Below are positions 1-64,000 of a stretch of 64,000 bases of DNA, piece by piece. Position 1 is the first letter of the stretch. The number at the start of each line of letters is the position of its first letter. The stretch lies in NCBI RefSeq assembly GCF_001029265.1, contig NZ_CP011856.1:124001-188000 (forward strand). Direction: 5' to 3'. The position numbers and the translations under genes were made by a program. Source of the stretch: Spiroplasma eriocheiris. Its GTDB lineage: Bacteria; Bacillota_I; Bacilli_A; Mycoplasmatales; Mycoplasmataceae. Below the pieces are notes generated by a model. The model was not told where the DNA came from. It searched no databases and saw only the letters and a list, made by a program, of their open reading frames with translations.

Positions 1-1280
<1,280 letters not shown>

Positions 1281-1285
1281 TTGTT

Positions 1286-1561
1286 ATGATTAATAAAACA
1301 AACTTAAAAATTATTACTCCCAAGGGAGTCATGGTTGAACAACCCGTTGACATAGTAACCGTGAAAACAATTACTGGTTATATGGGAGTTCTCCATGGTC
1401 ATATTCCCTTAGTATCAACAATTGTTCCTTCGGAAATGTATTATCGTGTTTATAATAAACAATATAAACTAAGTATTAACGGTGGAATTTTACAAGTTGA
1501 TCAGGAATTTGTTAAAATCTTAGCTGATGAAGTTAACTTTCTTGATAAACAAGGTTCATAA
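1286..1561 (+). CDS. atpC: F1F0 ATP synthase subunit epsilon, short form
   Basis: The protein has 91 residues and corresponds to the N-terminal beta-sandwich of the epsilon subunit (ITPKGVMVEQPVDIVTVKTI, then GYMGVLHGHIPLVSTI). The C-terminal two-helix inhibitory domain found in the usual 130-140 residue protein is missing. The sandwich couples the central stalk to the c-ring. The missing helices are what would self-inhibit hydrolysis, so this enzyme is probably not epsilon-inhibited (inference). The gene follows atpD by 5 nt and is followed directly by a terminator, so it is the last gene of the operon. Confidence 0.95.
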   Translation: MINKTNLKIITPKGVMVEQPVDIVTVKTITGYMGVLHGHIPLVSTIVPSEMYYRVYNKQYKLSINGGILQVDQEFVKILADEVNFLDKQGS

Positions 1562-1594
1562 AAAAGATCTTATGAAAAATAAGATTTTTTTATT
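1562..1594 (+). terminator. Terminator of the atp operon
   Basis: An ATCTTAT / ATAAGAT stem with a small A-rich loop is followed by a run of seven T, directly after the atpC stop codon. Confidence 0.8.
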
Positions 1595-1633
1595 TAACCG
1601 ATATTTTTCAAGCCTTTTTAAAGTAATTAAAAG

Positions 1634-1661
1634 TTGTCTTTTATTTTAATTGAGTTATAAT
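1634..1661 (+). promoter_or_regulatory. Promoter of the first lipoprotein gene
   Basis: A -35 like TTGTCT (1634-1639) and a perfect -10 TATAAT (1656-1661) are separated by 16 nt. The start codon follows at 1739, behind a strong AAGGAGGT ribosome site at about 1722-1729. Confidence 0.7.
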
Positions 1662-1738
1662 TAAGAAACTAAACTATAAAAAAACAACAAAAGAATAGAG
1701 AAAAAGTACTGACTATTAATTAAGGAGGTCATATTATT

Positions 1739-3238
1739 ATGAAAAAATTTTTATCAATTTTAGGAGCAGTAGGATTAACAGTATCAGGAGCATCAAGCGT
1801 GATTGCTTGTAATACGCATAAAAGTAATACCCCTAATCCCGAACCTTCAAAAGACAAACGTATTATTACAAAACTAAGTTCATGAACAAATTTAAGACCA
1901 TTATTATTTGATTCAAAAGATTATCAAAGTTTAACCGCTGATAATTTAGTGAACACCATTGCTAACCAATTGCCATTAGATGAAACTAACAAAGTAGTTG
2001 TGAAAGATGGTACTTTTACTAATATTAACATTACCGATGGAAAAGTAACCAATGGTACTGTCACAGTATCAGTTTTACGAAATGATAAACCAATTGTAGA
2101 TTCTACTTCTGGAAAAAGTGAATTTAAAGTTTATTTCCAAACTAACCAAGTTAAAAATGCAAGAGAATTAGCAACTGAAATTAACCAAAAAGCACCCAAT
2201 TCATTGACAAAATTATCCGAAGTTAAAATTAATTTTAACGGAACCCAATTACCATTAGGAATGATTCTTAACTTAATTCCGAGTTTTGTTAAGTTATCGG
2301 ATTTGCCAACTAAAATTCCAACTTCGTTTGATGCTACCGATCCTGACCAAAAGAAATGAAATGATTTTGTTGATAAAATTAAAGCATTAGCTGGAGAAAT
2401 TTGAGAAAAACCTTTTAATGAGAGTTTTGAATTAACAGATGGAATTAACCTTACGGTTGCTGGTAAACTTGGCGAAATTGTAAATGCTATTGCTCCTGAT
2501 TTAATTCATTTCCACAACTTTTTAGTTGAACAAGATGCAAAAAAACATGATAATTTGGCATTATTATTAGTTCAATACTTATTTGAAACCCCAGGAGACA
2601 TTAATGGTGATGGTTTTTCGGGCATAAATAAAGATAAAATAGATATTAAATCTAATTTAGATAATTTACTATGTGATCTTTTACAACCTTGACAAAATGC
2701 TAATAATGAAAAATATAGTGTCGCAAGTCCCTTACAATTAAAAATTCTAGGTTTCCTAAGCATTAAATGAGATACGGGAGTAGTTAAATTAAAAGATTTA
2801 AATGTTGATAATATTTTAAGAACGTTAATTACTGATTTAATGAATCATGATGTTACACAACCTATTAAAGTTACTATCAATGTTCCAATTAAAGGAGAGA
2901 TTACTTTTGATTTGAACCTTAATAGTATAATTGGTGATAGTATTATGTCTCCAATGTTAAAAAATAGTGGTTATGATAGTTCAATAGTTGATAGTAATAA
3001 TTTGCAAATGTTAGCTGGAACTCTTAATTTTGAAATTCAAAAAGATGGTAGTGACACATGAACTACTACATCATCAATTGATGATATTTTAAGTAGTGAT
3101 GTTAAAAATATTAGAATGAAAGTGACGGGAATGCAATTTAAAGTAATTGCCAAAGATGATGCCAATGCTAATTTTACTACCGATTCTAATCTAGATACTG
3201 AATTTGATATTGACTTATCATCAGCAAATTTGGTATAA
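1739..3238 (+). CDS. Surface lipoprotein, spiroplasma-type signal, 499 aa
   Basis: The protein starts MKKFLSILGAVGLTVSGASS and has a lipobox ending in Cys24 (VIAC), so it should be exported, lipidated and anchored on the outer face of the membrane. The reading frame crosses several TGA codons read as Trp. The mature part holds no domain I recognise. It has an N-terminal region with LADNLVNTIANQLPLDET-like sequence, a middle block IVNAIAPDLIHFHNFL followed by a Leu-rich stretch, and a C-terminal block with NHDVTQPIKVTI. It is clearly paralogous along its whole length to the next gene, so the pair arose by tandem duplication. Its own promoter and flanking terminators make it monocistronic. Function unknown. 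Confidence 0.9.
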
Positions 3239-3245
3239 AACCATA

Positions 3246-3278
3246 AAATTCTTAATTTACCATTAAGAATTTTTTTAT
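3246..3278 (+). terminator. Terminator after first lipoprotein
   Basis: AAATTCTTAAT / ATTAAGAATTT stem with a 5-nt loop, followed by a T run. Confidence 0.85.
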
Positions 3279-3431
3279 ATTTATTAAATTTAAGATATAA
3301 TAAGGAAGTAAGACTTAGAAAAAATATGGAATTAATTTTAAACAACATAGTAAACCTATGACTTTCTGTTAGCAACTATAATTATTAAAACTATAAAAAT
3401 GAAAAAACATAAAAGAAAGAAGGCCATGTGC

Positions 3432-4946
3432 ATGAAAAAACTTTTATCAATTTTAGGAGCCCTTGGTTTAACAACAACCGGTGTTTCTTCAGTTGTAGGA
3501 TGCCATCCGCACAAGGTTGCACCGCAACCAGATCCCGCTCCGGCAACAAAGGATGACAAAATTATTAATAAAATAGAATCTTGGTCACAAGCTAGCCCAT
3601 TATTAGTAAATTCAAAAAACTTTCGTAATTTAACAGCCCAGGATGTTGAAAAAACAATTAGTAATCAATTACCAATTGATCAAACTTACCAAATAAAAAT
3701 TAAAGATGGTAGTTTTCATGATGTTAAAGTTGATAATAACCAATTAACAGATGGAACAGTTACTATTTCAATTTTACATAATAATAAAATTCTAGTTGAT
3801 AAACAAAAACAACTATCAGAATTTAATATTAAATTTGCAACCCAGGAAATTAGTGATACCGAAAAATTAGTAAATGATTTAAACCAAAAAACTCCTGGTT
3901 CAGTTGAGAATATTTCTGATTTTCAAATTAATTTTGGGGGAACAAGTTTACCATTAAAATTAATTATGAATTTATTGCCTAGTTTAGTTAAATTTAATAA
4001 TTTACCAACAAAAATTCCAACAACCTTTAATCAGAATGACCCTGTTTAAAAACAATGAACAGCATTTGTCCAACAATTTGCTAATTTACCAATGGTTGGT
4101 AATATTTTAAAAATTAACTTTAACCAAACATTTGATAGTTCAGGGGTCAAAATTAACATTAGTGGAAATGTTGGTAATATCATTAATGCGATCGCTCCTG
4201 ATTTAATTCATTTCCATAATTTTTTAATTCAACAAAAAGCTGATAAACATAGCAATTTATTATTGTTATTAATTCAATATTTATTTGCAACTCCCCAAGA
4301 TACTAATAATGATGGCTTTGCAAAAGTTGACAGTGGAACTACCAAAATTACTTCAAATCTTGATCATTTAGTATGTGACTTATTACAACCATGAAAAACT
4401 GCGCAGGGAGAAAAATTCAGTGTTAATCGCCCAATTGCGATTGATGTCGTTAAATATGTTACAATGCCAGTATACTGAGACAAATGAGAATTGACTGATA
4501 TTGAATTAGCAAAAGTGGGAATTACTAATGTCTTTAAAAATACTTTAAACCAATTATTTAATCATGATGTTAATAAAGATATCACAGTTGATTTTAGCGT
4601 TTCAGTTTTAAAAGAAGATATTCATCTACAACTAAAACCACTAATTGAAAAAGCATTGCCAACATTTTTATTACAACAAGGCTATGATGAAAATGAAGTT
4701 AATAATAATAACATTAGTATTTTATCAGGGACCATCAAATTTGAATCATCAACAGATGGAGAAACTTGATTAGCAGCCAATGACTTGGATGATATTTTAA
4801 AAGTTAATGTTCAAGAACTGCGGGTAAAACTTGATAATTTACAATTTAAAGTTACTTCGCAAGTGGATCCCACAATTTCATTTCTTACAAAAAAAGATTT
4901 AGCAACCGAAATTAATCTTGATCTTACAACAGATCCCTTATTATAA
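3432..4946 (+). pseudogene. Paralogous lipoprotein gene interrupted by an in-frame TAA
   Basis: The start MKKLLSILGALGLTTTGVSS and lipobox Cys24 (VVGC) match the upstream lipoprotein. GAAGG 8 nt before ATG 3432 favours this start over the ATG at 3426. A TAA at 4047-4049 (codon 206) ends the frame. The same frame then continues without any shift for about 300 more codons to TAA 4944-4946, and that part aligns with the intact paralogue (IAPDLIHFHNFL, LVCDLLQPW, a Leu-rich stretch, C-terminal block). The stop lies at the position of a Gln/Lys-rich segment in the paralogue, so a single C-to-T or A-to-T change from CAA or AAA is the simplest cause. As read, a 205-residue lipoprotein would be made. 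Whether that fragment is functional is unknown. Confidence 0.85.
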
Positions 4947-4951
4947 AGAAG

Positions 4952-4990
4952 AAATTCTTAATTTTATAAATTAAGAATTTTTCTTTCTAA
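4952..4990 (+). terminator. Terminator after second lipoprotein
   Basis: AAATTCTTAATTT / AAATTAAGAATTT hairpin with a T-rich tail. It is close in sequence to the terminator after the first paralogue, so the duplication included the terminator. Confidence 0.8.
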
Positions 4991-5014
4991 TTTAAGAAGT
5001 TAATAGGAGGCGTA

Positions 5015-5668
5015 ATGACAAAATTTGATGAATTATTAAGTTCGATTAAAAAAGAATATCATAATTTTTTAAATCATCCTTTTATCATTGGCATTGTTAA
5101 GAATGAAGTTACTCGCCGAGGGTTTGATTATTTTATTAACCAAAATTATTATATTCTAGTGGAAGTAATTAGAATTTGGGGTAGTTTACTAGTTAAAGCT
5201 AATAATGAAAAGCAAATGGTTTTTTTAATTAGAGGGCTAAATATTATGATTAAATATATAACGCAAATTAACCAAAATTATCAATGTCAGGAATTAAAAA
5301 ATATTAAACCAAGCCAAATTACAATTGATTTTATTAATTATTTGTGAGAACTATCCTTGGAAGGAACCTACCAAGATTTAATTGTGGCCTTTGGCATTTG
5401 TAGTTTTGGTCATTATAATTTTCGACAATTGATTTTAGACACTTATCCTGATTTAAATGAACTGCACCCTTATTATTGATGATTACTATTATACATTAAT
5501 AATAATCAGGATGTAGAATTACAACAAAAATGAGTAGAATATTTAAATCAAGAATTAACAGACACCACTGCCGAAGAAATGGAAAAATTTAAAGTAATAT
5601 TTTACAAGGTCCAACAATTTGAAAATAATTTTTTAAATGATTGTTTAAAATTTAATTCTTATAAATAA
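5015..5668 (+). CDS. TenA/THI-4 family protein (thiaminase II-like)
   Basis: The 217-residue all-helical protein has the TenA pattern: FLNHPFIIGIVKNEV, then FDYFINQNYYILVEVIRIWGSLL near the N-terminus, and a central LEGTYQDLIVAFGICSFGHYNF containing Cys129 at the place of the catalytic Cys. TenA hydrolyses aminopyrimidines from degraded thiamin for salvage. TAGGAGG stands 6 nt before the ATG. TGA codons are used for Trp. No thiamin gene is adjacent, so the substrate is open: other TenA branches carry different nucleophiles. The family call is good, the exact reaction is inference. Confidence 0.75.
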
Positions 5669-5692
5669 AGGTAAGATTTCTCTTACTTTTTC
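5669..5692 (+). terminator. Terminator after TenA-like gene
   Basis: GTAAGA / TCTTAC stem with a TTTC loop, then TTTTTC. Confidence 0.75.
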
Positions 5693-5753
5693 TTTATTTT
5701 TTAGATTTATTGAGAGATAATAAACATATTGAGAATAAAGTGAGGGGTATAAA

Positions 5754-6596
5754 ATGGCAGTTAAATTGATAGTTTGTGATATTGATGGGACCTTAGTAAC
5801 TGATAAAACAAAAACAATTCCTCCGGAAAATAAAACCGCCTTATTAGCAGCCCAAGACCAAGGAATTTTGGTAACAATTGCTTCAGGAAGAGTTCCGAGT
5901 GGGTTAGCGGAATTTGCCCAGGAATTAGAAATCACAAAAAACTGTAAGTATGTTATTGGCGGTAATGGGGGCGCAGTAATGAATTTACAAACTGGAGAGT
6001 ATGTTTATGATGAAATGGTCTCTTATGAAGATACATTATGAGCAATGGCAATTGTGAAAGAAATGGGGAACGATTTTTATTTGGCGCCATTAGATGAAAA
6101 AATGGCATATGTTTCAAGTGAGCGTGTTATTGCAGAAGATATTTTTTTATTTCGCCATACTAAAAACATTCCAGTAATTTTAGATTGAAACGCGATTCCC
6201 CAAATGCGCAAAGTTGTAATTTCATGTAGTGATCAAGCAGGCCAACAATGATTGCGCCGCAAGGTTGCTAAAAACCATAACCTTCGTGTAGAAGTAACTG
6301 GATATGGTTATATTGAGATTATGCCCAAGAATGTTAATAAATGAAATGGAATTTTAAAACTAATTGTTGCTTTAAAAACTAATGAAGGTATTAAAATTAA
6401 TAAAGATGAAATTATGTGTTTTGGGGACCAAATGAATGATTATGAAATGATTAAAAATGCTAAATATGGTATTGCATTAGCAAATGCGACAAGTGAGTTA
6501 AAAGCAGTTGCGAAGGATGTTACGAAAAAAGATAATAATCATGCTGGGGTTGCCGATTATTTATATGATCATTTATTAACTAGAAAAGAGGGTTAA
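5754..6596 (+). CDS. Cof-type HAD-IIB sugar-phosphate phosphatase
   Basis: The 280-residue protein carries the HAD motifs: DIDGT near residue 9 (nucleophile Asp), TIASGR near residue 41, and the metal-binding GDQMNDYEM near residue 221. The lid between motifs II and III is of type IIB. Such enzymes dephosphorylate sugar phosphates, nucleotides or cofactors such as PLP or FMN in the cytoplasm. TGA is used as Trp several times. The next gene is a paralogue starting 3 nt after the stop, so they form a two-gene unit from a tandem duplication. Substrate cannot be read from the sequence. Confidence 0.9.
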
Positions 6597-6598
6597 AA

Positions 6599-7453
6599 AT
6601 GCTGAAAATTAATAAAGATGAAATTAAATTAATAGTTTGTGATATTGATGGAACTTTAATTACAGATAATAAAGAGTTATTACCTGAAGTTAAAGCAACA
6701 TTACTTGATCTGCAAGCAACAGGAGTGTTTGTTTCAATTGCTTCAGGACGGATGCCCCTTGGTTTTATTGAATATGCTGAGGAGTTAAAAATTAAAGATT
6801 ATGGCAACTATGTAATTGGTGCCAATGGGGCTGTGGTCATGAATTTGACAACAAGAAAAAATGAATATTCTAACCAAATGAAAGTTCCAGTGGTGCAACA
6901 GGTTACCTCAATTTTATTAAATAATAATTGTGCCTTTGCGTTGTCATATGCTCAAGATAAGGTTCTGCATGTTGCTGGTAAACACTTATTAGCTGAAAAA
7001 TTAACTCCTGGTGCCTTTTTAGATGGAATGGAAATGGTAGCAGAATTTGATTTTAACAATTTACAAGAAACTAATAAAATTGTAGTGAGAGCAAATAGTG
7101 TTGCAGAATTTGAACAAGCTTATCAAGAATTACAAACAATAACAGCAATTAATATTGAACGATTATCACCGACAACTTGTGATATTGTGAATGCTGATTG
7201 TAATAAGGGAACTGGAATTGCCCACTTAATTAAATTATTAAATGTTCACCATCATTTAGCAATCAAACCACAAAATGTGTTATATTTTGGTGATAATAAT
7301 AATGATATTGCTGCGTTAAAATATGTTAAATATGGCATTGCAATGAGTCATGCTCCAAGTAGTGTCCTAGCAGTTGCTTATGACACCACAATTAGTAACA
7401 ATCAAGCCGGAGTTAGCTGGTATTTAAATAAGTTGACACAACAAAATTATTAA
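6599..7453 (+). CDS. Cof-type HAD-IIB phosphatase, paralogue of upstream gene
   Basis: The 284-residue protein has DIDGT (motif I), SIASGR (motif II) and GDNNNDIAAL (motif IV). It shares stretches such as LIVCDIDGTL and YVIGxNGxVVMNL with the gene just upstream. A GAGGG ribosome site overlaps the end of the upstream gene, indicating co-transcription and translational coupling. Unlike its neighbour it contains no TGA codon. Cytoplasmic phosphatase, substrate unknown. Confidence 0.9.
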   Translation: MLKINKDEIKLIVCDIDGTLITDNKELLPEVKATLLDLQATGVFVSIASGRMPLGFIEYAEELKIKDYGNYVIGANGAVVMNLTTRKNEYSNQMKVPVVQQVTSILLNNNCAFALSYAQDKVLHVAGKHLLAEKLTPGAFLDGMEMVAEFDFNNLQETNKIVVRANSVAEFEQAYQELQTITAINIERLSPTTCDIVNADCNKGTGIAHLIKLLNVHHHLAIKPQNVLYFGDNNNDIAALKYVKYGIAMSHAPSSVLAVAYDTTISNNQAGVSWYLNKLTQQNY

Positions 7454-7525
7454 TTTATAGTATAAGATTTTTAAAAAATATAGTATTATTAATATGATAC
7501 AAAAGTAATAAAGGAGTCGATTTAA

Positions 7526-7822
7526 ATGAGTGTACCTACCATGGTGCTGTTAGCCCTTGATCGCGAGACAAGCAATACAATTATATATGCCTTTGAAATA
7601 GTTGCTTTAATTTTATCAATTATTATGATTATTATTGGCCTATTGCAAAACAAAAAAGCCCAGACTGGTTTAAGTGCTTTAAATGGGGGAAACGATGAAC
7701 TTTTTGCTAATAGTAAAGAGCGTGGTTTAGATCGCACCTTGTCAATTGCTATGTTGAGTTTTGGAAGTGGACTTCTAATTATTACTTTAATCATTTGTTT
7801 ATTAACTAATGTTTTACTATAA
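7526..7822 (+). CDS. secG: Preprotein translocase subunit SecG
   Basis: This 98-residue protein has two membrane segments (about residues 18-40 and 75-97) around the conserved cytoplasmic loop ALNGGNDELFANSKERGLDR. SecG assists SecYE/SecA in protein export. The order secG-rnr-smpB seen here is the common Firmicute/Mollicute arrangement and supports the call despite the small size. AAAGGAGT precedes the start by 9 nt. Confidence 0.92.
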   Translation: MSVPTMVLLALDRETSNTIIYAFEIVALILSIIMIIIGLLQNKKAQTGLSALNGGNDELFANSKERGLDRTLSIAMLSFGSGLLIITLIICLLTNVLL

Positions 7823-7886
7823 AAGATAGCATAATTATGGGGAGGTTTATTAATATCTCTTTTTTATTTAGAATTTGAGGAATCGT

Positions 7887-10001
7887 ATGCAAAATAAAAT
7901 CATTGAAATTTTAAGAGCAAAAAATAAGCCATTAGATACAATCGAATTAACAACTTTGTTAAAAATTGATAATTTAGAAGATAATAAACAAATGTTAAAA
8001 ATATTAGTGGAGTTAGAAAATCAAAATATTATTGCCGTTAATAGCAATCATAAGTTTTACTATTTAAATCCTAAAATTTATTTGCAAGGCGTGATTAGTA
8101 TTAATAAAAAAGGATTTGGATTTGTTAAAATCAATAATAGTCAAGAAGAGTATTATGTTCACCAGAAGGATTTAAATAATGCCTTAGATGGTGACCAGGT
8201 TATTTTTGTCCTGAAAAGTAAGTCTCCCAATAATGGTAAAAAAGTAGAAGCCCGGATTGTAAAAATTATTAAACGAAATTTAGAATATATTATGGGTGTT
8301 GTTAAAAAAAATAAAAATAACAAAAAATATTTAGAAGTTTTAAATAACAAACTTCAACAATACAAAGCCGAAATTTTAAATTTAAAAGCTGCCCTAGAAA
8401 ATACAGTTGTTAAAGCTGCCATTATTAAAGCTAATAGTAATAGTAATACAATGCAAGTTAAAATCTTGGAAGTAATTGGAAACGTTAACCAACCAGGAGT
8501 TGATATTTTAACAGTTCTGCATGAATTTAATATTAAAGTAAAATTTGATAATGAAACTTTACAAGAAGCTAACCAAATTGCTCCTAGTGTTTCTTTGCAT
8601 GATCCCCTGCTTTTTACGACACGTAAGGATTTACGAGATGAATTATTAGTAACGATTGATGGTAATGATTCAAAAGATTTTGATGATGCTATTTGTGTTA
8701 CGGAAAATCAGGATGGAACTTACCGTTTATTAGTGGCAATTGCGGATGTGGCGCATTATGTCACCGCAAACTCTTTTTTAGATAAAGAGGCTTTTGCCCG
8801 TGAGTGTTCGGTCTATTTAATTGACCGGGTAGTTCCAATGTTACCAGAACGATTAAGTAATGGGATCTGTTCATTAAATCCCCATGAAATTCGGCTAGTA
8901 ATGTGTTGTGAAATGATTATCGATAAAAAAGGGGAAGTTATCGGTTCGAGTATTTTTGAAGGAGTAATGGAATCAAAAGCGCGGTTAACATATGAAAATG
9001 TAAATAAGTTATTTAAGGGTGAACCAACTACAATTGCCCCCGAAATTAGTAACATGTTATACCAAGCCAGAAGATTATATAAAGTTTTGTTAGCCAAAAA
9101 AAACCATGATGGGGTAGTTGATTTTGATTTAGATGAACCAAAATTTATTACTAATAAAGAGGGCAAAATTATTGATATTGTTAACCGCCCTCGTGATGAA
9201 GCAGAGAAGTTAATTGAACAATTCATGATTAGAGCCAATGAAACAGTGGCGGAAACTGTTTTTTGAATGGACTTGCCTTTTATTTACCGGGTACATGACC
9301 AACCAAAAGAAAAGAAATTGCGGGAACTATACACTCAATTATCTCTAATGGGGTTAAATATTAAAGGAAAACTAGAAAATATTCACTCCAAAGATATTCA
9401 ACAAGTTTTAGATAAATTACGAGACCAAGAAAACTTTAAGGTTATTTCAGCCTTATTTTTAAGAAGTATGGAAAAAGCAAAGTATAGTGCCGTGAATGAT
9501 GGCCATTTTGGATTAGCCTCAAAATGCTATACTCATTTTACATCACCAATCCGCCGCTACCCTGATTTAATTGTGCACCGTCTATTAAAAGAATATTTAA
9601 TTAATAATAAAATTAATGCAAAAGTTATTGAAGAAAATCGAGAATTTACATTATTAGCGAGCGAGCAATCTTCTAATTGCGAAGTTAAAGCAATGGAGTG
9701 TGAACGTGAAGTGGACCAAATGAAAGAAGCGGAGTATATGGAGGACAAAGTGGGAATGACTTTTCCCGGGATTATTTCGGGGGTTACTGCCTTTGGAATT
9801 TTTGTCCAATTAGAAAACACCATTGAAGGTTTGGTTCATATTAGTGATTTACGCGACGATTTTTATATTTTTGATGAAAAAACATTAACGTTAATTGGTG
9901 AACGCAAAAAACAACGTTTAACATTAGGAAAAAGAGTTAAAATTAAAGTAAAGAAAGCAAGTAAACAACTTCGCCAAATTGATTTTACTTTAATAAATTA
10001 A
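7887..10001 (+). CDS. rnr: Ribonuclease R (3'-5' exoribonuclease)
   Basis: The 704-residue enzyme degrades structured RNA and takes part in trans-translation quality control with SmpB. Domains in order: an N-terminal winged helix (about 1-65), a cold-shock domain with [15 protein letters not shown] (about 70-140), the RNB catalytic core with [14 protein letters not shown] (the catalytic Asp cluster, about residue 253), [15 protein letters not shown], and a C-terminal S1 domain ([15 protein letters not shown]). One TGA at 9264-9266 is Trp. I chose ATG 7887, behind GAGGAA (7877-7882), over a TTG at 7875. Next comes smpB, 13 nt on. Confidence 0.95.
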
Positions 10002-10014
10002 AGGAGGAGTTCGG

Positions 10015-10443
10015 ATGAAAGTTATTAGTGTAAATAAAAAAGCCCAGTTTAATTATGAAATTTTAGATACCTATGAAGCTGGTCTTAGTTTAACTGGTAG
10101 TGAAATTAAATCAATTCGCAATAATGATGTTTCAATTAATGAGGCCTTTGTTGTAATTCGTAAAAACGAAGCTTTTGTTATTAATATGCACATTGCCAAC
10201 TATAAATTTACCGCATCTTATAAACCTGATCCGGACCGCACGCGTAAATTATTACTGCATAAACGAGAAATTAAAAAAATCTTGCAACGAATTAAGTTAG
10301 AAAAATTAACAGTGGTTGCTTTACGCGTTTATTTAAAAGGAAACTATGCCAAATTAGAAATTGGCTTAGGAAAAGGGAAAAAACTCCATGATAAAAGAGA
10401 AGCAATTAAGAAAAGAGATAGTGAGCGTTTAAGAAATCGTTAA
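10015..10443 (+). CDS. smpB: SsrA-binding protein SmpB
   Basis: The 142-residue OB-fold protein ([30 protein letters not shown], and the basic tail [11 protein letters not shown]) binds tmRNA and delivers it to stalled ribosomes. The start follows AAGGAGG with ideal spacing. It follows rnr, its partner in degrading non-stop mRNA. Length and motifs are normal. Confidence 0.96.
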
Positions 10444-10536
10444 TTTGCAAAATTTTTAAGATATTTTTAAAAAATTATTAAAATAATCTAGCAATTTATT
10501 ATTAATTTGATATATTTAAAGCATAAAAATAAATTA

Positions 10537-10608
10537 GCAACCTGTATATGTTAGTAATATGGTCTAACGTCTCTACACCTACCCATTGTAATTAGGTACT
10601 ATAGGTTA
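10537..10608 (+). ncRNA. Purine (guanine/hypoxanthine-type) riboswitch aptamer
   Basis: P1 pairs AACCT (10539-10543) with AGGTT (10603-10607). Inside are P2 (TGTTAG/CTAACG) with loop TAATATGGT, the J2/3 core GTCTCTAC (10569-10576), P3 ACCTA/TTAGGT and J3/1 ACTAT. A C in J3/1 at the ligand-pairing position predicts guanine or hypoxanthine rather than adenine. U in the J2/3 position argues against the deoxyguanosine variant known in Mesoplasma. It precedes a purine permease gene, which fits. Confidence 0.92.
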
Positions 10609-10667
10609 ATGTTTTTCCTTTTAAGCATTAACTTTTTAAATTTCACAGGTTAATGTTTTTTTATTTT
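10603..10667 (+). promoter_or_regulatory. Riboswitch expression platform: alternative antiterminator/terminator
   Basis: The segment GCATTAAC (10625-10632) can pair with either of two identical 9-mers AGGTTAATG, at 10603-10611 and at 10647-10655. The upstream copy overlaps the 3' arm of P1. The downstream copy is followed by a seven-T run (10656-10662). With ligand, P1 captures the upstream copy and the downstream terminator forms. Without ligand, the upstream copy acts as antiterminator. This is read from complementarity only, but is consistent with repression by purines. Confidence 0.8.
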
Positions 10668-10691
10668 TATTAGAAGGAGAAACCGAAGTTA

Positions 10692-12125
10692 ATGTTTATC
10701 ACACGAAAGATTAGTCATTTTTTTCAATTTGATACTTTTCAAACAACATTTCGCAAAGAAATTATTGGTGGAGTTTCAACATTTTTAGCAATGTTATATA
10801 TTTTATCTGTCCAACCGCAAATGTTGTCTTCTGCCCCGGATGTTAATCATCTTAATGATGCTAGTTATAACATGTCATTCGGGGGAATTTTTATTTCAAC
10901 CGCAATTGCTGCTTTTGTGGCAACCTTTATTATGGGATTATCAGCAAATACCCCAGTGGGATTAGCGCCCGGAATGGGATTAAATGCTATTTTTACTTTT
11001 AATGTCGCTAAAAATGGTATTGGTTATCAAGGAGCTTTGATTGCTGTTATGATTTCATCATTGATTTTTTGTGTTATCTCTTCAACTAAACTACGAACTT
11101 TAATTATTGGGGCAATTCCACATTCAATTAAGTTGGCGATTGGTTCTGGAATTGGCTTTTTTATTGCTTACCTAGGTTTGCATAATATTGGTTTAGTTGG
11201 TGATAATGCTGTTAGTAAGGGTGGTGTTATTTATAACGGGGGCATCCCAGTTGCTGAATTAGGAAATCTAAAAACAAATTGACCCGTTATTTTAATGGGA
11301 TTAGGTGTTTTAATTTTAATCTTTATTTTACATTTTAAAAAAATTCCGGGAGCGATTGCGATTGCCATTATTGTTGGGTTAGGTGTTTCCCTAATAGTGG
11401 GAAATGTTGTTAATAATGATTTTATTAAAGCAAACTTTTCGCACTGAACATGGTGAAGTTACCATGATTTTGATGGCTTTAGTAATAATATTAAATCGAC
11501 TTTTACTGCTTTTGGTAATAGTAAAATTTGAACTTCCCCTGTATTATATGTTTCAATTTTTGTCTTTCTATTTGTTGAGTTTTTTGATTCAACCGGAACA
11601 TTATATTCTGTCACAAAGCAAATTTCTGATCAAAGTGGTATCAAGTATGAATTACGACCCCGCTCATTAATTGCTGATTCTGTAGGGGCGATTGTGGGAG
11701 GAGTCTTAGGAACTTCTCCTGTTACAACTTATGTGGAATCCACAACCGGAGTTTCCCAAGGAGCGCGGACAGGATTTTCATCATTAGTAATTGGAACATT
11801 ATTTTTAATTTCAATTGTATTGTTTCCAATTTTCCGGCTAATTACACCGGCCATTGCGGGAGCAGCCACAATTTTTGTGGGAACTCTGATGATTGTTCAA
11901 ATTAAAGATATTGAATGATTACAACCAGAGTTAGGAATTGGGGCATTCTTTACAATTATTATGATGATTGTAACGTTCTCAATTACTAACGGAATTGCCG
12001 TTGGGTTTATTAGTTATACAATTGTTGGTTTAATTAACAAAAAATACCGGGATATTCATATTGTTACCTATATTCTTGACATTCTCTTTATTGGCTATTT
12101 TATTGCTTATGCATTTGTCCAGTAA
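10692..12125 (+). CDS. NCS2/AzgA-PbuG family purine (guanine/hypoxanthine) permease
   Basis: The 477-residue membrane protein has the family landmarks GVSTFLAMLYILSVQP, NTPVGLAPGMGLNAIF, EFFDSTGTL and GTSPVTTYVESTTGVSQGARTG. The frame crosses several TGA (Trp) codons, for example at 11280 and 11445-11455. It should take up guanine/hypoxanthine by proton symport, needed because Mollicutes do not make purines de novo. A GAAGGAG ribosome site lies 12 nt upstream. Regulation by the purine riboswitch in front of it is the natural reading. Specificity rests on family and riboswitch type. Confidence 0.93.
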
Positions 12126-12133
12126 CATTTTAC

Positions 12134-12164
12134 AAGAAACCACTTTATGAGGTTTCTTTTTTTA
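12134..12164 (+). terminator. Terminator after purine permease
   Basis: AAGAAACC / GGTTTCTT hairpin (loop 9 nt) followed by seven T. Confidence 0.88.
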
Positions 12165-12257
12165 AAAGTATTTCATTTTTTAGAAAAAAATTTTAGAATA
12201 TTTCTTTTTTTATGTTAAAATATTAGCAAAGATTAGAAACTAGTGGGATAAATAATT

Positions 12258-12974
12258 ATGAGCGGAAGATGTGTAAAGATTTATTGCAAAATTTTAATAG
12301 TATTTTTCATCTTATTTATGATTTATCATTTTAATTTTTTAAATCTGAACAATACTATTTTAGGAATTGATTTTATTTTAATTAGCTTATTGGTGAATAT
12401 TTTTTATCTTCTTTTAATTGTTTTTGTTTTTATTTATATTTTCCAATCATTGATCAGTAATATTAAAGTACGTTATAAATGATTTGTAAAAAATCCTAGT
12501 TTTAATAAAAACCAGTATTGAGGAATTTTATTTTTATGATGTTGTAATCTTGTGATTTATCCATGTGTGCTAGTTTTAAATGCAAATGCTCACAGTATGG
12601 CTTTAATAAATCAGTTTTATTTGTTAGATTTTCACTGAATATTTTTTGGAAAATTATATTTTTCTTATATTATTTTCTGTGCAGCCCTAATTTTTTATAT
12701 AACTTTAATATGAATTTTCTATTCTTATTTAAAAAATTTACATCGTTTTGTTAAAGCAAGTAACAAAGTAGCTATCCACCATTTGCACAAAAAAATATGC
12801 AAAATAATTGCTTTGATTATCCGCATTAAACTTATTATTTTACATATTTTAGCAATCCTAGTGGCGCGCATTTCAAAATTTCGCCAATTAGCATTAATTT
12901 ATCAAATTCGAAAAACAAAACTATTGAACCAATTTAAAAAAGAACATTTCCCGCCCTTAGTCCTTCAGAATTAG
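12258..12974 (+). CDS. Membrane protein of unknown function, 238 aa
   Basis: Reading TGA as Trp gives one open frame from ATG 12258 to TAG 12972-12974. It shows four strongly hydrophobic segments (about residues 10-28, 35-68, 85-105 and 120-150), then a very basic, Lys/Arg/Ile-rich C-terminal part of about 80 residues. I recognise no family. The ribosome site is weak (AGTGGGA). It lies alone between the purine permease and cas9, on the same strand, and low complexity suggests fast evolution. Existence as a gene is supported by frame continuity over eight or so TGA/TGG Trp codons. Function not assignable. Confidence 0.65.
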
Positions 12975-13406
12975 AGCCTATGAAAAAACTTAACCTTTCA
13001 ATTAAGAAAACAATTTATAATACCCAAATTAATAATTTTATAATAATATTTTAATAAACAATATCTATTTTTTCCTTAATTACTTAATATCCTTAATTTA
13101 TTCTTAATTAACTATGTTGTTACCGATATGATTTATCTATGATAGTATAATGGCCCATCTAAAAATCTGTTTAATTAAACAGATTTTTATTTTGCTAAAT
13201 ATTAAGTAATATTATTCTATTTTTTATGAAAAATTTTTATTATTTATCTGAAAATGATATATAATGAATTTGATTATTGCTGTGTTTATCTAATACTTTA
13301 TAACATTAAAGGCCGTTTAATAAAATATTGTATTTTATTTTTAATTATTAAAAGTTTTGAACGCAATGATTTATTTTATTTGTAATAAATGAGAGGAAAA
13401 ACAAAA
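12975..13406. other. 432-nt gene-free stretch upstream of cas9
   Basis: No gene is visible. The stretch holds a TATAAT (13146-13151) closely followed by a strong palindromic terminator (13161-13192), then a second TATAAT (13260-13265) that could be the -10 of the cas9 operon, and a GAGAGGA ribosome site just before cas9. The rest is simple AT-rich sequence. I looked for CRISPR repeats resembling the one at 19354 and saw none. Confidence 0.6.
13161..13192. terminator. Bidirectional terminator upstream of cas9
   Basis: AAAAATCTGTTTAA / TTAAACAGATTTTT is a perfect 28-nt palindrome flanked by A and T runs. It could stop transcription on either strand and isolates the cas locus. Confidence 0.8.
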
Positions 13407-16400
13407 ATGGAACATAAAAAATTAATTTTAGGTTTAGATTTAGGAATTTCATCATGTGGTTGAGCAATTACAGCTCAAACACAAGAAGGCAAATGAATTT
13501 TAGAGGACTTTGGAGTAAGGCTATTTCAGGTTCCTGAAAATTCAAAAGATGGTACTACAAATGCTGAAGCGAGAAGATTGAAACGTAGTGCTAGAAGATT
13601 AATTAGACGAAGAAAAAATCGTAAGGAAGATTTAATAAAATTATTTGAACGCATTAATTTTCTTAATAAAGAAGATTTAAAAAACTATATTAATAGCCAT
13701 AGTGCAACTAACTTAGTTGATGATTTTAATCGTAATGAGTTATATAATCCTTACTATTTGCGATACATTGGTTTGAATAATCAACTAACAAAAGAAGAAT
13801 TAGTTTGATCTTTGATTCATATTGCAAATAGAAGAGGGTATAGTAATAAATTTTCTTTTGGTGATAAATTACCCAAAGGATTAGAGGAAGCAATTAAAAG
13901 TGCTACTCTTAATGAAAAATATCGTACATTATCAGAAGAAATTATTAAAAATGAAAAATATCGTGATCCTAATAATTCAAAAGCAATTCTTGTTAGAAAT
14001 AAGGGTGGCAAGGAAGGAAAAGAAAATTTTCAATATCTTTTTTCACGAACTGATTATATAAATGAAGTTCAAAAGTTATTAGAAAATCAATCTAAATATT
14101 ATCCTATTTTAACAGAAGCCAATATTAAAAATATTATTGATATAATTTTTCGCCAACGAGATTTTGAAGATGGTCCAGGACCTAAAAATGAAAAATTAAG
14201 AAAGTTGTATAAAGAAAAAAATAAACAGTTTTCTAAAAATTTTACGCAATTAGAAGGGCGATGTTCATTTTATCGTAATGAAAAAGTTGGTTTTAAATCA
14301 TCAATTTTATTTGATATTTTTCATGTGGTATCTGAAATTTCAAAGATTAGTAAATATATTGAAGGGGATCATGTCTTAGCTAAAAAAATTATTGATAATT
14401 TTTTATATAATGACCAAAATAAAAAAGGTAAAACGCTTTTAAAAGAAATTCTAAAACAACATATTGATGAAAATATTTTTGATAGTCCTGCTTATAAAAA
14501 TATAGAATTTAAAACTAATTATTTAAATCTTTTAAAAGAAGTTTTTGGTTATTATGTGTTAAAGGATGTTGATATTAATAATTTAAATAAGAACATCTAT
14601 TATGAATTAGGAGAAATTATTCACACTAATATAACACCAAAAAGAAAAGAAGAAAAAATTGTAGAATGGTTATCTAAAAATAATCTTGTTTTATCGGAAG
14701 AAAAACTTCATATTTTATTAAAACCTAATTCGAGTTTATCAACAACAGCAAAAACTTCTTTTAAATGAATGCAAGAAGCAGTAGATAAATTTTTATCAGG
14801 GGTTCCTTATGGAAAATTTCAAGCTGATTTTAATAAAAATAATGAATTTAAATTGACAGATGCATTCGAAAAGCGCTATAAAAAATATCTTACTGGAGAA
14901 AAAGAGTTTGAAATGTTTGCAGCTATTATTGATCCAGACCTATGAAGAAATCCAATTGTTTTTCGCGCTATTAATCAAACTCGAAAAGTGATTAAAGCCT
15001 TATTTGAAAAATATGGTTATATTAATCAAATTAATATAGAATTAACCAGAGAAATGGGAATGGCTTTTAAAGACCGAAAAAAATTATTGGATGAACAATT
15101 TAGAAATTATAAAGAAAGAGAAGATGCGAGAAAAGCGTTATTAGCTAATGGAGTTTTAGTAAATGATACAAATATTTTAAAATATCGTCTTTGAGAACAA
15201 CAACTTCATAAGTCAATGTATTCAGGAGAGAATATCAATTTATCAGATTTAGGTAATGATAAAATCTTACAAATTGATCATATTATTCCGTATTCAAAAT
15301 TACCAGATGATTCATTAAATAACAAAGTTTTAGTATTTGCTAAAGAAAACCAAGATAAAGGAAATCGAATAGCTAATGATTATGTAAAAACTTTGGGTTC
15401 TGAGATTTATAAAAATTATCGTAATAGAATAAATTACCTCTCATCTCAAAACAAGATTAGTTCTAAAAAAGCAGATTATTTATTATGTGAAACAGAAAAC
15501 GAAGAATATTTAAATGACTTTTTATCAAGAAATTTAAATGATACTCGATATATTACAAGATATGTAATGAACTGATTAAAGTCAGAGTTTGAAATTCAAA
15601 AAAGATTAGGATTAGCAATTCCAAATGTTTTAGCTATGAATGGTGCAGTAACATCAAGATTTCGAAGAATTTGGTTGCGTAATTCTCCATGAGGATTAGA
15701 TCAAAAAGTGAGAGAAATTACACCGTGACATCACGCCGTTGATGCAATTATTATTTCTAATTTTAATAATTTTTCAGAAGTTCAATTTGCAAATGATATA
15801 GTTACACTAATGAATTATCGCAAAAAGTTAAATGACAAAGAATGAGATGAACTATTACAAGAATTATTAAGAAAATGACAAAATAATTCAAAAATATTTA
15901 TTCCAAATGTTGAAAAGAGACTATTAGAAATTAAAAATAATAACCCTAAACAAATTCATTATTCATTAATAGATAATTTGCAAGATATTATAGATCAAAG
16001 AATGCCCTTAGTTTTAAAAACAGAAAAAATCAAAAAAGAAATTAAAGATAAAAATAATAAAGAATATATTTTTGATAATTTTCCAATTCCAAAATTTGTA
16101 AAAGTGAAGGACCCAGATGAATATATTATTGAAAATAAACATTTGGAAGGTAATATTCGATATCCTTTTGTATCATACAAAATTGAAAAGAAAATGAATG
16201 GAAAAATTACTGATGAAAACCCCATTAAAAATAAAAATACCAAAAAAATAAATGATGTATATATAGATAATAAATTTAATGATAAAAAGTACTTATTAGA
16301 CTCTAAAGGAAATATTTGAAATAATTCTTCGTATGTATTTTTATGTATATGAAAAGATGAAAAATGTCGTAAGGGATATAACTATCAATTTATTAAATAC

Positions 16401-16700
16401 TATGAATATTTAAATTCTACAAATAAATATGAAAATAAAATTAAATTAAGAAAGTGAAGTCTAGTTAGGTTTCTGCTTAACGGCAAATTTTGCTATGAAT
16501 ATTACCAAGCGAAAAAGACAGATGATAAAATTTATCGAAATATGCTAAATACTGTTTATAAAAGTACTAAAGATGATAAAGAAAGTAAAAACATTTTTGG
16601 CGTTCAAAATTATTATGGTTCAATTTCAAAATGATTCAATAATTTAGAACTAGTTCAAGTTGACATTTTAGGTAACACAAAAATTGTTAAAGTTTCTTAA
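13407..16700 (+). CDS. cas9: CRISPR effector nuclease Cas9, 1097 aa
   Basis: RNA-guided DNA nuclease. Domains in order: RuvC-I with LGLDLGISSCGWA (Asp11), an Arg-rich bridge helix (RRLKRSARRLIRRRKNR, about 57-75), a helical recognition lobe, RuvC-II INIELTREMG (Glu545), HNH with QIDHIIPYS (His625), RuvC-III WHHAVDAII (His776, Asp779) and a C-terminal PAM-reading region. All catalytic residues expected for both strands are present. The frame crosses many TGA (Trp) codons without any other interruption. At 1097 residues it belongs to the compact Cas9s. It is followed by tracrRNA, cas1, cas2 and a csn2-position gene. The protein looks functional. Confidence 0.97.
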
Positions 16701-16744
16701 AATACTTTTAAAAATTTAAAATTGTGGTATTATTTTATTGAGTT

Positions 16745-16862
16745 ATGAAAATAATTCATATTCTACAAAAAAATGACAGCGGCTAAGATAAACGCTTAGT
16801 CGTGTAGGAGGGTCATCCTTACAAAGACCATTTAAATCACCTTTCTAGGTGATTTTATTTAT
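16745..16862 (+). ncRNA. tracrRNA between cas9 and cas1
   Basis: Bases 16758-16782 are perfectly complementary to 25 nt of the lone CRISPR repeat at 19354-19389. After a one-base bulge, CTAA pairs as well. Downstream follow CTAAG/CTTAG (16783-16800), a GTAGGA/TCCTTAC stem-loop region and a terminator hairpin AAATCACCT/AGGTGATTT (16834-16855) with a T-rich tail. This order (anti-repeat, nexus-like hairpins, terminator) is that of a tracrRNA. The -10 candidate TATTAT lies near 16729. The 5' end is estimated. Confidence 0.9.
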
Positions 16863-16879
16863 ATATGGATTAAAAAATA

Positions 16880-17823
16880 ATGTCTTGAAGAACATTAATA
16901 ATTAATAAATCAAAAAAGATTAATGTTAAAAACAATAATATTTGTGTAACAGATGAAGAAGGAAAAGAAGTAATGTTTGCTTTTTCAGAAATTAATTCAA
17001 TTATTTTTGAAAATAATTATACTTTGGTTTCCTGTAATCTTTTAGCTAAAATATGTCAGTATAATATATTTGCAATATTTTGTGATGAAATTTATGAACC
17101 ACGAGGTTTATTACTTTCACTATCTAATCATTTTCAACCATATGTTGTATTTAATATGGAATCTAGTATGGATCAAAGTTTTAAAGATAAAATATGAAAA
17201 TTAATTATAAAAAAGAAGATTTGAAATTCTTCAATAGTAATTGAAAACTCAACTGATTTTTTTGAAATTAGTGAGAATTTAAAAAATGGTCAGAAGAAGT
17301 AGTAGATGGGGACAGTACTAATCGTGAGGGTTTAGCAGCTAAGATGTTTTTCCGCACTTTATATGGTAGTGCTTTTATTAGACTATCAGATGATTTAATA
17401 AATTCTGCGCTTAATTATGGTTATAAAATTATTGTTTCATGTATCTCAAGAACTTTGGTTAGATATGGATTAATATTGCATATTGGTGTCCACCATATTG
17501 GAAAAACTAATCCTTATAATTTATCTTATGATTTTATTGAACCCTTCCGACCATTAGTAGATTTTTGGGTTACAAGAAATTTATATAAATTAGATGGTAA
17601 ATTAACCTATAATCAAAGAATTTCATTAGTTAAATTATTGGATGAAAGAGTTGAAATTGATAATAAAATAATGAGTGTTAATAATGCAATTAATTATATG
17701 ATCAAAAGTTTTATTACTTGTTTAAAAGAATCAAATCCAGAGTTACTTAAATTGCCAACATTATTATTAAATGATTATGAAGAAGATGAAGAGGAATATG
17801 AAGTTGATGAAGAGGGAGAGTAG
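16880..17823 (+). pseudogene. cas1: cas1 adaptation integrase, single-base frameshift
   Basis: The first frame (MSWRTLIINKSKKINV to ISENLKN) is Cas1 N-terminal domain with the CDEIYEPRGLLL motif. It then runs into two TAG codons at 17296-17304. The next frame picks up at KKWSEEVVDGDSTNREGLAAK and holds all metal ligands: Glu of NREG, His of GVHHIG and Glu of IEPFRPLVD. The switch lies at the A6 tract 17281-17286. Seven A would restore one 314-residue protein. So either a real inactivating deletion, a sequencing error, or programmed slippage. An acidic Glu/Asp-rich tail ends the protein. Without correction, no complete Cas1 is made and spacer acquisition should be dead. Confidence 0.88.
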
Positions 17824-18142
17824 ATATCGACAAATGCGAATGTTTGTATTTTATGATTTGCCTAATACGACAAAAATGGATACTAAAAATTATACTAAAT
17901 TTCATAAATTTTTAATTAAAAATGTTTATTATATGATTCAGTATTCTATTTATTGTAAGTTATGCATAAATTATGATGAAGTTAATAAAAATAATAATAG
18001 GATTGATTTACATAAACCACCAAAAGGTAATGTAAGAATTTTAATAGTTACGGAAAAACAATATGAATCAATTAAAATTCTAGTTGGAAATAAAAGTAAT
18101 CAGGAAAAATATATGACAACAAGGACAGTAGTTGAATTATAA
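17807..18142 (+). CDS. cas2: CRISPR adaptation protein Cas2
   Basis: The 111-residue protein begins MKRESRYRQMRMFVFYDLP, the typical start of type II-A Cas2, with the Asp of the FYDLP strand as dimer-interface metal site, followed by KFHKFLIKNVYYMIQYSIY. It dimerises and bridges Cas1 dimers. The chosen ATG 17807 lies inside the end of cas1 (17-nt overlap). ATG 17834 is an alternative but would remove conserved residues. The frame is intact, in contrast to cas1. Confidence 0.9.
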   Translation: MKRESRYRQMRMFVFYDLPNTTKMDTKNYTKFHKFLIKNVYYMIQYSIYCKLCINYDEVNKNNNRIDLHKPPKGNVRILIVTEKQYESIKILVGNKSNQEKYMTTRTVVEL

Positions 18143-18144
18143 GT

Positions 18145-19320
18145 ATGGAATATAATACAATAACTTTTAAAAATAGTAATAAAGAGTTAGAAACAATCAA
18201 GTTATATCAAAACAAACTAGTAATTTTTGGTAATAATAATAGTGGAAAAACGAAATTGTTAAATACTTTAAGTAATGGTTTTTTGGGAAAAGATAGTTCA
18301 TTTCGTTTTAATGATAATTCAATTGGTTATGGAGATTATCAAATTATTTATTTAAAAGAAAAAACAGATTTAGTGGAAGAAATTAAGTTAACAAAGACTT
18401 CAATATTTCGTAATAAACTAATTAAATCAATGAATGAATTAATTCTTAGTAATAATAAATATGAAGAATTAACAACTTTATTAACTAATCTAAACAATGT
18501 TTTTAATGAAATGCTGTTGGAAACAGATATTTTATCTAATCAAGTATCTATAAAATCACAGTTATTTTTAAAATCAAATTTTTCGAATCTTTCTTTAGAA
18601 GGAATTATTGATAAATTATTGAAATTTGACATTTATGATTTTGAAAATACAGTTATTGACCCTACCAAGTATAGTTCATATCAGTTAAGAATTCTTCTTT
18701 TAAATATTTTAATAAAATATACTGATATGAATGATAAATTACGGCCATTAGTTTTTATAATTGATCAACCGGAAATGTATAGTTCAACAAAATCATTATG
18801 GGATTTTCTTAATAATTTAAAATTATTATTGAATGATAAAAGTATTATTATATTGGCTACAAATGCACCGATAGTTTATAATTTTATTGTTGATGATATT
18901 TCACAAGTTTATTTTTTAAGAAACAATAAACTAATTTCAGTTGATAATATTGACAAAATAATTATGCAAACAATTGCAATTTATGCCTTTTTAGATTCCG
19001 ACAGTAATGATTATGAAGTTTTCATTAAAGAATTGAGTTATGTAATTTTAGAAGAAGATATTATTTATGAAAAAAATAAATATTTAAAAAGCACAATTCT
19101 TTTATTATTACATGTTGTGGAATGAGAAAAATTAAATATGAAAATTTCAAGAAATAACACTATTTGAATAGATAATAATAATAATAATAATATTTATTTA
19201 GAACAAACCATTGATGACTTTATTTTTTCTTATTTATTTTTAAAAAGCTTAAGAATTAATATTATTGTTGATGATAGAACAAAATCTTTTTTTGATAAAT
19301 GTTATTGGTTATTTAATTAA
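18145..19320 (+). CDS. Csn2-position protein with ABC-type ATPase motifs, 391 aa
   Basis: It starts 3 nt after cas2, where type II-A loci carry csn2, the DNA-end-binding adaptation factor. It has Walker A GNNNSGKT (residues 29-36), a degenerate signature-like SSYQLR (177-182), Walker B VFIID (203-207) continuing QPE, and LATNAP where ABC ATPases have the switch His. Csn2 of Streptococcus is shorter (about 220 residues, longer forms about 350) and is reported not to use ATP. This protein keeps a seemingly intact P-loop but has Gln after the Walker B Asp. A run of seven Asn (AAT repeats, about 19171-19191) lies in the C-terminal part. TGA is Trp twice. Large Csn2 variant is the best call, a RecF/AAA_13-like ATPase recruited here the alternative. 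Confidence 0.65.
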
Positions 19321-19338
19321 TATTTAATACAAATTTGG

Positions 19339-19353
19339 TATAATAAATTTGAG
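19339..19353 (+). promoter_or_regulatory. CRISPR leader end with TATAAT and ATTTGAG
   Basis: TATAAT (19339-19344) is followed by ATTTGAG (19347-19353) directly touching the repeat. ATTTGAG at this exact place is the leader-anchoring sequence known from type II-A arrays of Streptococcus. So this is the leader side of an array, and transcription would start at about the first repeat base. Confidence 0.75.
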
Positions 19354-19389
19354 GTTTTAGTCCGCTGTCATTTTTTTGTAGAATATATA
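19354..19389 (+). CRISPR. Solitary type II CRISPR repeat (no spacer visible)
   Basis: GTTTTAGTCCGCTGTC begins a 36-nt unit with the GTTTTAG start typical of type II repeats. Its reverse complement matches the tracrRNA anti-repeat over 25 nt. I see no second copy in the following 170 nt or elsewhere in the window, so the array consists of leader plus one repeat. The last few bases are AT-rich and the 3' boundary is an estimate. Confidence 0.8.
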
Positions 19390-19560
19390 TAATTAAATTT
19401 ATACTAACTTTTTTATAAAAAACACTAGATTTTTTATTAAAATAATACTTTGATAATTAATTCTGCCAATTGCATTAACAACTATTTAAAAAGGCATTAT
19501 TTTATAGTATAATTATATAAATAATAAAGTAGGGTTAGTTTATTTAATTTAAGAGGGTTA

Positions 19561-20331
19561 ATGATGAAGTGAGAACCAGAACAAACTATTAGTATCTTAA
19601 AAGAGTATGTATATAGTAAAAATAAATTAGATGAATATCGTAATCGTGTGGCATTGTCAAATATTGAATTGCCTCCTTTTTATGTTAAAGATGATGAAGA
19701 ACAATCAGTTTCAGCAATTGCTGTTCGCATTGTTAATAGAAAGCAAATTATTAAATCATATGATAAAAAAACTGCGGACTGGTTATTGGCTACTTTAAAT
19801 GATACTATTATGGCTGCCCTGCAAAAATCAGATAAAATTTTTGGAATTCATAAACATGATGATTTATATTTAGCAGTTTATGAAGATGATGGTTCTTTGG
19901 ATTATTTGATTGATATTGTTAATTATATCAATACCACAGTGCGGATTATGAATTTTAATTTATATGAAGATTTTACCTCAGTAAAAGAAGTTAAAATTGG
20001 AGTCGGGATTGCAAATGATCCGAAGAAAAGCCGAATTGAAGAAGTTGATGAGGATGAGTATTTTACTGTCCCCATTGAAGAAGTAACTAGAGATTGTGTG
20101 GCAACTGCGGAGTATTATGCCGCCGAAACAGTAATGTTTAATAATTTACCAGTTTGTACTGATGCTTGAGTATATTATAATCTGAGTGAAGAAAGTCAAG
20201 AATTAATCCGCAAAAATATGCGTCAATATTTTAATTCGCGAATGGTTCATCAAAGGTTATTTACTAATTTAATTGATAATGATATTAAAAAACAAATTGA
20301 TCAAGGAAATTTAAAAATTGATGATGAATAG
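19561..20331 (+). CDS. Cytoplasmic protein resembling a class III nucleotidyl cyclase domain
   Basis: Reading TGA as Trp gives 256 residues from ATG 19561 (ATG 19564 also possible, behind AAGAGGG). The middle has a cyclase-like pattern: a strand SAIAVRIVNRKQII, a helix, the hairpin FGIHKHDDLYLAVYE and the strand VKIGVGIA. The first metal-binding Asp of true cyclases is absent, so catalysis is doubtful. A sensor or degenerate domain is possible. The N-terminus and the C-terminal helical part have no recognised domain. It has its own -10 (TATAAT, 19508-19513) and terminator, so it is monocistronic. Fold assignment is by pattern only. Confidence 0.45.
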
Positions 20332-20366
20332 ATTACTAAGTTCTAAGATTAGTAATTTTTTTATTT
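20332..20366 (+). terminator. Terminator
   Basis: ATTACTAA / TTAGTAAT hairpin, then seven T. Confidence 0.85.
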
Positions 20367-20415
20367 TAAGGTTTTATTAGAGTATAATTTAATATATATA
20401 GAAAGAGGGAACTTG

Positions 20416-21420
20416 ATGAAAGGTTTAGTTTTTAAAGATAAGGGTTTAATTGACTGAAGTGAGGTACCCACGCCAAAAATTATTAATGATGAAGATATTA
20501 TTGTAAAAATTGAGGAGTTTACTTTTTCACACGCTGATTACCGTCCTTATTTAGGAATGGATGACACGGTTGCTAAAAATACAATTATGGGCCATGAAGG
20601 AGTTGGCATTGTTAGTGCAATTGGGAAAAAAGTAACAACTTTAAAAGTTGGTGACCGGGTTGTTATTAGTTGTATTACCCATTGTAACCAATGCAAGTTT
20701 TGCCAACAAGGTTTATATGCTAATTGTCTAAACGCTGGTTTTATTTTGGGAACTAAGATTAACGGAACCCATGCTGAATATGTTAGAGTTCCCTATGGCG
20801 AATCTAGTGTTTATAAATTACCATCTGAAATTAGTACTGAACAAGGATTGATGCTATCAGATGTTTTATTAACAGCTTATGAAAATGTTATTTTAAAAGT
20901 TGATTTTAATAAAATTAATAATGTCGCATTAATTGGGGATGGTCCAATTGCCTTAGCAATCTTATTATTTTTAAATTCTTATCGTAAAAAAGTAACGGTT
21001 TTTGGTCATCACCGTGCTAAGTTAGAAGTTTTTAAAGATAATGGTGCTGAACAAATCATTAATAGTAAAGATAATGAGTTTGGAGACGAACAATATGATT
21101 TAGTAGTTGAATGTGTTGGAAATGATCGTGATACATTTAGTTTAGCTCAGCAATTAGTTGGCTTTAATGGTACTATTATTTCAATTGGGGTCTTTAAAAA
21201 ACCAGTTATTTTTAATCTTAATGAACTATGATATAAAAATATTACCATCAAAACTGGAATTTTAAATAATGGCGCGACGTTGGAAGTAATTAATGAAATT
21301 TTAGCAAAAAAACTAGATCCAAATGTTTTAGTTTCCCAGGTGTATAATAAAAATGAAGTAATGGAAGCTTTCAACCAATTTGAAAACAAAGACTATTTTA
21401 AAATAGTTGTCAAATTATAA
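20416..21420 (+). CDS. Zinc-type alcohol dehydrogenase family (MDR) oxidoreductase
   Basis: The 334-residue protein has the MDR layout: GHEGVGIV at residue 60, the structural zinc loop with Cys90, Cys93, Cys96 and Cys104, and a Rossmann domain (NVALIGDGPIALAILLF). Such enzymes oxidise alcohols or polyols with NAD(P). At the usual first catalytic zinc ligand (Cys), this protein has Ser38 in FSHAD, so the catalytic zinc site may be altered. A -10 TATAAT lies at 20383-20388 and AAAGAGGGA precedes the start. Substrate unknown. Confidence 0.85.
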
Positions 21421-21448
21421 TTGTAGAATAGAAGGAGTAATAATTAAG

Positions 21449-22435
21449 ATGGGTTTTTTTCAAAAAATAAAAGCAAAGCGGGAAGAAAAAAAACAAATTA
21501 AGTTAGAAAAAGCTTTAAAAAAAACGCGCCTTTCATTTTCAACAGACATTAAAAAACTAGCTAGTAAATATAAAGAATATGATGATGATTATTTAGAAGA
21601 ATTAGAGAATATTTTAATTGCTAGTGACATGGGAATGAACATGGTTTTACTAATTACAGATGAAATTCGTAAAAAAGTTAAAAAAGGATGATCAATTGAA
21701 GAAACCAATGATTATTTAGTAGAAGTAATTATGGATTTATACAACGACCCAAAGTCGCGCCAAAACAAACTAAATATTGAAGAGGGAAGATTAAATGTAA
21801 TTTTAATGGTTGGTGTTAATGGCAGTGGTAAAACAACTACAATCGCCAAATTAACTAAAAATTTTTTGGACCAAGGCAAAAAAGTTTTATTAGTTGCGGG
21901 TGATACCTTCCGGGCAGGGGCTGTTGAACAGTTAAACCAATGAGCAGTTCGCTTACATACTGAAATTGTGAAACCAGCCAAAGAATGGCAAGATCCAGCT
22001 AGTGTTATTTATGATGGAATTGCCAAAGCCAAAGCAGGGAAGTATGACTTTTTAATAATTGATACCGCCGGAAGACTCCAAAATAAAGTTAACTTAATGA
22101 ATGAATTAAATAAAATTAACCGAATTATTAAAAGAGAAATCCCAAGTGCCCCCCACGAAACCTTATTAGTTATTGATGGTGTAACTGGCCAAAATGGAAT
22201 TTCCCAAGCCAAAAACTTTTCTGAGGTAACAGATGTTAGCGGGATTGTATTAACAAAAATGGATGGTACCGCTAAAGGAGGAGTAGTCTTAGCAATTAAG
22301 GACCAACTAAATATTCCTGTAAAATTAATTGGCCTTGGTGAGCAACCAGATGATTTACAAGAGTTTGATATTGAACAATACATTTATAATTTAACAAAAG
22401 ATTTATTTGAAAGTGAAACCACTCCCGAAGAATAA
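21449..22435 (+). CDS. ftsY: Signal recognition particle receptor FtsY
   Basis: The 328-residue GTPase docks SRP-ribosome complexes at the membrane. It has the charged N-terminal segment, the NG domain with G1 [14 protein letters not shown] (about residue 122), [40 protein letters not shown] and GLGEQPDDL. The Mollicute form lacks a long A domain. Start ATG 21449 follows GAAGGAG. TAATG overlap with the next gene indicates translational coupling. Confidence 0.96.
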
Positions 22436-22755
22436 TGAAAGACCTTGAACGAACAAATTATCTAATTGATTTATATGATATATATAGTTCATTATTAACT
22501 CCAAAGCAAATTACCTACTTTAAATTATATTTCTTTGAAGATTATTCATTAAGTGAAATTGCCGAAATGCAAGTTGTCTCACGGAATGCTGTTTATGATT
22601 CGCTGCTAAAGATTAGCAAGGCATTAACAAAATTTGAAAATAGTTTAAAAATATGTTATAAACAGACACAACGCGAAAATTTATACCAAAAATATTATGA
22701 TACGAAAGAATGCCGGGAACTAATTGACAAATTAAAAAAAATTGAAGAAGATTAG
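22435..22755 (+). CDS. ylxM: YlxM-family helix-turn-helix protein
   Basis: The 106-residue protein has the sigma-70 region 4-like HTH of the YlxM/UPF0122 family (YDIYSSLLTPKQITYFKLYFFEDYSLSEIAEMQVVSRNAVYDSL, described here in two pieces). YlxM is thought to regulate or assist SRP genes and is usually beside ffh. Here it follows ftsY with a 1-nt overlap. Role in the SRP pathway is inferred from context. Confidence 0.85.
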   Translation: MKDLERTNYLIDLYDIYSSLLTPKQITYFKLYFFEDYSLSEIAEMQVVSRNAVYDSLLKISKALTKFENSLKICYKQTQRENLYQKYYDTKECRELIDKLKKIEED

Positions 22756-22765
22756 GAGAATAAGG

Positions 22766-23563
22766 ATGAAAATTTTAATGATTGGTGATATTTATGCAAA
22801 GGCAGGAAGAAAAGCACTTGAAGAGTATTTGCCTTTCATTATGAAAAAATATCAAATTCAATTTGTGGTTGCAAATGGTGAAAATACTAGTCATGGTAAA
22901 TCAATTTTACGAAAGCACTATGAAGAATTGAAAGCCCTGCAGGTTGATGTTATTACTTCCGGAAACCATATTTTTAAAAATCCCGAAGTTCCAAAATATA
23001 TTGAAGAGGTTGATGATTTATTAAAACCACTAAATATGAATCCGTATACTCCTGGCCCAGGAACTGTGGTGAAAAAAGTTGGCAATAAAACCGTTCGTGT
23101 CACTAATTTGATTGGTCGTAGTTTTATGGATCCTGCGGATAACCCGTATTATGCATTAGAGAAAATTGTGGCTGAGGATAATAGTGATTTGCATTTAGTT
23201 GATTTCCACGCGGAAGCAAGCGCTGAAAAATTAGCTTTAGCTTGAAATTTTGATGGCAAAATTACTTGTTTGGTAGGAACCCATACGCATGTGCAAACAA
23301 CAGATAATCGTATTTTACCAAGCGGAACTGCATATATTACTGATTTAGGAATGTGTGGTAGTTATAACTCAATTATTGGGGCTAATCCCGAAGAAGTTAT
23401 TTTAAAAGAAAAAACTGGTTTACCAAGTCGCTTTCAACCCGCAGAAGATTTAGATAATCTAATTTTTTCAGGAATTATTTTGGAAACTAATGATATTGAT
23501 AATTCTGTGGTTAAAATTGACCGAATTTTAATTACCCCTGATAATCAAGATGAATATAGATAG
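22766..23563 (+). CDS. YmdB-family calcineurin-like phosphodiesterase
   Basis: The 265-residue metallophosphoesterase has GDIYAKAGRKAL, VANGENTSHGKSI, SGNHIF, DFHAEASAEK and GTHTHVQT, the ligand motifs of the TIGR00282/YmdB family. Members hydrolyse 2',3'-cyclic nucleotides and affect RNA turnover. AGGAGAATAAGG just upstream of ATG 22766 sets the start. The gene lies in the ftsY-ylxM run with short spacers. One TGA is read as Trp. Confidence 0.9.
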
Positions 23564-23574
23564 GAGTAAAGTTA

Positions 23575-24513
23575 ATGAGTCAATTAATTACGATTAAAAT
23601 GACAATTGGAATTGTGTTTGGAATTTTAGGTTTTGCTTTATTATGTTATTTTATTAGTCGCTTTTATAAATTATTTTCCAAACGAGTAAAGGTAACCGAA
23701 GTACAGTTGCCAGAACTAATTGATAATAAGTATTTTATTAGTGCTGATCAATACCAATTCTCTGTGTTAGGAGAAATTAATAAGAAGGGGCAGGAAATTA
23801 TCTTAGGAATCCATGATATTTATGGGAACAAAAATGATTTTGCTAGTTTAGTTAATAATCAGAATTTAAATGCTGAAATTTCATTTCTTAGTTTTAATCA
23901 ACGAAATATTGGAGATAATGATTACTACCAAACAAAGAATATTGGAATTTTAATAAATGATGTTTTAATGGCAATTGAAGTTATTAAAAATAAATATGAA
24001 AACCAAACAATTACTTTATTATTAGAAGGCTATAGTTGTGGTTTAGTTAATTACTTGTTACGAAAAACAAGACATATTACCAAAATAATTTTAGTTAATC
24101 CAATCACCAATAAAAAAACAATGCGCTTTTCTTTTTTTAGTAAAATTAGTATTTTCTTTAGCTTTTTATTTTATTTAAATAAAACTTTAAATATTAATAT
24201 TGATTATCATTATTTTACTAATAACCAAGAGTATATTGCAAAGATGAAAGCCAATCCCCAACAATATTTTTTAAACCAAATTTTACAAGTTAAGCAAATT
24301 AATAAAAAAATTATCAAGAAATTAAATAACTTATCGGTTAAAACCTTATTATTGCAAAGTAATGGTGATAAGTTTTATGCCCCCAAACGGTTGGCAAAAA
24401 TAACTAATTCCGATGTTACAATAAGTAGTTTTGATAATGATAATCATTTTATTTTTATTGATAATCTTGATGAAAAAGTAATTAATACAATAAATGACTT
24501 TGTACAAAATTAA
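23575..24513 (+). CDS. Membrane-anchored alpha/beta hydrolase
   Basis: A hydrophobic N-terminal segment (residues 9-30) would anchor the protein. The rest follows an alpha/beta hydrolase pattern: nucleophile elbow GYSCG (Ser154), an acid in SNGDKFYAPKRL and a His in DNHFIFIDN near the C-terminus. GIHDIYGNKNDF could provide the oxyanion strand. The likely role is a serine esterase or lysophospholipase acting near the membrane. It ends the ftsY run before a strong convergent terminator. Substrate not determinable. Confidence 0.75.
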   Translation: MSQLITIKMTIGIVFGILGFALLCYFISRFYKLFSKRVKVTEVQLPELIDNKYFISADQYQFSVLGEINKKGQEIILGIHDIYGNKNDFASLVNNQNLNAEISFLSFNQRNIGDNDYYQTKNIGILINDVLMAIEVIKNKYENQTITLLLEGYSCGLVNYLLRKTRHITKIILVNPITNKKTMRFSFFSKISIFFSFLFYLNKTLNINIDYHYFTNNQEYIAKMKANPQQYFLNQILQVKQINKKIIKKLNNLSVKTLLLQSNGDKFYAPKRLAKITNSDVTISSFDNDNHFIFIDNLDEKVINTINDFVQN

Positions 24514-24542
24514 AAAGTTTGGAAGTTAACTTCCAAACTTTT
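24513..24542. terminator. Bidirectional terminator between convergent genes
   Basis: A 30-nt perfect palindrome (AAAAGTTTGGAAGTT and its complement) ends with T runs on both strands and overlaps both stop codons. Confidence 0.92.
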
Positions 24543-24972
24543 ATTTTTTACTTAATTCGTTTGATAAAAAGGTTAAGGTTTCTAATAAATCATTTTGTTG
24601 GTGATCGGGAATTAACGCTAATAATTGCTTATTAAGTACTGATGAAATTTCGATAAATTTTTCAGCAACCATTCTCCCCTTTGGTGTTAATTCTAACCAA
24701 CTAATTCTTTTATCTTTTTGACAACGTTGATGGCTAATATAACCTAATTTTTTTAAACGATTAATTTTTCGACTCATTCCAGCTTTTGTTTGGTTAGAAA
24801 TTTTTGATAATTCTGTCATTTTAGTGGTTAGATTATTTTGCATATATAACAAGATTGGTCCATCTGTTGGTTCAATATCAAAATAGTTTGCCTGGGTTAA
24901 AAACTCACTAACTAGCGAATCAATATCCTTATTAATTTTTCGCAGAACAAACATTAATTCATTAAATAACAT
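24541..24972 (-). CDS. MarR-family transcriptional regulator
   Basis: The 143-residue protein has the winged-helix core of MarR repressors: MTELSKISNQTKAGMSRKI, INRLKKLGYISHQRCQKDKR with the wing, and LTPKGRMVAEKFIEI. Start ATG 24972 has AGGTG 7 nt upstream, better than GTG 24981. It follows the nitroreductase gene on the same strand, 60 nt away, so both are probably one operon. Two similar palindromes sit at the operon promoter, which suggests that this protein represses its own operon. Ligand unknown. Confidence 0.88.
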   Translation of the reverse strand: MLFNELMFVLRKINKDIDSLVSEFLTQANYFDIEPTDGPILLYMQNNLTTKMTELSKISNQTKAGMSRKINRLKKLGYISHQRCQKDKRISWLELTPKGRMVAEKFIEISSVLNKQLLALIPDHQQNDLLETLTFLSNELSKK

Positions 24973-25033
24973 TATTATCACCTACTTAAATTCTACCAAA
25001 AATTATTGGAAAAAGGGAATAACAACTTTGAAC

Positions 25034-25666
25034 TTAGATTTCTTGGGCAAAGTCATCATGTGAAATTCTAGTTCTTGGGAATGCTACCATTGGTTCGTTT
25101 GTATCATAATATCCTAAACTAATTAAAAGAGTTGGATGATAGCGATTTTTATCGAGAACATCATATTTAGCTAGGATTTTTTCTAAGGCTTGTGGATCAA
25201 ACCCGGTCATTACATTTGACCCAATTTGTAAATCAGCTGCTTGTAAAGTAATAAATCCTGCTGCAATGTATGTTTGGTGGTCAGAAAATGAGTTCGCATC
25301 AACTGCACCATTAATAACACCTTGCACGGCTTGAACATAACCATTTACCATTTCTGATGGTAATCAACGGCTAAAACGTTCTGTTAAGAACTCAGTATCA
25401 CTAGCATACTCCCCATTTGCTGCTAATAATACTAAAGTAACAGGGGCAGTATTAATTTTTTTATGATTTCCTTCTAATACTGCTGGTAAAATTGCCTTTT
25501 TAGCATCATCACTTTTAATAGCTACGACTTTAACAGGTTCAACACCATAGGCACTTGGTGCTAATCTTCCTGCCTCAATAATAGCATTTAAATCTTCCTC
25601 TGAAATTGGTTTGTTAATATATGATTTAACTGCTTTTCTTCAATTTATTGCATCTTTTACTGACAT
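25034..25666 (-). CDS. Nitroreductase-family FMN oxidoreductase
   Basis: The 210-residue protein starts MSVKDAINWRKAVKSYINK and carries APSAYGVEPVKVVAI and LQAADLQIGSNVMTGFDPQ, typical for FMN-binding nitroreductases that reduce nitro compounds or quinones with NAD(P)H. Trp codons are TGA at the N-terminus (RWLP also). It is first in a two-gene unit with marR, a pairing known for redox or electrophile detoxification. Confidence 0.9.
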
Positions 25667-25688
25667 TGTAATTTTCCTTTCCTTAATT

Positions 25689-25742
25689 GGTTGATGTGTT
25701 AACCATTATCATTTTAGCATTATTAGTTAACATGTCAACTAA
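25689..25742 (-). promoter_or_regulatory. nitroreductase-marR promoter with two palindromic operators
   Basis: On the minus strand, -35 TTGACA (25733-25738) and -10 TAAAAT (25711-25716) are 16 nt apart. Palindrome TTAGTTAACATGTCAACTAA (25723-25742) covers the -35. A second, GGTTGATGTGTTAACC (25689-25704), lies at the expected transcription start. Their 14-nt cores differ at only two positions when one is reversed. This geometry is that of a MarR repressor blocking polymerase. Confidence 0.75.
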
Positions 25743-25832
25743 TTTTTAAAAGAATTTTAAAAAATAAATTTATTTTTATTTAAAAAATATCAGATTTTAC
25801 GGTATAATTTTTTTGTTGTTAATAGCAACTAA

Positions 25833-25942
25833 AACTTATTCAGAAGTGGTTAGCACGCTAAGCAGTAATCCACTAGCAACCCTATATAGAAATTATAGAA
25901 GGTGCTTTTAGCAGGGCATATGATAGCTATCAATAAGGTTTA
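25833..25942 (+). ncRNA. S-box-like (SAM-I clan) riboswitch upstream of metK
   Basis: P1 joins AACTTATT (25833-25840) to AATAAGGTT (25932-25940). Inside are a GTGG/CCAC stem, GCAACC (25876-25881), a CTATA/TATAG stem-loop, AAGGTGC (25899-25905) and another hairpin. GCAACC plus AAGGTGC plus P1 ending in ATAAG is the S-box signature, but the GAGGGA/GATGAA kink-turn part is not canonical. A promoter -10 TATAAT lies at 25803-25808. Position in front of metK supports a SAM sensor. Confidence 0.65.
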
Positions 25943-26004
25943 TTAGTTATTTAAAAATCTTAAACTTATTAATTTTTTTGATAATCATATTTCTGATAAA
26001 GTAA

Positions 26005-26034
26005 ACTAATTAGCCATTAACTAATTATTTTTTT
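26005..26034 (+). terminator. Candidate riboswitch terminator before metK
   Basis: TAATTAG (26007-26013) and CTAATTA (26021-26027) form a hairpin followed by seven T, ending 28 nt before metK. AACTAAT (26004-26010) can instead pair with ATTAGTT (25942-25948), next to riboswitch P1, giving a possible antiterminator. Confidence 0.65.
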
Positions 26035-26062
26035 AGTTAACTTATTTGGGAGAGGATTTATT

Positions 26063-27217
26063 ATGGTATTACAAGAAAAGATATTATTTACATCAGAGTC
26101 GGTTTCCGAAGGTCATCCGGATAAAATTTGTGATCAAATTTCGGATGCAATTTTGGATGCATGTTTAACACAAGACCCAAATTCACGGGTAGCTTGTGAG
26201 TGTTTTATTACAACAAATCGTTTAATTATTGGAGGAGAAATTACAACTGAAGCACGTGTTGATTATGAACAAATTGCGCGGAATGTTTTAAAAGCAATTG
26301 GTTATGATGATGAAGAATGGGGAATTAATTGAGAAACTTGTCAAATTGAAATCTTAATTAATATACAATCACCAGACATTGCTATGGGTGTTAACAAAAA
26401 AGGAGCTGGTGACCAAGGAATTATGTTTGGCTATGCTACAAATGAATCAGATAATTACATGCCTTTAGCAATTTCAATTGCGCATGACTTGGTCAAAAGA
26501 GCCAGCGCATTACGTAAACAAGGTTTATTTTTCCAAGCCCGCCCGGATATGAAGTCACAAGTGACCTTAGATCTTACTAATCAAAAAAATATTTTGGTTG
26601 ATACAATTCTAATGTCAATTCAACATCATCCTGATATTGATGAAAATGCGTTTAAAGAATATATTAAAAATGAAATTATGATTCCGGTTATTAAAAAATA
26701 TCGCTTAAATGAGGATTTTAAAGTTTTAATTAATCCAACTGGTCGTTTTGTAATTGGCGGTCCCAAGGGTGATACAGGATTAACCGGACGTAAAATTATT
26801 GTTGATACTTATGGGGGTTATGCCCGCCATGGGGGGGGTGCTTTTTCTGGGAAAGATGGTACTAAAGTTGATCGTAGTGGGGCTTATATGGCCCGTTATG
26901 TTGCTAAGAATGTGGTTGGAGCTGGGTTAGCAGACCGTTGTGAAATTCAGTTATCTTATGCAATTGGTATTGCAGAACCAATCTCAATTTATATTGATAC
27001 ATTTGGTACTAATTACATTCCAAATAATGTTATTTTAAAAGCCGTTGAAGAAGTATTTGACTTTTCCCCAACCGCAATGATTAAAAATCTTGAATTACAA
27101 AAGCCAATTTTTCAGCAAACAGCCACTTATGGTCATTTTGGTCGCCCTAGTCACGAGCTACCATGGGAAAGATTAGATAAAATTCATTTGTTAACAAAAT
27201 ATATTATTTTGCCCTAG
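26063..27217 (+). CDS. metK: S-adenosylmethionine synthetase
   Basis: The 384-residue enzyme makes SAM from methionine and ATP. Motifs: [18 protein letters not shown] at residue 12, [45 protein letters not shown], and the C-terminal TYGHFGR. One TGA (26330-26332) is Trp. GGGAGAGG sits 8 nt before the start. Expression is probably controlled by the S-box-like leader. SAM here serves methylations and the radical-SAM enzyme NrdG encoded downstream in the window. Confidence 0.97.
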
Positions 27218-27265
27218 TTTATTGATATAATTAGCATAGAATTAACAATTAATGGGAGAAATATT

Positions 27266-28093
27266 ATGGCATATAAATTAATTGCATTAGATTTGGATGG
27301 CACAACTGTCAAACGAAAAAATAAAATTTCAAAGCAAAATGTTAAAACAATTAAATGAGCATTACAAAATGATATTAAAATTATTATTGCAACTGGTCGA
27401 AGTATTAAAGCAATTAAAACAGTAGCTGATAAATTAGGGGTGATCAATTATGACTTGCCCGTAATTGGTTTTAATGGTGGCGTTATTTATGATTTTTTAA
27501 ACAATCGAATAATAAAACAAAACTCTTTTTCAACGGTCGAAGCTCAAGATGTTTTTACTATTGCTAATAAAAATAAAGTGCAACTATGAGCATATTCAGT
27601 TAAAGATGATGATTTAGCATATGTCAATACTAACCGGGGATTAATGGTTAAATGAATGAGTTGACATACAAAACGTAAACGCGTGTTATATAACAAAGTA
27701 GTTAATTTCAATGATGAAGTCTTTAAATTTGTTGTAAGTGGTAACAAACCAAATGTTCTTGCTTTTAAAGAAGAAATTTTAGCGAAGTATCAATTTAATA
27801 TTTTTGACTGGTCCTATGTTTCTAAATCAAAATTAAATCTTGAAGTTTCTCCTTTAAATACTGATAAAAAAGATGCCGTTGAATATATTGCAAAGATGTA
27901 TGATATTAAGCAAGAAGAAGTCATTGCGATGGGAGATGGTTCAAATGATCGCGAAATGTTAAAATGAGCAGGTTTAGGAATCGCGATGGGTAATGCTAAA
28001 CAAGATATTAAAAATATTGCCAATGAAGTCACTCATCATCATAAAAAATCAGGAGTAGCACGAGCAATTAAAAAACATCTTAATAATAAATAA
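27266..28093 (+). CDS. Cof-type HAD-IIB phosphatase
   Basis: The 275-residue protein has ALDLDGTTV (nucleophile Asp about residue 8), IIATGRSIKAIK, and GDGSNDREMLK. It differs from the 5.7-7.4 kb pair and is not their recent duplicate. A -10 TATAAT (27226-27231) lies just after metK, and no terminator is seen between, so it may be transcribed with metK as well. Substrate unknown; one of four HAD-IIB genes in this window. Confidence 0.88.
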
Positions 28094-28121
28094 AAAAATC
28101 ACTATGCAAGTGATTTTTTTA
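28094..28121. terminator. Bidirectional terminator
   Basis: AAAAATCACT / AGTGATTTTT hairpin between the converging HAD and TSUP genes, with T runs on both strands. Confidence 0.88.
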
Positions 28122-29180
28122 TGGTTGTGTTTGTTTGCGCGTTCGTTTTTTATTTTTAACATATTCATAAATCATCATTCCGGCGGTGTATCAAATTACC
28201 ACAATGATTAACCAAGTTAAAATGTTAACAAATTCATCTTTATTAAGGCCTAATCCTTTTTGAATTCCAATAAAAACAATTAAATAGGCGCAAATAACCC
28301 CAAATGAACCGCCAATTGTAAAAGCTAATGATGGTTTAATTTCATAATTTTGGTCTTTAATAAATCGTAAGGCACCAATGGGCATTAAAAAGGCAGCGGA
28401 ACCCATCATAATAGGAAAGGCACAAATCGCACTTAACCCTAATAAGTAAGTAACAGCCATCGCGGGAGCATAAATTCCTACTCCTAAGGACATTAGGGCT
28501 CCTAAGATAAAGAACACAATTGCTCCCACCAGATATTTCCATCATATTTGTAAGGAATCAGCATTCCCAGGACTGGGCATGACACCAACTTGCTTTTGAC
28601 CTAATAAAATAATAATTGAGATAATAATTAATACAATACTAATAAAAATTTGAGCCCAACCTAATTTTATTTTATTAGCAAACATTGCTCCTAAGTATGA
28701 TCCAATTGAAGCCGCCGCAATTAAAACAACAAGGGTTAGTCACTCAACTTTTACCAACGAAATAAAAATAATTGCTTCTAAACAGGTTGGCACTGCATGC
28801 CCAATATTTAAAGTCCCTAAGATTTTTTTATTATTTTTTATTTGTTTAGTTAATTTTAATAAAACAATACTAATTGCAAATGAACCAATCCCAATAGTAT
28901 CAAAAAAATCAGCAATGAATCCAATAATTCCTAATTTTCATATTCGTTGTCTAATGTTATTATCAAATTCGCCAACGCTTTTTTCTGTCTGATCATAGGA
29001 CGGATAACTTTTCGTAATTAAATAATATACAAAAATTCCGACAAAGCATAATAATACTAAACTTATTATAGTAGATGTTAATGTTGGCTGCCAAATATTT
29101 GTAAAATATAGCGTGATTAAAAAAATAATTAAAATAATTGGAATGCTTAATAAACTTCAATAAAGGATTTTTTTCTGCAT
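28119..29180 (-). CDS. TSUP (TauE/SafE) family membrane permease
   Basis: Reading TGA as Trp gives 353 residues with about eight hydrophobic segments. GFIADFFDTIGIGSF in the first half and GALMSLGVGIYAPAM in the second are the two repeated glycine-rich motifs of the TauE/SafE exporter family (sulfite, sulfonates or other anions). The C-terminus is basic (KNKKRTRKQTQP). The start ATG 29180 has AGAAAGAAA upstream. The TATAAT on the minus strand at 29237-29242 is its likely -10. Substrate unknown. Confidence 0.85.
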
Positions 29181-29311
29181 ATTATGTTTCTTTCTGCTAA
29201 ATATAATCATAATTATTATATTATTAATGGAATAATTATACCATATATAAATTTGACATTAAAATAATATGAAATTTTAAAATATTTTTTATAAAAAAGA
29301 TGGCTTAATTA

Positions 29312-29339
29312 TTGATATTTTTACATTTTTCCCTATAAT
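29312..29339 (+). promoter_or_regulatory. Promoter of the polyamine transport operon
   Basis: -35 TTGATA (29312-29317), 16-nt spacer, -10 TATAAT (29334-29339). The first gene starts at 29405 behind AAGGAGGG. Confidence 0.75.
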
Positions 29340-29404
29340 TAACTTAAATGAAAATTAAAAAACAAAAAGTTTAGTATAACTAAACAAGATAAGGAGGGAA
29401 ATTA

Positions 29405-29938
29405 ATGAAAATTGGTGAAAAAATTAAATTATTACGTCAAAAAAGTAATTTAACCATTGAAGAGTTAGCTAATCGCTGTGAGTTAACAAAAGGATTTATT
29501 AGCCAAATTGAACGCGATATTTCCTCCCCAAGTATTGAAACTTTAGAAAGTATTTTAGAGGTTTTAGGCACCAATTTAGGCGATTTTTTTAAGCAGGAAA
29601 AAAACCGAAAGTTTGTGTATGGTGTTGAAGATCATTATGAAGTTGAGCAAGATAATTATCGCATTGAATGGTTAATTCCAAATGCGCAAGCAAATGAATT
29701 AGAGCCAATTTTAATTCAAATTAAACCGTATAGTGAATCTCAAAAGTTGTTACCTTTTGAAGGGGAGATCTTTGGTTATGTCCTGTACGGGGAAGTCAGT
29801 GTCTATAGTGGAACAAAATTTCAAAAAGCTTATGAAAAAGATAGTTTTTATTTATATGGTAATAATCAACATTATTTAAAAAATAATAGTAATAAAATTG
29901 CGGAAGTACTCTGAATTTCAACTCCGCCTGTATTTTAA
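29405..29938 (+). CDS. XRE-family regulator with cupin domain
   Basis: The 177-residue protein has an N-terminal XRE HTH (IGEKIKLLRQKSNLTIEELA, then LTKGFISQIERDISSPSIETL) and a C-terminal cupin barrel (about 90-177). This HTH-cupin (PuuR/SinR-like) architecture is usual at the head of pot operons in Firmicutes, where the cupin may sense polyamines. potA follows 30 nt later on the same strand. It is probably an autoregulator of the operon (inference from position). Confidence 0.88.
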
Positions 29939-29968
29939 TTAGCAAATGAGAGAAAGGAAAAAACAACA

Positions 29969-31021
29969 TTGGAAAAAAATATTTTAGAATTACGTAATAT
30001 TTCTAAACAATATGATGGAAAGGTTATTTTAAAAGGAATTAGTGTCAATATTAAAGAAGGTGAGTTTGTAACTTTATTAGGACCTTCTGGGTGTGGTAAA
30101 ACAACAACTTTACGTTTAATTGGTGGTTTTGAAAAACCAGATAGTGGTGAAATGCTCTTTGAAGGGAAAAACTGATTAAAAGTTGCTGCCAATAAGCGAG
30201 AAGTTAATACTGTTTTTCAAAATTATGCGTTATTTCCCCATATGAATGTTTTTGATAATATTGCGTATGGTTTAAAAATTAAAAAGAAAAAATTTGATTT
30301 TATTAAACGAGAAGTTCGACGTTTTTTACGTTTAGTTGGTTTAGATGGTTTTGCAGATGCTCGGATTGAATCATTGTCCGGGGGTCAAAAACAACGAGTA
30401 GCGCTCGCACGGGCTTTAATTAATCGTCCCCGCATTTTATTATTAGATGAACCAATGTCAGCATTAGATGTTAAACTTCGCAAAAAAATGCAAAGTGAAT
30501 TAAAAGCTTTGCAAGAAGAAATTGGGATTACTTTTATTTTAGTAACCCATGACCAAGAAGAAGCCTTAACATTATCTGACCGGGTTATTGTGATGAATAA
30601 AGGAGCAATCCAACAAGTAGGAACTCCTAGTGAAATTTATAATGAACCAGAAAACTTGTGAACAGCACAATTTATTGGTGATTCCAATATTATTTCCGAT
30701 GCCATTTTTGTCAAGGATTATTTAGTTAAAATTGATGGCAAAAAATTCCCGTGTTTAGACCGGGGATTTGGGGAAAATGAAGATCGGATTGATATTATTA
30801 TTCGCCCGGAAGATATTGATATTGTCGCAAAGGGTGAAGGTTATTTTAATGGAACGGTGGAGTCATTAAATTTTAAGGGTGTCCATTGAGAAATTGTGGT
30901 GGCAACTAAACATCGAAAATATTTGATTCATACTACCGACCATGTTGAAGAAGAGAGCGAAGTTGCGGTAAAGTGAAATCCCGAAGATATTCACGTTATG
31001 TGGAAAGAAATTGACGATTAG
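29969..31021 (+). CDS. potA: Spermidine/putrescine ABC transporter ATPase
   Basis: The 350-residue ATPase has Walker A GPSGCGKT (38-45), signature [15 protein letters not shown], Walker [12 protein letters not shown] and switch VTHDQEEA, followed by a C-terminal regulatory TOBE-like part ([11 protein letters not shown]). The start appears to be TTG 29969: the frame has no ATG between the upstream stop and the conserved N-terminus, and AGAAAGGA lies 11 nt before. It energises the PotB/PotC pore. potB starts 8 nt after its stop. Confidence 0.94.
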
Positions 31022-31029
31022 GTTTCGTA

Positions 31030-32013
31030 ATGAAAAAAAACCCAGATAAAAAAGAATTCAAATTTTGAATTAAAACTAAAAAATGATTTAAAAAAACTAA
31101 ATCAAAACTTCGCTCGTTCTTTCAAACATTATCCGCATGATGCAAAACTCGCTATCATAACATTATTTATAATACCCAAAAAAGTAAGTGATTCCAACGA
31201 GGAATTAATCCGTTAATTTGACCATATATTATTTTAATGATTTTATTAATTGTTGTTTCGTTGTTAATTATTTTATTGTATTCGTTTATTCAACCAACCG
31301 GAAACAGTTTAGTTTTTGAATTTAATTTTGCTAACTTTGCGGCCTTCTTTTCCCAACAAGCTTTTGTGGTATCTTTATTTTTATCATTAGGTTATGCTTT
31401 AATTGCCGCAATTATTGCAATTATTATTGCTTATCCGGTTGCTTATGTTATGGCTTTTTGTAAATCAAAATTATTATCAAAAAATATTTGAATTTTAGTA
31501 ACCTTACCAATTTGAATTAACATGTTACTAAAAATTATTGGGTTACAAACATTATTCCACATGATTGCCCCCGGACTATTAGGAACTCCGGTTTCTATTG
31601 TCATTGGGATGGTTTATGCTTTTATTCCGTTTGTGATCTTACCAATTTATAATAGTTTGGATAAAATTGATCATTCTTTGATTGAAGCATCTCGTGATTT
31701 GGGAGCAAATGGGTTCACAACCTTTTGAAAAGTAATTTTTCGTCAGTCAATCCCAGGAGTTATTGCCGGGGGAACATTACTATTAGTGCAAGCAGCAACT
31801 TCCCTCCTGATTGTAAAATTTATGGGAAATGGCCAAATTAGTATGATTGTTGAAGTTATCGAGACTTACTTCTTTAAAGGAGGTAACTTTGGATTAGGGG
31901 CTGCTATTTCGGTAGTATTAGCGGTGATTGTCTTTATCATTATTATTGTTTCAAACTGAATGTCAAAAGTATTTGAAACTAAAAGGGGGAAACGAAATGA
32001 GAAACTTTCTTAA
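31030..32013 (+). CDS. potB: Spermidine/putrescine ABC transporter permease PotB
   Basis: The 327-residue protein has a long basic, Trp/Lys-rich N-terminal extension (about 65 residues), then six membrane segments and the EAA loop [10 protein letters not shown] (about residue 219) that contacts PotA. TGA is Trp many times in the N-terminal part. It overlaps the potCD start by 17 nt, so translation is coupled. The basic extension is unusual compared with E. coli PotB (about 275 residues). Confidence 0.92.
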
Positions 32014-34606
32014 ATCTTCTTACATGGGAATTATCTTACTATTTATTTATGTTCCCATTGTGATTTTAATTTTATTTTCTTTTAATAATAGTGATAGTAT
32101 GGGGATTTTCACTGGTTTTTCTGATCGTTGATACCATGAATTATCTCAGCAACAATCATTTTTACAAAGTATCATTATTTCGGTCTTTACCGCGGTAATT
32201 GCGACATTAGTGTCAACTATTTTGGGAACCTTAGCTGCAATTGGTTTAAGTCGTGCGCGCAAAGTTACTCAAAAAATGACATTGTCAATTACTAATATTC
32301 CCTTAATTAATGCTGATATTATCACTGCTGTTTCATTGATGATGTTATTTATTGCCCTCGGAGCAAAATTTGGGTTTTTAACTTTAGTACTTGCCCATAT
32401 TTCATTTGATGTTCCGTATGTCATTATCACGGTGTTACCACGGTTACGAAAAATTGATCCGCGGTTAATTGAAGCATCTTTAGACTTAGGGGCGAAGCCG
32501 TCACAAACACTATGAAAAATTATTTTACCAATTTTAAAACCAGCAATTATTTCAGCTGCGGCAATCGCTTTTGCGATGAGTTTTGACGACTTCATTATTT
32601 CTTATTTTACGGGGGGTGATGATGTCAATGTGGCAACTTTCATTTATACAATGAAAAGAATTAAACCCTTTGTGAATGCTTTTGGAACAATTTGTATTGC
32701 AATCATTGGTTTTGTGATTATTGGCTGAAACGGATGAAATATTTATAAGGCCAGCCATGAAAAATTTCGGAAAGAAATGTTAAAAGGTACTTATAAAGAT
32801 AAAACAATGTTGCGTTATGAAATGCGATTAGCGATGTTATATCATAGTTTAAACAACCAAGCTTTGACAGATGAAAAAGTTAAAGAACGTTTGCGCACAA
32901 AAATTATTTATTGAGAAGATAAATATGCCAAAGGATTAGCCTGGGCTAAAAATAAAAAAAATAATTTTATTCTCAAAGAAGAGCGTCGTGAGACAATTAG
33001 TGAAATTTCGCGCAATAAGTTCCGTTGGTTTACCAAAACTTGAAAACCGATTACTTTAGTAGTAATTTGTACTGGTTCGATTGGTTTACTAACAGGAGTT
33101 TATATTACAAATAATATTTATGACCTTGTTGTTGCTAATTGAAGTGGTTATATTACCGATAGTGTCTTAAATGGATTTCAACAAAAATACCATGTTAAAG
33201 TTAAATATGTTGTGTATGATAGTAATGAAACTCTATACAACAAGTTATACACGACTAAATATGATGTGATGGTTCCGAGTGATTATATGGTTGCCAAATT
33301 AGGGGGGCAGGGGGATTTAGCAAAAATTGATTATACTAAATTAAATGCAGTTGATCCTAATTTTCACCTGGTAAAACCTAACCCAACTTTTGATGGTAAC
33401 ATTGCGGGCTATGATGTGAAGTTTAACCAATGGTTCAATGATAAAAATGTTGATGTTAATTATTATCAAAATAATAATATCCAGTTCTATAATACTTGTC
33501 TTAACACCAATGATAAAAAACCACCAGCTAGCTGTTTTGATAAAAATAAAACTGCGATGATTAATAATGGGTTATTAGGCATTCAAAACAAAAATAAAAT
33601 TGCTAGTCCGGCAATTAATGCTTCAATTACTGATTATAATATTCCGTTATTTTGGGGCGATATGTCGTTAGTTATCCGCCCATCCGCTGATAATATTGCT
33701 TTTGTTCGAAATATTTTAAATGAAGAAAATAAACACCTGCCCGGAACAGTTGCTAAATTTGGAGTTAGTGAGCAAGCATGAACAGCAGACCGCCAACAAT
33801 ATATTATTAATGATGTGTATGATCCTAAAAATGTTACATATTCAAACGGAATTTCATGGGATATTTTATGAAAAGCAGCCCAAGCGGGCAAAAGAGTATT
33901 GTTAAATAACGATTATAAAAATCTCTTTATGATGGCTAGTGAAAAAAATCGCCAGCAGGTCTTACCAACAACCCAGCAAGAAGTTGACCAAGATTTTAAT
34001 GATTTAAAAACTTTATTAAAATATAATAATGTTGCTTTAAAAAATGATGAAATTATTAATGATGTTGGGGATGGCCGTTTTGACTTTGCCTTTATGTATA
34101 ATGGGGATGCTATTGCCGCGGATGCCGGTGATAATGGTGAAGGTGGCTTTGCAAATAGTGGGCAAGGGGGTAGTGACCATAAATTATTAATAACACATCC
34201 GCGTTTTGCTAAATACGACCCAACCCAAGAGAAATTTACCAATATTGAAGGAACTAATATTTGGAGTGATAACTTTGTGATTGCCAAAAATTCAAGTCAT
34301 CAGGATTTAGCTTATAAATTTATTAATTATGTAATTCAACACCAAGCAGAATTAACTGAAAATTCGGGATATACTTCGCCATATCAACAAGTGATGGACT
34401 ATGAAATTAACCCCGTCGTTACACCGGGGACAGAGCCCGGCCCAATGCTAGACTATAACCGTGAATATGTCCCGGTTTCCAAATGAGATAGTACGCTGAA
34501 TAACTATGTCTCTGATCCAATTGCCGCCGATGGACCATTCTATAATGGTAGTCTGGATGACTATCTAGTTAATAAATATAATATTTTAATTGCGAGCAAA
34601 AATTAA
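31997..34606 (+). CDS. potCD: PotC permease fused to PotD substrate-binding domain
   Basis: One uninterrupted frame (TGA as Trp) encodes 869 residues. Residues 1-260 are PotC, six membrane segments with EAA loop EASLDLGAKP (about 159). A basic cytoplasmic linker follows (about 265-345), then another membrane segment (about 350-370) and a PotD-like extracellular binding domain (YDVMVPSDYMVAKL, FDFAFMYNGDAIAAD, NIWSDNFVIAKNS). The fusion tethers the binding protein to the pore and replaces the lipoprotein anchor of separate PotDs. Similar potC-potD fusions occur in other Mollicutes. Confidence 0.93.
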
Positions 34607-34634
34607 AAGATAAGAACTTCTTATCTTTTTTATT
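34605..34634 (+). terminator. Terminator of the pot operon
   Basis: AAAAGATAAGAA / TTCTTATCTTTT hairpin with a one-base loop centre and T tail, overlapping the potCD stop. Confidence 0.88.
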
Positions 34635-34680
34635 TTTAATTTAAAAAAAGGAAATCACCGGTAATTTTGATAAATATTAA

Positions 34681-35259
34681 ATGAGCGAGGTGATTCATAT
34701 TAAAAAGAAATGATATTTTTTATTAGCAACAACAATCGCGGTGATTATTGCTTTTTTAGTATTTTTTCTAAATGGCGTTAAAATAACTTCCGACAATAAT
34801 TCTCCCGAGATTAGCAATAATTCAGATGCTTCCGAAGTAGCACTTAATTTTATAACTAAATATCAACTGCCCTTAGTTAATAATCAAGTTCTCCCTAAGG
34901 CATATAAAATTCCCTTTGTTTTGTTAGGAACTAGCGTTGAACAAATTTTAGTGCGGAATCATTTTATTTTCAATAACTTTCATTCGTTAGACCAGCGACT
35001 TCTCAACCGTAAAGTTTATCAAAGTTTGACAATTGCCTTATTGCCAAAACCACAATTTATTAAGTGATACTCGCGAAAATTAATAACGGAAAAACTATTA
35101 GAAGAATTAAACTTTCCCCATTCGATCATTACCCCCGTGTTAAAAATTTTACATAGTAATTTTTTAACCACGATGCAAGTAAAAAATAATTTGCAACATT
35201 ATTTGACAGGTAGTTATAAAAAATACTATCAAATTTTAATTTTGTTTGTGGTAATGTAA
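34681..35259 (+). CDS. Signal-anchored protein of unknown function upstream of comEC
   Basis: The frame runs from ATG 34681 to TAA 35257-35259 (192 residues). The ribosome site GAGGTG (34687-34692) lies inside, suggesting that the real start is ATT 34699 (then KKKWYFLLATT), a non-standard start used in some Mollicutes. It has a basic N-terminus, one membrane segment (about residues 12-31) and an outside part of about 150 residues without recognised domain. It overlaps the comEC start by one base, so the pair is co-translated. It might be linked to DNA uptake, but I cannot show it is ComEA. Confidence 0.6.
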
Positions 35260-37325
35260 TGCGCTTCCAATTACAAAAGTTTTATCAGCAATGGTTTTTA
35301 ATTGTCATTAGTTTTGTTATTAGCGAGTTATTTATTATTAATAAATTATATTATATGTTATTTTTACCCCTGAGTTTATTAATTTTTTTGCTCTATTGGC
35401 AAAGACAATTTTGATATATTTTTTTGGTCGGGCTGGGAGTAATCTTACATTTAGTAATCACCAAATTTAGTTGGCAACCACCTTTTCACCAATCAGGAAT
35501 CCTAACCGGAAAGATCAGTTATGTTGGTAATCATTATTATTTTATAAAAATTGATTTAAAAGAATATTATTATTCGGCGAACATTACCCTCCATCTGGGG
35601 GATAAGATCAATTTTTAAGGTTATCTTACTAATCTTCCCACCTCTGGAAATATTTATCAGTTTAATTTTAAGTATTGGTTACATAGCAATGGCATTGAAC
35701 AAGCAATTAAAATTCAAAAAATTATTAATATTCAAGCTAGTAATGATTTACGAGAGACTGTTAGCAATTATTTAAAAGATCATGATGTCATTATTAATGG
35801 CATGATAAGTTTACTTTTATATGGCCAGCGAACAGCAGCGGTTAATACTTTATATAATAATTTTGTTTGTTTAGGAGTTCTTCATTTGTTGGTTGTTTCA
35901 GGATATCATATTAATGTATTATTTTTACTCTTAAATAAATTATTAAAACGAATAATTCCGGGACAAGGCAGTTGAATTTTGACTTGTGGAATTTTGCTTT
36001 TTTATTTATACTTATTAAATTTTGATTTAACAACATTAAAAGCAGTTATTATTTTATTTGTAAGTTTGTTTAATACCAATTTTTGCAAAAAGAAATTTAA
36101 CCATAATCAACGCTGATGTGCGAGTTTTTTATTAACATTAATGGCTTACCCCTATGGTTTTTTAACGGTGGGCTTTATTTATGGTTTTTCAATGACATTA
36201 TTATTTGCTAACCTATGAAGCAAGATCCGCCCCTTAGCATATTGGCAGCAACTTCTTATTTTAAATGGCTTTATTTTTTTAGTTGCCAGTGGTTGAAATA
36301 TTTATTTTAATTTTAGTGTTAATTTTACTAGTATCTTATTTAACATTATCTTAACCCCGCTAATTGCGATTATTTATATAATTAATTTTATTATTGTGTT
36401 TATTAAACCGCTACATCTTTGCTACACTTGGTTTTATTTTATTTTGTATAATTATTCATGAGGACTTTTAAAAATTAATTTTGCCTGAAATGTTGGTGCC
36501 CTTAATTTTGCCGTGATCTGTTGCTATTATCTTTTGCTTCTTTTAGCATGTTACTACATTAAACATTTAAAAAAAGTCTTTATTAGCTTATTTGTTATTT
36601 TAATTGGTGTGATGTTTTCTTTTAATTTTTTAGTTAAACCAGCTTATTCAATAACGATGCTAAATGTTGGCAATGGTCAGACAATTATTATGGAAGATAA
36701 ATGACAAAGCAAAGTTATTGCCTTTGACTTAGGAGTGGGCTATGGAGCATCATCAACTTTGGTCAGCGATTATTTACGGTGAAAAGGAATTAATTGAATT
36801 AATATGGTTTTTATTTCCCATCACCACGAGGACCACAATAATAATCTTAGCGATGTCCAAAAGAAAATCTGGATTTTTAAACTGTTAAATAATGATTCGG
36901 TAACAGAAAAATATCACATTGGTGATTTTACCTTGCAAGTCTTACACCATTTTGAAAATGCCGGCGATGAAAATAATAATAGTTTAGTTATTTTAGGAAC
37001 AATTAATAAGCACCATTTTTTATTAATGGGTGATGCTAGTAAAACGGTGGAAAATAAAATATTAAATTTTTTGTGGCCACCAATTGATCTGTTACAAGTT
37101 AGTCACCATGGTTCAAAGAGTGCTTCAAGTGAAGAATTTATTAGTAAAATTAAACCGAAAACGTGTTTTATTTCAGCTACCACTGACAACCATCATAAAT
37201 TTCCAGCGCTCCAAACATTGAACACATTAAAGCAATATCATTGTCAAATTTATCAAACTAATATTTCCCATAATTTAGTTTATAATATAAATGAACGTGC
37301 AAAAAGTTATCTCACAACTTTTTAA
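35259..37325 (+). pseudogene. comEC: comEC competence channel gene with an in-frame TAA
   Basis: Read through, the frame codes for 689 codons with ComEC/Rec2 order: N-terminal membrane segments and OB-like part, the competence domain (LYGQRTAAVNTLYNNF, FVCLGVLHLLVVSGYHINVLF), more membrane helices, then a metallo-beta-lactamase domain (SHHHEDHNNN, LLMGDASK, VSHHGSKSA). TAA at 35616-35618 (codon 120) splits it inside the N-terminal OB region, and the frame resumes directly without shift. CAA or AAA to TAA is the likely cause. Only a 119-residue fragment would be made from the first start. The MBL part seems well preserved, so the loss is either recent or bypassed by reinitiation. Confidence 0.85.
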
Positions 37326-37348
37326 GATATTAATGAAAGGAAAGCGAC

Positions 37349-38317
37349 ATGTTTTTAATCTATGGTGAAGATAGTTTTTTAATAAAAACTCAAAAAAATA
37401 AGATTTTAGCTAAAATTAATCTTAATGATGAATATGAAGTTGAAGAATATAGTTATTTGGAAACACCATTATTAGATATTATTAATGATGCTAATACTGT
37501 TGCCATGTTTTCCGATAAAAGAATTATCGTTGTTAATGATTGTTTTTTCTTAACGGAAGAAAAAATTAAGGCAAAAGTAGATAATAAGGAATATTTGCCT
37601 AATTTATTAGAATATTTAGAAAACCCCAATCCCAATACTTATCTAATATTTATCTGCCCAGTTAATAATATTAGTAATCGCTTAAAAATCACGAAAAAAA
37701 TGTTGGCTTTAACTAGTGTTTTAAAGGCAATTAATTTATCATATCCGGAATTGTTAAAATTTATTAATGATTTTATTGCCAAACACCAGGCGACGATTTC
37801 TCAACACGGAGTTGAAAAAATTATTGAATATTTACCAAATAATTTATACATTATTCAAAATGAATTGCAAAAATTAATCCTGGTCAACTCCCATATTACA
37901 GAAGAGATTATTGAAAATAATATTACTAAATATCTAGATACAGATATTTTTAAATTAGTTGATTATTTATTAGATAATGATTTAAATAATTTTTTAATTA
38001 ATTACCATTATTTACAAGAGCGGGGGTTAAACAATATTGCATTATTGGCTTTAATGGCTAATAGTGTTATTTTAACGCGTGATATTATTATTTTATCGGC
38101 CACTAAAAAAACACACTCTGATATTGCTAGTACTTTAAAAATTCATCCGTATCGAATTAAAAAAATTTCTGAGCGTTTAAATAAATTTAATATTGAAAAA
38201 GCAAATAAAATTATTATAAAATTGTTTGAAATTGATTATAAAATAAAAAAAGGTATAATAAATAAAGACATTAGTAGTGATTTATTTTTAATTAATTTAT
38301 TTGATTTAAATGAATAG
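37349..38317 (+). CDS. holA: DNA polymerase III delta subunit
   Basis: The 322-residue clamp-loader subunit begins MFLIYGEDSFLIKTQKNKI, matching HolA (FLIYGED at the N-terminus). It contains an AAA-like region with FICPVNN, and C-terminal helices with HPYRIKKISERL. It loads the beta clamp onto DNA. It is followed by a membrane protein and rpsT on the opposite strand; the holA-rpsT neighbourhood is usual. GAAAGGAAAG precedes the start. Confidence 0.9.
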   Translation: MFLIYGEDSFLIKTQKNKILAKINLNDEYEVEEYSYLETPLLDIINDANTVAMFSDKRIIVVNDCFFLTEEKIKAKVDNKEYLPNLLEYLENPNPNTYLIFICPVNNISNRLKITKKMLALTSVLKAINLSYPELLKFINDFIAKHQATISQHGVEKIIEYLPNNLYIIQNELQKLILVNSHITEEIIENNITKYLDTDIFKLVDYLLDNDLNNFLINYHYLQERGLNNIALLALMANSVILTRDIIILSATKKTHSDIASTLKIHPYRIKKISERLNKFNIEKANKIIIKLFEIDYKIKKGIINKDISSDLFLINLFDLNE

Positions 38318-38355
38318 ACTATAATGAATAGATGTTATGGAGATGGTTCAAAAAA

Positions 38356-39843
38356 ATGAAAGAAAATAAATTATATGCCCACATTGTTTATGCTTTATAT
38401 AATACATTTAAAGACGATAACATTAAAGCACAAATTATTGTTAATTCTGAATTTAAAGCGTTAGTAATCAAACAAATTTGTTCTTTATTAACTTTAGAAA
38501 AAGAATTTGATGCATCATTTAACGATGAAAAATATACCATGGCCTTTGCGCAAGCGTTAGCCAATGTGACAAATGAATCAGCCACCATTGAAAAAATTGA
38601 TGGGGCAACTTTCAATCAATTAGATGAAGACTATGTTGAATATATTAAATATATTTGTGATAATTTTAAAGTTGAAAAAGACTACATTACGCAGGAAAAT
38701 GTTGTTACCATTGATGGCATTGACCAAATTGCTGATTTTGTTGACGAAAAAGCAATTGATAATGCTCGTGATCAGATGAATAAAAAAGCGGCTAAGGAAT
38801 TGGAAAAAGAACAGCACCAAGATTCTACCCAAAATACCGGACCGATTATGGGAGCTGGAATGGGAATGAATGCTTTTGATCCAAGCAAACTAGACATGGG
38901 TCAAATGATGCAACAGATGGCTAATATGCCAATCCATCCCCGTTTAGACCCGCGTTTTTATCCTTACCGTACTAAACCTAAATTTATGCCATTATTTAAA
39001 AAGATTGTGGCCGGATTAGTGATTCTGGCGGCGGTTGGTTTAATTATTTTATGATTATTAGGGTCATTTCTCGGAATTACTATTGATACGAATGTAATTG
39101 TTTATAAATGAAACGGGTCTGTCATTATTGTTGGTGGTGGCGCTGATGCGGGCATTCATGCTGGGAATGATAATTTTGTGGGACCATTTCCATTTTCTTC
39201 CAAGTTAAAACTAGCGTTAGCTGGCGCTGGTTCAATGAGTTTATTTAGTGGGTTATTACCGATCATTCCCGCAATTTTTATGGGTTATGAATTATTAGGA
39301 ACAAAACGTTTTAAAAGAGATAATTATACTGTTAAAATGCTAACAGTCGGGATTAGTGTTATTATTTTATTATATTCTTCTCTTTCATTAATTAGCATTT
39401 TGTTACCTAATTATGTTAGCAACATTGTTAACGGTCTAGGTGTTCCTAAAAGTGGTATTAATGTTGGTGATTCAAGTTTATTTGGTGGAATTCTAACACC
39501 CGATTCTGATTTACAGCAAACTTTAAATAATATTATCAATGAAATTAACAATAGTTCTTCGTATAAATTAATTTATGCATTTAGTGTAATCTTTATGATT
39601 GCCGGATTAGTTGCTTCCCTTGCTGCCATTGCTTTAATGGTTGTTGTTCCTAAACTTGATCGTAATAAATTAGTTCGAGCTAATGAAGAATACCAGAAAG
39701 CAGTTAATGCCGCAATGCGTGGTGAAAAATATACAATGGACCCTTCTTTATTTGATGAAGAATTTAGAGAAGATAACCCGTTTAATCCTTTTGGAAATAA
39801 GGATGAAAATAAGAATAATGACCAAGATGATGAAGATAATTAG
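38356..39843 (+). CDS. Multi-pass membrane protein of unknown function, 495 aa
   Basis: The first 150 residues are helical, acidic and soluble. A Met/Gln-rich low-complexity linker (GPIMGAGMGMNAF, MGQMMQQMANMP) follows, then four or five membrane segments (about 215-240, 280-310, 325-350, 420-445) and a highly acidic tail (NKNNDQDDEDN). ATG 38356 is preferred: GGAGATGG is 9 nt upstream, whereas ATG 38332 has none. TGA at 39052-39054 is Trp. No family recognised. It is transcribed with holA and stops at a strong terminator. The soluble-to-membrane layout suggests a scaffold or regulated channel, but nothing proves it. Confidence 0.8.
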
Positions 39844-39861
39844 AATTCTAATTATCTTTTT
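39833..39861 (+). terminator. Terminator after the 495-aa membrane protein
   Basis: AAGATAATTAG AATT CTAATTATCTT hairpin with T tail, including the stop codon. Confidence 0.82.
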
Positions 39862-39871
39862 AAATTAAAAT

Positions 39872-39907
39872 AAAAAATAGTAACTACTTTGATAGTTACT
39901 ATTTTTT
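39872..39907. terminator. Bidirectional terminator facing rpsT
   Basis: AAAAAATAGTAACTA and its complement, loop of 7 nt, T runs on both sides. It stops rpsT transcription from the right. Confidence 0.88.
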
Positions 39908-39936
39908 ATTAATACCAGTCTAATTATTTCCTAAAA

Positions 39937-40188
39937 TTAATTTACACGGATCATTAATTTACTTTTCATTCTTGCTGCTTTATTAGCATGATAAATCCCT
40001 TTAGTTACAGCTTTGTCAATTAATGAAACAGCATTGTTTACTAAATCGTTAGCATTTTCTTGTTTTTCTGCAATTGCTAAATTAGCTTTTTTAATTGCTG
40101 TTTTAATTGAAGATTTAAATGATTTATTAGCTAAATTAGCTTTTTCATTTGTTTTGATTCTTTTAACTTGTGATTTGATATTTGCCAT
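39937..40188 (-). CDS. rpsT: 30S ribosomal protein S20
   Basis: The 83-residue, Lys-rich helical protein (MANIKSQVKRIKTNEKANL, VSLIDKAVTKGIYHANKAARMKSKL) binds 16S rRNA. On the minus strand a -10 TATAAT (40226-40231) and a -35 like TTACAC (40248-40253) lie upstream, and GAAAGGAATG precedes the start. Monocistronic. Confidence 0.95.
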   Translation of the reverse strand: MANIKSQVKRIKTNEKANLANKSFKSSIKTAIKKANLAIAEKQENANDLVNNAVSLIDKAVTKGIYHANKAARMKSKLMIRVN

Positions 40189-40458
40189 TAATATTCATTC
40201 CTTTCATTTACTTAGACACAAAGGAATTATAGCAAATAGATATATGTGTGTAAATATAAAAACTTAGTTTTTTAGAGAATTTATAGTTTTTAGATTGATA
40301 ATTATTTTTCTAAATTATGAAACTTATTGTTTTTTAGTGTTTAGTTAATTAAGATATTAGCAGGGAAAGTTAAAAACTTATTAACTTCATTTATAGCAAT
40401 TGTAATAACTATATTATTTTATTTCCCTAAAATTTTTAAAAGAAAGGAAAATAAAGAA

Positions 40459-41001
40459 ATGAAAAAGTTATTAGCAATTTTTGGCGCTGTTGGTTTAACA
40501 GCAACCGGAGCAATTAACATTGTTGCTTGCCATAAAGAAGAAACGACAACAACGGGGATTACAGAAGAAGCACAAAAAGCTATTAATAGTTATATTACTT
40601 TTACTTTTGTTAGTCATTTATTTACTAAAAATAGTGATGGTAGTTATTCATTAGCTCAGAAAGGTCAAGGGACATTATCATTAATACCTGACAATATAAT
40701 GGATATGAATTCGGCCAAAATTAATGGTGTTGACATACCAATGAGCATCTTATCTGCTACAGGTATAGTATACTTGGGTAATTTTATTACTAGTTTAGGG
40801 TTTAATTCCGAAAGTTTGGACCCAATGGGTAATTATGATTTATCCCAAATTACTATTGGAGAGAAAGGAACAAGCACATTTGTTAAAACTGGTGATGATA
40901 CAAAGTTTACAGCCAATTGAAATGTTAATGTTGACCTAACTAGTGGCGATAAAACAATAAACTTTACTAATTCAGGTAGTTTAGAATTTGAAAAAAACTA
41001 A
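40459..41001 (+). CDS. Small surface lipoprotein, 180 aa
   Basis: The signal MKKLLAIFGAVGLTATGAIN with lipobox Cys24 (IVAC) is of the same type as in the 1.7-4.9 kb lipoproteins, but the mature part is not similar to them. It contains one central hydrophobic stretch and an Asp/Thr-rich C-terminus. One TGA is Trp. AGAAAGGAAA lies 9 nt before the start. Outer-face anchor expected, function unknown. Confidence 0.88.
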
Positions 41002-41023
41002 GAATATAATTTCTTAGTTTTTT
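40993..41023 (+). terminator. Terminator after small lipoprotein
   Basis: AAAAACTAAGAA / TTCTTAGTTTTT hairpin with T run, overlapping the stop codon. Confidence 0.88.
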
Positions 41024-41121
41024 AAATTATATATTATTTTTAGGATTTCATTGTTTTTTAAATTTAAAGGAATAGAATATATATGAAAACAAAGACACAT
41101 ATACAAGAGAGGTTTTCCCTG

Positions 41122-42093
41122 ATGATTACTATTGATAAAATTAAGGAAGCACGAGATAGAATTAGTGATTATATTAATTCTGATAATATAATTCATGATT
41201 TGACACTATCAAAAATGCTTAATGCGGAAATATATTTAAAATTAGAAAATTTACAACGAACAGGAAGTTTCAAAATTAGAGGAAGTTTAAATAAGATTCT
41301 TTCTTTGAATGAAGCCGAACGTGCTAAAGGAATTATTGCTGCATCTGCTGGCAATCATGCTCAAGGTGTTGCATTGGCATGTTTATTAACAAATACTAGA
41401 TGTACTATAGTAATGCCAGAAAATGCACCAAAATCAAAAATTGAGGCAACTAAATTATATGGTGCAGATATTATTTTATCTGGTTCTAATTTTGATGGGG
41501 CGTTAAAAACTGCATTAGAAGTTCAAAAATTACAGCAATTAACATTTGTACATGCTTTTGATGATGAAGAGGTAATTAGTGGGCAAGGTACTATTGGATT
41601 AGAATTAATTGAACAAGTTAAAGGTTTAGATACAATAATTGTTCCCGTTGGTGGTGGCGGTTTAATTTCAGGTATTGCTATTGCCGCAAAAACATTAAAT
41701 CCAGAAGTTAAAATTATTGGTGTTGAAGTTGAAAATGTGCCATCTTTAACAAAAGCCTTTGAATTTGGTAAATCAATTGAAGTTGAACCTAGTAAAACAA
41801 TTGCTGATGGTATTAATGTTCAAAAAATTGGTTTAATTACTTTTGAGATATGTAAACAGTATGTTGATGAAATTGTTACTGTTTCAGAGAAAGAGGTTAA
41901 GGAGGCAATTTTGTTCTTATTAGCAAAAGACAAAATTTTAGCAGAAGGTGCTGGCGCTGCAGCTTATGCAGGAGTATTATCTGAAAAAATTAAATTAATT
42001 CAAAATACTAATGTAACAATCATTATTTCTGGAGGAAATATTGATTTATCTAAATTAAATGAAATTTTAAATGAAAATATAAACGACGGTTAG
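41122..42093 (+). CDS. Threonine/serine dehydratase (PLP fold II)
   Basis: The 323-residue enzyme has the PLP lysine in GSFKIRGSLN (Lys51), AASAGNHAQGVALA and the phosphate loop PVGGGGLISG. It lacks the C-terminal ACT-like regulatory domain of biosynthetic IlvA, so it corresponds to the catabolic (TdcB-like) or serine racemase-related form that deaminates threonine to 2-oxobutyrate. ATG 41122 follows GAGAGG by 9 nt; ATG 41083 is less likely. It contains no TGA codon. The next unit is the riboswitch-controlled nrdDG, also linked to anaerobic life. Confidence 0.88.
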   Translation: MITIDKIKEARDRISDYINSDNIIHDLTLSKMLNAEIYLKLENLQRTGSFKIRGSLNKILSLNEAERAKGIIAASAGNHAQGVALACLLTNTRCTIVMPENAPKSKIEATKLYGADIILSGSNFDGALKTALEVQKLQQLTFVHAFDDEEVISGQGTIGLELIEQVKGLDTIIVPVGGGGLISGIAIAAKTLNPEVKIIGVEVENVPSLTKAFEFGKSIEVEPSKTIADGINVQKIGLITFEICKQYVDEIVTVSEKEVKEAILFLLAKDKILAEGAGAAAYAGVLSEKIKLIQNTNVTIIISGGNIDLSKLNEILNENINDG

Positions 42094-42191
42094 GAGTTTA
42101 TTTTTTTAATTTAAAAATGAAAAATTTTGGTTTATTTATGATATAGTTTAAGTATGAAAGATGTCGATCTTTCAAAAATTAAATAAAATAA

Positions 42192-42333
42192 ATATGGTTT
42201 TTAATTAGGGAATTGTGTTAGAAGCACAAGCTGTACCAGCAACTGTAAAACTGACGAACACTGTAATAACCACTGAGAAAATTTCTTGGGAAGGGCAGTA
42301 AGTAGGCTGAAGTAAAGCCAGTAGACCTACCAT
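42192..42333 (+). ncRNA. Cobalamin (AdoCbl) riboswitch
   Basis: The sequence follows the B12 aptamer in order: P1 start ATGGT (42193-42197), GGGAATTGTG (42208-42217), the conserved CAGCAACTGTAA (42237-42248), CCACTG (42270-42275), TGGGAAGG (42287-42294), AGTAGG...GAAG, and the closing box GCCAGTAGACCTACC (42317-42331) with ACCAT pairing to P1. It lies 190 nt before nrdD. Downstream are hairpins GATTACTT/AAGTAATC (42347-42370) and TTTTTGTA/TACAAAAA (42386-42405), neither with a clear T run, so control may be translational. Confidence 0.93.
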
Positions 42334-42522
42334 GTTTTTGAACTTTGATTACTTCTGGAATAAAGTAATCCTGTAATTTATTTAATTTTTGTATTTTTAC
42401 AAAAATGAAAAATAATAAATTATTGAATTTTATTAACAAAGACAACAAAGATAACTAAATATTATTTTTGTTTATTTAAAGTACTTAAATAATAATTAAA
42501 ACAGAAACGGGGAAAAGCGGGA

Positions 42523-44745
42523 ATGAAATTAAATGACAAAAAGTTTTTATACAACAAAGAAACTGACGGGGGAACTAATTCAACAATAAGTAGTATTATT
42601 AGTAATTCGTTTGCTATTTTTACTAAAGAAAATCCTTTAAAATCATATGATATTGATGCCTTAAAAGAAGAAATAATGAAAATTGTTAATGTTGAAAAAA
42701 ATGATTCAACTTATGAAAATGCTAATATGTCAGCAGATACACCAGCTGGTCAAATGATGAATATGGCTGCAACAACTGCCAAAGAATATGCTTTACGCTT
42801 TTTATTAAGTAAGGAATATCGTGATGCTCATCAAAATGGGGATATTCATATTCATGATTTAGACTATTATCCATCAAAAACAACGACATGTGTGCAGTAT
42901 GATTTAAAAGATATTTTTGCTAATGGTTTTTGAACAAAGAATGGAATGGTTCGCGAACCACAAACTATTCAGTCTTATGCCACACTAGCAGCAATCGTTT
43001 TTCAATCACACCAAAATGAACAACATGGTGGTCAAGCAATTCCAGCTTTTGATTATTTTTTAGCGCCGGGTGTTTTGAAATCATTTCGCAAAAATTTAGT
43101 CAAACAATTAGAATTTATTTTAAAATTAAATAATTTAAAAAGCCAAACAAATTGACAAGCACTAATTCAAACAAAAATTAACACTATTGATTTGCAACTT
43201 AATAAAGAAGCACAACTTGAAATTAGTAAATTATTAAATTTAAATATAAACCAAGTTAAAATTGCTTTTGAGGAGGCATATCTTACAACAGAAAAAGAAA
43301 CTTTCCAAGCGATGGAAGGGTTTATTCATAATTTAAATACAATGCATTCGCGAGGAGGAAACCAAGTTGTTTTTTCATCAATAAATTATGGAACTGATAC
43401 TTCTCCCGAAGGAAGAATGGTGATGCGCCAAATATTATTAGCAACTCAAAAAGGACTTGGAAAAAACGAAACCCCAATTTTTCCTATTCAGATCTTTAAA
43501 GTTAAAGCAGGAATTTCTTACTCGGAAGAAGATTTTAATTTAGCAATTAATAATTGAAAACAAGCTGAAAAGGGGTTACTAAATTATAAAACTAAAAACT
43601 TTGATTTATTGATTCTTGCTTGCCAAACAAATTCAACTCGGTTATTTCCTAATTTTGTTTTTTTAGATACACCATTTAATAAGCATGAAAATTGAAATCC
43701 TGCTGATCCAAATAATTATTTAAATGAAGTTGCGACGATGGGTTGTCGGACAAGAACTTTTGAAAATGTTAATGGATATAAAACACCAGTTGGCCGTGGT
43801 AATATTTCTTTTACAACTATGAACTTACCGCGTTTAGCCATTGAAGCGGTAAAAGAAGTTAAAGAAGAAAATTTATCATATGATGATTTTTTAAAAAAAG
43901 TAAGTGCCTTATTTTTAGAAAAAGTAAGAACAATGAGTATTTTAATTGCTAAACAGTTAAAAGAACGTTTTGATTATCAAAAAACAGCATTATTAAAACA
44001 ATTTCCTTTTATGGTAAAAAATAATGTATGAAAACATCATAAGGACATTTCAAAAGATGAATATGTCGGAAATATGATTAACCAGGGTAGTTTAACAATT
44101 GGCTTTATTGGAGGGCATAATGCCATGAAAATGATCTTTGGAAAAGGCCACGGTGAATCAGATGCAGCATATGATTTATTATACCAAGCAGTATTAACAA
44201 TGAATGAGATTGCTAATCAATATAAACAAAAATATAATTTGAACTATTCAGTTATTGCCACTCCAGCCGAAGGATTATCGGGGCGTTTTACTAGAATGGA
44301 TGTTAAAAAATATGGAGTTATCCCGGGTGTTAATGACAGTAATTATTATGTTAATTCATTCCATGTTGATGTTAAACAAGATATTAGTATTTTTGAAAAA
44401 ATAAAAAAAGAAGCACCATTCCATGCAATCACATTAGGTGGACATATTAGTTATGTTGAATTGGATGGCGCGATGAAATATAACATTCCTGTTATTTTAA
44501 AAATAGTTAAATGTATGTTTGATAATAATATTGGTTATGGATCAATTAATCACCCAGTTGATGTTTGCTTAGAATGTCAATTTTCAGGGATTATTCCTCA
44601 CGCATGTGATAAATGTCAAAGCAATAATATTCGTCGGATTCGTCGGATTACTGGTTATTTAACTGGCGATTTAAATAGTTGAAATTCAGCAAAAAGATCA
44701 GAAGAACATGACCGGGTAAAACATGGAATTAACGAAGATAAATAA
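42523..44745 (+). CDS. nrdD: Anaerobic (class III) ribonucleoside-triphosphate reductase
   Basis: The 740-residue glycyl-radical enzyme reduces NTPs to dNTPs without oxygen. Visible: [17 protein letters not shown] (Cys123), [19 protein letters not shown], the C-terminal Zn motif CLEC...CDKC, and the radical loop RRITGYLTG (Gly711). A short N-terminal part stands in for the ATP-cone. TGA is Trp several times, so the gene is adapted to code 4. The ribosome site (CGGGGAAAAGCGGG) is weak, fitting leader-based control by the cobalamin riboswitch. It overlaps nrdG. Mollicutes normally use aerobic NrdEF, so this is an accessory system. Confidence 0.95.
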
Positions 44746-45238
44746 CTTTAACATTAAAGTTTTAAAAATTTACCCGGAAACAACTAGTGACGGTCTTGGG
44801 TTACGTTATAGTATTTATTTAGCGGGTTGTCGGCATGCCTGTTTTGGTTGTCATAATGTTAGAAGTTGAAATCCTAATAATGGCAAACTTCTAGATGATA
44901 AATATCTTGCTGAAATTATTGACCAAATTAATGCGAATCCGTTATTGGATGGTGTGACGTTATCAGGTGGTGATCCATTCTATGATCCATTATTTTTAAA
45001 ACAACTGTTAGAATATTTGAAAAAATATACTAACAAAAATATTTGATGTTATACAGGTTATACATATGAACAAATTATAAACAAACCAGAGTTAAATGCG
45101 TGTTTAAAATATATTGATGTCTTAATTGATGGGCGTTTCGTTTTGGAATTAAGAGATGTCTCACTTCCTTTTAAAGGTAGCAGTAATCAACGAACAATTT
45201 ATTTAAAAAATGGTAAACTTGATTTTATTGATAATTAG
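44723..45238 (+). CDS. nrdG: Anaerobic ribonucleotide reductase activase (radical SAM)
   Basis: The 171-residue radical-SAM protein generates the glycyl radical on NrdD. The iron-sulfur motif CRHACFGC (Cys36, Cys40, Cys43; CxxxCxxC) and the SAM-binding SGGDPF are present. The start overlaps nrdD by 23 nt. TGA Trp codons (for example RSWNPN) hide the frame under the standard code. It needs SAM (metK in this window) and a reductant. Length and motifs are normal. Confidence 0.93.
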
Positions 45239-45336
45239 TTAGAAATTATTAAATCAAGTTTTTTTATTTTTAAAGGAATTCTTTTTTTTATTAGTTAAAT
45301 TATTTATGAGAAATTAATAAAAAAGGAGGATTCTTA

Positions 45337-47946
45337 ATGAATAAACTACTAACAATTATTGCAGCTAGCATTTTTTTAATTTCAACCCCACTTTCTTTCA
45401 CTCTTGAACAGACAGTTATTGGTCAAGTTTCAAACATCCTGAATAATGAAACTAATAATCTACAAAATAAAAATAATTTAAAAATAGATTTATCAGGTGT
45501 AGCCTACACTAAAACTTTAAATCAAACGGAATTGAATAGTAAACAAAAAACCTATTTTGATGCTAGTTCAGCGATAACTATTTTAGACTTGGATAGCTAT
45601 GGATTAACAAAAAAACAGTTTCTTGATTTAGCACCAACAGTCAATTTTTCCCTTGTCAAAAATGAAATTGTTATTGATGATCATAAGTTTAAAGGTAGAG
45701 AAAATGTTTTATATAGAAATTTAAATATTGGAATTTATAATATGAGTGCAAAACGCTCACCACTTATATCAGGCTATTCGGTTACAAACAATTTATATAA
45801 GAAAGCATATTATTTTGCTTGGTTTTCTTTATATTGAGAAAATAATAAAATTAAATTATTATTTAGTTTTGATAAAATTAAATCAGTTGAAAATGTGGAA
45901 GAAAGTAATGTAACATTTAATTTAAAATTTAGATATATCCAATTAGTACCATCTAAATTTTATTTTAAGAAATTGAATAAAATAATAATGCCAAAATTTC
46001 CTCGTATAGTTGATTTTGATAAAAGAGATGAAACAATTACAAATGATGAATTTAAAAGTAAAATAAAAAATAAATTAATAATATTGTTGCAAAATATTAT
46101 TGGCAATGATTATGAAGTTTTAGAAGATTTTATTGAAAATATTATCTATGATGAATTAAATGAAAAAGTATCCGTAGTTTTTTCACAGCATAATATTGAA
46201 AATAAAACAAAAGAATTATGAAAAATTAGTTTTAAAATAAATTGAGTAGCATCTGAAGAATATTGAGTTAATTCAATGAAAAAACGTCTTATTATTATCC
46301 CAACAAATTATGGTGATATTTCTAAAAATGCAGAAAAAAAAGAATCTCAGTATTTAGAAACAAATAAAGGACTAATTTATAATGAACCCATAATTATTAA
46401 ATTCAATAAACTTAACCAAAATGAATTTTTTTATATTAATGGAAAATTGATTGAAGACAAAAGTAAAGAAATTACCTATAAAGTTAATCCAGATTTAATT
46501 AAAAAAAATTACGAAATTAAAATAATTAAATATGATGAGTATCATAAACAAATTGCTACTTATTGTATTAATATTTTAATTGATCAAATAGATAAAGCAC
46601 TGGAATTAAATTCATTAAATAGAAATTCTGAAATTTTGTGGGTTGATGATAATTACAGAAACAACGATTTTTATGACCCATTAGATGCAAATAATAATTT
46701 AGTAAAAAATAATTCAACTAATAATGGTATGCTAGCACAAGGAATAGTCGCAAAAGATTTTTTTGTTGAAGATGTAAATTCTTTATATAAAGATACTATT
46801 ATTCGTTATAAATTAAATAAAAGTTTAACTTTGGATAATAACACTGATATTATTAATGTTAATAATAAAAATAAGATAGTAGACCCCGGAATTTACTATT
46901 ATATAGAGAAAAACAAATTTGGTTTATTTACTAATCGTTATGTTTTTTTAACAAAAAATAATTACTTTCAAAATTTTAGTGAAGAAATAAGAAATCCAAA
47001 AGTTAAAAATTTTTGGTCAACCATTCATGGTAGTCATTTAAAGCAATATTTATCAGATATCCATCATTTGAAATCTGAGGATATCAAAAAATTAGCCTTT
47101 GATAAAGTTGCTATTTATTGACGAAATTATGTTTATGATATTAAAAATAATATTTATCATTTAAATCCGAAAAATAATATTTTAGATTTATCTAATATCG
47201 AAGAACTAAAAAAAGAATTTCTTATTAGAGGCGATGACTTATTAGAATTAAAGAAACAAATTATAAATTTATTAATTATTAAATTAAATAAATATAATTT
47301 AAAATATTTGAGTGATTATCAAATTTTTATTGGTAATAAAAATATTGAAGATTGCCAGCATGAAATTCTCCCATTATTAGACTTTAATGCTCAAGATAGT
47401 GCTAATTTATTAATTAGAATTCAAGCTATGCCAACATCACTTAATTTGCAAGGACAAACAGTTGTCAATTTTATAAATCATCGTAACCTTAATAATTTGA
47501 TTAATATTACTAATAGTAGTTTAAATTCTTTTGAAGATAATTTTAAAAATTATAGTGTAGAAGATTTTAAAAAATATGTAATTAATTATATTAACAACTA
47601 TTTTTATAAAGTAAATAATTTGAGCATAGAAGCAGGAATTGACTATAACATTAATTGAAATAATATTAAAATTAATGATTGATTAAAATATGGTAAAGAT
47701 AAACCTCTTGAAATTAGGTTAACTGCAATAAATAATTCAAATTGAATTAGGGGGACAAAATTAATTAGGATTATTAATAATGCTAATTTAGTTAAACAAA
47801 ATTTAGCAAAAGAAGATTTAACATATTTCCAAAAAAATATGAAATGATTAATGCCACTAATTGCCTTGGGAGTTTTAATGTTAATTTTTAGTTCTTATGT
47901 TTTAATTCATAAACTAAAAAAACACATTAAAAATGGAAAAAAATAA
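45337..47946 (+). CDS. Large surface-anchored protein, 869 aa, unknown function
   Basis: An N-terminal signal peptide (MNKLLTIIAASIFLISTPLS, no lipobox Cys) and one C-terminal membrane helix (WLMPLIALGVLMLIFSSYVL) with a basic tail give a type I topology, with about 800 residues outside. The outer part is Asn/Lys/Ile-rich and holds at least three similar segments with the pattern LKxKIxNxLIxxxxxIxxxxY followed by an Asp/Glu-rich strand (near residues 230-270, 620-660, 740-780). This layout recalls the spiroplasma adhesion-related proteins, but I cannot assign it by homology. The frame crosses about ten TGA codons. AAGGAGG precedes the start. Likely surface contact protein. Confidence 0.75.
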
Positions 47947-47972
47947 TATAATAATATTAGTGAGGTAAAATT

Positions 47973-48743
47973 ATGAGAGAAAAATATGCGTTAATAACTG
48001 GTGCATCTTCTGGGATTGGCTATCAATATTGTCAAGAGCTTCTTTTATTAGGGTGGACTATTATTGGTGTGGCAAGAAATGTTGCTCCCTTGGAAAAACT
48101 GAAGGAAAAATATCCTTCCCAAGTCATAATTTTTAGTTATGATTTATCAATTCAAGATAATGTTTATGACTTATTTCGTTTTGTTAATAAATACCGAATT
48201 AGTTTATTAATTAATAATGCAGGGTTTGCTAACTATGGAAGTTCTAACAAAGTTAATATTGATGTTGATCTTAATTTAATTGATTTAAATATAAAGACGG
48301 TACTTCTTTTAACAAAGTTATTTTTAGAAAAATTTACAAAAGAAAATATTATTGGTCGAGTTTTAAATGTGGGCTCATTAGTAAGTTTTACTCCGAGTCC
48401 GTTTTTGTCTTCTTATGCTGCTTCAAAAGCCTATGTTTTAAATTATTCAGTTGCTGTAAATACCGAATTAAAAAAACAAAAATCACTAAATAGGATAATT
48501 TGCATTTGCCCAGGAGTCTTAACAACTAATTTTTGGAAACGTGCTAATTTTAAAAAATTAACCAAAAAAATGATTGGTGAAATGAGTGTTGATAAATTTG
48601 CCCACAAATCTTTAAAACAAAGTTTAAAAACAAAAAGAAAAAACTACATTATTATTGGTTTTGTAAATAAAATATTATGATTTTTAATTAAAATTGCCCC
48701 ACAAAAATGAAGTACAAATATTATGTATAAAATATTTCGTTAA
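47973..48743 (+). CDS. Short-chain dehydrogenase/reductase
   Basis: The 256-residue SDR has TGASSGIG (cofactor loop), NNAGFA, the catalytic Ser in NVGSLVSF and YAASKAY (Tyr and Lys). It resembles the DltE/YqjQ-like SDRs that end in a hydrophobic segment. An NADP(H) reductase of ketones or aldehydes is likely; substrate unknown. The spacing of 26 nt after the surface-protein gene suggests co-transcription. Confidence 0.88.
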
Positions 48744-48793
48744 TAACTAGTAAATTAGGTATTTATTTAATATAATAAATAGAGGTGAAATTT

Positions 48794-48912
48794 ATGGAAA
48801 AGCTAGAAAAATGGCTAAACATGTGGATGTGGGGCTATGAATTATGCGCAAAAATGGTACTTTTGAGGAAGAACGAACTTATCATGCTCGTAAACCACTA
48901 AATAAAGATTAA
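48794..48912 (+). CDS. Possible small ORF(s), 33-35 aa, doubtful
   Basis: AGAGGTG 7 nt upstream of ATG 48794 opens a 35-residue frame (to 48901). An overlapping frame, ATG 48811 to 48912, gives 33 residues (MAKHVDVGLWIMRKNGTFEE then a basic tail) that look more protein-like. A one-base change would fuse the two. Either a small protein or the remnant of a gene. No family recognised. Confidence 0.3.
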
Positions 48913-48921
48913 AATAAATAA

Positions 48922-48952
48922 AAAAAACTAAGTTTAAAACTTAGTTTTTTTT
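48922..48952. terminator. Bidirectional terminator before pepA
   Basis: AAAAAACTAAGTTT TA AAACTTAGTTTTTT: long stem with T runs on both strands between converging units. Confidence 0.9.
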
Positions 48953-48954
48953 AT

Positions 48955-50307
48955 TTATTTAAACATTTCAAAGATTGTTTTAATCATTACCCCGGTACCA
49001 TGGCCGTTTCCGGTATCAGCTGTTCCGGCAATATCTAAATGAATATATGGTTTATCTTCTACAAATTCACATAGAAAGGCAGCTGCTGTTGAACTTCCTC
49101 CCATTCTTGATGGTTCAGCATTTGTTAAGTCAGCAATAGGAGTTTGACGCATTACTGCAATATTGTCTTCATGAATTGGCATTCTTCAAATTTCTTCGTG
49201 TGAATTTTCACTAGCTTTTTTAAATTCTTCATATCATTCATCATTATTAGCAAAAACTCCGGTCATAAATCTTCCCAAAGCAACTAACATTGCTCCAGTT
49301 AAAGTTGATGCTTCAATTAATTTATTAACATTTAATTTACGAATTGAATAAGTAATTCCATCGGCTAAAACCAGCCTTCCTTCAGCATCGGTGTTATCAA
49401 TTTGAACTGTTTTACCGTTCATTGAAGTTATTACTGATTCTGTTAAAGTAGCTTTGCCCCCAATGCGGTTTTCTGTTAAACAAGCAACAGCTGAAATATT
49501 CACTTTTGCTTTTGCTTTTGCTAAAGCTAAAACTGTCGCACACATAATAGCAGCTCCTGACATATCAAACTTCATCCCAACTAGCGCATTTGATGGTTTT
49601 AGGTTATATCCTCCACTGTCAAAAGTAATTCCTTTTCCTACTAGACCTACTTTTTCTTTACTATCTGGATTACCATGGTATTCAAGAACTACAACTCGAG
49701 GTTCTAAATAACTCCCAGCGTTAACAGCCAATAATAATCCCATTTTTTCTTTTTCAATTTCTTTTTTATCTAAAATTGTAATTTTTAAATTTGGGATTTT
49801 TTTAGCCTCTTCTTCAACTTTTTTTGCAAAGATTTCAGGATACATTAAATTTGGGGGAGTATCTTGTAAGATTCTTGCAAAATTAACATATTCCATTTTT
49901 GTTGTAATTTCCATAAATTTATCATTTGCGTTAGGGCAATTATGAACTAAATTATAAATTACATCTTGGTCTTCTTTTTTATTTGTTGTTTTTAAACTAT
50001 AGTTTTTATTTAAACTATAATATAAACCTTCTGCTAATGCTTTAAATAAGTGACCATTGGGTTCAGCATTTTTTTTAAAACTATCAACATCAATATTAAT
50101 ATTGTATTTATTAGTTTTAGTAAAATTAGTAATAAACTTATATGCTGTTTTGAATGTTAATGGTTTTTCAAAATAAACATAAATAGTTTTATCTTCAGAA
50201 ATTAAAGTTGCTCTTTCATTTTCTTTAATTACTAAATCGTTTACTTGATCATTTTCAAAAATAGCTTTTAATGTTAGATCTTGTTTCTTATCGTTTAATA
50301 CAATCAT
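48955..50307 (-). CDS. pepA: Leucyl aminopeptidase (M17)
   Basis: The 450-residue cytosolic zinc aminopeptidase removes N-terminal residues from peptides, an amino-acid source for an auxotroph. The M17 metal ligands are visible: Lys225 and Asp230 in VGKGITFDSGGY, Asp248, Asp307 and Glu309 in NTDAEGRLVLADG. TGA Trp codons occur near the C-terminus (NDEWYEEF, EIWRMP). Next to it, divergently, is pepF, a second peptidase. Confidence 0.95.
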
Positions 50308-50450
50308 TATTTACTCATCCTTCTTTCTAAATAATCTAATATATAAAATTATAGCATTAAAACAAAGCACTATTTACTATATAATCAAATTATTTGAGAT
50401 ATAATAAGACTTAGAATAATATTTTATGCAAATAAAGGAGAAAATAGAAA

Positions 50451-52259
50451 ATGAAAAGAAGTGAAGCACCAGCCCAGTATAAATGAGATTTTACAAATTT
50501 ATACCCCACAATTGATGATTGAAAAAAAGATTTAAAAATTATTGTTGAAAAGTTAAAAGAAATTATAGCATTTAAAGGAAAATTAAATAATAAAAACATT
50601 TTTAAAAAATATCTACAGTTAGATGATGAAATTGATTTAATTGCTAGCAAATTAGGGCAATATTTACATATGGGTGATATTGATACAACTAATTTAGTTT
50701 ATCAGGAATTATCAGGAATCTTTGCTAATACTATTAATGAACTTTCAAGTCAATTAGCTTTTATTTCTCCCGAATTAAAAGCAATTGGTGAACAAACTAT
50801 TATGGGATGAATTAAGGCAGATTCTGATTTACAAAAATATGAATATGGATATCGTAAATTCTTCCGTGAAGCGCAGCATATATTATCTGAACGGGACGAA
50901 GAAATTTTATCATTAGTATCACGTAGTCGTGGGGCAGCTTATGATATTTATGATTTATTAGCATATGCTGACAAAAAACCAGCTTATGTAAATTATCAAG
51001 GGAAAGAACAAGAATTAACTCAAGCTTTATATAGTGAAATTACTGAAGAGACTGACCCACTGAACGAACAAAAATTAAGAGCAGAAACAGCAAAATTATT
51101 TGTGCAACATTTAACGGATAAAAAACATTCCTTTGCGAGAGTTTATGAAGCAATTTTACAAGGAAGTGTCGAATCAGTAAAGTTAAGAGGCTATAAAAAT
51201 ACTTTACAAGCAGCATTATCAAGTGATGATGTTACCGAAGATATTTATGAAAGTTTAATTAAGTTTGGTCGACAAACAAGTCATTTAAATGTTCGCTATA
51301 ATGAAATTTTGAAAAAATATTTTAAATTTAATAAATATTATGCATCAGACAGCCGCATAAAATTAGTAAAAAATGTACCTAGTGTTAATAAAAAATATTC
51401 AGTTGAAGAAGCAAAAAACATTATTCGTGAGTCATTAAAAATGTTAGGGCCAGAATATTTGAGCCAATTAGAGATTGCGTGAAGTGATTATCGGATTGAT
51501 TATTTTGAGGATACTAATAAAAGAGCCGGTGCATATTCATCAGGAGGTAATGGTGTTGAGCCAATTATTTTGATGAACTGAGATAATACAATCTCATCGG
51601 TTAATACATTAGCACACGAAGCTGGTCACTCGGTACATACCTTACTAGCAGATGCAAATAATCCGCGCCCATTATCAAACTATCCAATTATTTTAGCGGA
51701 AGTAGCTTCAACTGTTAATGAACACTTATTATTTGATTATTTATATAAAAATGCGCAAAGTGATGATGAAAAAATTTATTTATTGCAAAATCGCATTGAA
51801 GAAATTACGGGGACTTTCTTCCGACAAATTCAATTTGCTGATTTTGAATGAACTGCCCATAAAATGGTCGAAAATAATGAGCCGCTAGATGCTGATAAGT
51901 TAGCAGATTTATTTGAAAAAATTAGTAATGATTTTGGAAGTTCAGTCTTTGATAAGTATGAAGAAAATTCAAAACCGTATGGGTGAACAAGAATCTTGCA
52001 TTTCTTTAATTCACCATATTATGTTTATAAATATGCAACATGTATTGTTGCCTCATTCAAACTATATAATGATGTTTTAAATAATAATTCTGCGACATTA
52101 ATTAACTTCTTAAAACAAGGGGGTCGCAAGGAACCATTATTAATTTTAAAAGATATTGGAATTGATTATACTGATGAAAAAGTTTACGATGGTTTAATTA
52201 ATAAATTAACTTCCTTAATTGATGACTTAGAAACACTATTAAATAAAAAAGGAAATTAA
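50451..52259 (+). CDS. pepF: Oligoendopeptidase F (M3)
   Basis: The 602-residue zinc endopeptidase has HEAGH (His389, Glu390, His393) and the third ligand Glu in ILAEVASTVNE about 25 residues on. The N-terminal half is helical, with oligopeptidase F features (DFTNLYPTIDDW, LLAYADKKPAYV). It cleaves imported oligopeptides of 7-17 residues in the cytoplasm. A -10 TATAAT lies at 50400-50405 and AAGGAGAAAA precedes the start. Its stop overlaps the convergent cobA-like stop by 4 nt. Confidence 0.95.
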
Positions 52260-52795
52260 AATTCAATGCCTTTTCGGGCAGGGATTTTTTCATAAAAGTA
52301 GTGTTTGATTAATTTAACATTACTTACTAGATCAACATTATCAATTAAGTTTTGGGTAATATGATGCCCGGAAAAAGCCAATTCAATATTTGGCTTTTTT
52401 GTTTTGATAACCGTAATTAATTCTTCTTCAGTTATCAAACCATTAACAATGCATCCTAATAATTCATCCACAATAATTAAATCAACATTATCACTCTGAA
52501 CTAATTTTTGCAAAGTAGCAAACCCAGTGCGCATCTCTTCTTTTAAGATTGCTTTTTCTTGGTCATTCATTTCCCAAAAGAATTTTTGACTAGAAGAATA
52601 AAAATCGTAAATTTCCAAGTGGGGATGATTAATTTGTTCAAAAAATAACATTTCTCCTGATTGACGATTTTTTAAAAATCGTAAATATTTAACATTTCAA
52701 TTATAACCAAGTGCACGAATTGTCATTCCGTTTAAAATAGAAGTTTTTCCTTTACCATCGCCATAATATATATGAGTATAACCTTTTTTTTGCAT
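52256..52795 (-). CDS. ATP:cob(I)alamin adenosyltransferase (CobA/BtuR type)
   Basis: The 179-residue protein has the CobA P-loop GDGKGKT (residues 12-18), RALGYNWNVKYLRFLKN, GEMLFFEQ, the acidic LIIVDELLGCIVNGLITEEEL, SGHHITQNLIDNVDLVSNV, and the family-typical end YEKIPARKGIEF. It transfers adenosyl to cob(I)alamin, making coenzyme B12. AAAGGTGG 9 nt before ATG and a minus-strand TATAAT (52821-52826) give it its own transcript. One TGA is Trp. With the cobalamin riboswitch at 42.2 kb, it shows that the cell handles B12. Confidence 0.92.
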
Positions 52796-52827
52796 TTTAC
52801 TAAACCACCTTTCTTAGTTATATTATA

Positions 52828-52856
52828 GAATAAAAAAATAATCCAGGAAGGATTAT
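52828..52856 (-). terminator. Terminator after the YitT-like gene
   Basis: Read on the minus strand, AATAATCC / GGATTATT hairpin followed by seven T, next to the stop codon. Confidence 0.82.
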
Positions 52857-54260
52857 TTAATCTTTTATTTTGTGGGGCATTTGATAAGTTTTATAAGTTG
52901 TTTGAGCACGGATAATAGCATCAGGATCAGCTAATAAAATAGTTTCTCGCACTCGTTTAAAACTAATTAACGAAATAGTAATCATTACAATGTAATTATT
53001 ATCTGAAAATTCGTTATTAAGATTTTTAGAAACTTTTCAGATGGTATTATTACGATAACCATTTTCTCGTAAACGGTCAATGATCACTTGGGGATTGCTT
53101 GTAATCACCATCAAAGTTGTGTTGCGGTATTTGGGGAAAATTTTATTTGAGACAATCCCACAGACAATAATAACCATAAAGGCCGCAAAGAACGGTGCTG
53201 AGAAATAGAAGGTAATAAAATCAGGGTTAGGCGTTGGTGTTTTAACTGCATAACTCATTGCCCATGTTATTAACATTACTAAGGTATTAACTAGGATTGA
53301 AACATTCCCAACTGGTTTTTTCTTTGTTCTTGAAATATAGTTATTTACAAAGTCTGTTCCCCCTGGACAGGCATCACCAATGTATAAGAAACAATATCCA
53401 ATTCCGTTTAGAATCGCTCCAATTAATCCAAAGAAGAAAATTCATAAATCTCGAACACTAGACTTATCAATATCATTTAGATTTTGTAAAAAATGGAAGT
53501 CTGTTGAATTAATAACAGGAATACCATGGTAATCTCCAATCCCGTTAATAATAATATGGAAAGCCGTTTGACAGACCATAAAAATTAATGTATTTATGGT
53601 AAATCTCCGACCAACCATTATTCAACTGAAAATAATTAAAGGGATATTATTAACAATGTAAAAAACGTAATACATTAAGTTAGCATTATTAATATTTGAA
53701 TCATTTAATGGAGGGAAAATATATTGGGCAAAGATTTTCCCGACTGCTCCCAACCCCGGTGGAAGAACTTTTGAAGGAGTTAAGAAATAATCAAAAGCAA
53801 TAGTACAAATTAAACCAGCTAAAACAAGATAGATATAACCTTTATTTTGTGTTTTTTTAAGATAGTTTTTTGCTTCGAGTGATAATTCATCTTTTTTGAT
53901 TTGTTCTTCATTATATTCGCTCCGAAGAGCGCTGATTTTTTCTTTGACACCTAATTTATTTTCAAGTTCAACAAGTTGTTTTTCATAAGCAACTATTTTA
54001 TTAACAAATTTATTAATAATTTGCTTTTCTTTGTAGTCAAATTGTTCTAATTGTAACTTTAATTTAAATTCTTTTGACTGATCAGGGTTCTTACTTAATT
54101 TTAATAATTTTTGCTCTAGTTGATTTTTATATTCGGTTGTTTCATTAATATATTCTTTCATCATTCGTTCTGTTTGCCGAATATTTTTCTTAATATTTTC
54201 GTAGAGTTCTTCATCTGCTAGTTTTTGCTTTTTCGTTTCTTTCAATTTAATCACACTCAC
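52857..54260 (-). CDS. YitT/DUF2179-like membrane protein with N-terminal coiled coil
   Basis: The 467-residue protein has a strongly charged coiled coil (about residues 1-125), six or so membrane segments with GACPGGTDFVNNYISRTKK-like loop (the YitT hallmark GGTD), and a C-terminal cytoplasmic domain (TTLMVITSNPQVIIDRLRENGYR) resembling DUF2179. Function of the family is unknown; a transporter or sensor is suspected. Start is GTG 54260 or GTG 54254, with weak ribosome sites. The coiled coil is an addition typical for Mollicute members. Confidence 0.8.
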
Positions 54261-54407
54261 TCTTTTATTAATACAATAACAAAGTTATTATATCCCTTTT
54301 TATTATTTTTGTTCTTAAAAATTTTCATAATTTATTAATATTTATCTAAAAAAATGTTTTAATTAAAAAGAGTATAGATAAAAAAAGATAGTAAGGATTG
54401 AAAAAAC

Positions 54408-55400
54408 ATGGAAACCAATAGTTTACTTTTTTTAAGAGCCGTTGAATTAGCAGTGATTGCTTCTTATGAATTAGTTGGAAAACAAGATAAAAATAACCTG
54501 GATAAAAAAGCTGTTGATATTATTAATTTATTATTAACTAACCATAATGCCAAAGCTAAAATTGCAATTGGGGAGGGGGAATTAGACGAAGCACCCATGC
54601 TTTATCAAGGGCAAACTTTTACTAATAATCATCCCATTACAATTGATATTGCAGTTGATCCCATTGAAGGAACTGCTCCGGCTAGTAAAAATGAAGAGGG
54701 TTCAATTTCTTGTATTGCTATCGCTAAAAACGATTCAATGTTACAAATTCCGGAAATGTATATGGAAAAATTATTTATTGCTAAAAAAGATGAGGGGCAT
54801 ATTGATTTTACAAAAGATATTAAGTGAAATTTAGATAATTTATTAAAAATTAAGAAATCTTTAAAAGTTATCATTTTAGATAAACCTCGTCATCAAGAAA
54901 TTATTCAATATATGGAAGCAAATAAAATAAAAGTTATTCGTATTAAAGAAGGAGATGTCTTAGGAGCTATTGATGTTGTTTTAGGGCGGGCAGATTTATT
55001 ATATGGGATTGGTGGTGCTCCCGAAGGAGTCTTAATGGCTTCTTTGGCAATTGCTACTAATCATATTATGTTTAATCGGTTAGTACCATATCAACAAATT
55101 TGGCCATCAGAGAAGGAAACTACTGAAAGAATGAAAATTGAAGCCAAGGGAATGCAACTAAAAAAATTAAATTATGACTTAATTTTACGAGAAAATGATT
55201 TAGTAAAAGATGATAATACAATGTTCTTTGCAGCTAGCTTAACCGGCGGCGCATTATTAAAACCATTAACAGTTGAAAACAATGAATTTATTGTTAATTC
55301 ATTTATTGGGTATAATAATATTTATCATCAGATTGTGTCAAAATATCCAATTGTTAGGGATATTAAATATTTATTAACTGAATATAGTTTTTGCAAATAA
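54408..55400 (+). CDS. glpX: Class II fructose-1,6-bisphosphatase GlpX
   Basis: The 330-residue phosphatase has GEGELDEAPM (55-64), DPIEGTAPAS (84-93) and GIGGAPEGVL, the Mg-binding and substrate motifs of the GlpX family. It converts fructose-1,6-bisphosphate to fructose-6-phosphate, a gluconeogenic step, of interest in a mainly glycolytic Mollicute where it may feed the pentose pathway or cell-surface glycans. One TGA is Trp. Confidence 0.94.
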
Positions 55401-55513
55401 TTATTTAAGTAATCTTCTATAATATTATTTTCTGACTGCTATTTTAAAATTGTTTTAATTTTAATTCTTAGATATAATTATAATATGTAATTGAATAATG
55501 AGGTGAGAGTCAG

Positions 55514-55786
55514 ATGGCCGAAAAAACAATGGCAGAAATTTTAGCCGCCGCCAAAAAAGCTAAAACAGCAGTGGATAGTGAAAAAATTGAAATTGTTGAT
55601 GGTGAAACTTTTGATTTGGCAAATTTAACCTTAGAACAAAAATTAAAATTACGAAAGGCAGCAAATAATCCTGCTGATCCAAATTATCAAATTTGATTAC
55701 AACTAAGTAGAGAAAAAACGGGAAATTGACAAAAAATTGATAAAAAAGATATCAAAAATTTATCAGAAGATGACAAAAATGAGTAA
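55514..55786 (+). CDS. Small hypothetical protein, 90 aa
   Basis: The protein is charged, Ala/Lys-rich and probably helical (MAEKTMAEILAAAKKAKTAV). Two TGA codons are Trp. It lacks signal and membrane segments, and no family is recognised. GAGGTGAGAG stands before the ATG. It is followed directly by a terminator, so it forms its own small unit. Confidence 0.7.
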
Positions 55787-55806
55787 GAATGATCTTATTC
55801 ATTTTT
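55775..55806 (+). terminator. Terminator after the 90-aa gene
   Basis: AAAAATGAGTAAGA / TCTTATTCATTTTT hairpin (one G-T pair) including the stop codon. Confidence 0.8.
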
Positions 55807-55922
55807 AATTAAAATTAAATTGCTATTTTAAGATAAAGGTCTATAATTAGTGAAACTAAAACTCAGGAGATGAGAATTAGTTTTAATTAAAATTAAGAGA
55901 GAAATTTATTAGAGGTATTATT

Positions 55923-57056
55923 ATGGTTAATCATATAGTATTTTTAGCAAATGATAGTTTAAGCATTTTAAATCAAATAGAAAATTGGCATCCAATTAAG
56001 TATTTTATTTGATTTATTTTTTTATTAGTAGCAACAGGAACCTTTTTTGGAGCAAAATTGTCCTCAACATATTTATCGGCCCTTACCCAACGAACACGGT
56101 TAGGAACTGCCGTAGCCGGAGGGATTATTTTGTCTTTTATTAGTGCAAGTCCGGAATTAACAGCTGCCTTAGTTTCCGGAATTATTGGACATCCAGAGTT
56201 ATCGGTATCTGATGTAATTGGCTCAAATTCAGTAATTACTTTTTGCTTAGCATTAGCAAATATTATTTTTTTAAGAAAAAAATTATTTGCTAATACAACC
56301 AAATGAAATAACATTATGATGTGGTTATTACTAGGATTTGATTTATTATTAGTAATTACCTTAATTCCAATTAAGGAATTTGCTTTTATGCGAGTTACAA
56401 TTTCAGGTATCCGCTTGTCGTGAGTTAACTTAGTAATTTTTATTGGTTATATCATCTTTTTTGTTTTATTTACTAAACATGCTAGTAAAGAACAAACTGC
56501 CGAAATTGATTTAGATACTGAAAAAGTAGCCATGAGTCATCTAAAGTTAAAACGGATTTATACTATTTTTGGTTTGGGAACAGGATTAATTATTATCTCT
56601 GCCTTTTTATTAACTTTTACAGTTAAAATAATGCAAGCACCCAGTGTTTATAATATTCCCTCGACTTCGGCGGGGGATGTATTATTAGGATATGTTACAG
56701 GCTTACCAGAGTTAACACCCTTATTCTTTTTAGCAAAATTAGGACAAGGAACAATGGCCATTAGTGCGACAGTGGGCGCAAATTTATTTCATTATTTCTT
56801 TAATTTCTTTTCAGATATTGCTTATTTTAACGAAGGAGAGTATAAAACTATTGCCACAACTAATCTTCGCTATGAATATTTCTTAATAATATGTATTGAA
56901 GCGTTGTTAACAGGATTACTAATTTTAAATACGCGGAAAAAAATTAGTAATAATAAAATAATGTTAATAACAATTAGTGTGGTTATTATGTTAGTTTATG
57001 CAATTGGCTGAATTGCCAATATTGCCTTAACTTCGACAAATGTTATAATTAAGTAA
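55923..57056 (+). CDS. CaCA family cation (Ca2+/Na+ or H+) exchanger
   Basis: The 377-residue membrane protein has the two alpha-repeats of the family: SASPELTAALVSG...VIGSN in the first half, and STSAGDVLLGYVTGLPEL...ATVGANLFH in the second, with about ten membrane helices in all. It would extrude Ca2+ or swap monovalent cations. The frame uses TGA several times. No neighbour suggests the ion. ATG 55923 comes after a short A-rich leader without a strong ribosome site. Confidence 0.85.
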
Positions 57057-57091
57057 ATTAAAAGAAAAAGCTAATTAAGAGGAGGAATGTT

Positions 57092-58222
57092 ATGGCCAAA
57101 AAAGCAGTTAATTGATCAATGATAATTACCTTAATAATCGGAATTGTCCTTGTAGTAGTATTAGGAGTTGTGGTTTGATATGTTTTAAAAGTTAAAGCGG
57201 AAGATACCGGAAATAAGTATAGTGCTTGCCTTTTATACGAAGAGCATTCTCCTGATAAAGTTAGTTCTGATCGTGGTGGAAAAGCGGAATTAATTCGCCA
57301 GTTACAAGATCCTAATTTTAAAATCTTACAAAAACAAAAGTTAAATTATAATGATTTTACAACAGATGATTTTAATTTAATTAGGGCTTGTGAAAGTAAT
57401 ATGGTCTATAAAGCTAATCAAACCGCAATTAATAGTTTCCAAGGTTTATCAACTCCAATTGTTTTCAATAGTGTCGCTGATTTAGAAAGCGAATTGAAAA
57501 ATAATTATGATTTAGATTTTACTAGTTTAGTTAATTCAACAACTGGTGATAAAATTGCTTTTGCCAACAATACCCTTGATTTTTTTAATAAACTTAATAA
57601 CTTATATGGAAACAAGATGTTAAAATCAATTTTATATAATCTTGAAACAGGTTCCATGGTTGATCCCCAAGTTGTTGCGGTAACAAAGTTTGGGGGCTGA
57701 AGTTCATATGGGGTTTATCAGTGCATGGTGTTAGGACCCCGCGCAGCTGATGTTAATTTAGCAAGGCAACAATATGATATTGGCTATTGGTCAACAAAAA
57801 TGGATATTAATACCTTAGTGCATGAAATGGGTCATGCAGTATCAAATTATTCATTAACTTATGCATCTGATCGTCAGTATTTTAATAAAAACCTTGGGGG
57901 CATTCCTACTTGTCAAAGTCTTAATGATGGTAATCCAACAAGAGTAAGAATTTATAACGAAAGCCCCAATGATTATTTAGTTCGTTATTTAGGACAACGT
58001 GCGGGGATTGGGAATGGTTATCCTTTGCAACAAAAATTGGCGGCTTGGTCGTTTGTACAATCTGGTTATGGTCGTGAAGGTAGTGATACTGGTGGGAATG
58101 GTGAATTATTTGCCGAAGCTTTTGCCCAATGACTTTTAACACCAGATAACCAAAAAGGATTAAATTGGCAAGTATTAAATGATTTTTATACCAATGGGTT
58201 AAAACAAGAATATGCTTTGTAA
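57092..58222 (+). CDS. Membrane-anchored zinc metalloprotease (HExxH)
   Basis: The 376-residue protein has one N-terminal membrane segment (about 8-30) and a large domain predicted outside. HEMGH (His244, Glu245, His248) and a downstream NGELFAEAFAQWL (Glu338 or Glu342 as third ligand) give a gluzincin-like site. The middle part contains FGGWSSYGVYQCMVLGP. Several TGA Trp codons. GAGGAGGAATG is a strong ribosome site. A surface protease acting on host or own proteins is plausible; target unknown. Confidence 0.8.
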
Positions 58223-58223
58223 T

Positions 58224-58256
58224 AAAAAAGTTTGAATCTAAGATTCAAACTTTTTT
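58224..58256. terminator. Bidirectional terminator
   Basis: AAAAAGTTTGAATCT and its complement with T runs on both strands, between the converging protease and HAD genes. Confidence 0.92.
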
Positions 58257-59115
58257 ATACTTCTTCACCATTTAATAGTTTTTCAAGATAATCACCAACG
58301 CCACCCTCATTATTTGTTAAATGCGTAATTCCACGGGCAAGTGCTTTTAAGTTATCATTACCATTTTTCATTGCAATTCCATAGCCGACTGTTTGTATCA
58401 TTTCACGGTCATTCATTTCGTCTCCAAAAGCAATGACATCGCGGATGTCAACATTATAATATTGAGCTAAGATATTAGCCGTAAACCCCTTGGAAACTAA
58501 TTTATTATTAATATTTAACATAATAGTATTACTGTTTAGTTTTTTCCCAATATTAATTCGAACTGAGTTTTTATAAGTATCAAACATTCTTAAAACTTGG
58601 TCTTTATCATTATCATTTTTTAGATATAAGGCCATATTACTAGCTGGTCCTTTTCAATTATCAAAGGGGTCCGTGATGAAGTATTCATCATCAGCCACAT
58701 CATCTAAATGGAAGTAGTTTTCAACTGCTTCATCTTTTTTTCAACAAATTGCTTTATCATAATGTTCAATCAAAATGTTATCTAATGAGTTTTTAATTTG
58801 GGGATTATTAATAATGTCCATAATTACATCATATGAAATTGAAAAAACAATTCGTTTAAATTCCCGTTTTAGTGGATCGTGAATATGCCCCCCATCAAAA
58901 TTAGTCAATAAGGTTGTTAGACCTAATTCTCGATAAAATCGGATACTAGCGCGGTGTGGTCGTCCAGTAATAATACAAATATGGTGCCCATCATTAGTTG
59001 CCTTTTTTAATACTTCAATTGTTTTGGGGTGAATTGATGTCCCATCATCCATTAAGGTAGTTCAGTCTAAATCAATTAAAATTAAGCGTTTTTTATTTAA
59101 GTGTTGTAATTTCAT
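58255..59115 (-). CDS. HAD-IIB family hydrolase with altered motif I
   Basis: The 286-residue protein has CIITGRPHRASI (motif II) and FGDEMNDREMIQ (motif IV), with a Cof-like lid. Motif I reads LIDLDWTTL, where the Gly of DxDGT is Trp (codon TGA); both Asp are kept. It may still be active, but the change beside the general acid Asp is uncommon. GAGGAGGTAAC precedes the start. Unit alone between terminator and the clpB promoter region. Confidence 0.82.
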
Positions 59116-59194
59116 TGTTACCTCCTCTGTTATTCGCTTGCTACAATACTTATTATATAATAAGGGAATATTTTTGCTAAAAAAAGATAAAAAT

Positions 59195-59221
59195 TTAGCA
59201 CTTAATAATTGACAATGCTAA
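59195..59221 (+). promoter_or_regulatory. CIRCE operator 1 of clpB
   Basis: TTAGCACTT - 9 nt - CAATGCTAA (two mismatches in the arms). It covers the -35 TTGACA (59209-59214); the -10 TATGAT (59232-59237) follows after 17 nt. Binding site of HrcA. Confidence 0.9.
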
Positions 59222-59247
59222 TGAGGATTGGTATGATATAAGTGTTA

Positions 59248-59274
59248 TTAGCACTTATCATAGTTAATTGCTAA
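59248..59274 (+). promoter_or_regulatory. CIRCE operator 2 of clpB
   Basis: TTAGCACTT - 9 nt - AATTGCTAA, just after the -10. Together with operator 1 it brackets the promoter, so HrcA can block both polymerase binding and escape. Confidence 0.9.
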
Positions 59275-59317
59275 TTGACAATTGTCATGTTTATTATTGA
59301 TAAAGGAGGTATTTATT

Positions 59318-61459
59318 ATGGAATTTACACAACAATATGAGCCGGGGAAAGATCCTAAGGTCCTTGATAAGTATGCTAAAAATTTAAATAAATTAGCCCA
59401 CGAAGGAAAAATGGACCCTATTATTGGTCGTGATGATGAAATTAACCGGGTAATTAGAATTTTATCAAGAAAAACAAAAAATAACCCTGTGTTAATTGGT
59501 GAACCAGGTGTTGGGAAAACTGCCATTGTTGAAGGACTAGCCCAGAGAATTGTCAAAGGTGATATTCCAAGTAACTTAAAAAACAAAATTATTTATGAAC
59601 TGGACATGGGAGCCCTAATCGCGGGAGCTAAATATCAAGGAGAGTTTGAAGAAAGATTAAAAGCAGTAATGAATAAAGTAAAAGAATCAAATGGTGACAT
59701 TATTTTATTTATTGATGAATTGCATTTAATAGTTGGGGCTGGAAAAACGCAAGGAAGTATGGATGCTGGTAATTTACTAAAACCGTTACTAGCCCGCGGA
59801 GAACTCCACTGTATTGGGGCCACAACTTTAGATGAACACCGCCAGTACATTGAAAAAGATGCTGCCTTAGAACGTCGTTTTCAAAAAGTAATGGTTAATG
59901 AGCCAACAATTGAAGAAAGTATTTCAATTTTGCGGGGATTAAAAGAACGTTTTGAGTCATACCACGGGGTTAAAATCCATGATAATGCCTTAGTTGCTGC
60001 CGTAAACTTATCATCACGTTATATTACTGATCGTTTTTTACCAGATAAAGCAATTGACTTAATTGATGAAGCATCAGCAACTATTAAAACGGAAATCGCT
60101 TCAGTTCCTACAGAACTAGATAATTTAAACCGGAAAATTTTACAATTACAAATTGAAAATGCAGCTTTAAAAAAAGAAACAGATAAGGCTTCGAATGAAA
60201 GATTAGTAGATGTTAATAATGAATTAAAAATTTTGCAATCAAAACAAGAAGTTTTACATAAACAATGAACAAAAGAAAAAGAAAGCATTACGCAATTAAA
60301 ACAAGTGAAATCAACGGTTGAGCAGTTAAAAACAGAATTAGAACAAGCCCAATTACGCGGTGATTTTAACCGTGCGGGGGAAATTCGCTATTCATTATTA
60401 CCAGCTTTAGAAAAACAACTAGAAGAGCAAGAGAAAAAAGCATCTGAATCCCATCTTTTAAAAGAAGATGTCACTGAACGTGAAATTGCTTCAATTGTTG
60501 CAAAATGAACTGGAATTCCGGTTGACCGCCTAGTTGAATCTGAAAAAACAAAATTATTAAGTTTAAATAAAATTTTACGAAGAAGAGTTAAAGGGCAAAA
60601 TGAAGCGATTGATGCGGTTAGCGATGCGATTTTAAGAAGTCGTAGTGGAATTAAAGATCCTAATAAACCAATTGGTAGTTTCTTATTTTTAGGACCAACT
60701 GGAGTTGGGAAAACCGAAGTTGCTAGAAGTTTAGCATATGTTTTATTTAACTCAGAAAAACAAATGGTTCGCTTAGATATGTCAGAATATATGGAAAAAC
60801 ATTCAGTAAGTAAATTAATTGGGGCCCCACCAGGTTATGTGGGTTATGAACAAGGTGGTCAATTAACAGAAGCTGTTCGTCGTAGTCCATATTCAATTGT
60901 CCTATTTGATGAAATTGAAAAAGCTCATCCTGATATCTTTAATATTTTGTTGCAAATTTTAGATGAAGGACGAATTACGGATAGTCTTGGTAAAACTGTG
61001 GACTTCCGAAACACAATTATTATTATGACCTCAAATATTGGTTCTGAATACTTATTGTCAGAAAACAATGAGGGAGTTGGTCAATTAATTCAGAAAGAAT
61101 TAGCTCGTAAATTTAAACCAGAATTATTGAACCGGATTGATAATGTTATTATCTTTAATGCCTTATCAAAAGAGGTTATCAAAGAAATTGTTGATAAAGA
61201 ATTAACTGAATTAACAACCCGAATTGAAAATACAAAAAATATTCGAATTAGTTTTTCTGATGATATTTATCAAAAAATTATTGATGAAGGTTATGATCGG
61301 GAATTTGGAGCCCGTCCAATTAAACGCTATATTCAAAAAAATATTGAGACAGTAATTGCGAAAGCAATTATTAGTGAAGAAATCCAAGAAGGAAAATCGT
61401 ACACAATGGCTGTTGAAAACAAAGAAATTGTCATTAAAAATAGTTCAAAATTAAATTAG
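59318..61459 (+). CDS. clpB: Disaggregase ClpB without N-terminal domain
   Basis: The 713-residue AAA+ chaperone rescues aggregated proteins with DnaK. It has two nucleotide-binding domains (Walker A GEPGVGKT at 61-68, GPTGVGKTE at about 459), the coiled-coil M domain between (about 270-400) and [14 protein letters not shown]. The usual ClpN domain of 140 residues is missing, as in other Mollicutes, so the protein begins near NBD1. Start ATG 59318 follows AAAGGAGG. Two CIRCE elements control it. TGA Trp codons are present. Confidence 0.96.
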
Positions 61460-61482
61460 CACTTGTAATATTAGAATGATAA
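61456..61482 (+). promoter_or_regulatory. Degenerate CIRCE before hrcA
   Basis: TTAGCACTT - 9 nt - GAATGATAA, overlapping the clpB stop. The second arm has two or three mismatches, so binding may be weaker. Confidence 0.65.
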
Positions 61483-61498
61483 TTTATAATATTAATTG

Positions 61499-61518
61499 TT
61501 AGCACTAAACTGTGCTAA
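61499..61518 (+). promoter_or_regulatory. Compressed CIRCE-like inverted repeat before hrcA
   Basis: TTAGCAC - 6 nt - GTGCTAA, perfect 7-nt arms but a 6-nt spacer instead of the 9 nt (between 9-nt arms) of CIRCE. It lies 40 nt before the hrcA start. Confidence 0.7.
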
Positions 61519-61558
61519 TTGCCAAAATTAATTTTATTGAACTATAGGAGGTGTTAGC

Positions 61559-62578
61559 ATGTTAACAACAAGACAAGAAAATATTTTAAAATGTATTGTT
61601 GAAGAATACACTAAAACAGCACAGCCTGTAGGAAGTAAATTTATTATGGAATCACCATTAATTGATGCCTCATCAGCAACAATTAGAAATGAATGTGTTA
61701 TCTTAGAAAAAGAGGGCTATTTAGAAAAAGAACACACTTCCTCAGGAAGGATTCCTTCAACAATGGGTTATCGCTATTATGTTGATAACTTAATGGATAG
61801 CAAAAATATTGATGATATTAAAAATCGGATTGAAGGATTATTTGCTAACCGTAATATGTCAATTAATGATGTATTAGATCAAACTGGTAAAATTCTAAGT
61901 GAAATGACAAACTTAACAACAGTTGTGGTTGGTCCTAACATTGAACAAGAATCACTTAAAAAAATTGAATTATTACCAATTAGTAATGATCGCGCTGTTG
62001 TGGTCTTTGTGTTATCCAACGGTCATGTTGAAAACAAAATGTTTGTTACCAACGAAGATTTTTCAATTAGTGATCTTAAAATATCGATTGAATTATTTAA
62101 TGATCGCTTGGAAAATACCAAGATTAATGAAATTGAAAAGAAATTTGATCTTATTCGTCCAATCTTAGAACAACAAGTTAAGCATTATGAAATGATTTTA
62201 AAACAATTTGCAAATGCCTTAACAAGTATTGTTAAACCAACCTATACAACCCACGGCATGCAATATATGTTGCAAAATCCTGAATACAATAATCCCGAGC
62301 GGATTAAACAAATTGTTAAATTTATTGAGAATATTTCCCCCTTTGATTATTTCCAAAAACAACAATCAAAGGAAAAAGAAAACAAAGTAAGTGTACAAAT
62401 TGGGAAAGAAACAGGATTTAACAATGATGATGTCGCTTTATTATCAACTACTTATAGTGTTGATAATATCCAAGAAGGGGGGATTGCTTTGGTCGGACCC
62501 AAAAGATTAGAATATGACAAGGTTTATGAAATTTTAGAATGATTATCGGATAAAATAAAAGAGGTTTATAACAAATAG
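61559..62578 (+). CDS. hrcA: Heat-shock repressor HrcA
   Basis: The 339-residue repressor has an N-terminal winged helix (ILKCIVEEYTKTAQPVGSKF, SSATIRNECVILEKEGYLEK, HTSSGRIPSTMGYRYYV) that binds CIRCE, and a GAF-like middle. One TGA is Trp. It is the first gene of hrcA-grpE-dnaK and represses it and clpB. ATAGGAGG precedes the start. Confidence 0.95.
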
Positions 62579-62599
62579 AAAAGAAAGGTGAGAAGTGAA

Positions 62600-63265
62600 A
62601 TGTCAAATGAGAAGAGAGAAAACTCATCACCAAGTCAATTAAAAGAAAAGATTGCCCATTTGAAAGAGGAATTAACAAAAGTTAATGAAACTTTTCAAGA
62701 GCAACTAAAACAACAATCACAAGATGTTAGTTCTGAACAAGAACCATCAACAGAGCAACAACCATCAGTTAAAGAAGAAAAAGTTAGCCCGATGATTGTG
62801 ATTGAAGAATTAGAACGAGAAATTGATTTATTATTGAAAGATAACGCCCGACTTCGTGAAGAAAAATTAGTAGTATTAGCGGATAGTGAAAACTTAAAAC
62901 GTAGAGTTCAAGAAGAACAGGCAAATATTCGTAAGTATCGAGCAGCCGGAATTGTTGAAAAATTATTACCAGCCCTAGACAATTTTGAACGAGCGCTACA
63001 AGTTGAAAATGTAACTCCCGAAGTTAAAAATTTCTTAATGGGATTTGAAATGATTTACAAATTAATAAAACTAAGTTTTGGTGAAGAAGGTATTACAGAA
63101 ATTGAAGTTAACGTTGGCGATGAATTTGATTCAAAAATTCACCATGCAATTGAAATTGTTGAAACTGGCGAAGTTAAGTCAGGCCAAATTGCAAAAGCCC
63201 TACAAAAAGGATATTTAATTCATGATCGGGTTTTACGACATGCCGCTGTTAACGTGGAAAAATAA
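62600..63265 (+). CDS. grpE: Nucleotide exchange factor GrpE
   Basis: The 221-residue protein has a low-complexity Gln/Glu/Ser N-terminus (1-70), a long coiled coil (VIEELEREIDLLLKDNARL, VLADSENLKRRVQEEQ) and the C-terminal beta domain (HHAIEIVETGEVKSGQIA, GYLIHDRVLRHAAV). It opens DnaK to release ADP. ATG 62600 is chosen behind AGAAAGGTGAGAAG; a GTG at 62588 is less likely. Follows hrcA by 21 nt. Confidence 0.95.
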   Translation: MSNEKRENSSPSQLKEKIAHLKEELTKVNETFQEQLKQQSQDVSSEQEPSTEQQPSVKEEKVSPMIVIEELEREIDLLLKDNARLREEKLVVLADSENLKRRVQEEQANIRKYRAAGIVEKLLPALDNFERALQVENVTPEVKNFLMGFEMIYKLIKLSFGEEGITEIEVNVGDEFDSKIHHAIEIVETGEVKSGQIAKALQKGYLIHDRVLRHAAVNVEK

Positions 63266-63302
63266 TATAGAAAAAAGAATTAAAAAAAATAGGTATACAT
63301 AA

Positions 63303-64000
<698 letters not shown>

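Follow-up and report, generated by a model that had tools for sequence, protein, structure and literature searches.

Spiroplasma eriocheiris very probably uses imported vitamin B12 to make its DNA building blocks

Cobalt and nickel use has been lost in 88.2% of 17 mollicutes surveyed (PMC2667541), and the 2015 genome paper on S. eriocheiris makes no mention of cobalamin or ribonucleotide reductase (PMC4607517). The S. eriocheiris genome (1,365,714 bases) carries a gene for an ATP:corrinoid adenosyltransferase, cobA (also btuR). It lies in the stretch of 64,000 nucleotides analysed here (the window), at 52256..52795 on the minus strand. A sequence-only reading of this DNA had proposed a CobA gene here; the open reading frame was confirmed and the strand is newly added. 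The gene starts with an ATG at 52795, encodes 179 amino acids and can be read through only with genetic code 4, in which its single internal TGA means tryptophan; the plus strand across the same positions contains many stops. Its neighbours are pepF (convergent) on one side and a yitT-family gene upstream on the other, and the site next to pepF is common to most of the genus Spiroplasma. Reading by eye revealed an unscored terminator-like hairpin with a T run between the yitT-family gene and cobA (52830..52856, minus strand); after it come a box resembling TATAAT and a ribosome site, AAGGTGG, so that cobA looks like a separate transcription unit. As the sequence-only reading had stated, no other corrinoid gene was recognised nearby, within the annotated part of the window.

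Analysis of the predicted protein against PF02572 (CobA_CobO_BtuR) gave 158.5 bits (gathering threshold 25.7) with the whole profile covered (1-172 of 172), and the protein aligned over its full length with the Salmonella CobA structures 1g5r and 4hut. The P-loop and family blocks described earlier were all found: the P-loop GDGKGKTS at residues 12-19, the F-x-W pair (F72 and W74, the equivalents of Salmonella Phe91 and Trp93), the Walker B motif VDE with D110 and E111, and the C-terminal KGIEF. The Phe91/Trp93 pair is special to the corrinoid reaction. Both residues are reported to be critical in the Salmonella enzyme (Moore et al. 2012). The protein scored below the NCBIfam subfamily and equivalog cut-offs (TIGR00708, 93.3 versus 167.75 bits; NF004637, 111.6 versus 185 bits) and was thus filed under PF02572 as a divergent member. 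It also carries His144 at the position of Salmonella Arg161, where the CbrT-CobA fusions of genus g4 keep the arginine. These low scores and the histidine are what would be expected had this P-loop NTPase, within the CobA superfamily, switched to another substrate; however, the conserved Phe/Trp pair, the joint occurrence with the class II reductase NrdJ and the fusion to a B12 S-component in relatives (both described below) make this very improbable. We predict that the S. eriocheiris gene product is a genuine B12-activating enzyme.

The distribution of cobA was compared with that of NrdJ, a class II ribonucleotide reductase that depends on adenosylcobalamin (AdoCbl). NrdJ is present in 8 of the 14 genomes of the genus, all eight of which have an intact cobA. 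In contrast, none of the six NrdJ-negative genomes has an intact copy; the gene is absent from three and damaged in three, namely in two pieces about 8 kb apart in G006, frame-shifted and truncated in G007, and deprived of its in-frame start by a shortened A-run that could be a sequencing error in G012. The same pattern was seen across the 298 genomes of the order, where 30 of the 31 NrdJ-positive genomes have CobA, compared with 13 of the 267 NrdJ-negative ones (Fisher P = 8e-30, uncorrected for shared ancestry). Several of the 13 have a broken cobA or fragments of nrdJ, and outside the genus G032, G035, G041, G064, G069 and G251 keep a cobA that looks whole but have no intact nrdJ; G069 has CobA and no NrdJ. 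Conversely, G016 encodes an intact NrdJ and no recognised CobA, and may either import AdoCbl ready made or use another adenosyltransferase. In the sister genome G005 cobA is intact, but a frameshift close to the N-terminus divides nrdJ. An nrdJ pseudogene broken into several frames was also observed in the Spiroplasma endosymbiont of Nebria riversi (L264). The sequence-only reading had suggested that cobA homologues in all spiroplasmas, irrespective of riboswitch and B12 enzymes, would point to another role; only 43 of the 298 genomes carry cobA, and with 3 of 14 genus genomes lacking it and three further copies damaged, a universal occurrence in spiroplasmas is ruled out.

Comparison of cobA between S. 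eriocheiris and its sister G005 gave a dN/dS of 0.072 at a dS of 0.26, and values of 0.056-0.105 were obtained for close pairs in sub-clades of the genus. cobA is under purifying selection, and these low ratios rule out a chance relic. In the tree, the mollicute cobA sequences formed a single group apart from five outgroups (support 100/99). A related explanation is that the gene is decaying and intact only because B12 use ended too recently. The damaged copies in G006, G007 and G012 and an nrdD pseudogene in sister G005 fit such decay, but the dN/dS values do not, and nrdJ, cbrT, cbrS, nrdDG and nrdFIE are all open frames in S. eriocheiris; we give this explanation very little credence. The earlier argument against a relic, that two independent pieces of B12 handling lie within one 64-kb window, was itself weak, although its conclusion stands. 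The co-occurrence with NrdJ, the decay of cobA where NrdJ is missing, the purifying selection, and the linkage and fusion in relatives are stronger evidence than proximity.

Linkage was examined in other genera. The gene order nrdJ - fused cbrT-cobA - cbrS is shared by G039, G065 and G079, which are three species of another genus. In each, the fusion is a single in-frame open reading frame of 358 amino acids (L274:3717-4793, L275:3702-4778 and L276:3415-4491, respectively) composed of a CbrT-like S-component (about 1-178) and CobA (about 183-358). The order is riboswitch-cbrS-cbrT-cobA in G148 and nrdJ-cobA in G195. The fusion and these operons of nrdJ, cbrT, cbrS and cobA are strong evidence for a shared task. 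Among 80 named loci, nearly all from Bacilli, cobA was not found beside nrdJ.

The sequence-only reading had also placed a B12 riboswitch about 10 kb from cobA. This element is real: a complete cobalamin aptamer (RF00174, model positions 1-189 covered) was identified at 42178..42348 on the plus strand, with 81.6 bits against a gathering threshold of 31.5 and at a distance of 9.9 kb. It lies in the leader of nrdDG. The class III ribonucleoside-triphosphate reductase gene nrdD (42523..44745, plus strand) matched PF13597 with 609 bits and NF005497 with 926 bits, above cut-off, and nrdG (44723..45238, plus strand), encoding the radical-SAM activase of NrdD, matched TIGR02491 with 169.9 bits, above cut-off. 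Class III reductases are oxygen-sensitive and independent of B12. No intrinsic terminator or recognisable expression platform was found in the nrdDG leader by terminator search and inspection. The search of riboswitch leaders revealed a credible hairpin only ahead of cbrS in sister G005, and by eye a hairpin and T run are also present in the cbrS leader of S. eriocheiris (G000). The cobA gene and the riboswitch of the window are not one operon; they are opposite ends of one pathway. Within the genus, nrdDG is intact only in S. eriocheiris (window 42523-45238), and sister G005 has an nrdD(G) pseudogene behind a partial riboswitch (L088). The window also contains a purine riboswitch (RF00167, 53.7 bits, 10522-10621, plus strand) ahead of a xanthine/uracil-type permease gene (10692-12125).

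The remaining components were located elsewhere in the genome. Three B12 riboswitches were identified in the 1.37 Mb: the one ahead of nrdDG, a second that precedes nrdF-nrdI-nrdE (class Ib reductase), and a third that precedes the genes for a small membrane-anchored protein (CbrS), an S-component (CbrT) and a lipoprotein. NrdJ is encoded at G000:385567-388119 and scored well above both of its cut-offs (NF005991, 1321.4 versus 854 bits; TIGR02504, 559.9 versus 399.95 bits). A CbrT profile search of the PDB returned the solved cobalamin transporter 6fnp (E = 2.1e-11) as the sole match up to E = 10. CbrS of S. eriocheiris did not match DUF4430 (PF14478), for which a homologue in L277 scored 17.9 bits, below the gathering threshold of 23.8, and nothing credible came back when the CbrS alignment was run as a profile against the PDB. 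The name CbrS was assigned from genomic place and a profile-profile match (probability 96.7) to a protein encoded beside cbrT-nrdJ in Erysipelothrix, where relatives of CbrS and CbrT lie immediately ahead of nrdJ; the structure model of the Erysipelothrix protein has a pLDDT of 58.6. No B12-binding domain, QueG or PduO-type adenosyltransferase was found in the 14 genus genomes. NrdJ is therefore the sole B12 user recognised in these searches, which covered B12-binding domains and QueG, and CobA is the sole recognised adenosyltransferase, the EutT type also not being found. The lipoprotein family LP345, which has no Pfam match, is found repeatedly next to B12 riboswitches or after nrdFIE (L054:7642-8679, L066:7299-8282, L279:6289-7473) and is a candidate corrinoid-binding lipoprotein.

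Taken together, these data suggest a circuit in which a corrinoid would be imported by an ECF transporter whose S-component, CbrT, is of the B12 type and is partnered by CbrS. CobA would adenosylate it to AdoCbl, an activity and substrate predicted from its family, and NrdJ, again judged by family, would consume AdoCbl in making deoxynucleotides. AdoCbl would also bind the three riboswitches and reduce expression of nrdDG, nrdFIE and the importer. Both the ligand and the off-direction are predictions, and that abundant AdoCbl lowers the B12-independent reductases is proposed by analogy with Streptomyces nrdABS (PMC4991794). We consider it highly probable that CobA is a working adenosyltransferase that supplies NrdJ from imported corrinoid while its product turns down the B12-independent reductases and the importer. 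The sequence-only reading had the cell importing, adenosylating and sensing a corrinoid, which agrees with the CbrS-CbrT operon, CobA and the three riboswitches; its salvage route is supported, but it missed the consumer, NrdJ, and the purpose, as well as the fact that the riboswitch fronts the B12-independent nrdDG.

CobA might instead serve mainly to make the riboswitch ligand, with AdoCbl reporting on corrinoid in the host and catalysis by NrdJ being secondary. Three riboswitches in a 1.37-Mb genome, and their retention in G002 and G003 after the loss of cobA and nrdJ, can be read in this way. The same two genomes also speak against it, as cobA is gone where the riboswitches stay, so that cobA tracks NrdJ and not the riboswitch. 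Moreover, nine genomes with NrdJ have no riboswitch above the cut-off (including all three fusion genomes), and eight of the nine keep cobA. We therefore regard a mainly signalling role as improbable, and supply of NrdJ as the preferred function of CobA.

Riboswitches were also observed ahead of other genes. In relatives, a B12 riboswitch precedes an operon for nucleoside phosphorylase, deoxynucleoside kinase, transketolase and a KDPG-type aldolase (L074, L073, L085, L079, L077, L080 and L086, in G009, G008, G004, G010, G002, G003 and G012, respectively); this salvage operon was identified by domain scan in G009 and by matching gene lengths in the other genomes. Genomes without a recognised ribonucleotide reductase (G002, G003, G006, G007 and G012) keep the salvage-operon switch, either as a remnant or as a response to corrinoid without local adenosylation. 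B12 riboswitches persist in G002 and G003 (L077, L080, L064, L084), from which cobA, nrdJ, cbrT and all recognised reductases are absent. In G050, G070, G113 and G133, which have neither CobA nor NrdJ, RF00174 matches below threshold (22-27 bits) lie some 2 kb upstream of an NrdE match and resemble decayed riboswitches. By their predicted gene content, the riboswitches and the salvage operon fit one theme, the supply of DNA precursors. We see about an even chance that AdoCbl is the master signal of this supply in Spiroplasma and its relatives, through switches on reductases, uptake and salvage, and that in the genus with the CbrT-CobA fusion adenosylation may take place at the membrane during entry.

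If the circuit is correct, many spiroplasmas and their relatives would need host or microbial corrinoid for DNA synthesis, and loss of NrdJ would take cobA along while riboswitches linger, providing a natural series for how a vitamin dependency and an RNA regulon are dismantled. The CbrT-CobA fusion offers a direct handle on the coupling of corrinoid transport to adenosylation. The accessible parts of open-licence papers that name Spiroplasma and B12 gave no description of B12 use in Spiroplasma, and the open-licence literature yielded nothing that joins cobalamin riboswitches with deoxynucleoside metabolism, nor any account of a fusion between an S-component and an adenosyltransferase; such absences are weak evidence of novelty.

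Every component is individually of a known kind. CobA of S. eriocheiris shares with CobA/BtuR of Salmonella enterica (1g5r, 1g64, 4hut) the fold family, P-loop, F-x-W pair, Walker B motif and C-terminal KGIxF/Y; it differs in its divergent sequence and in having His144 where Salmonella has Arg161, no gene for cobalamin biosynthesis was recognised adjoining cobA, and its role would be salvage rather than synthesis. Lactobacillus delbrueckii has an nrdJ-cbrS-cbrT-pduO cluster (Santos et al. 2018, PMC5997447) that similarly combines CbrT uptake, adenosylation and a class II reductase and contains the CbrS-CbrT pair. In contrast to its PduO-type enzyme, S. eriocheiris has a CobA-type adenosyltransferase, its genes are scattered and riboswitches would control pieces of the set; a sister genus of Spiroplasma has fused cbrT with cobA. 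In Streptomyces coelicolor, which also has a class II nrdJ, a B12 riboswitch stands on class Ia nrdABS (Borovok et al. 2006, cited through PMC4991794). Both organisms thus have an AdoCbl riboswitch fronting a B12-independent reductase and NrdJ in the same genome, but in S. eriocheiris the reductases under predicted control are of classes Ib and III and the cell would import its B12, and in Spiroplasma relatives deoxynucleoside salvage also lies behind the switch.
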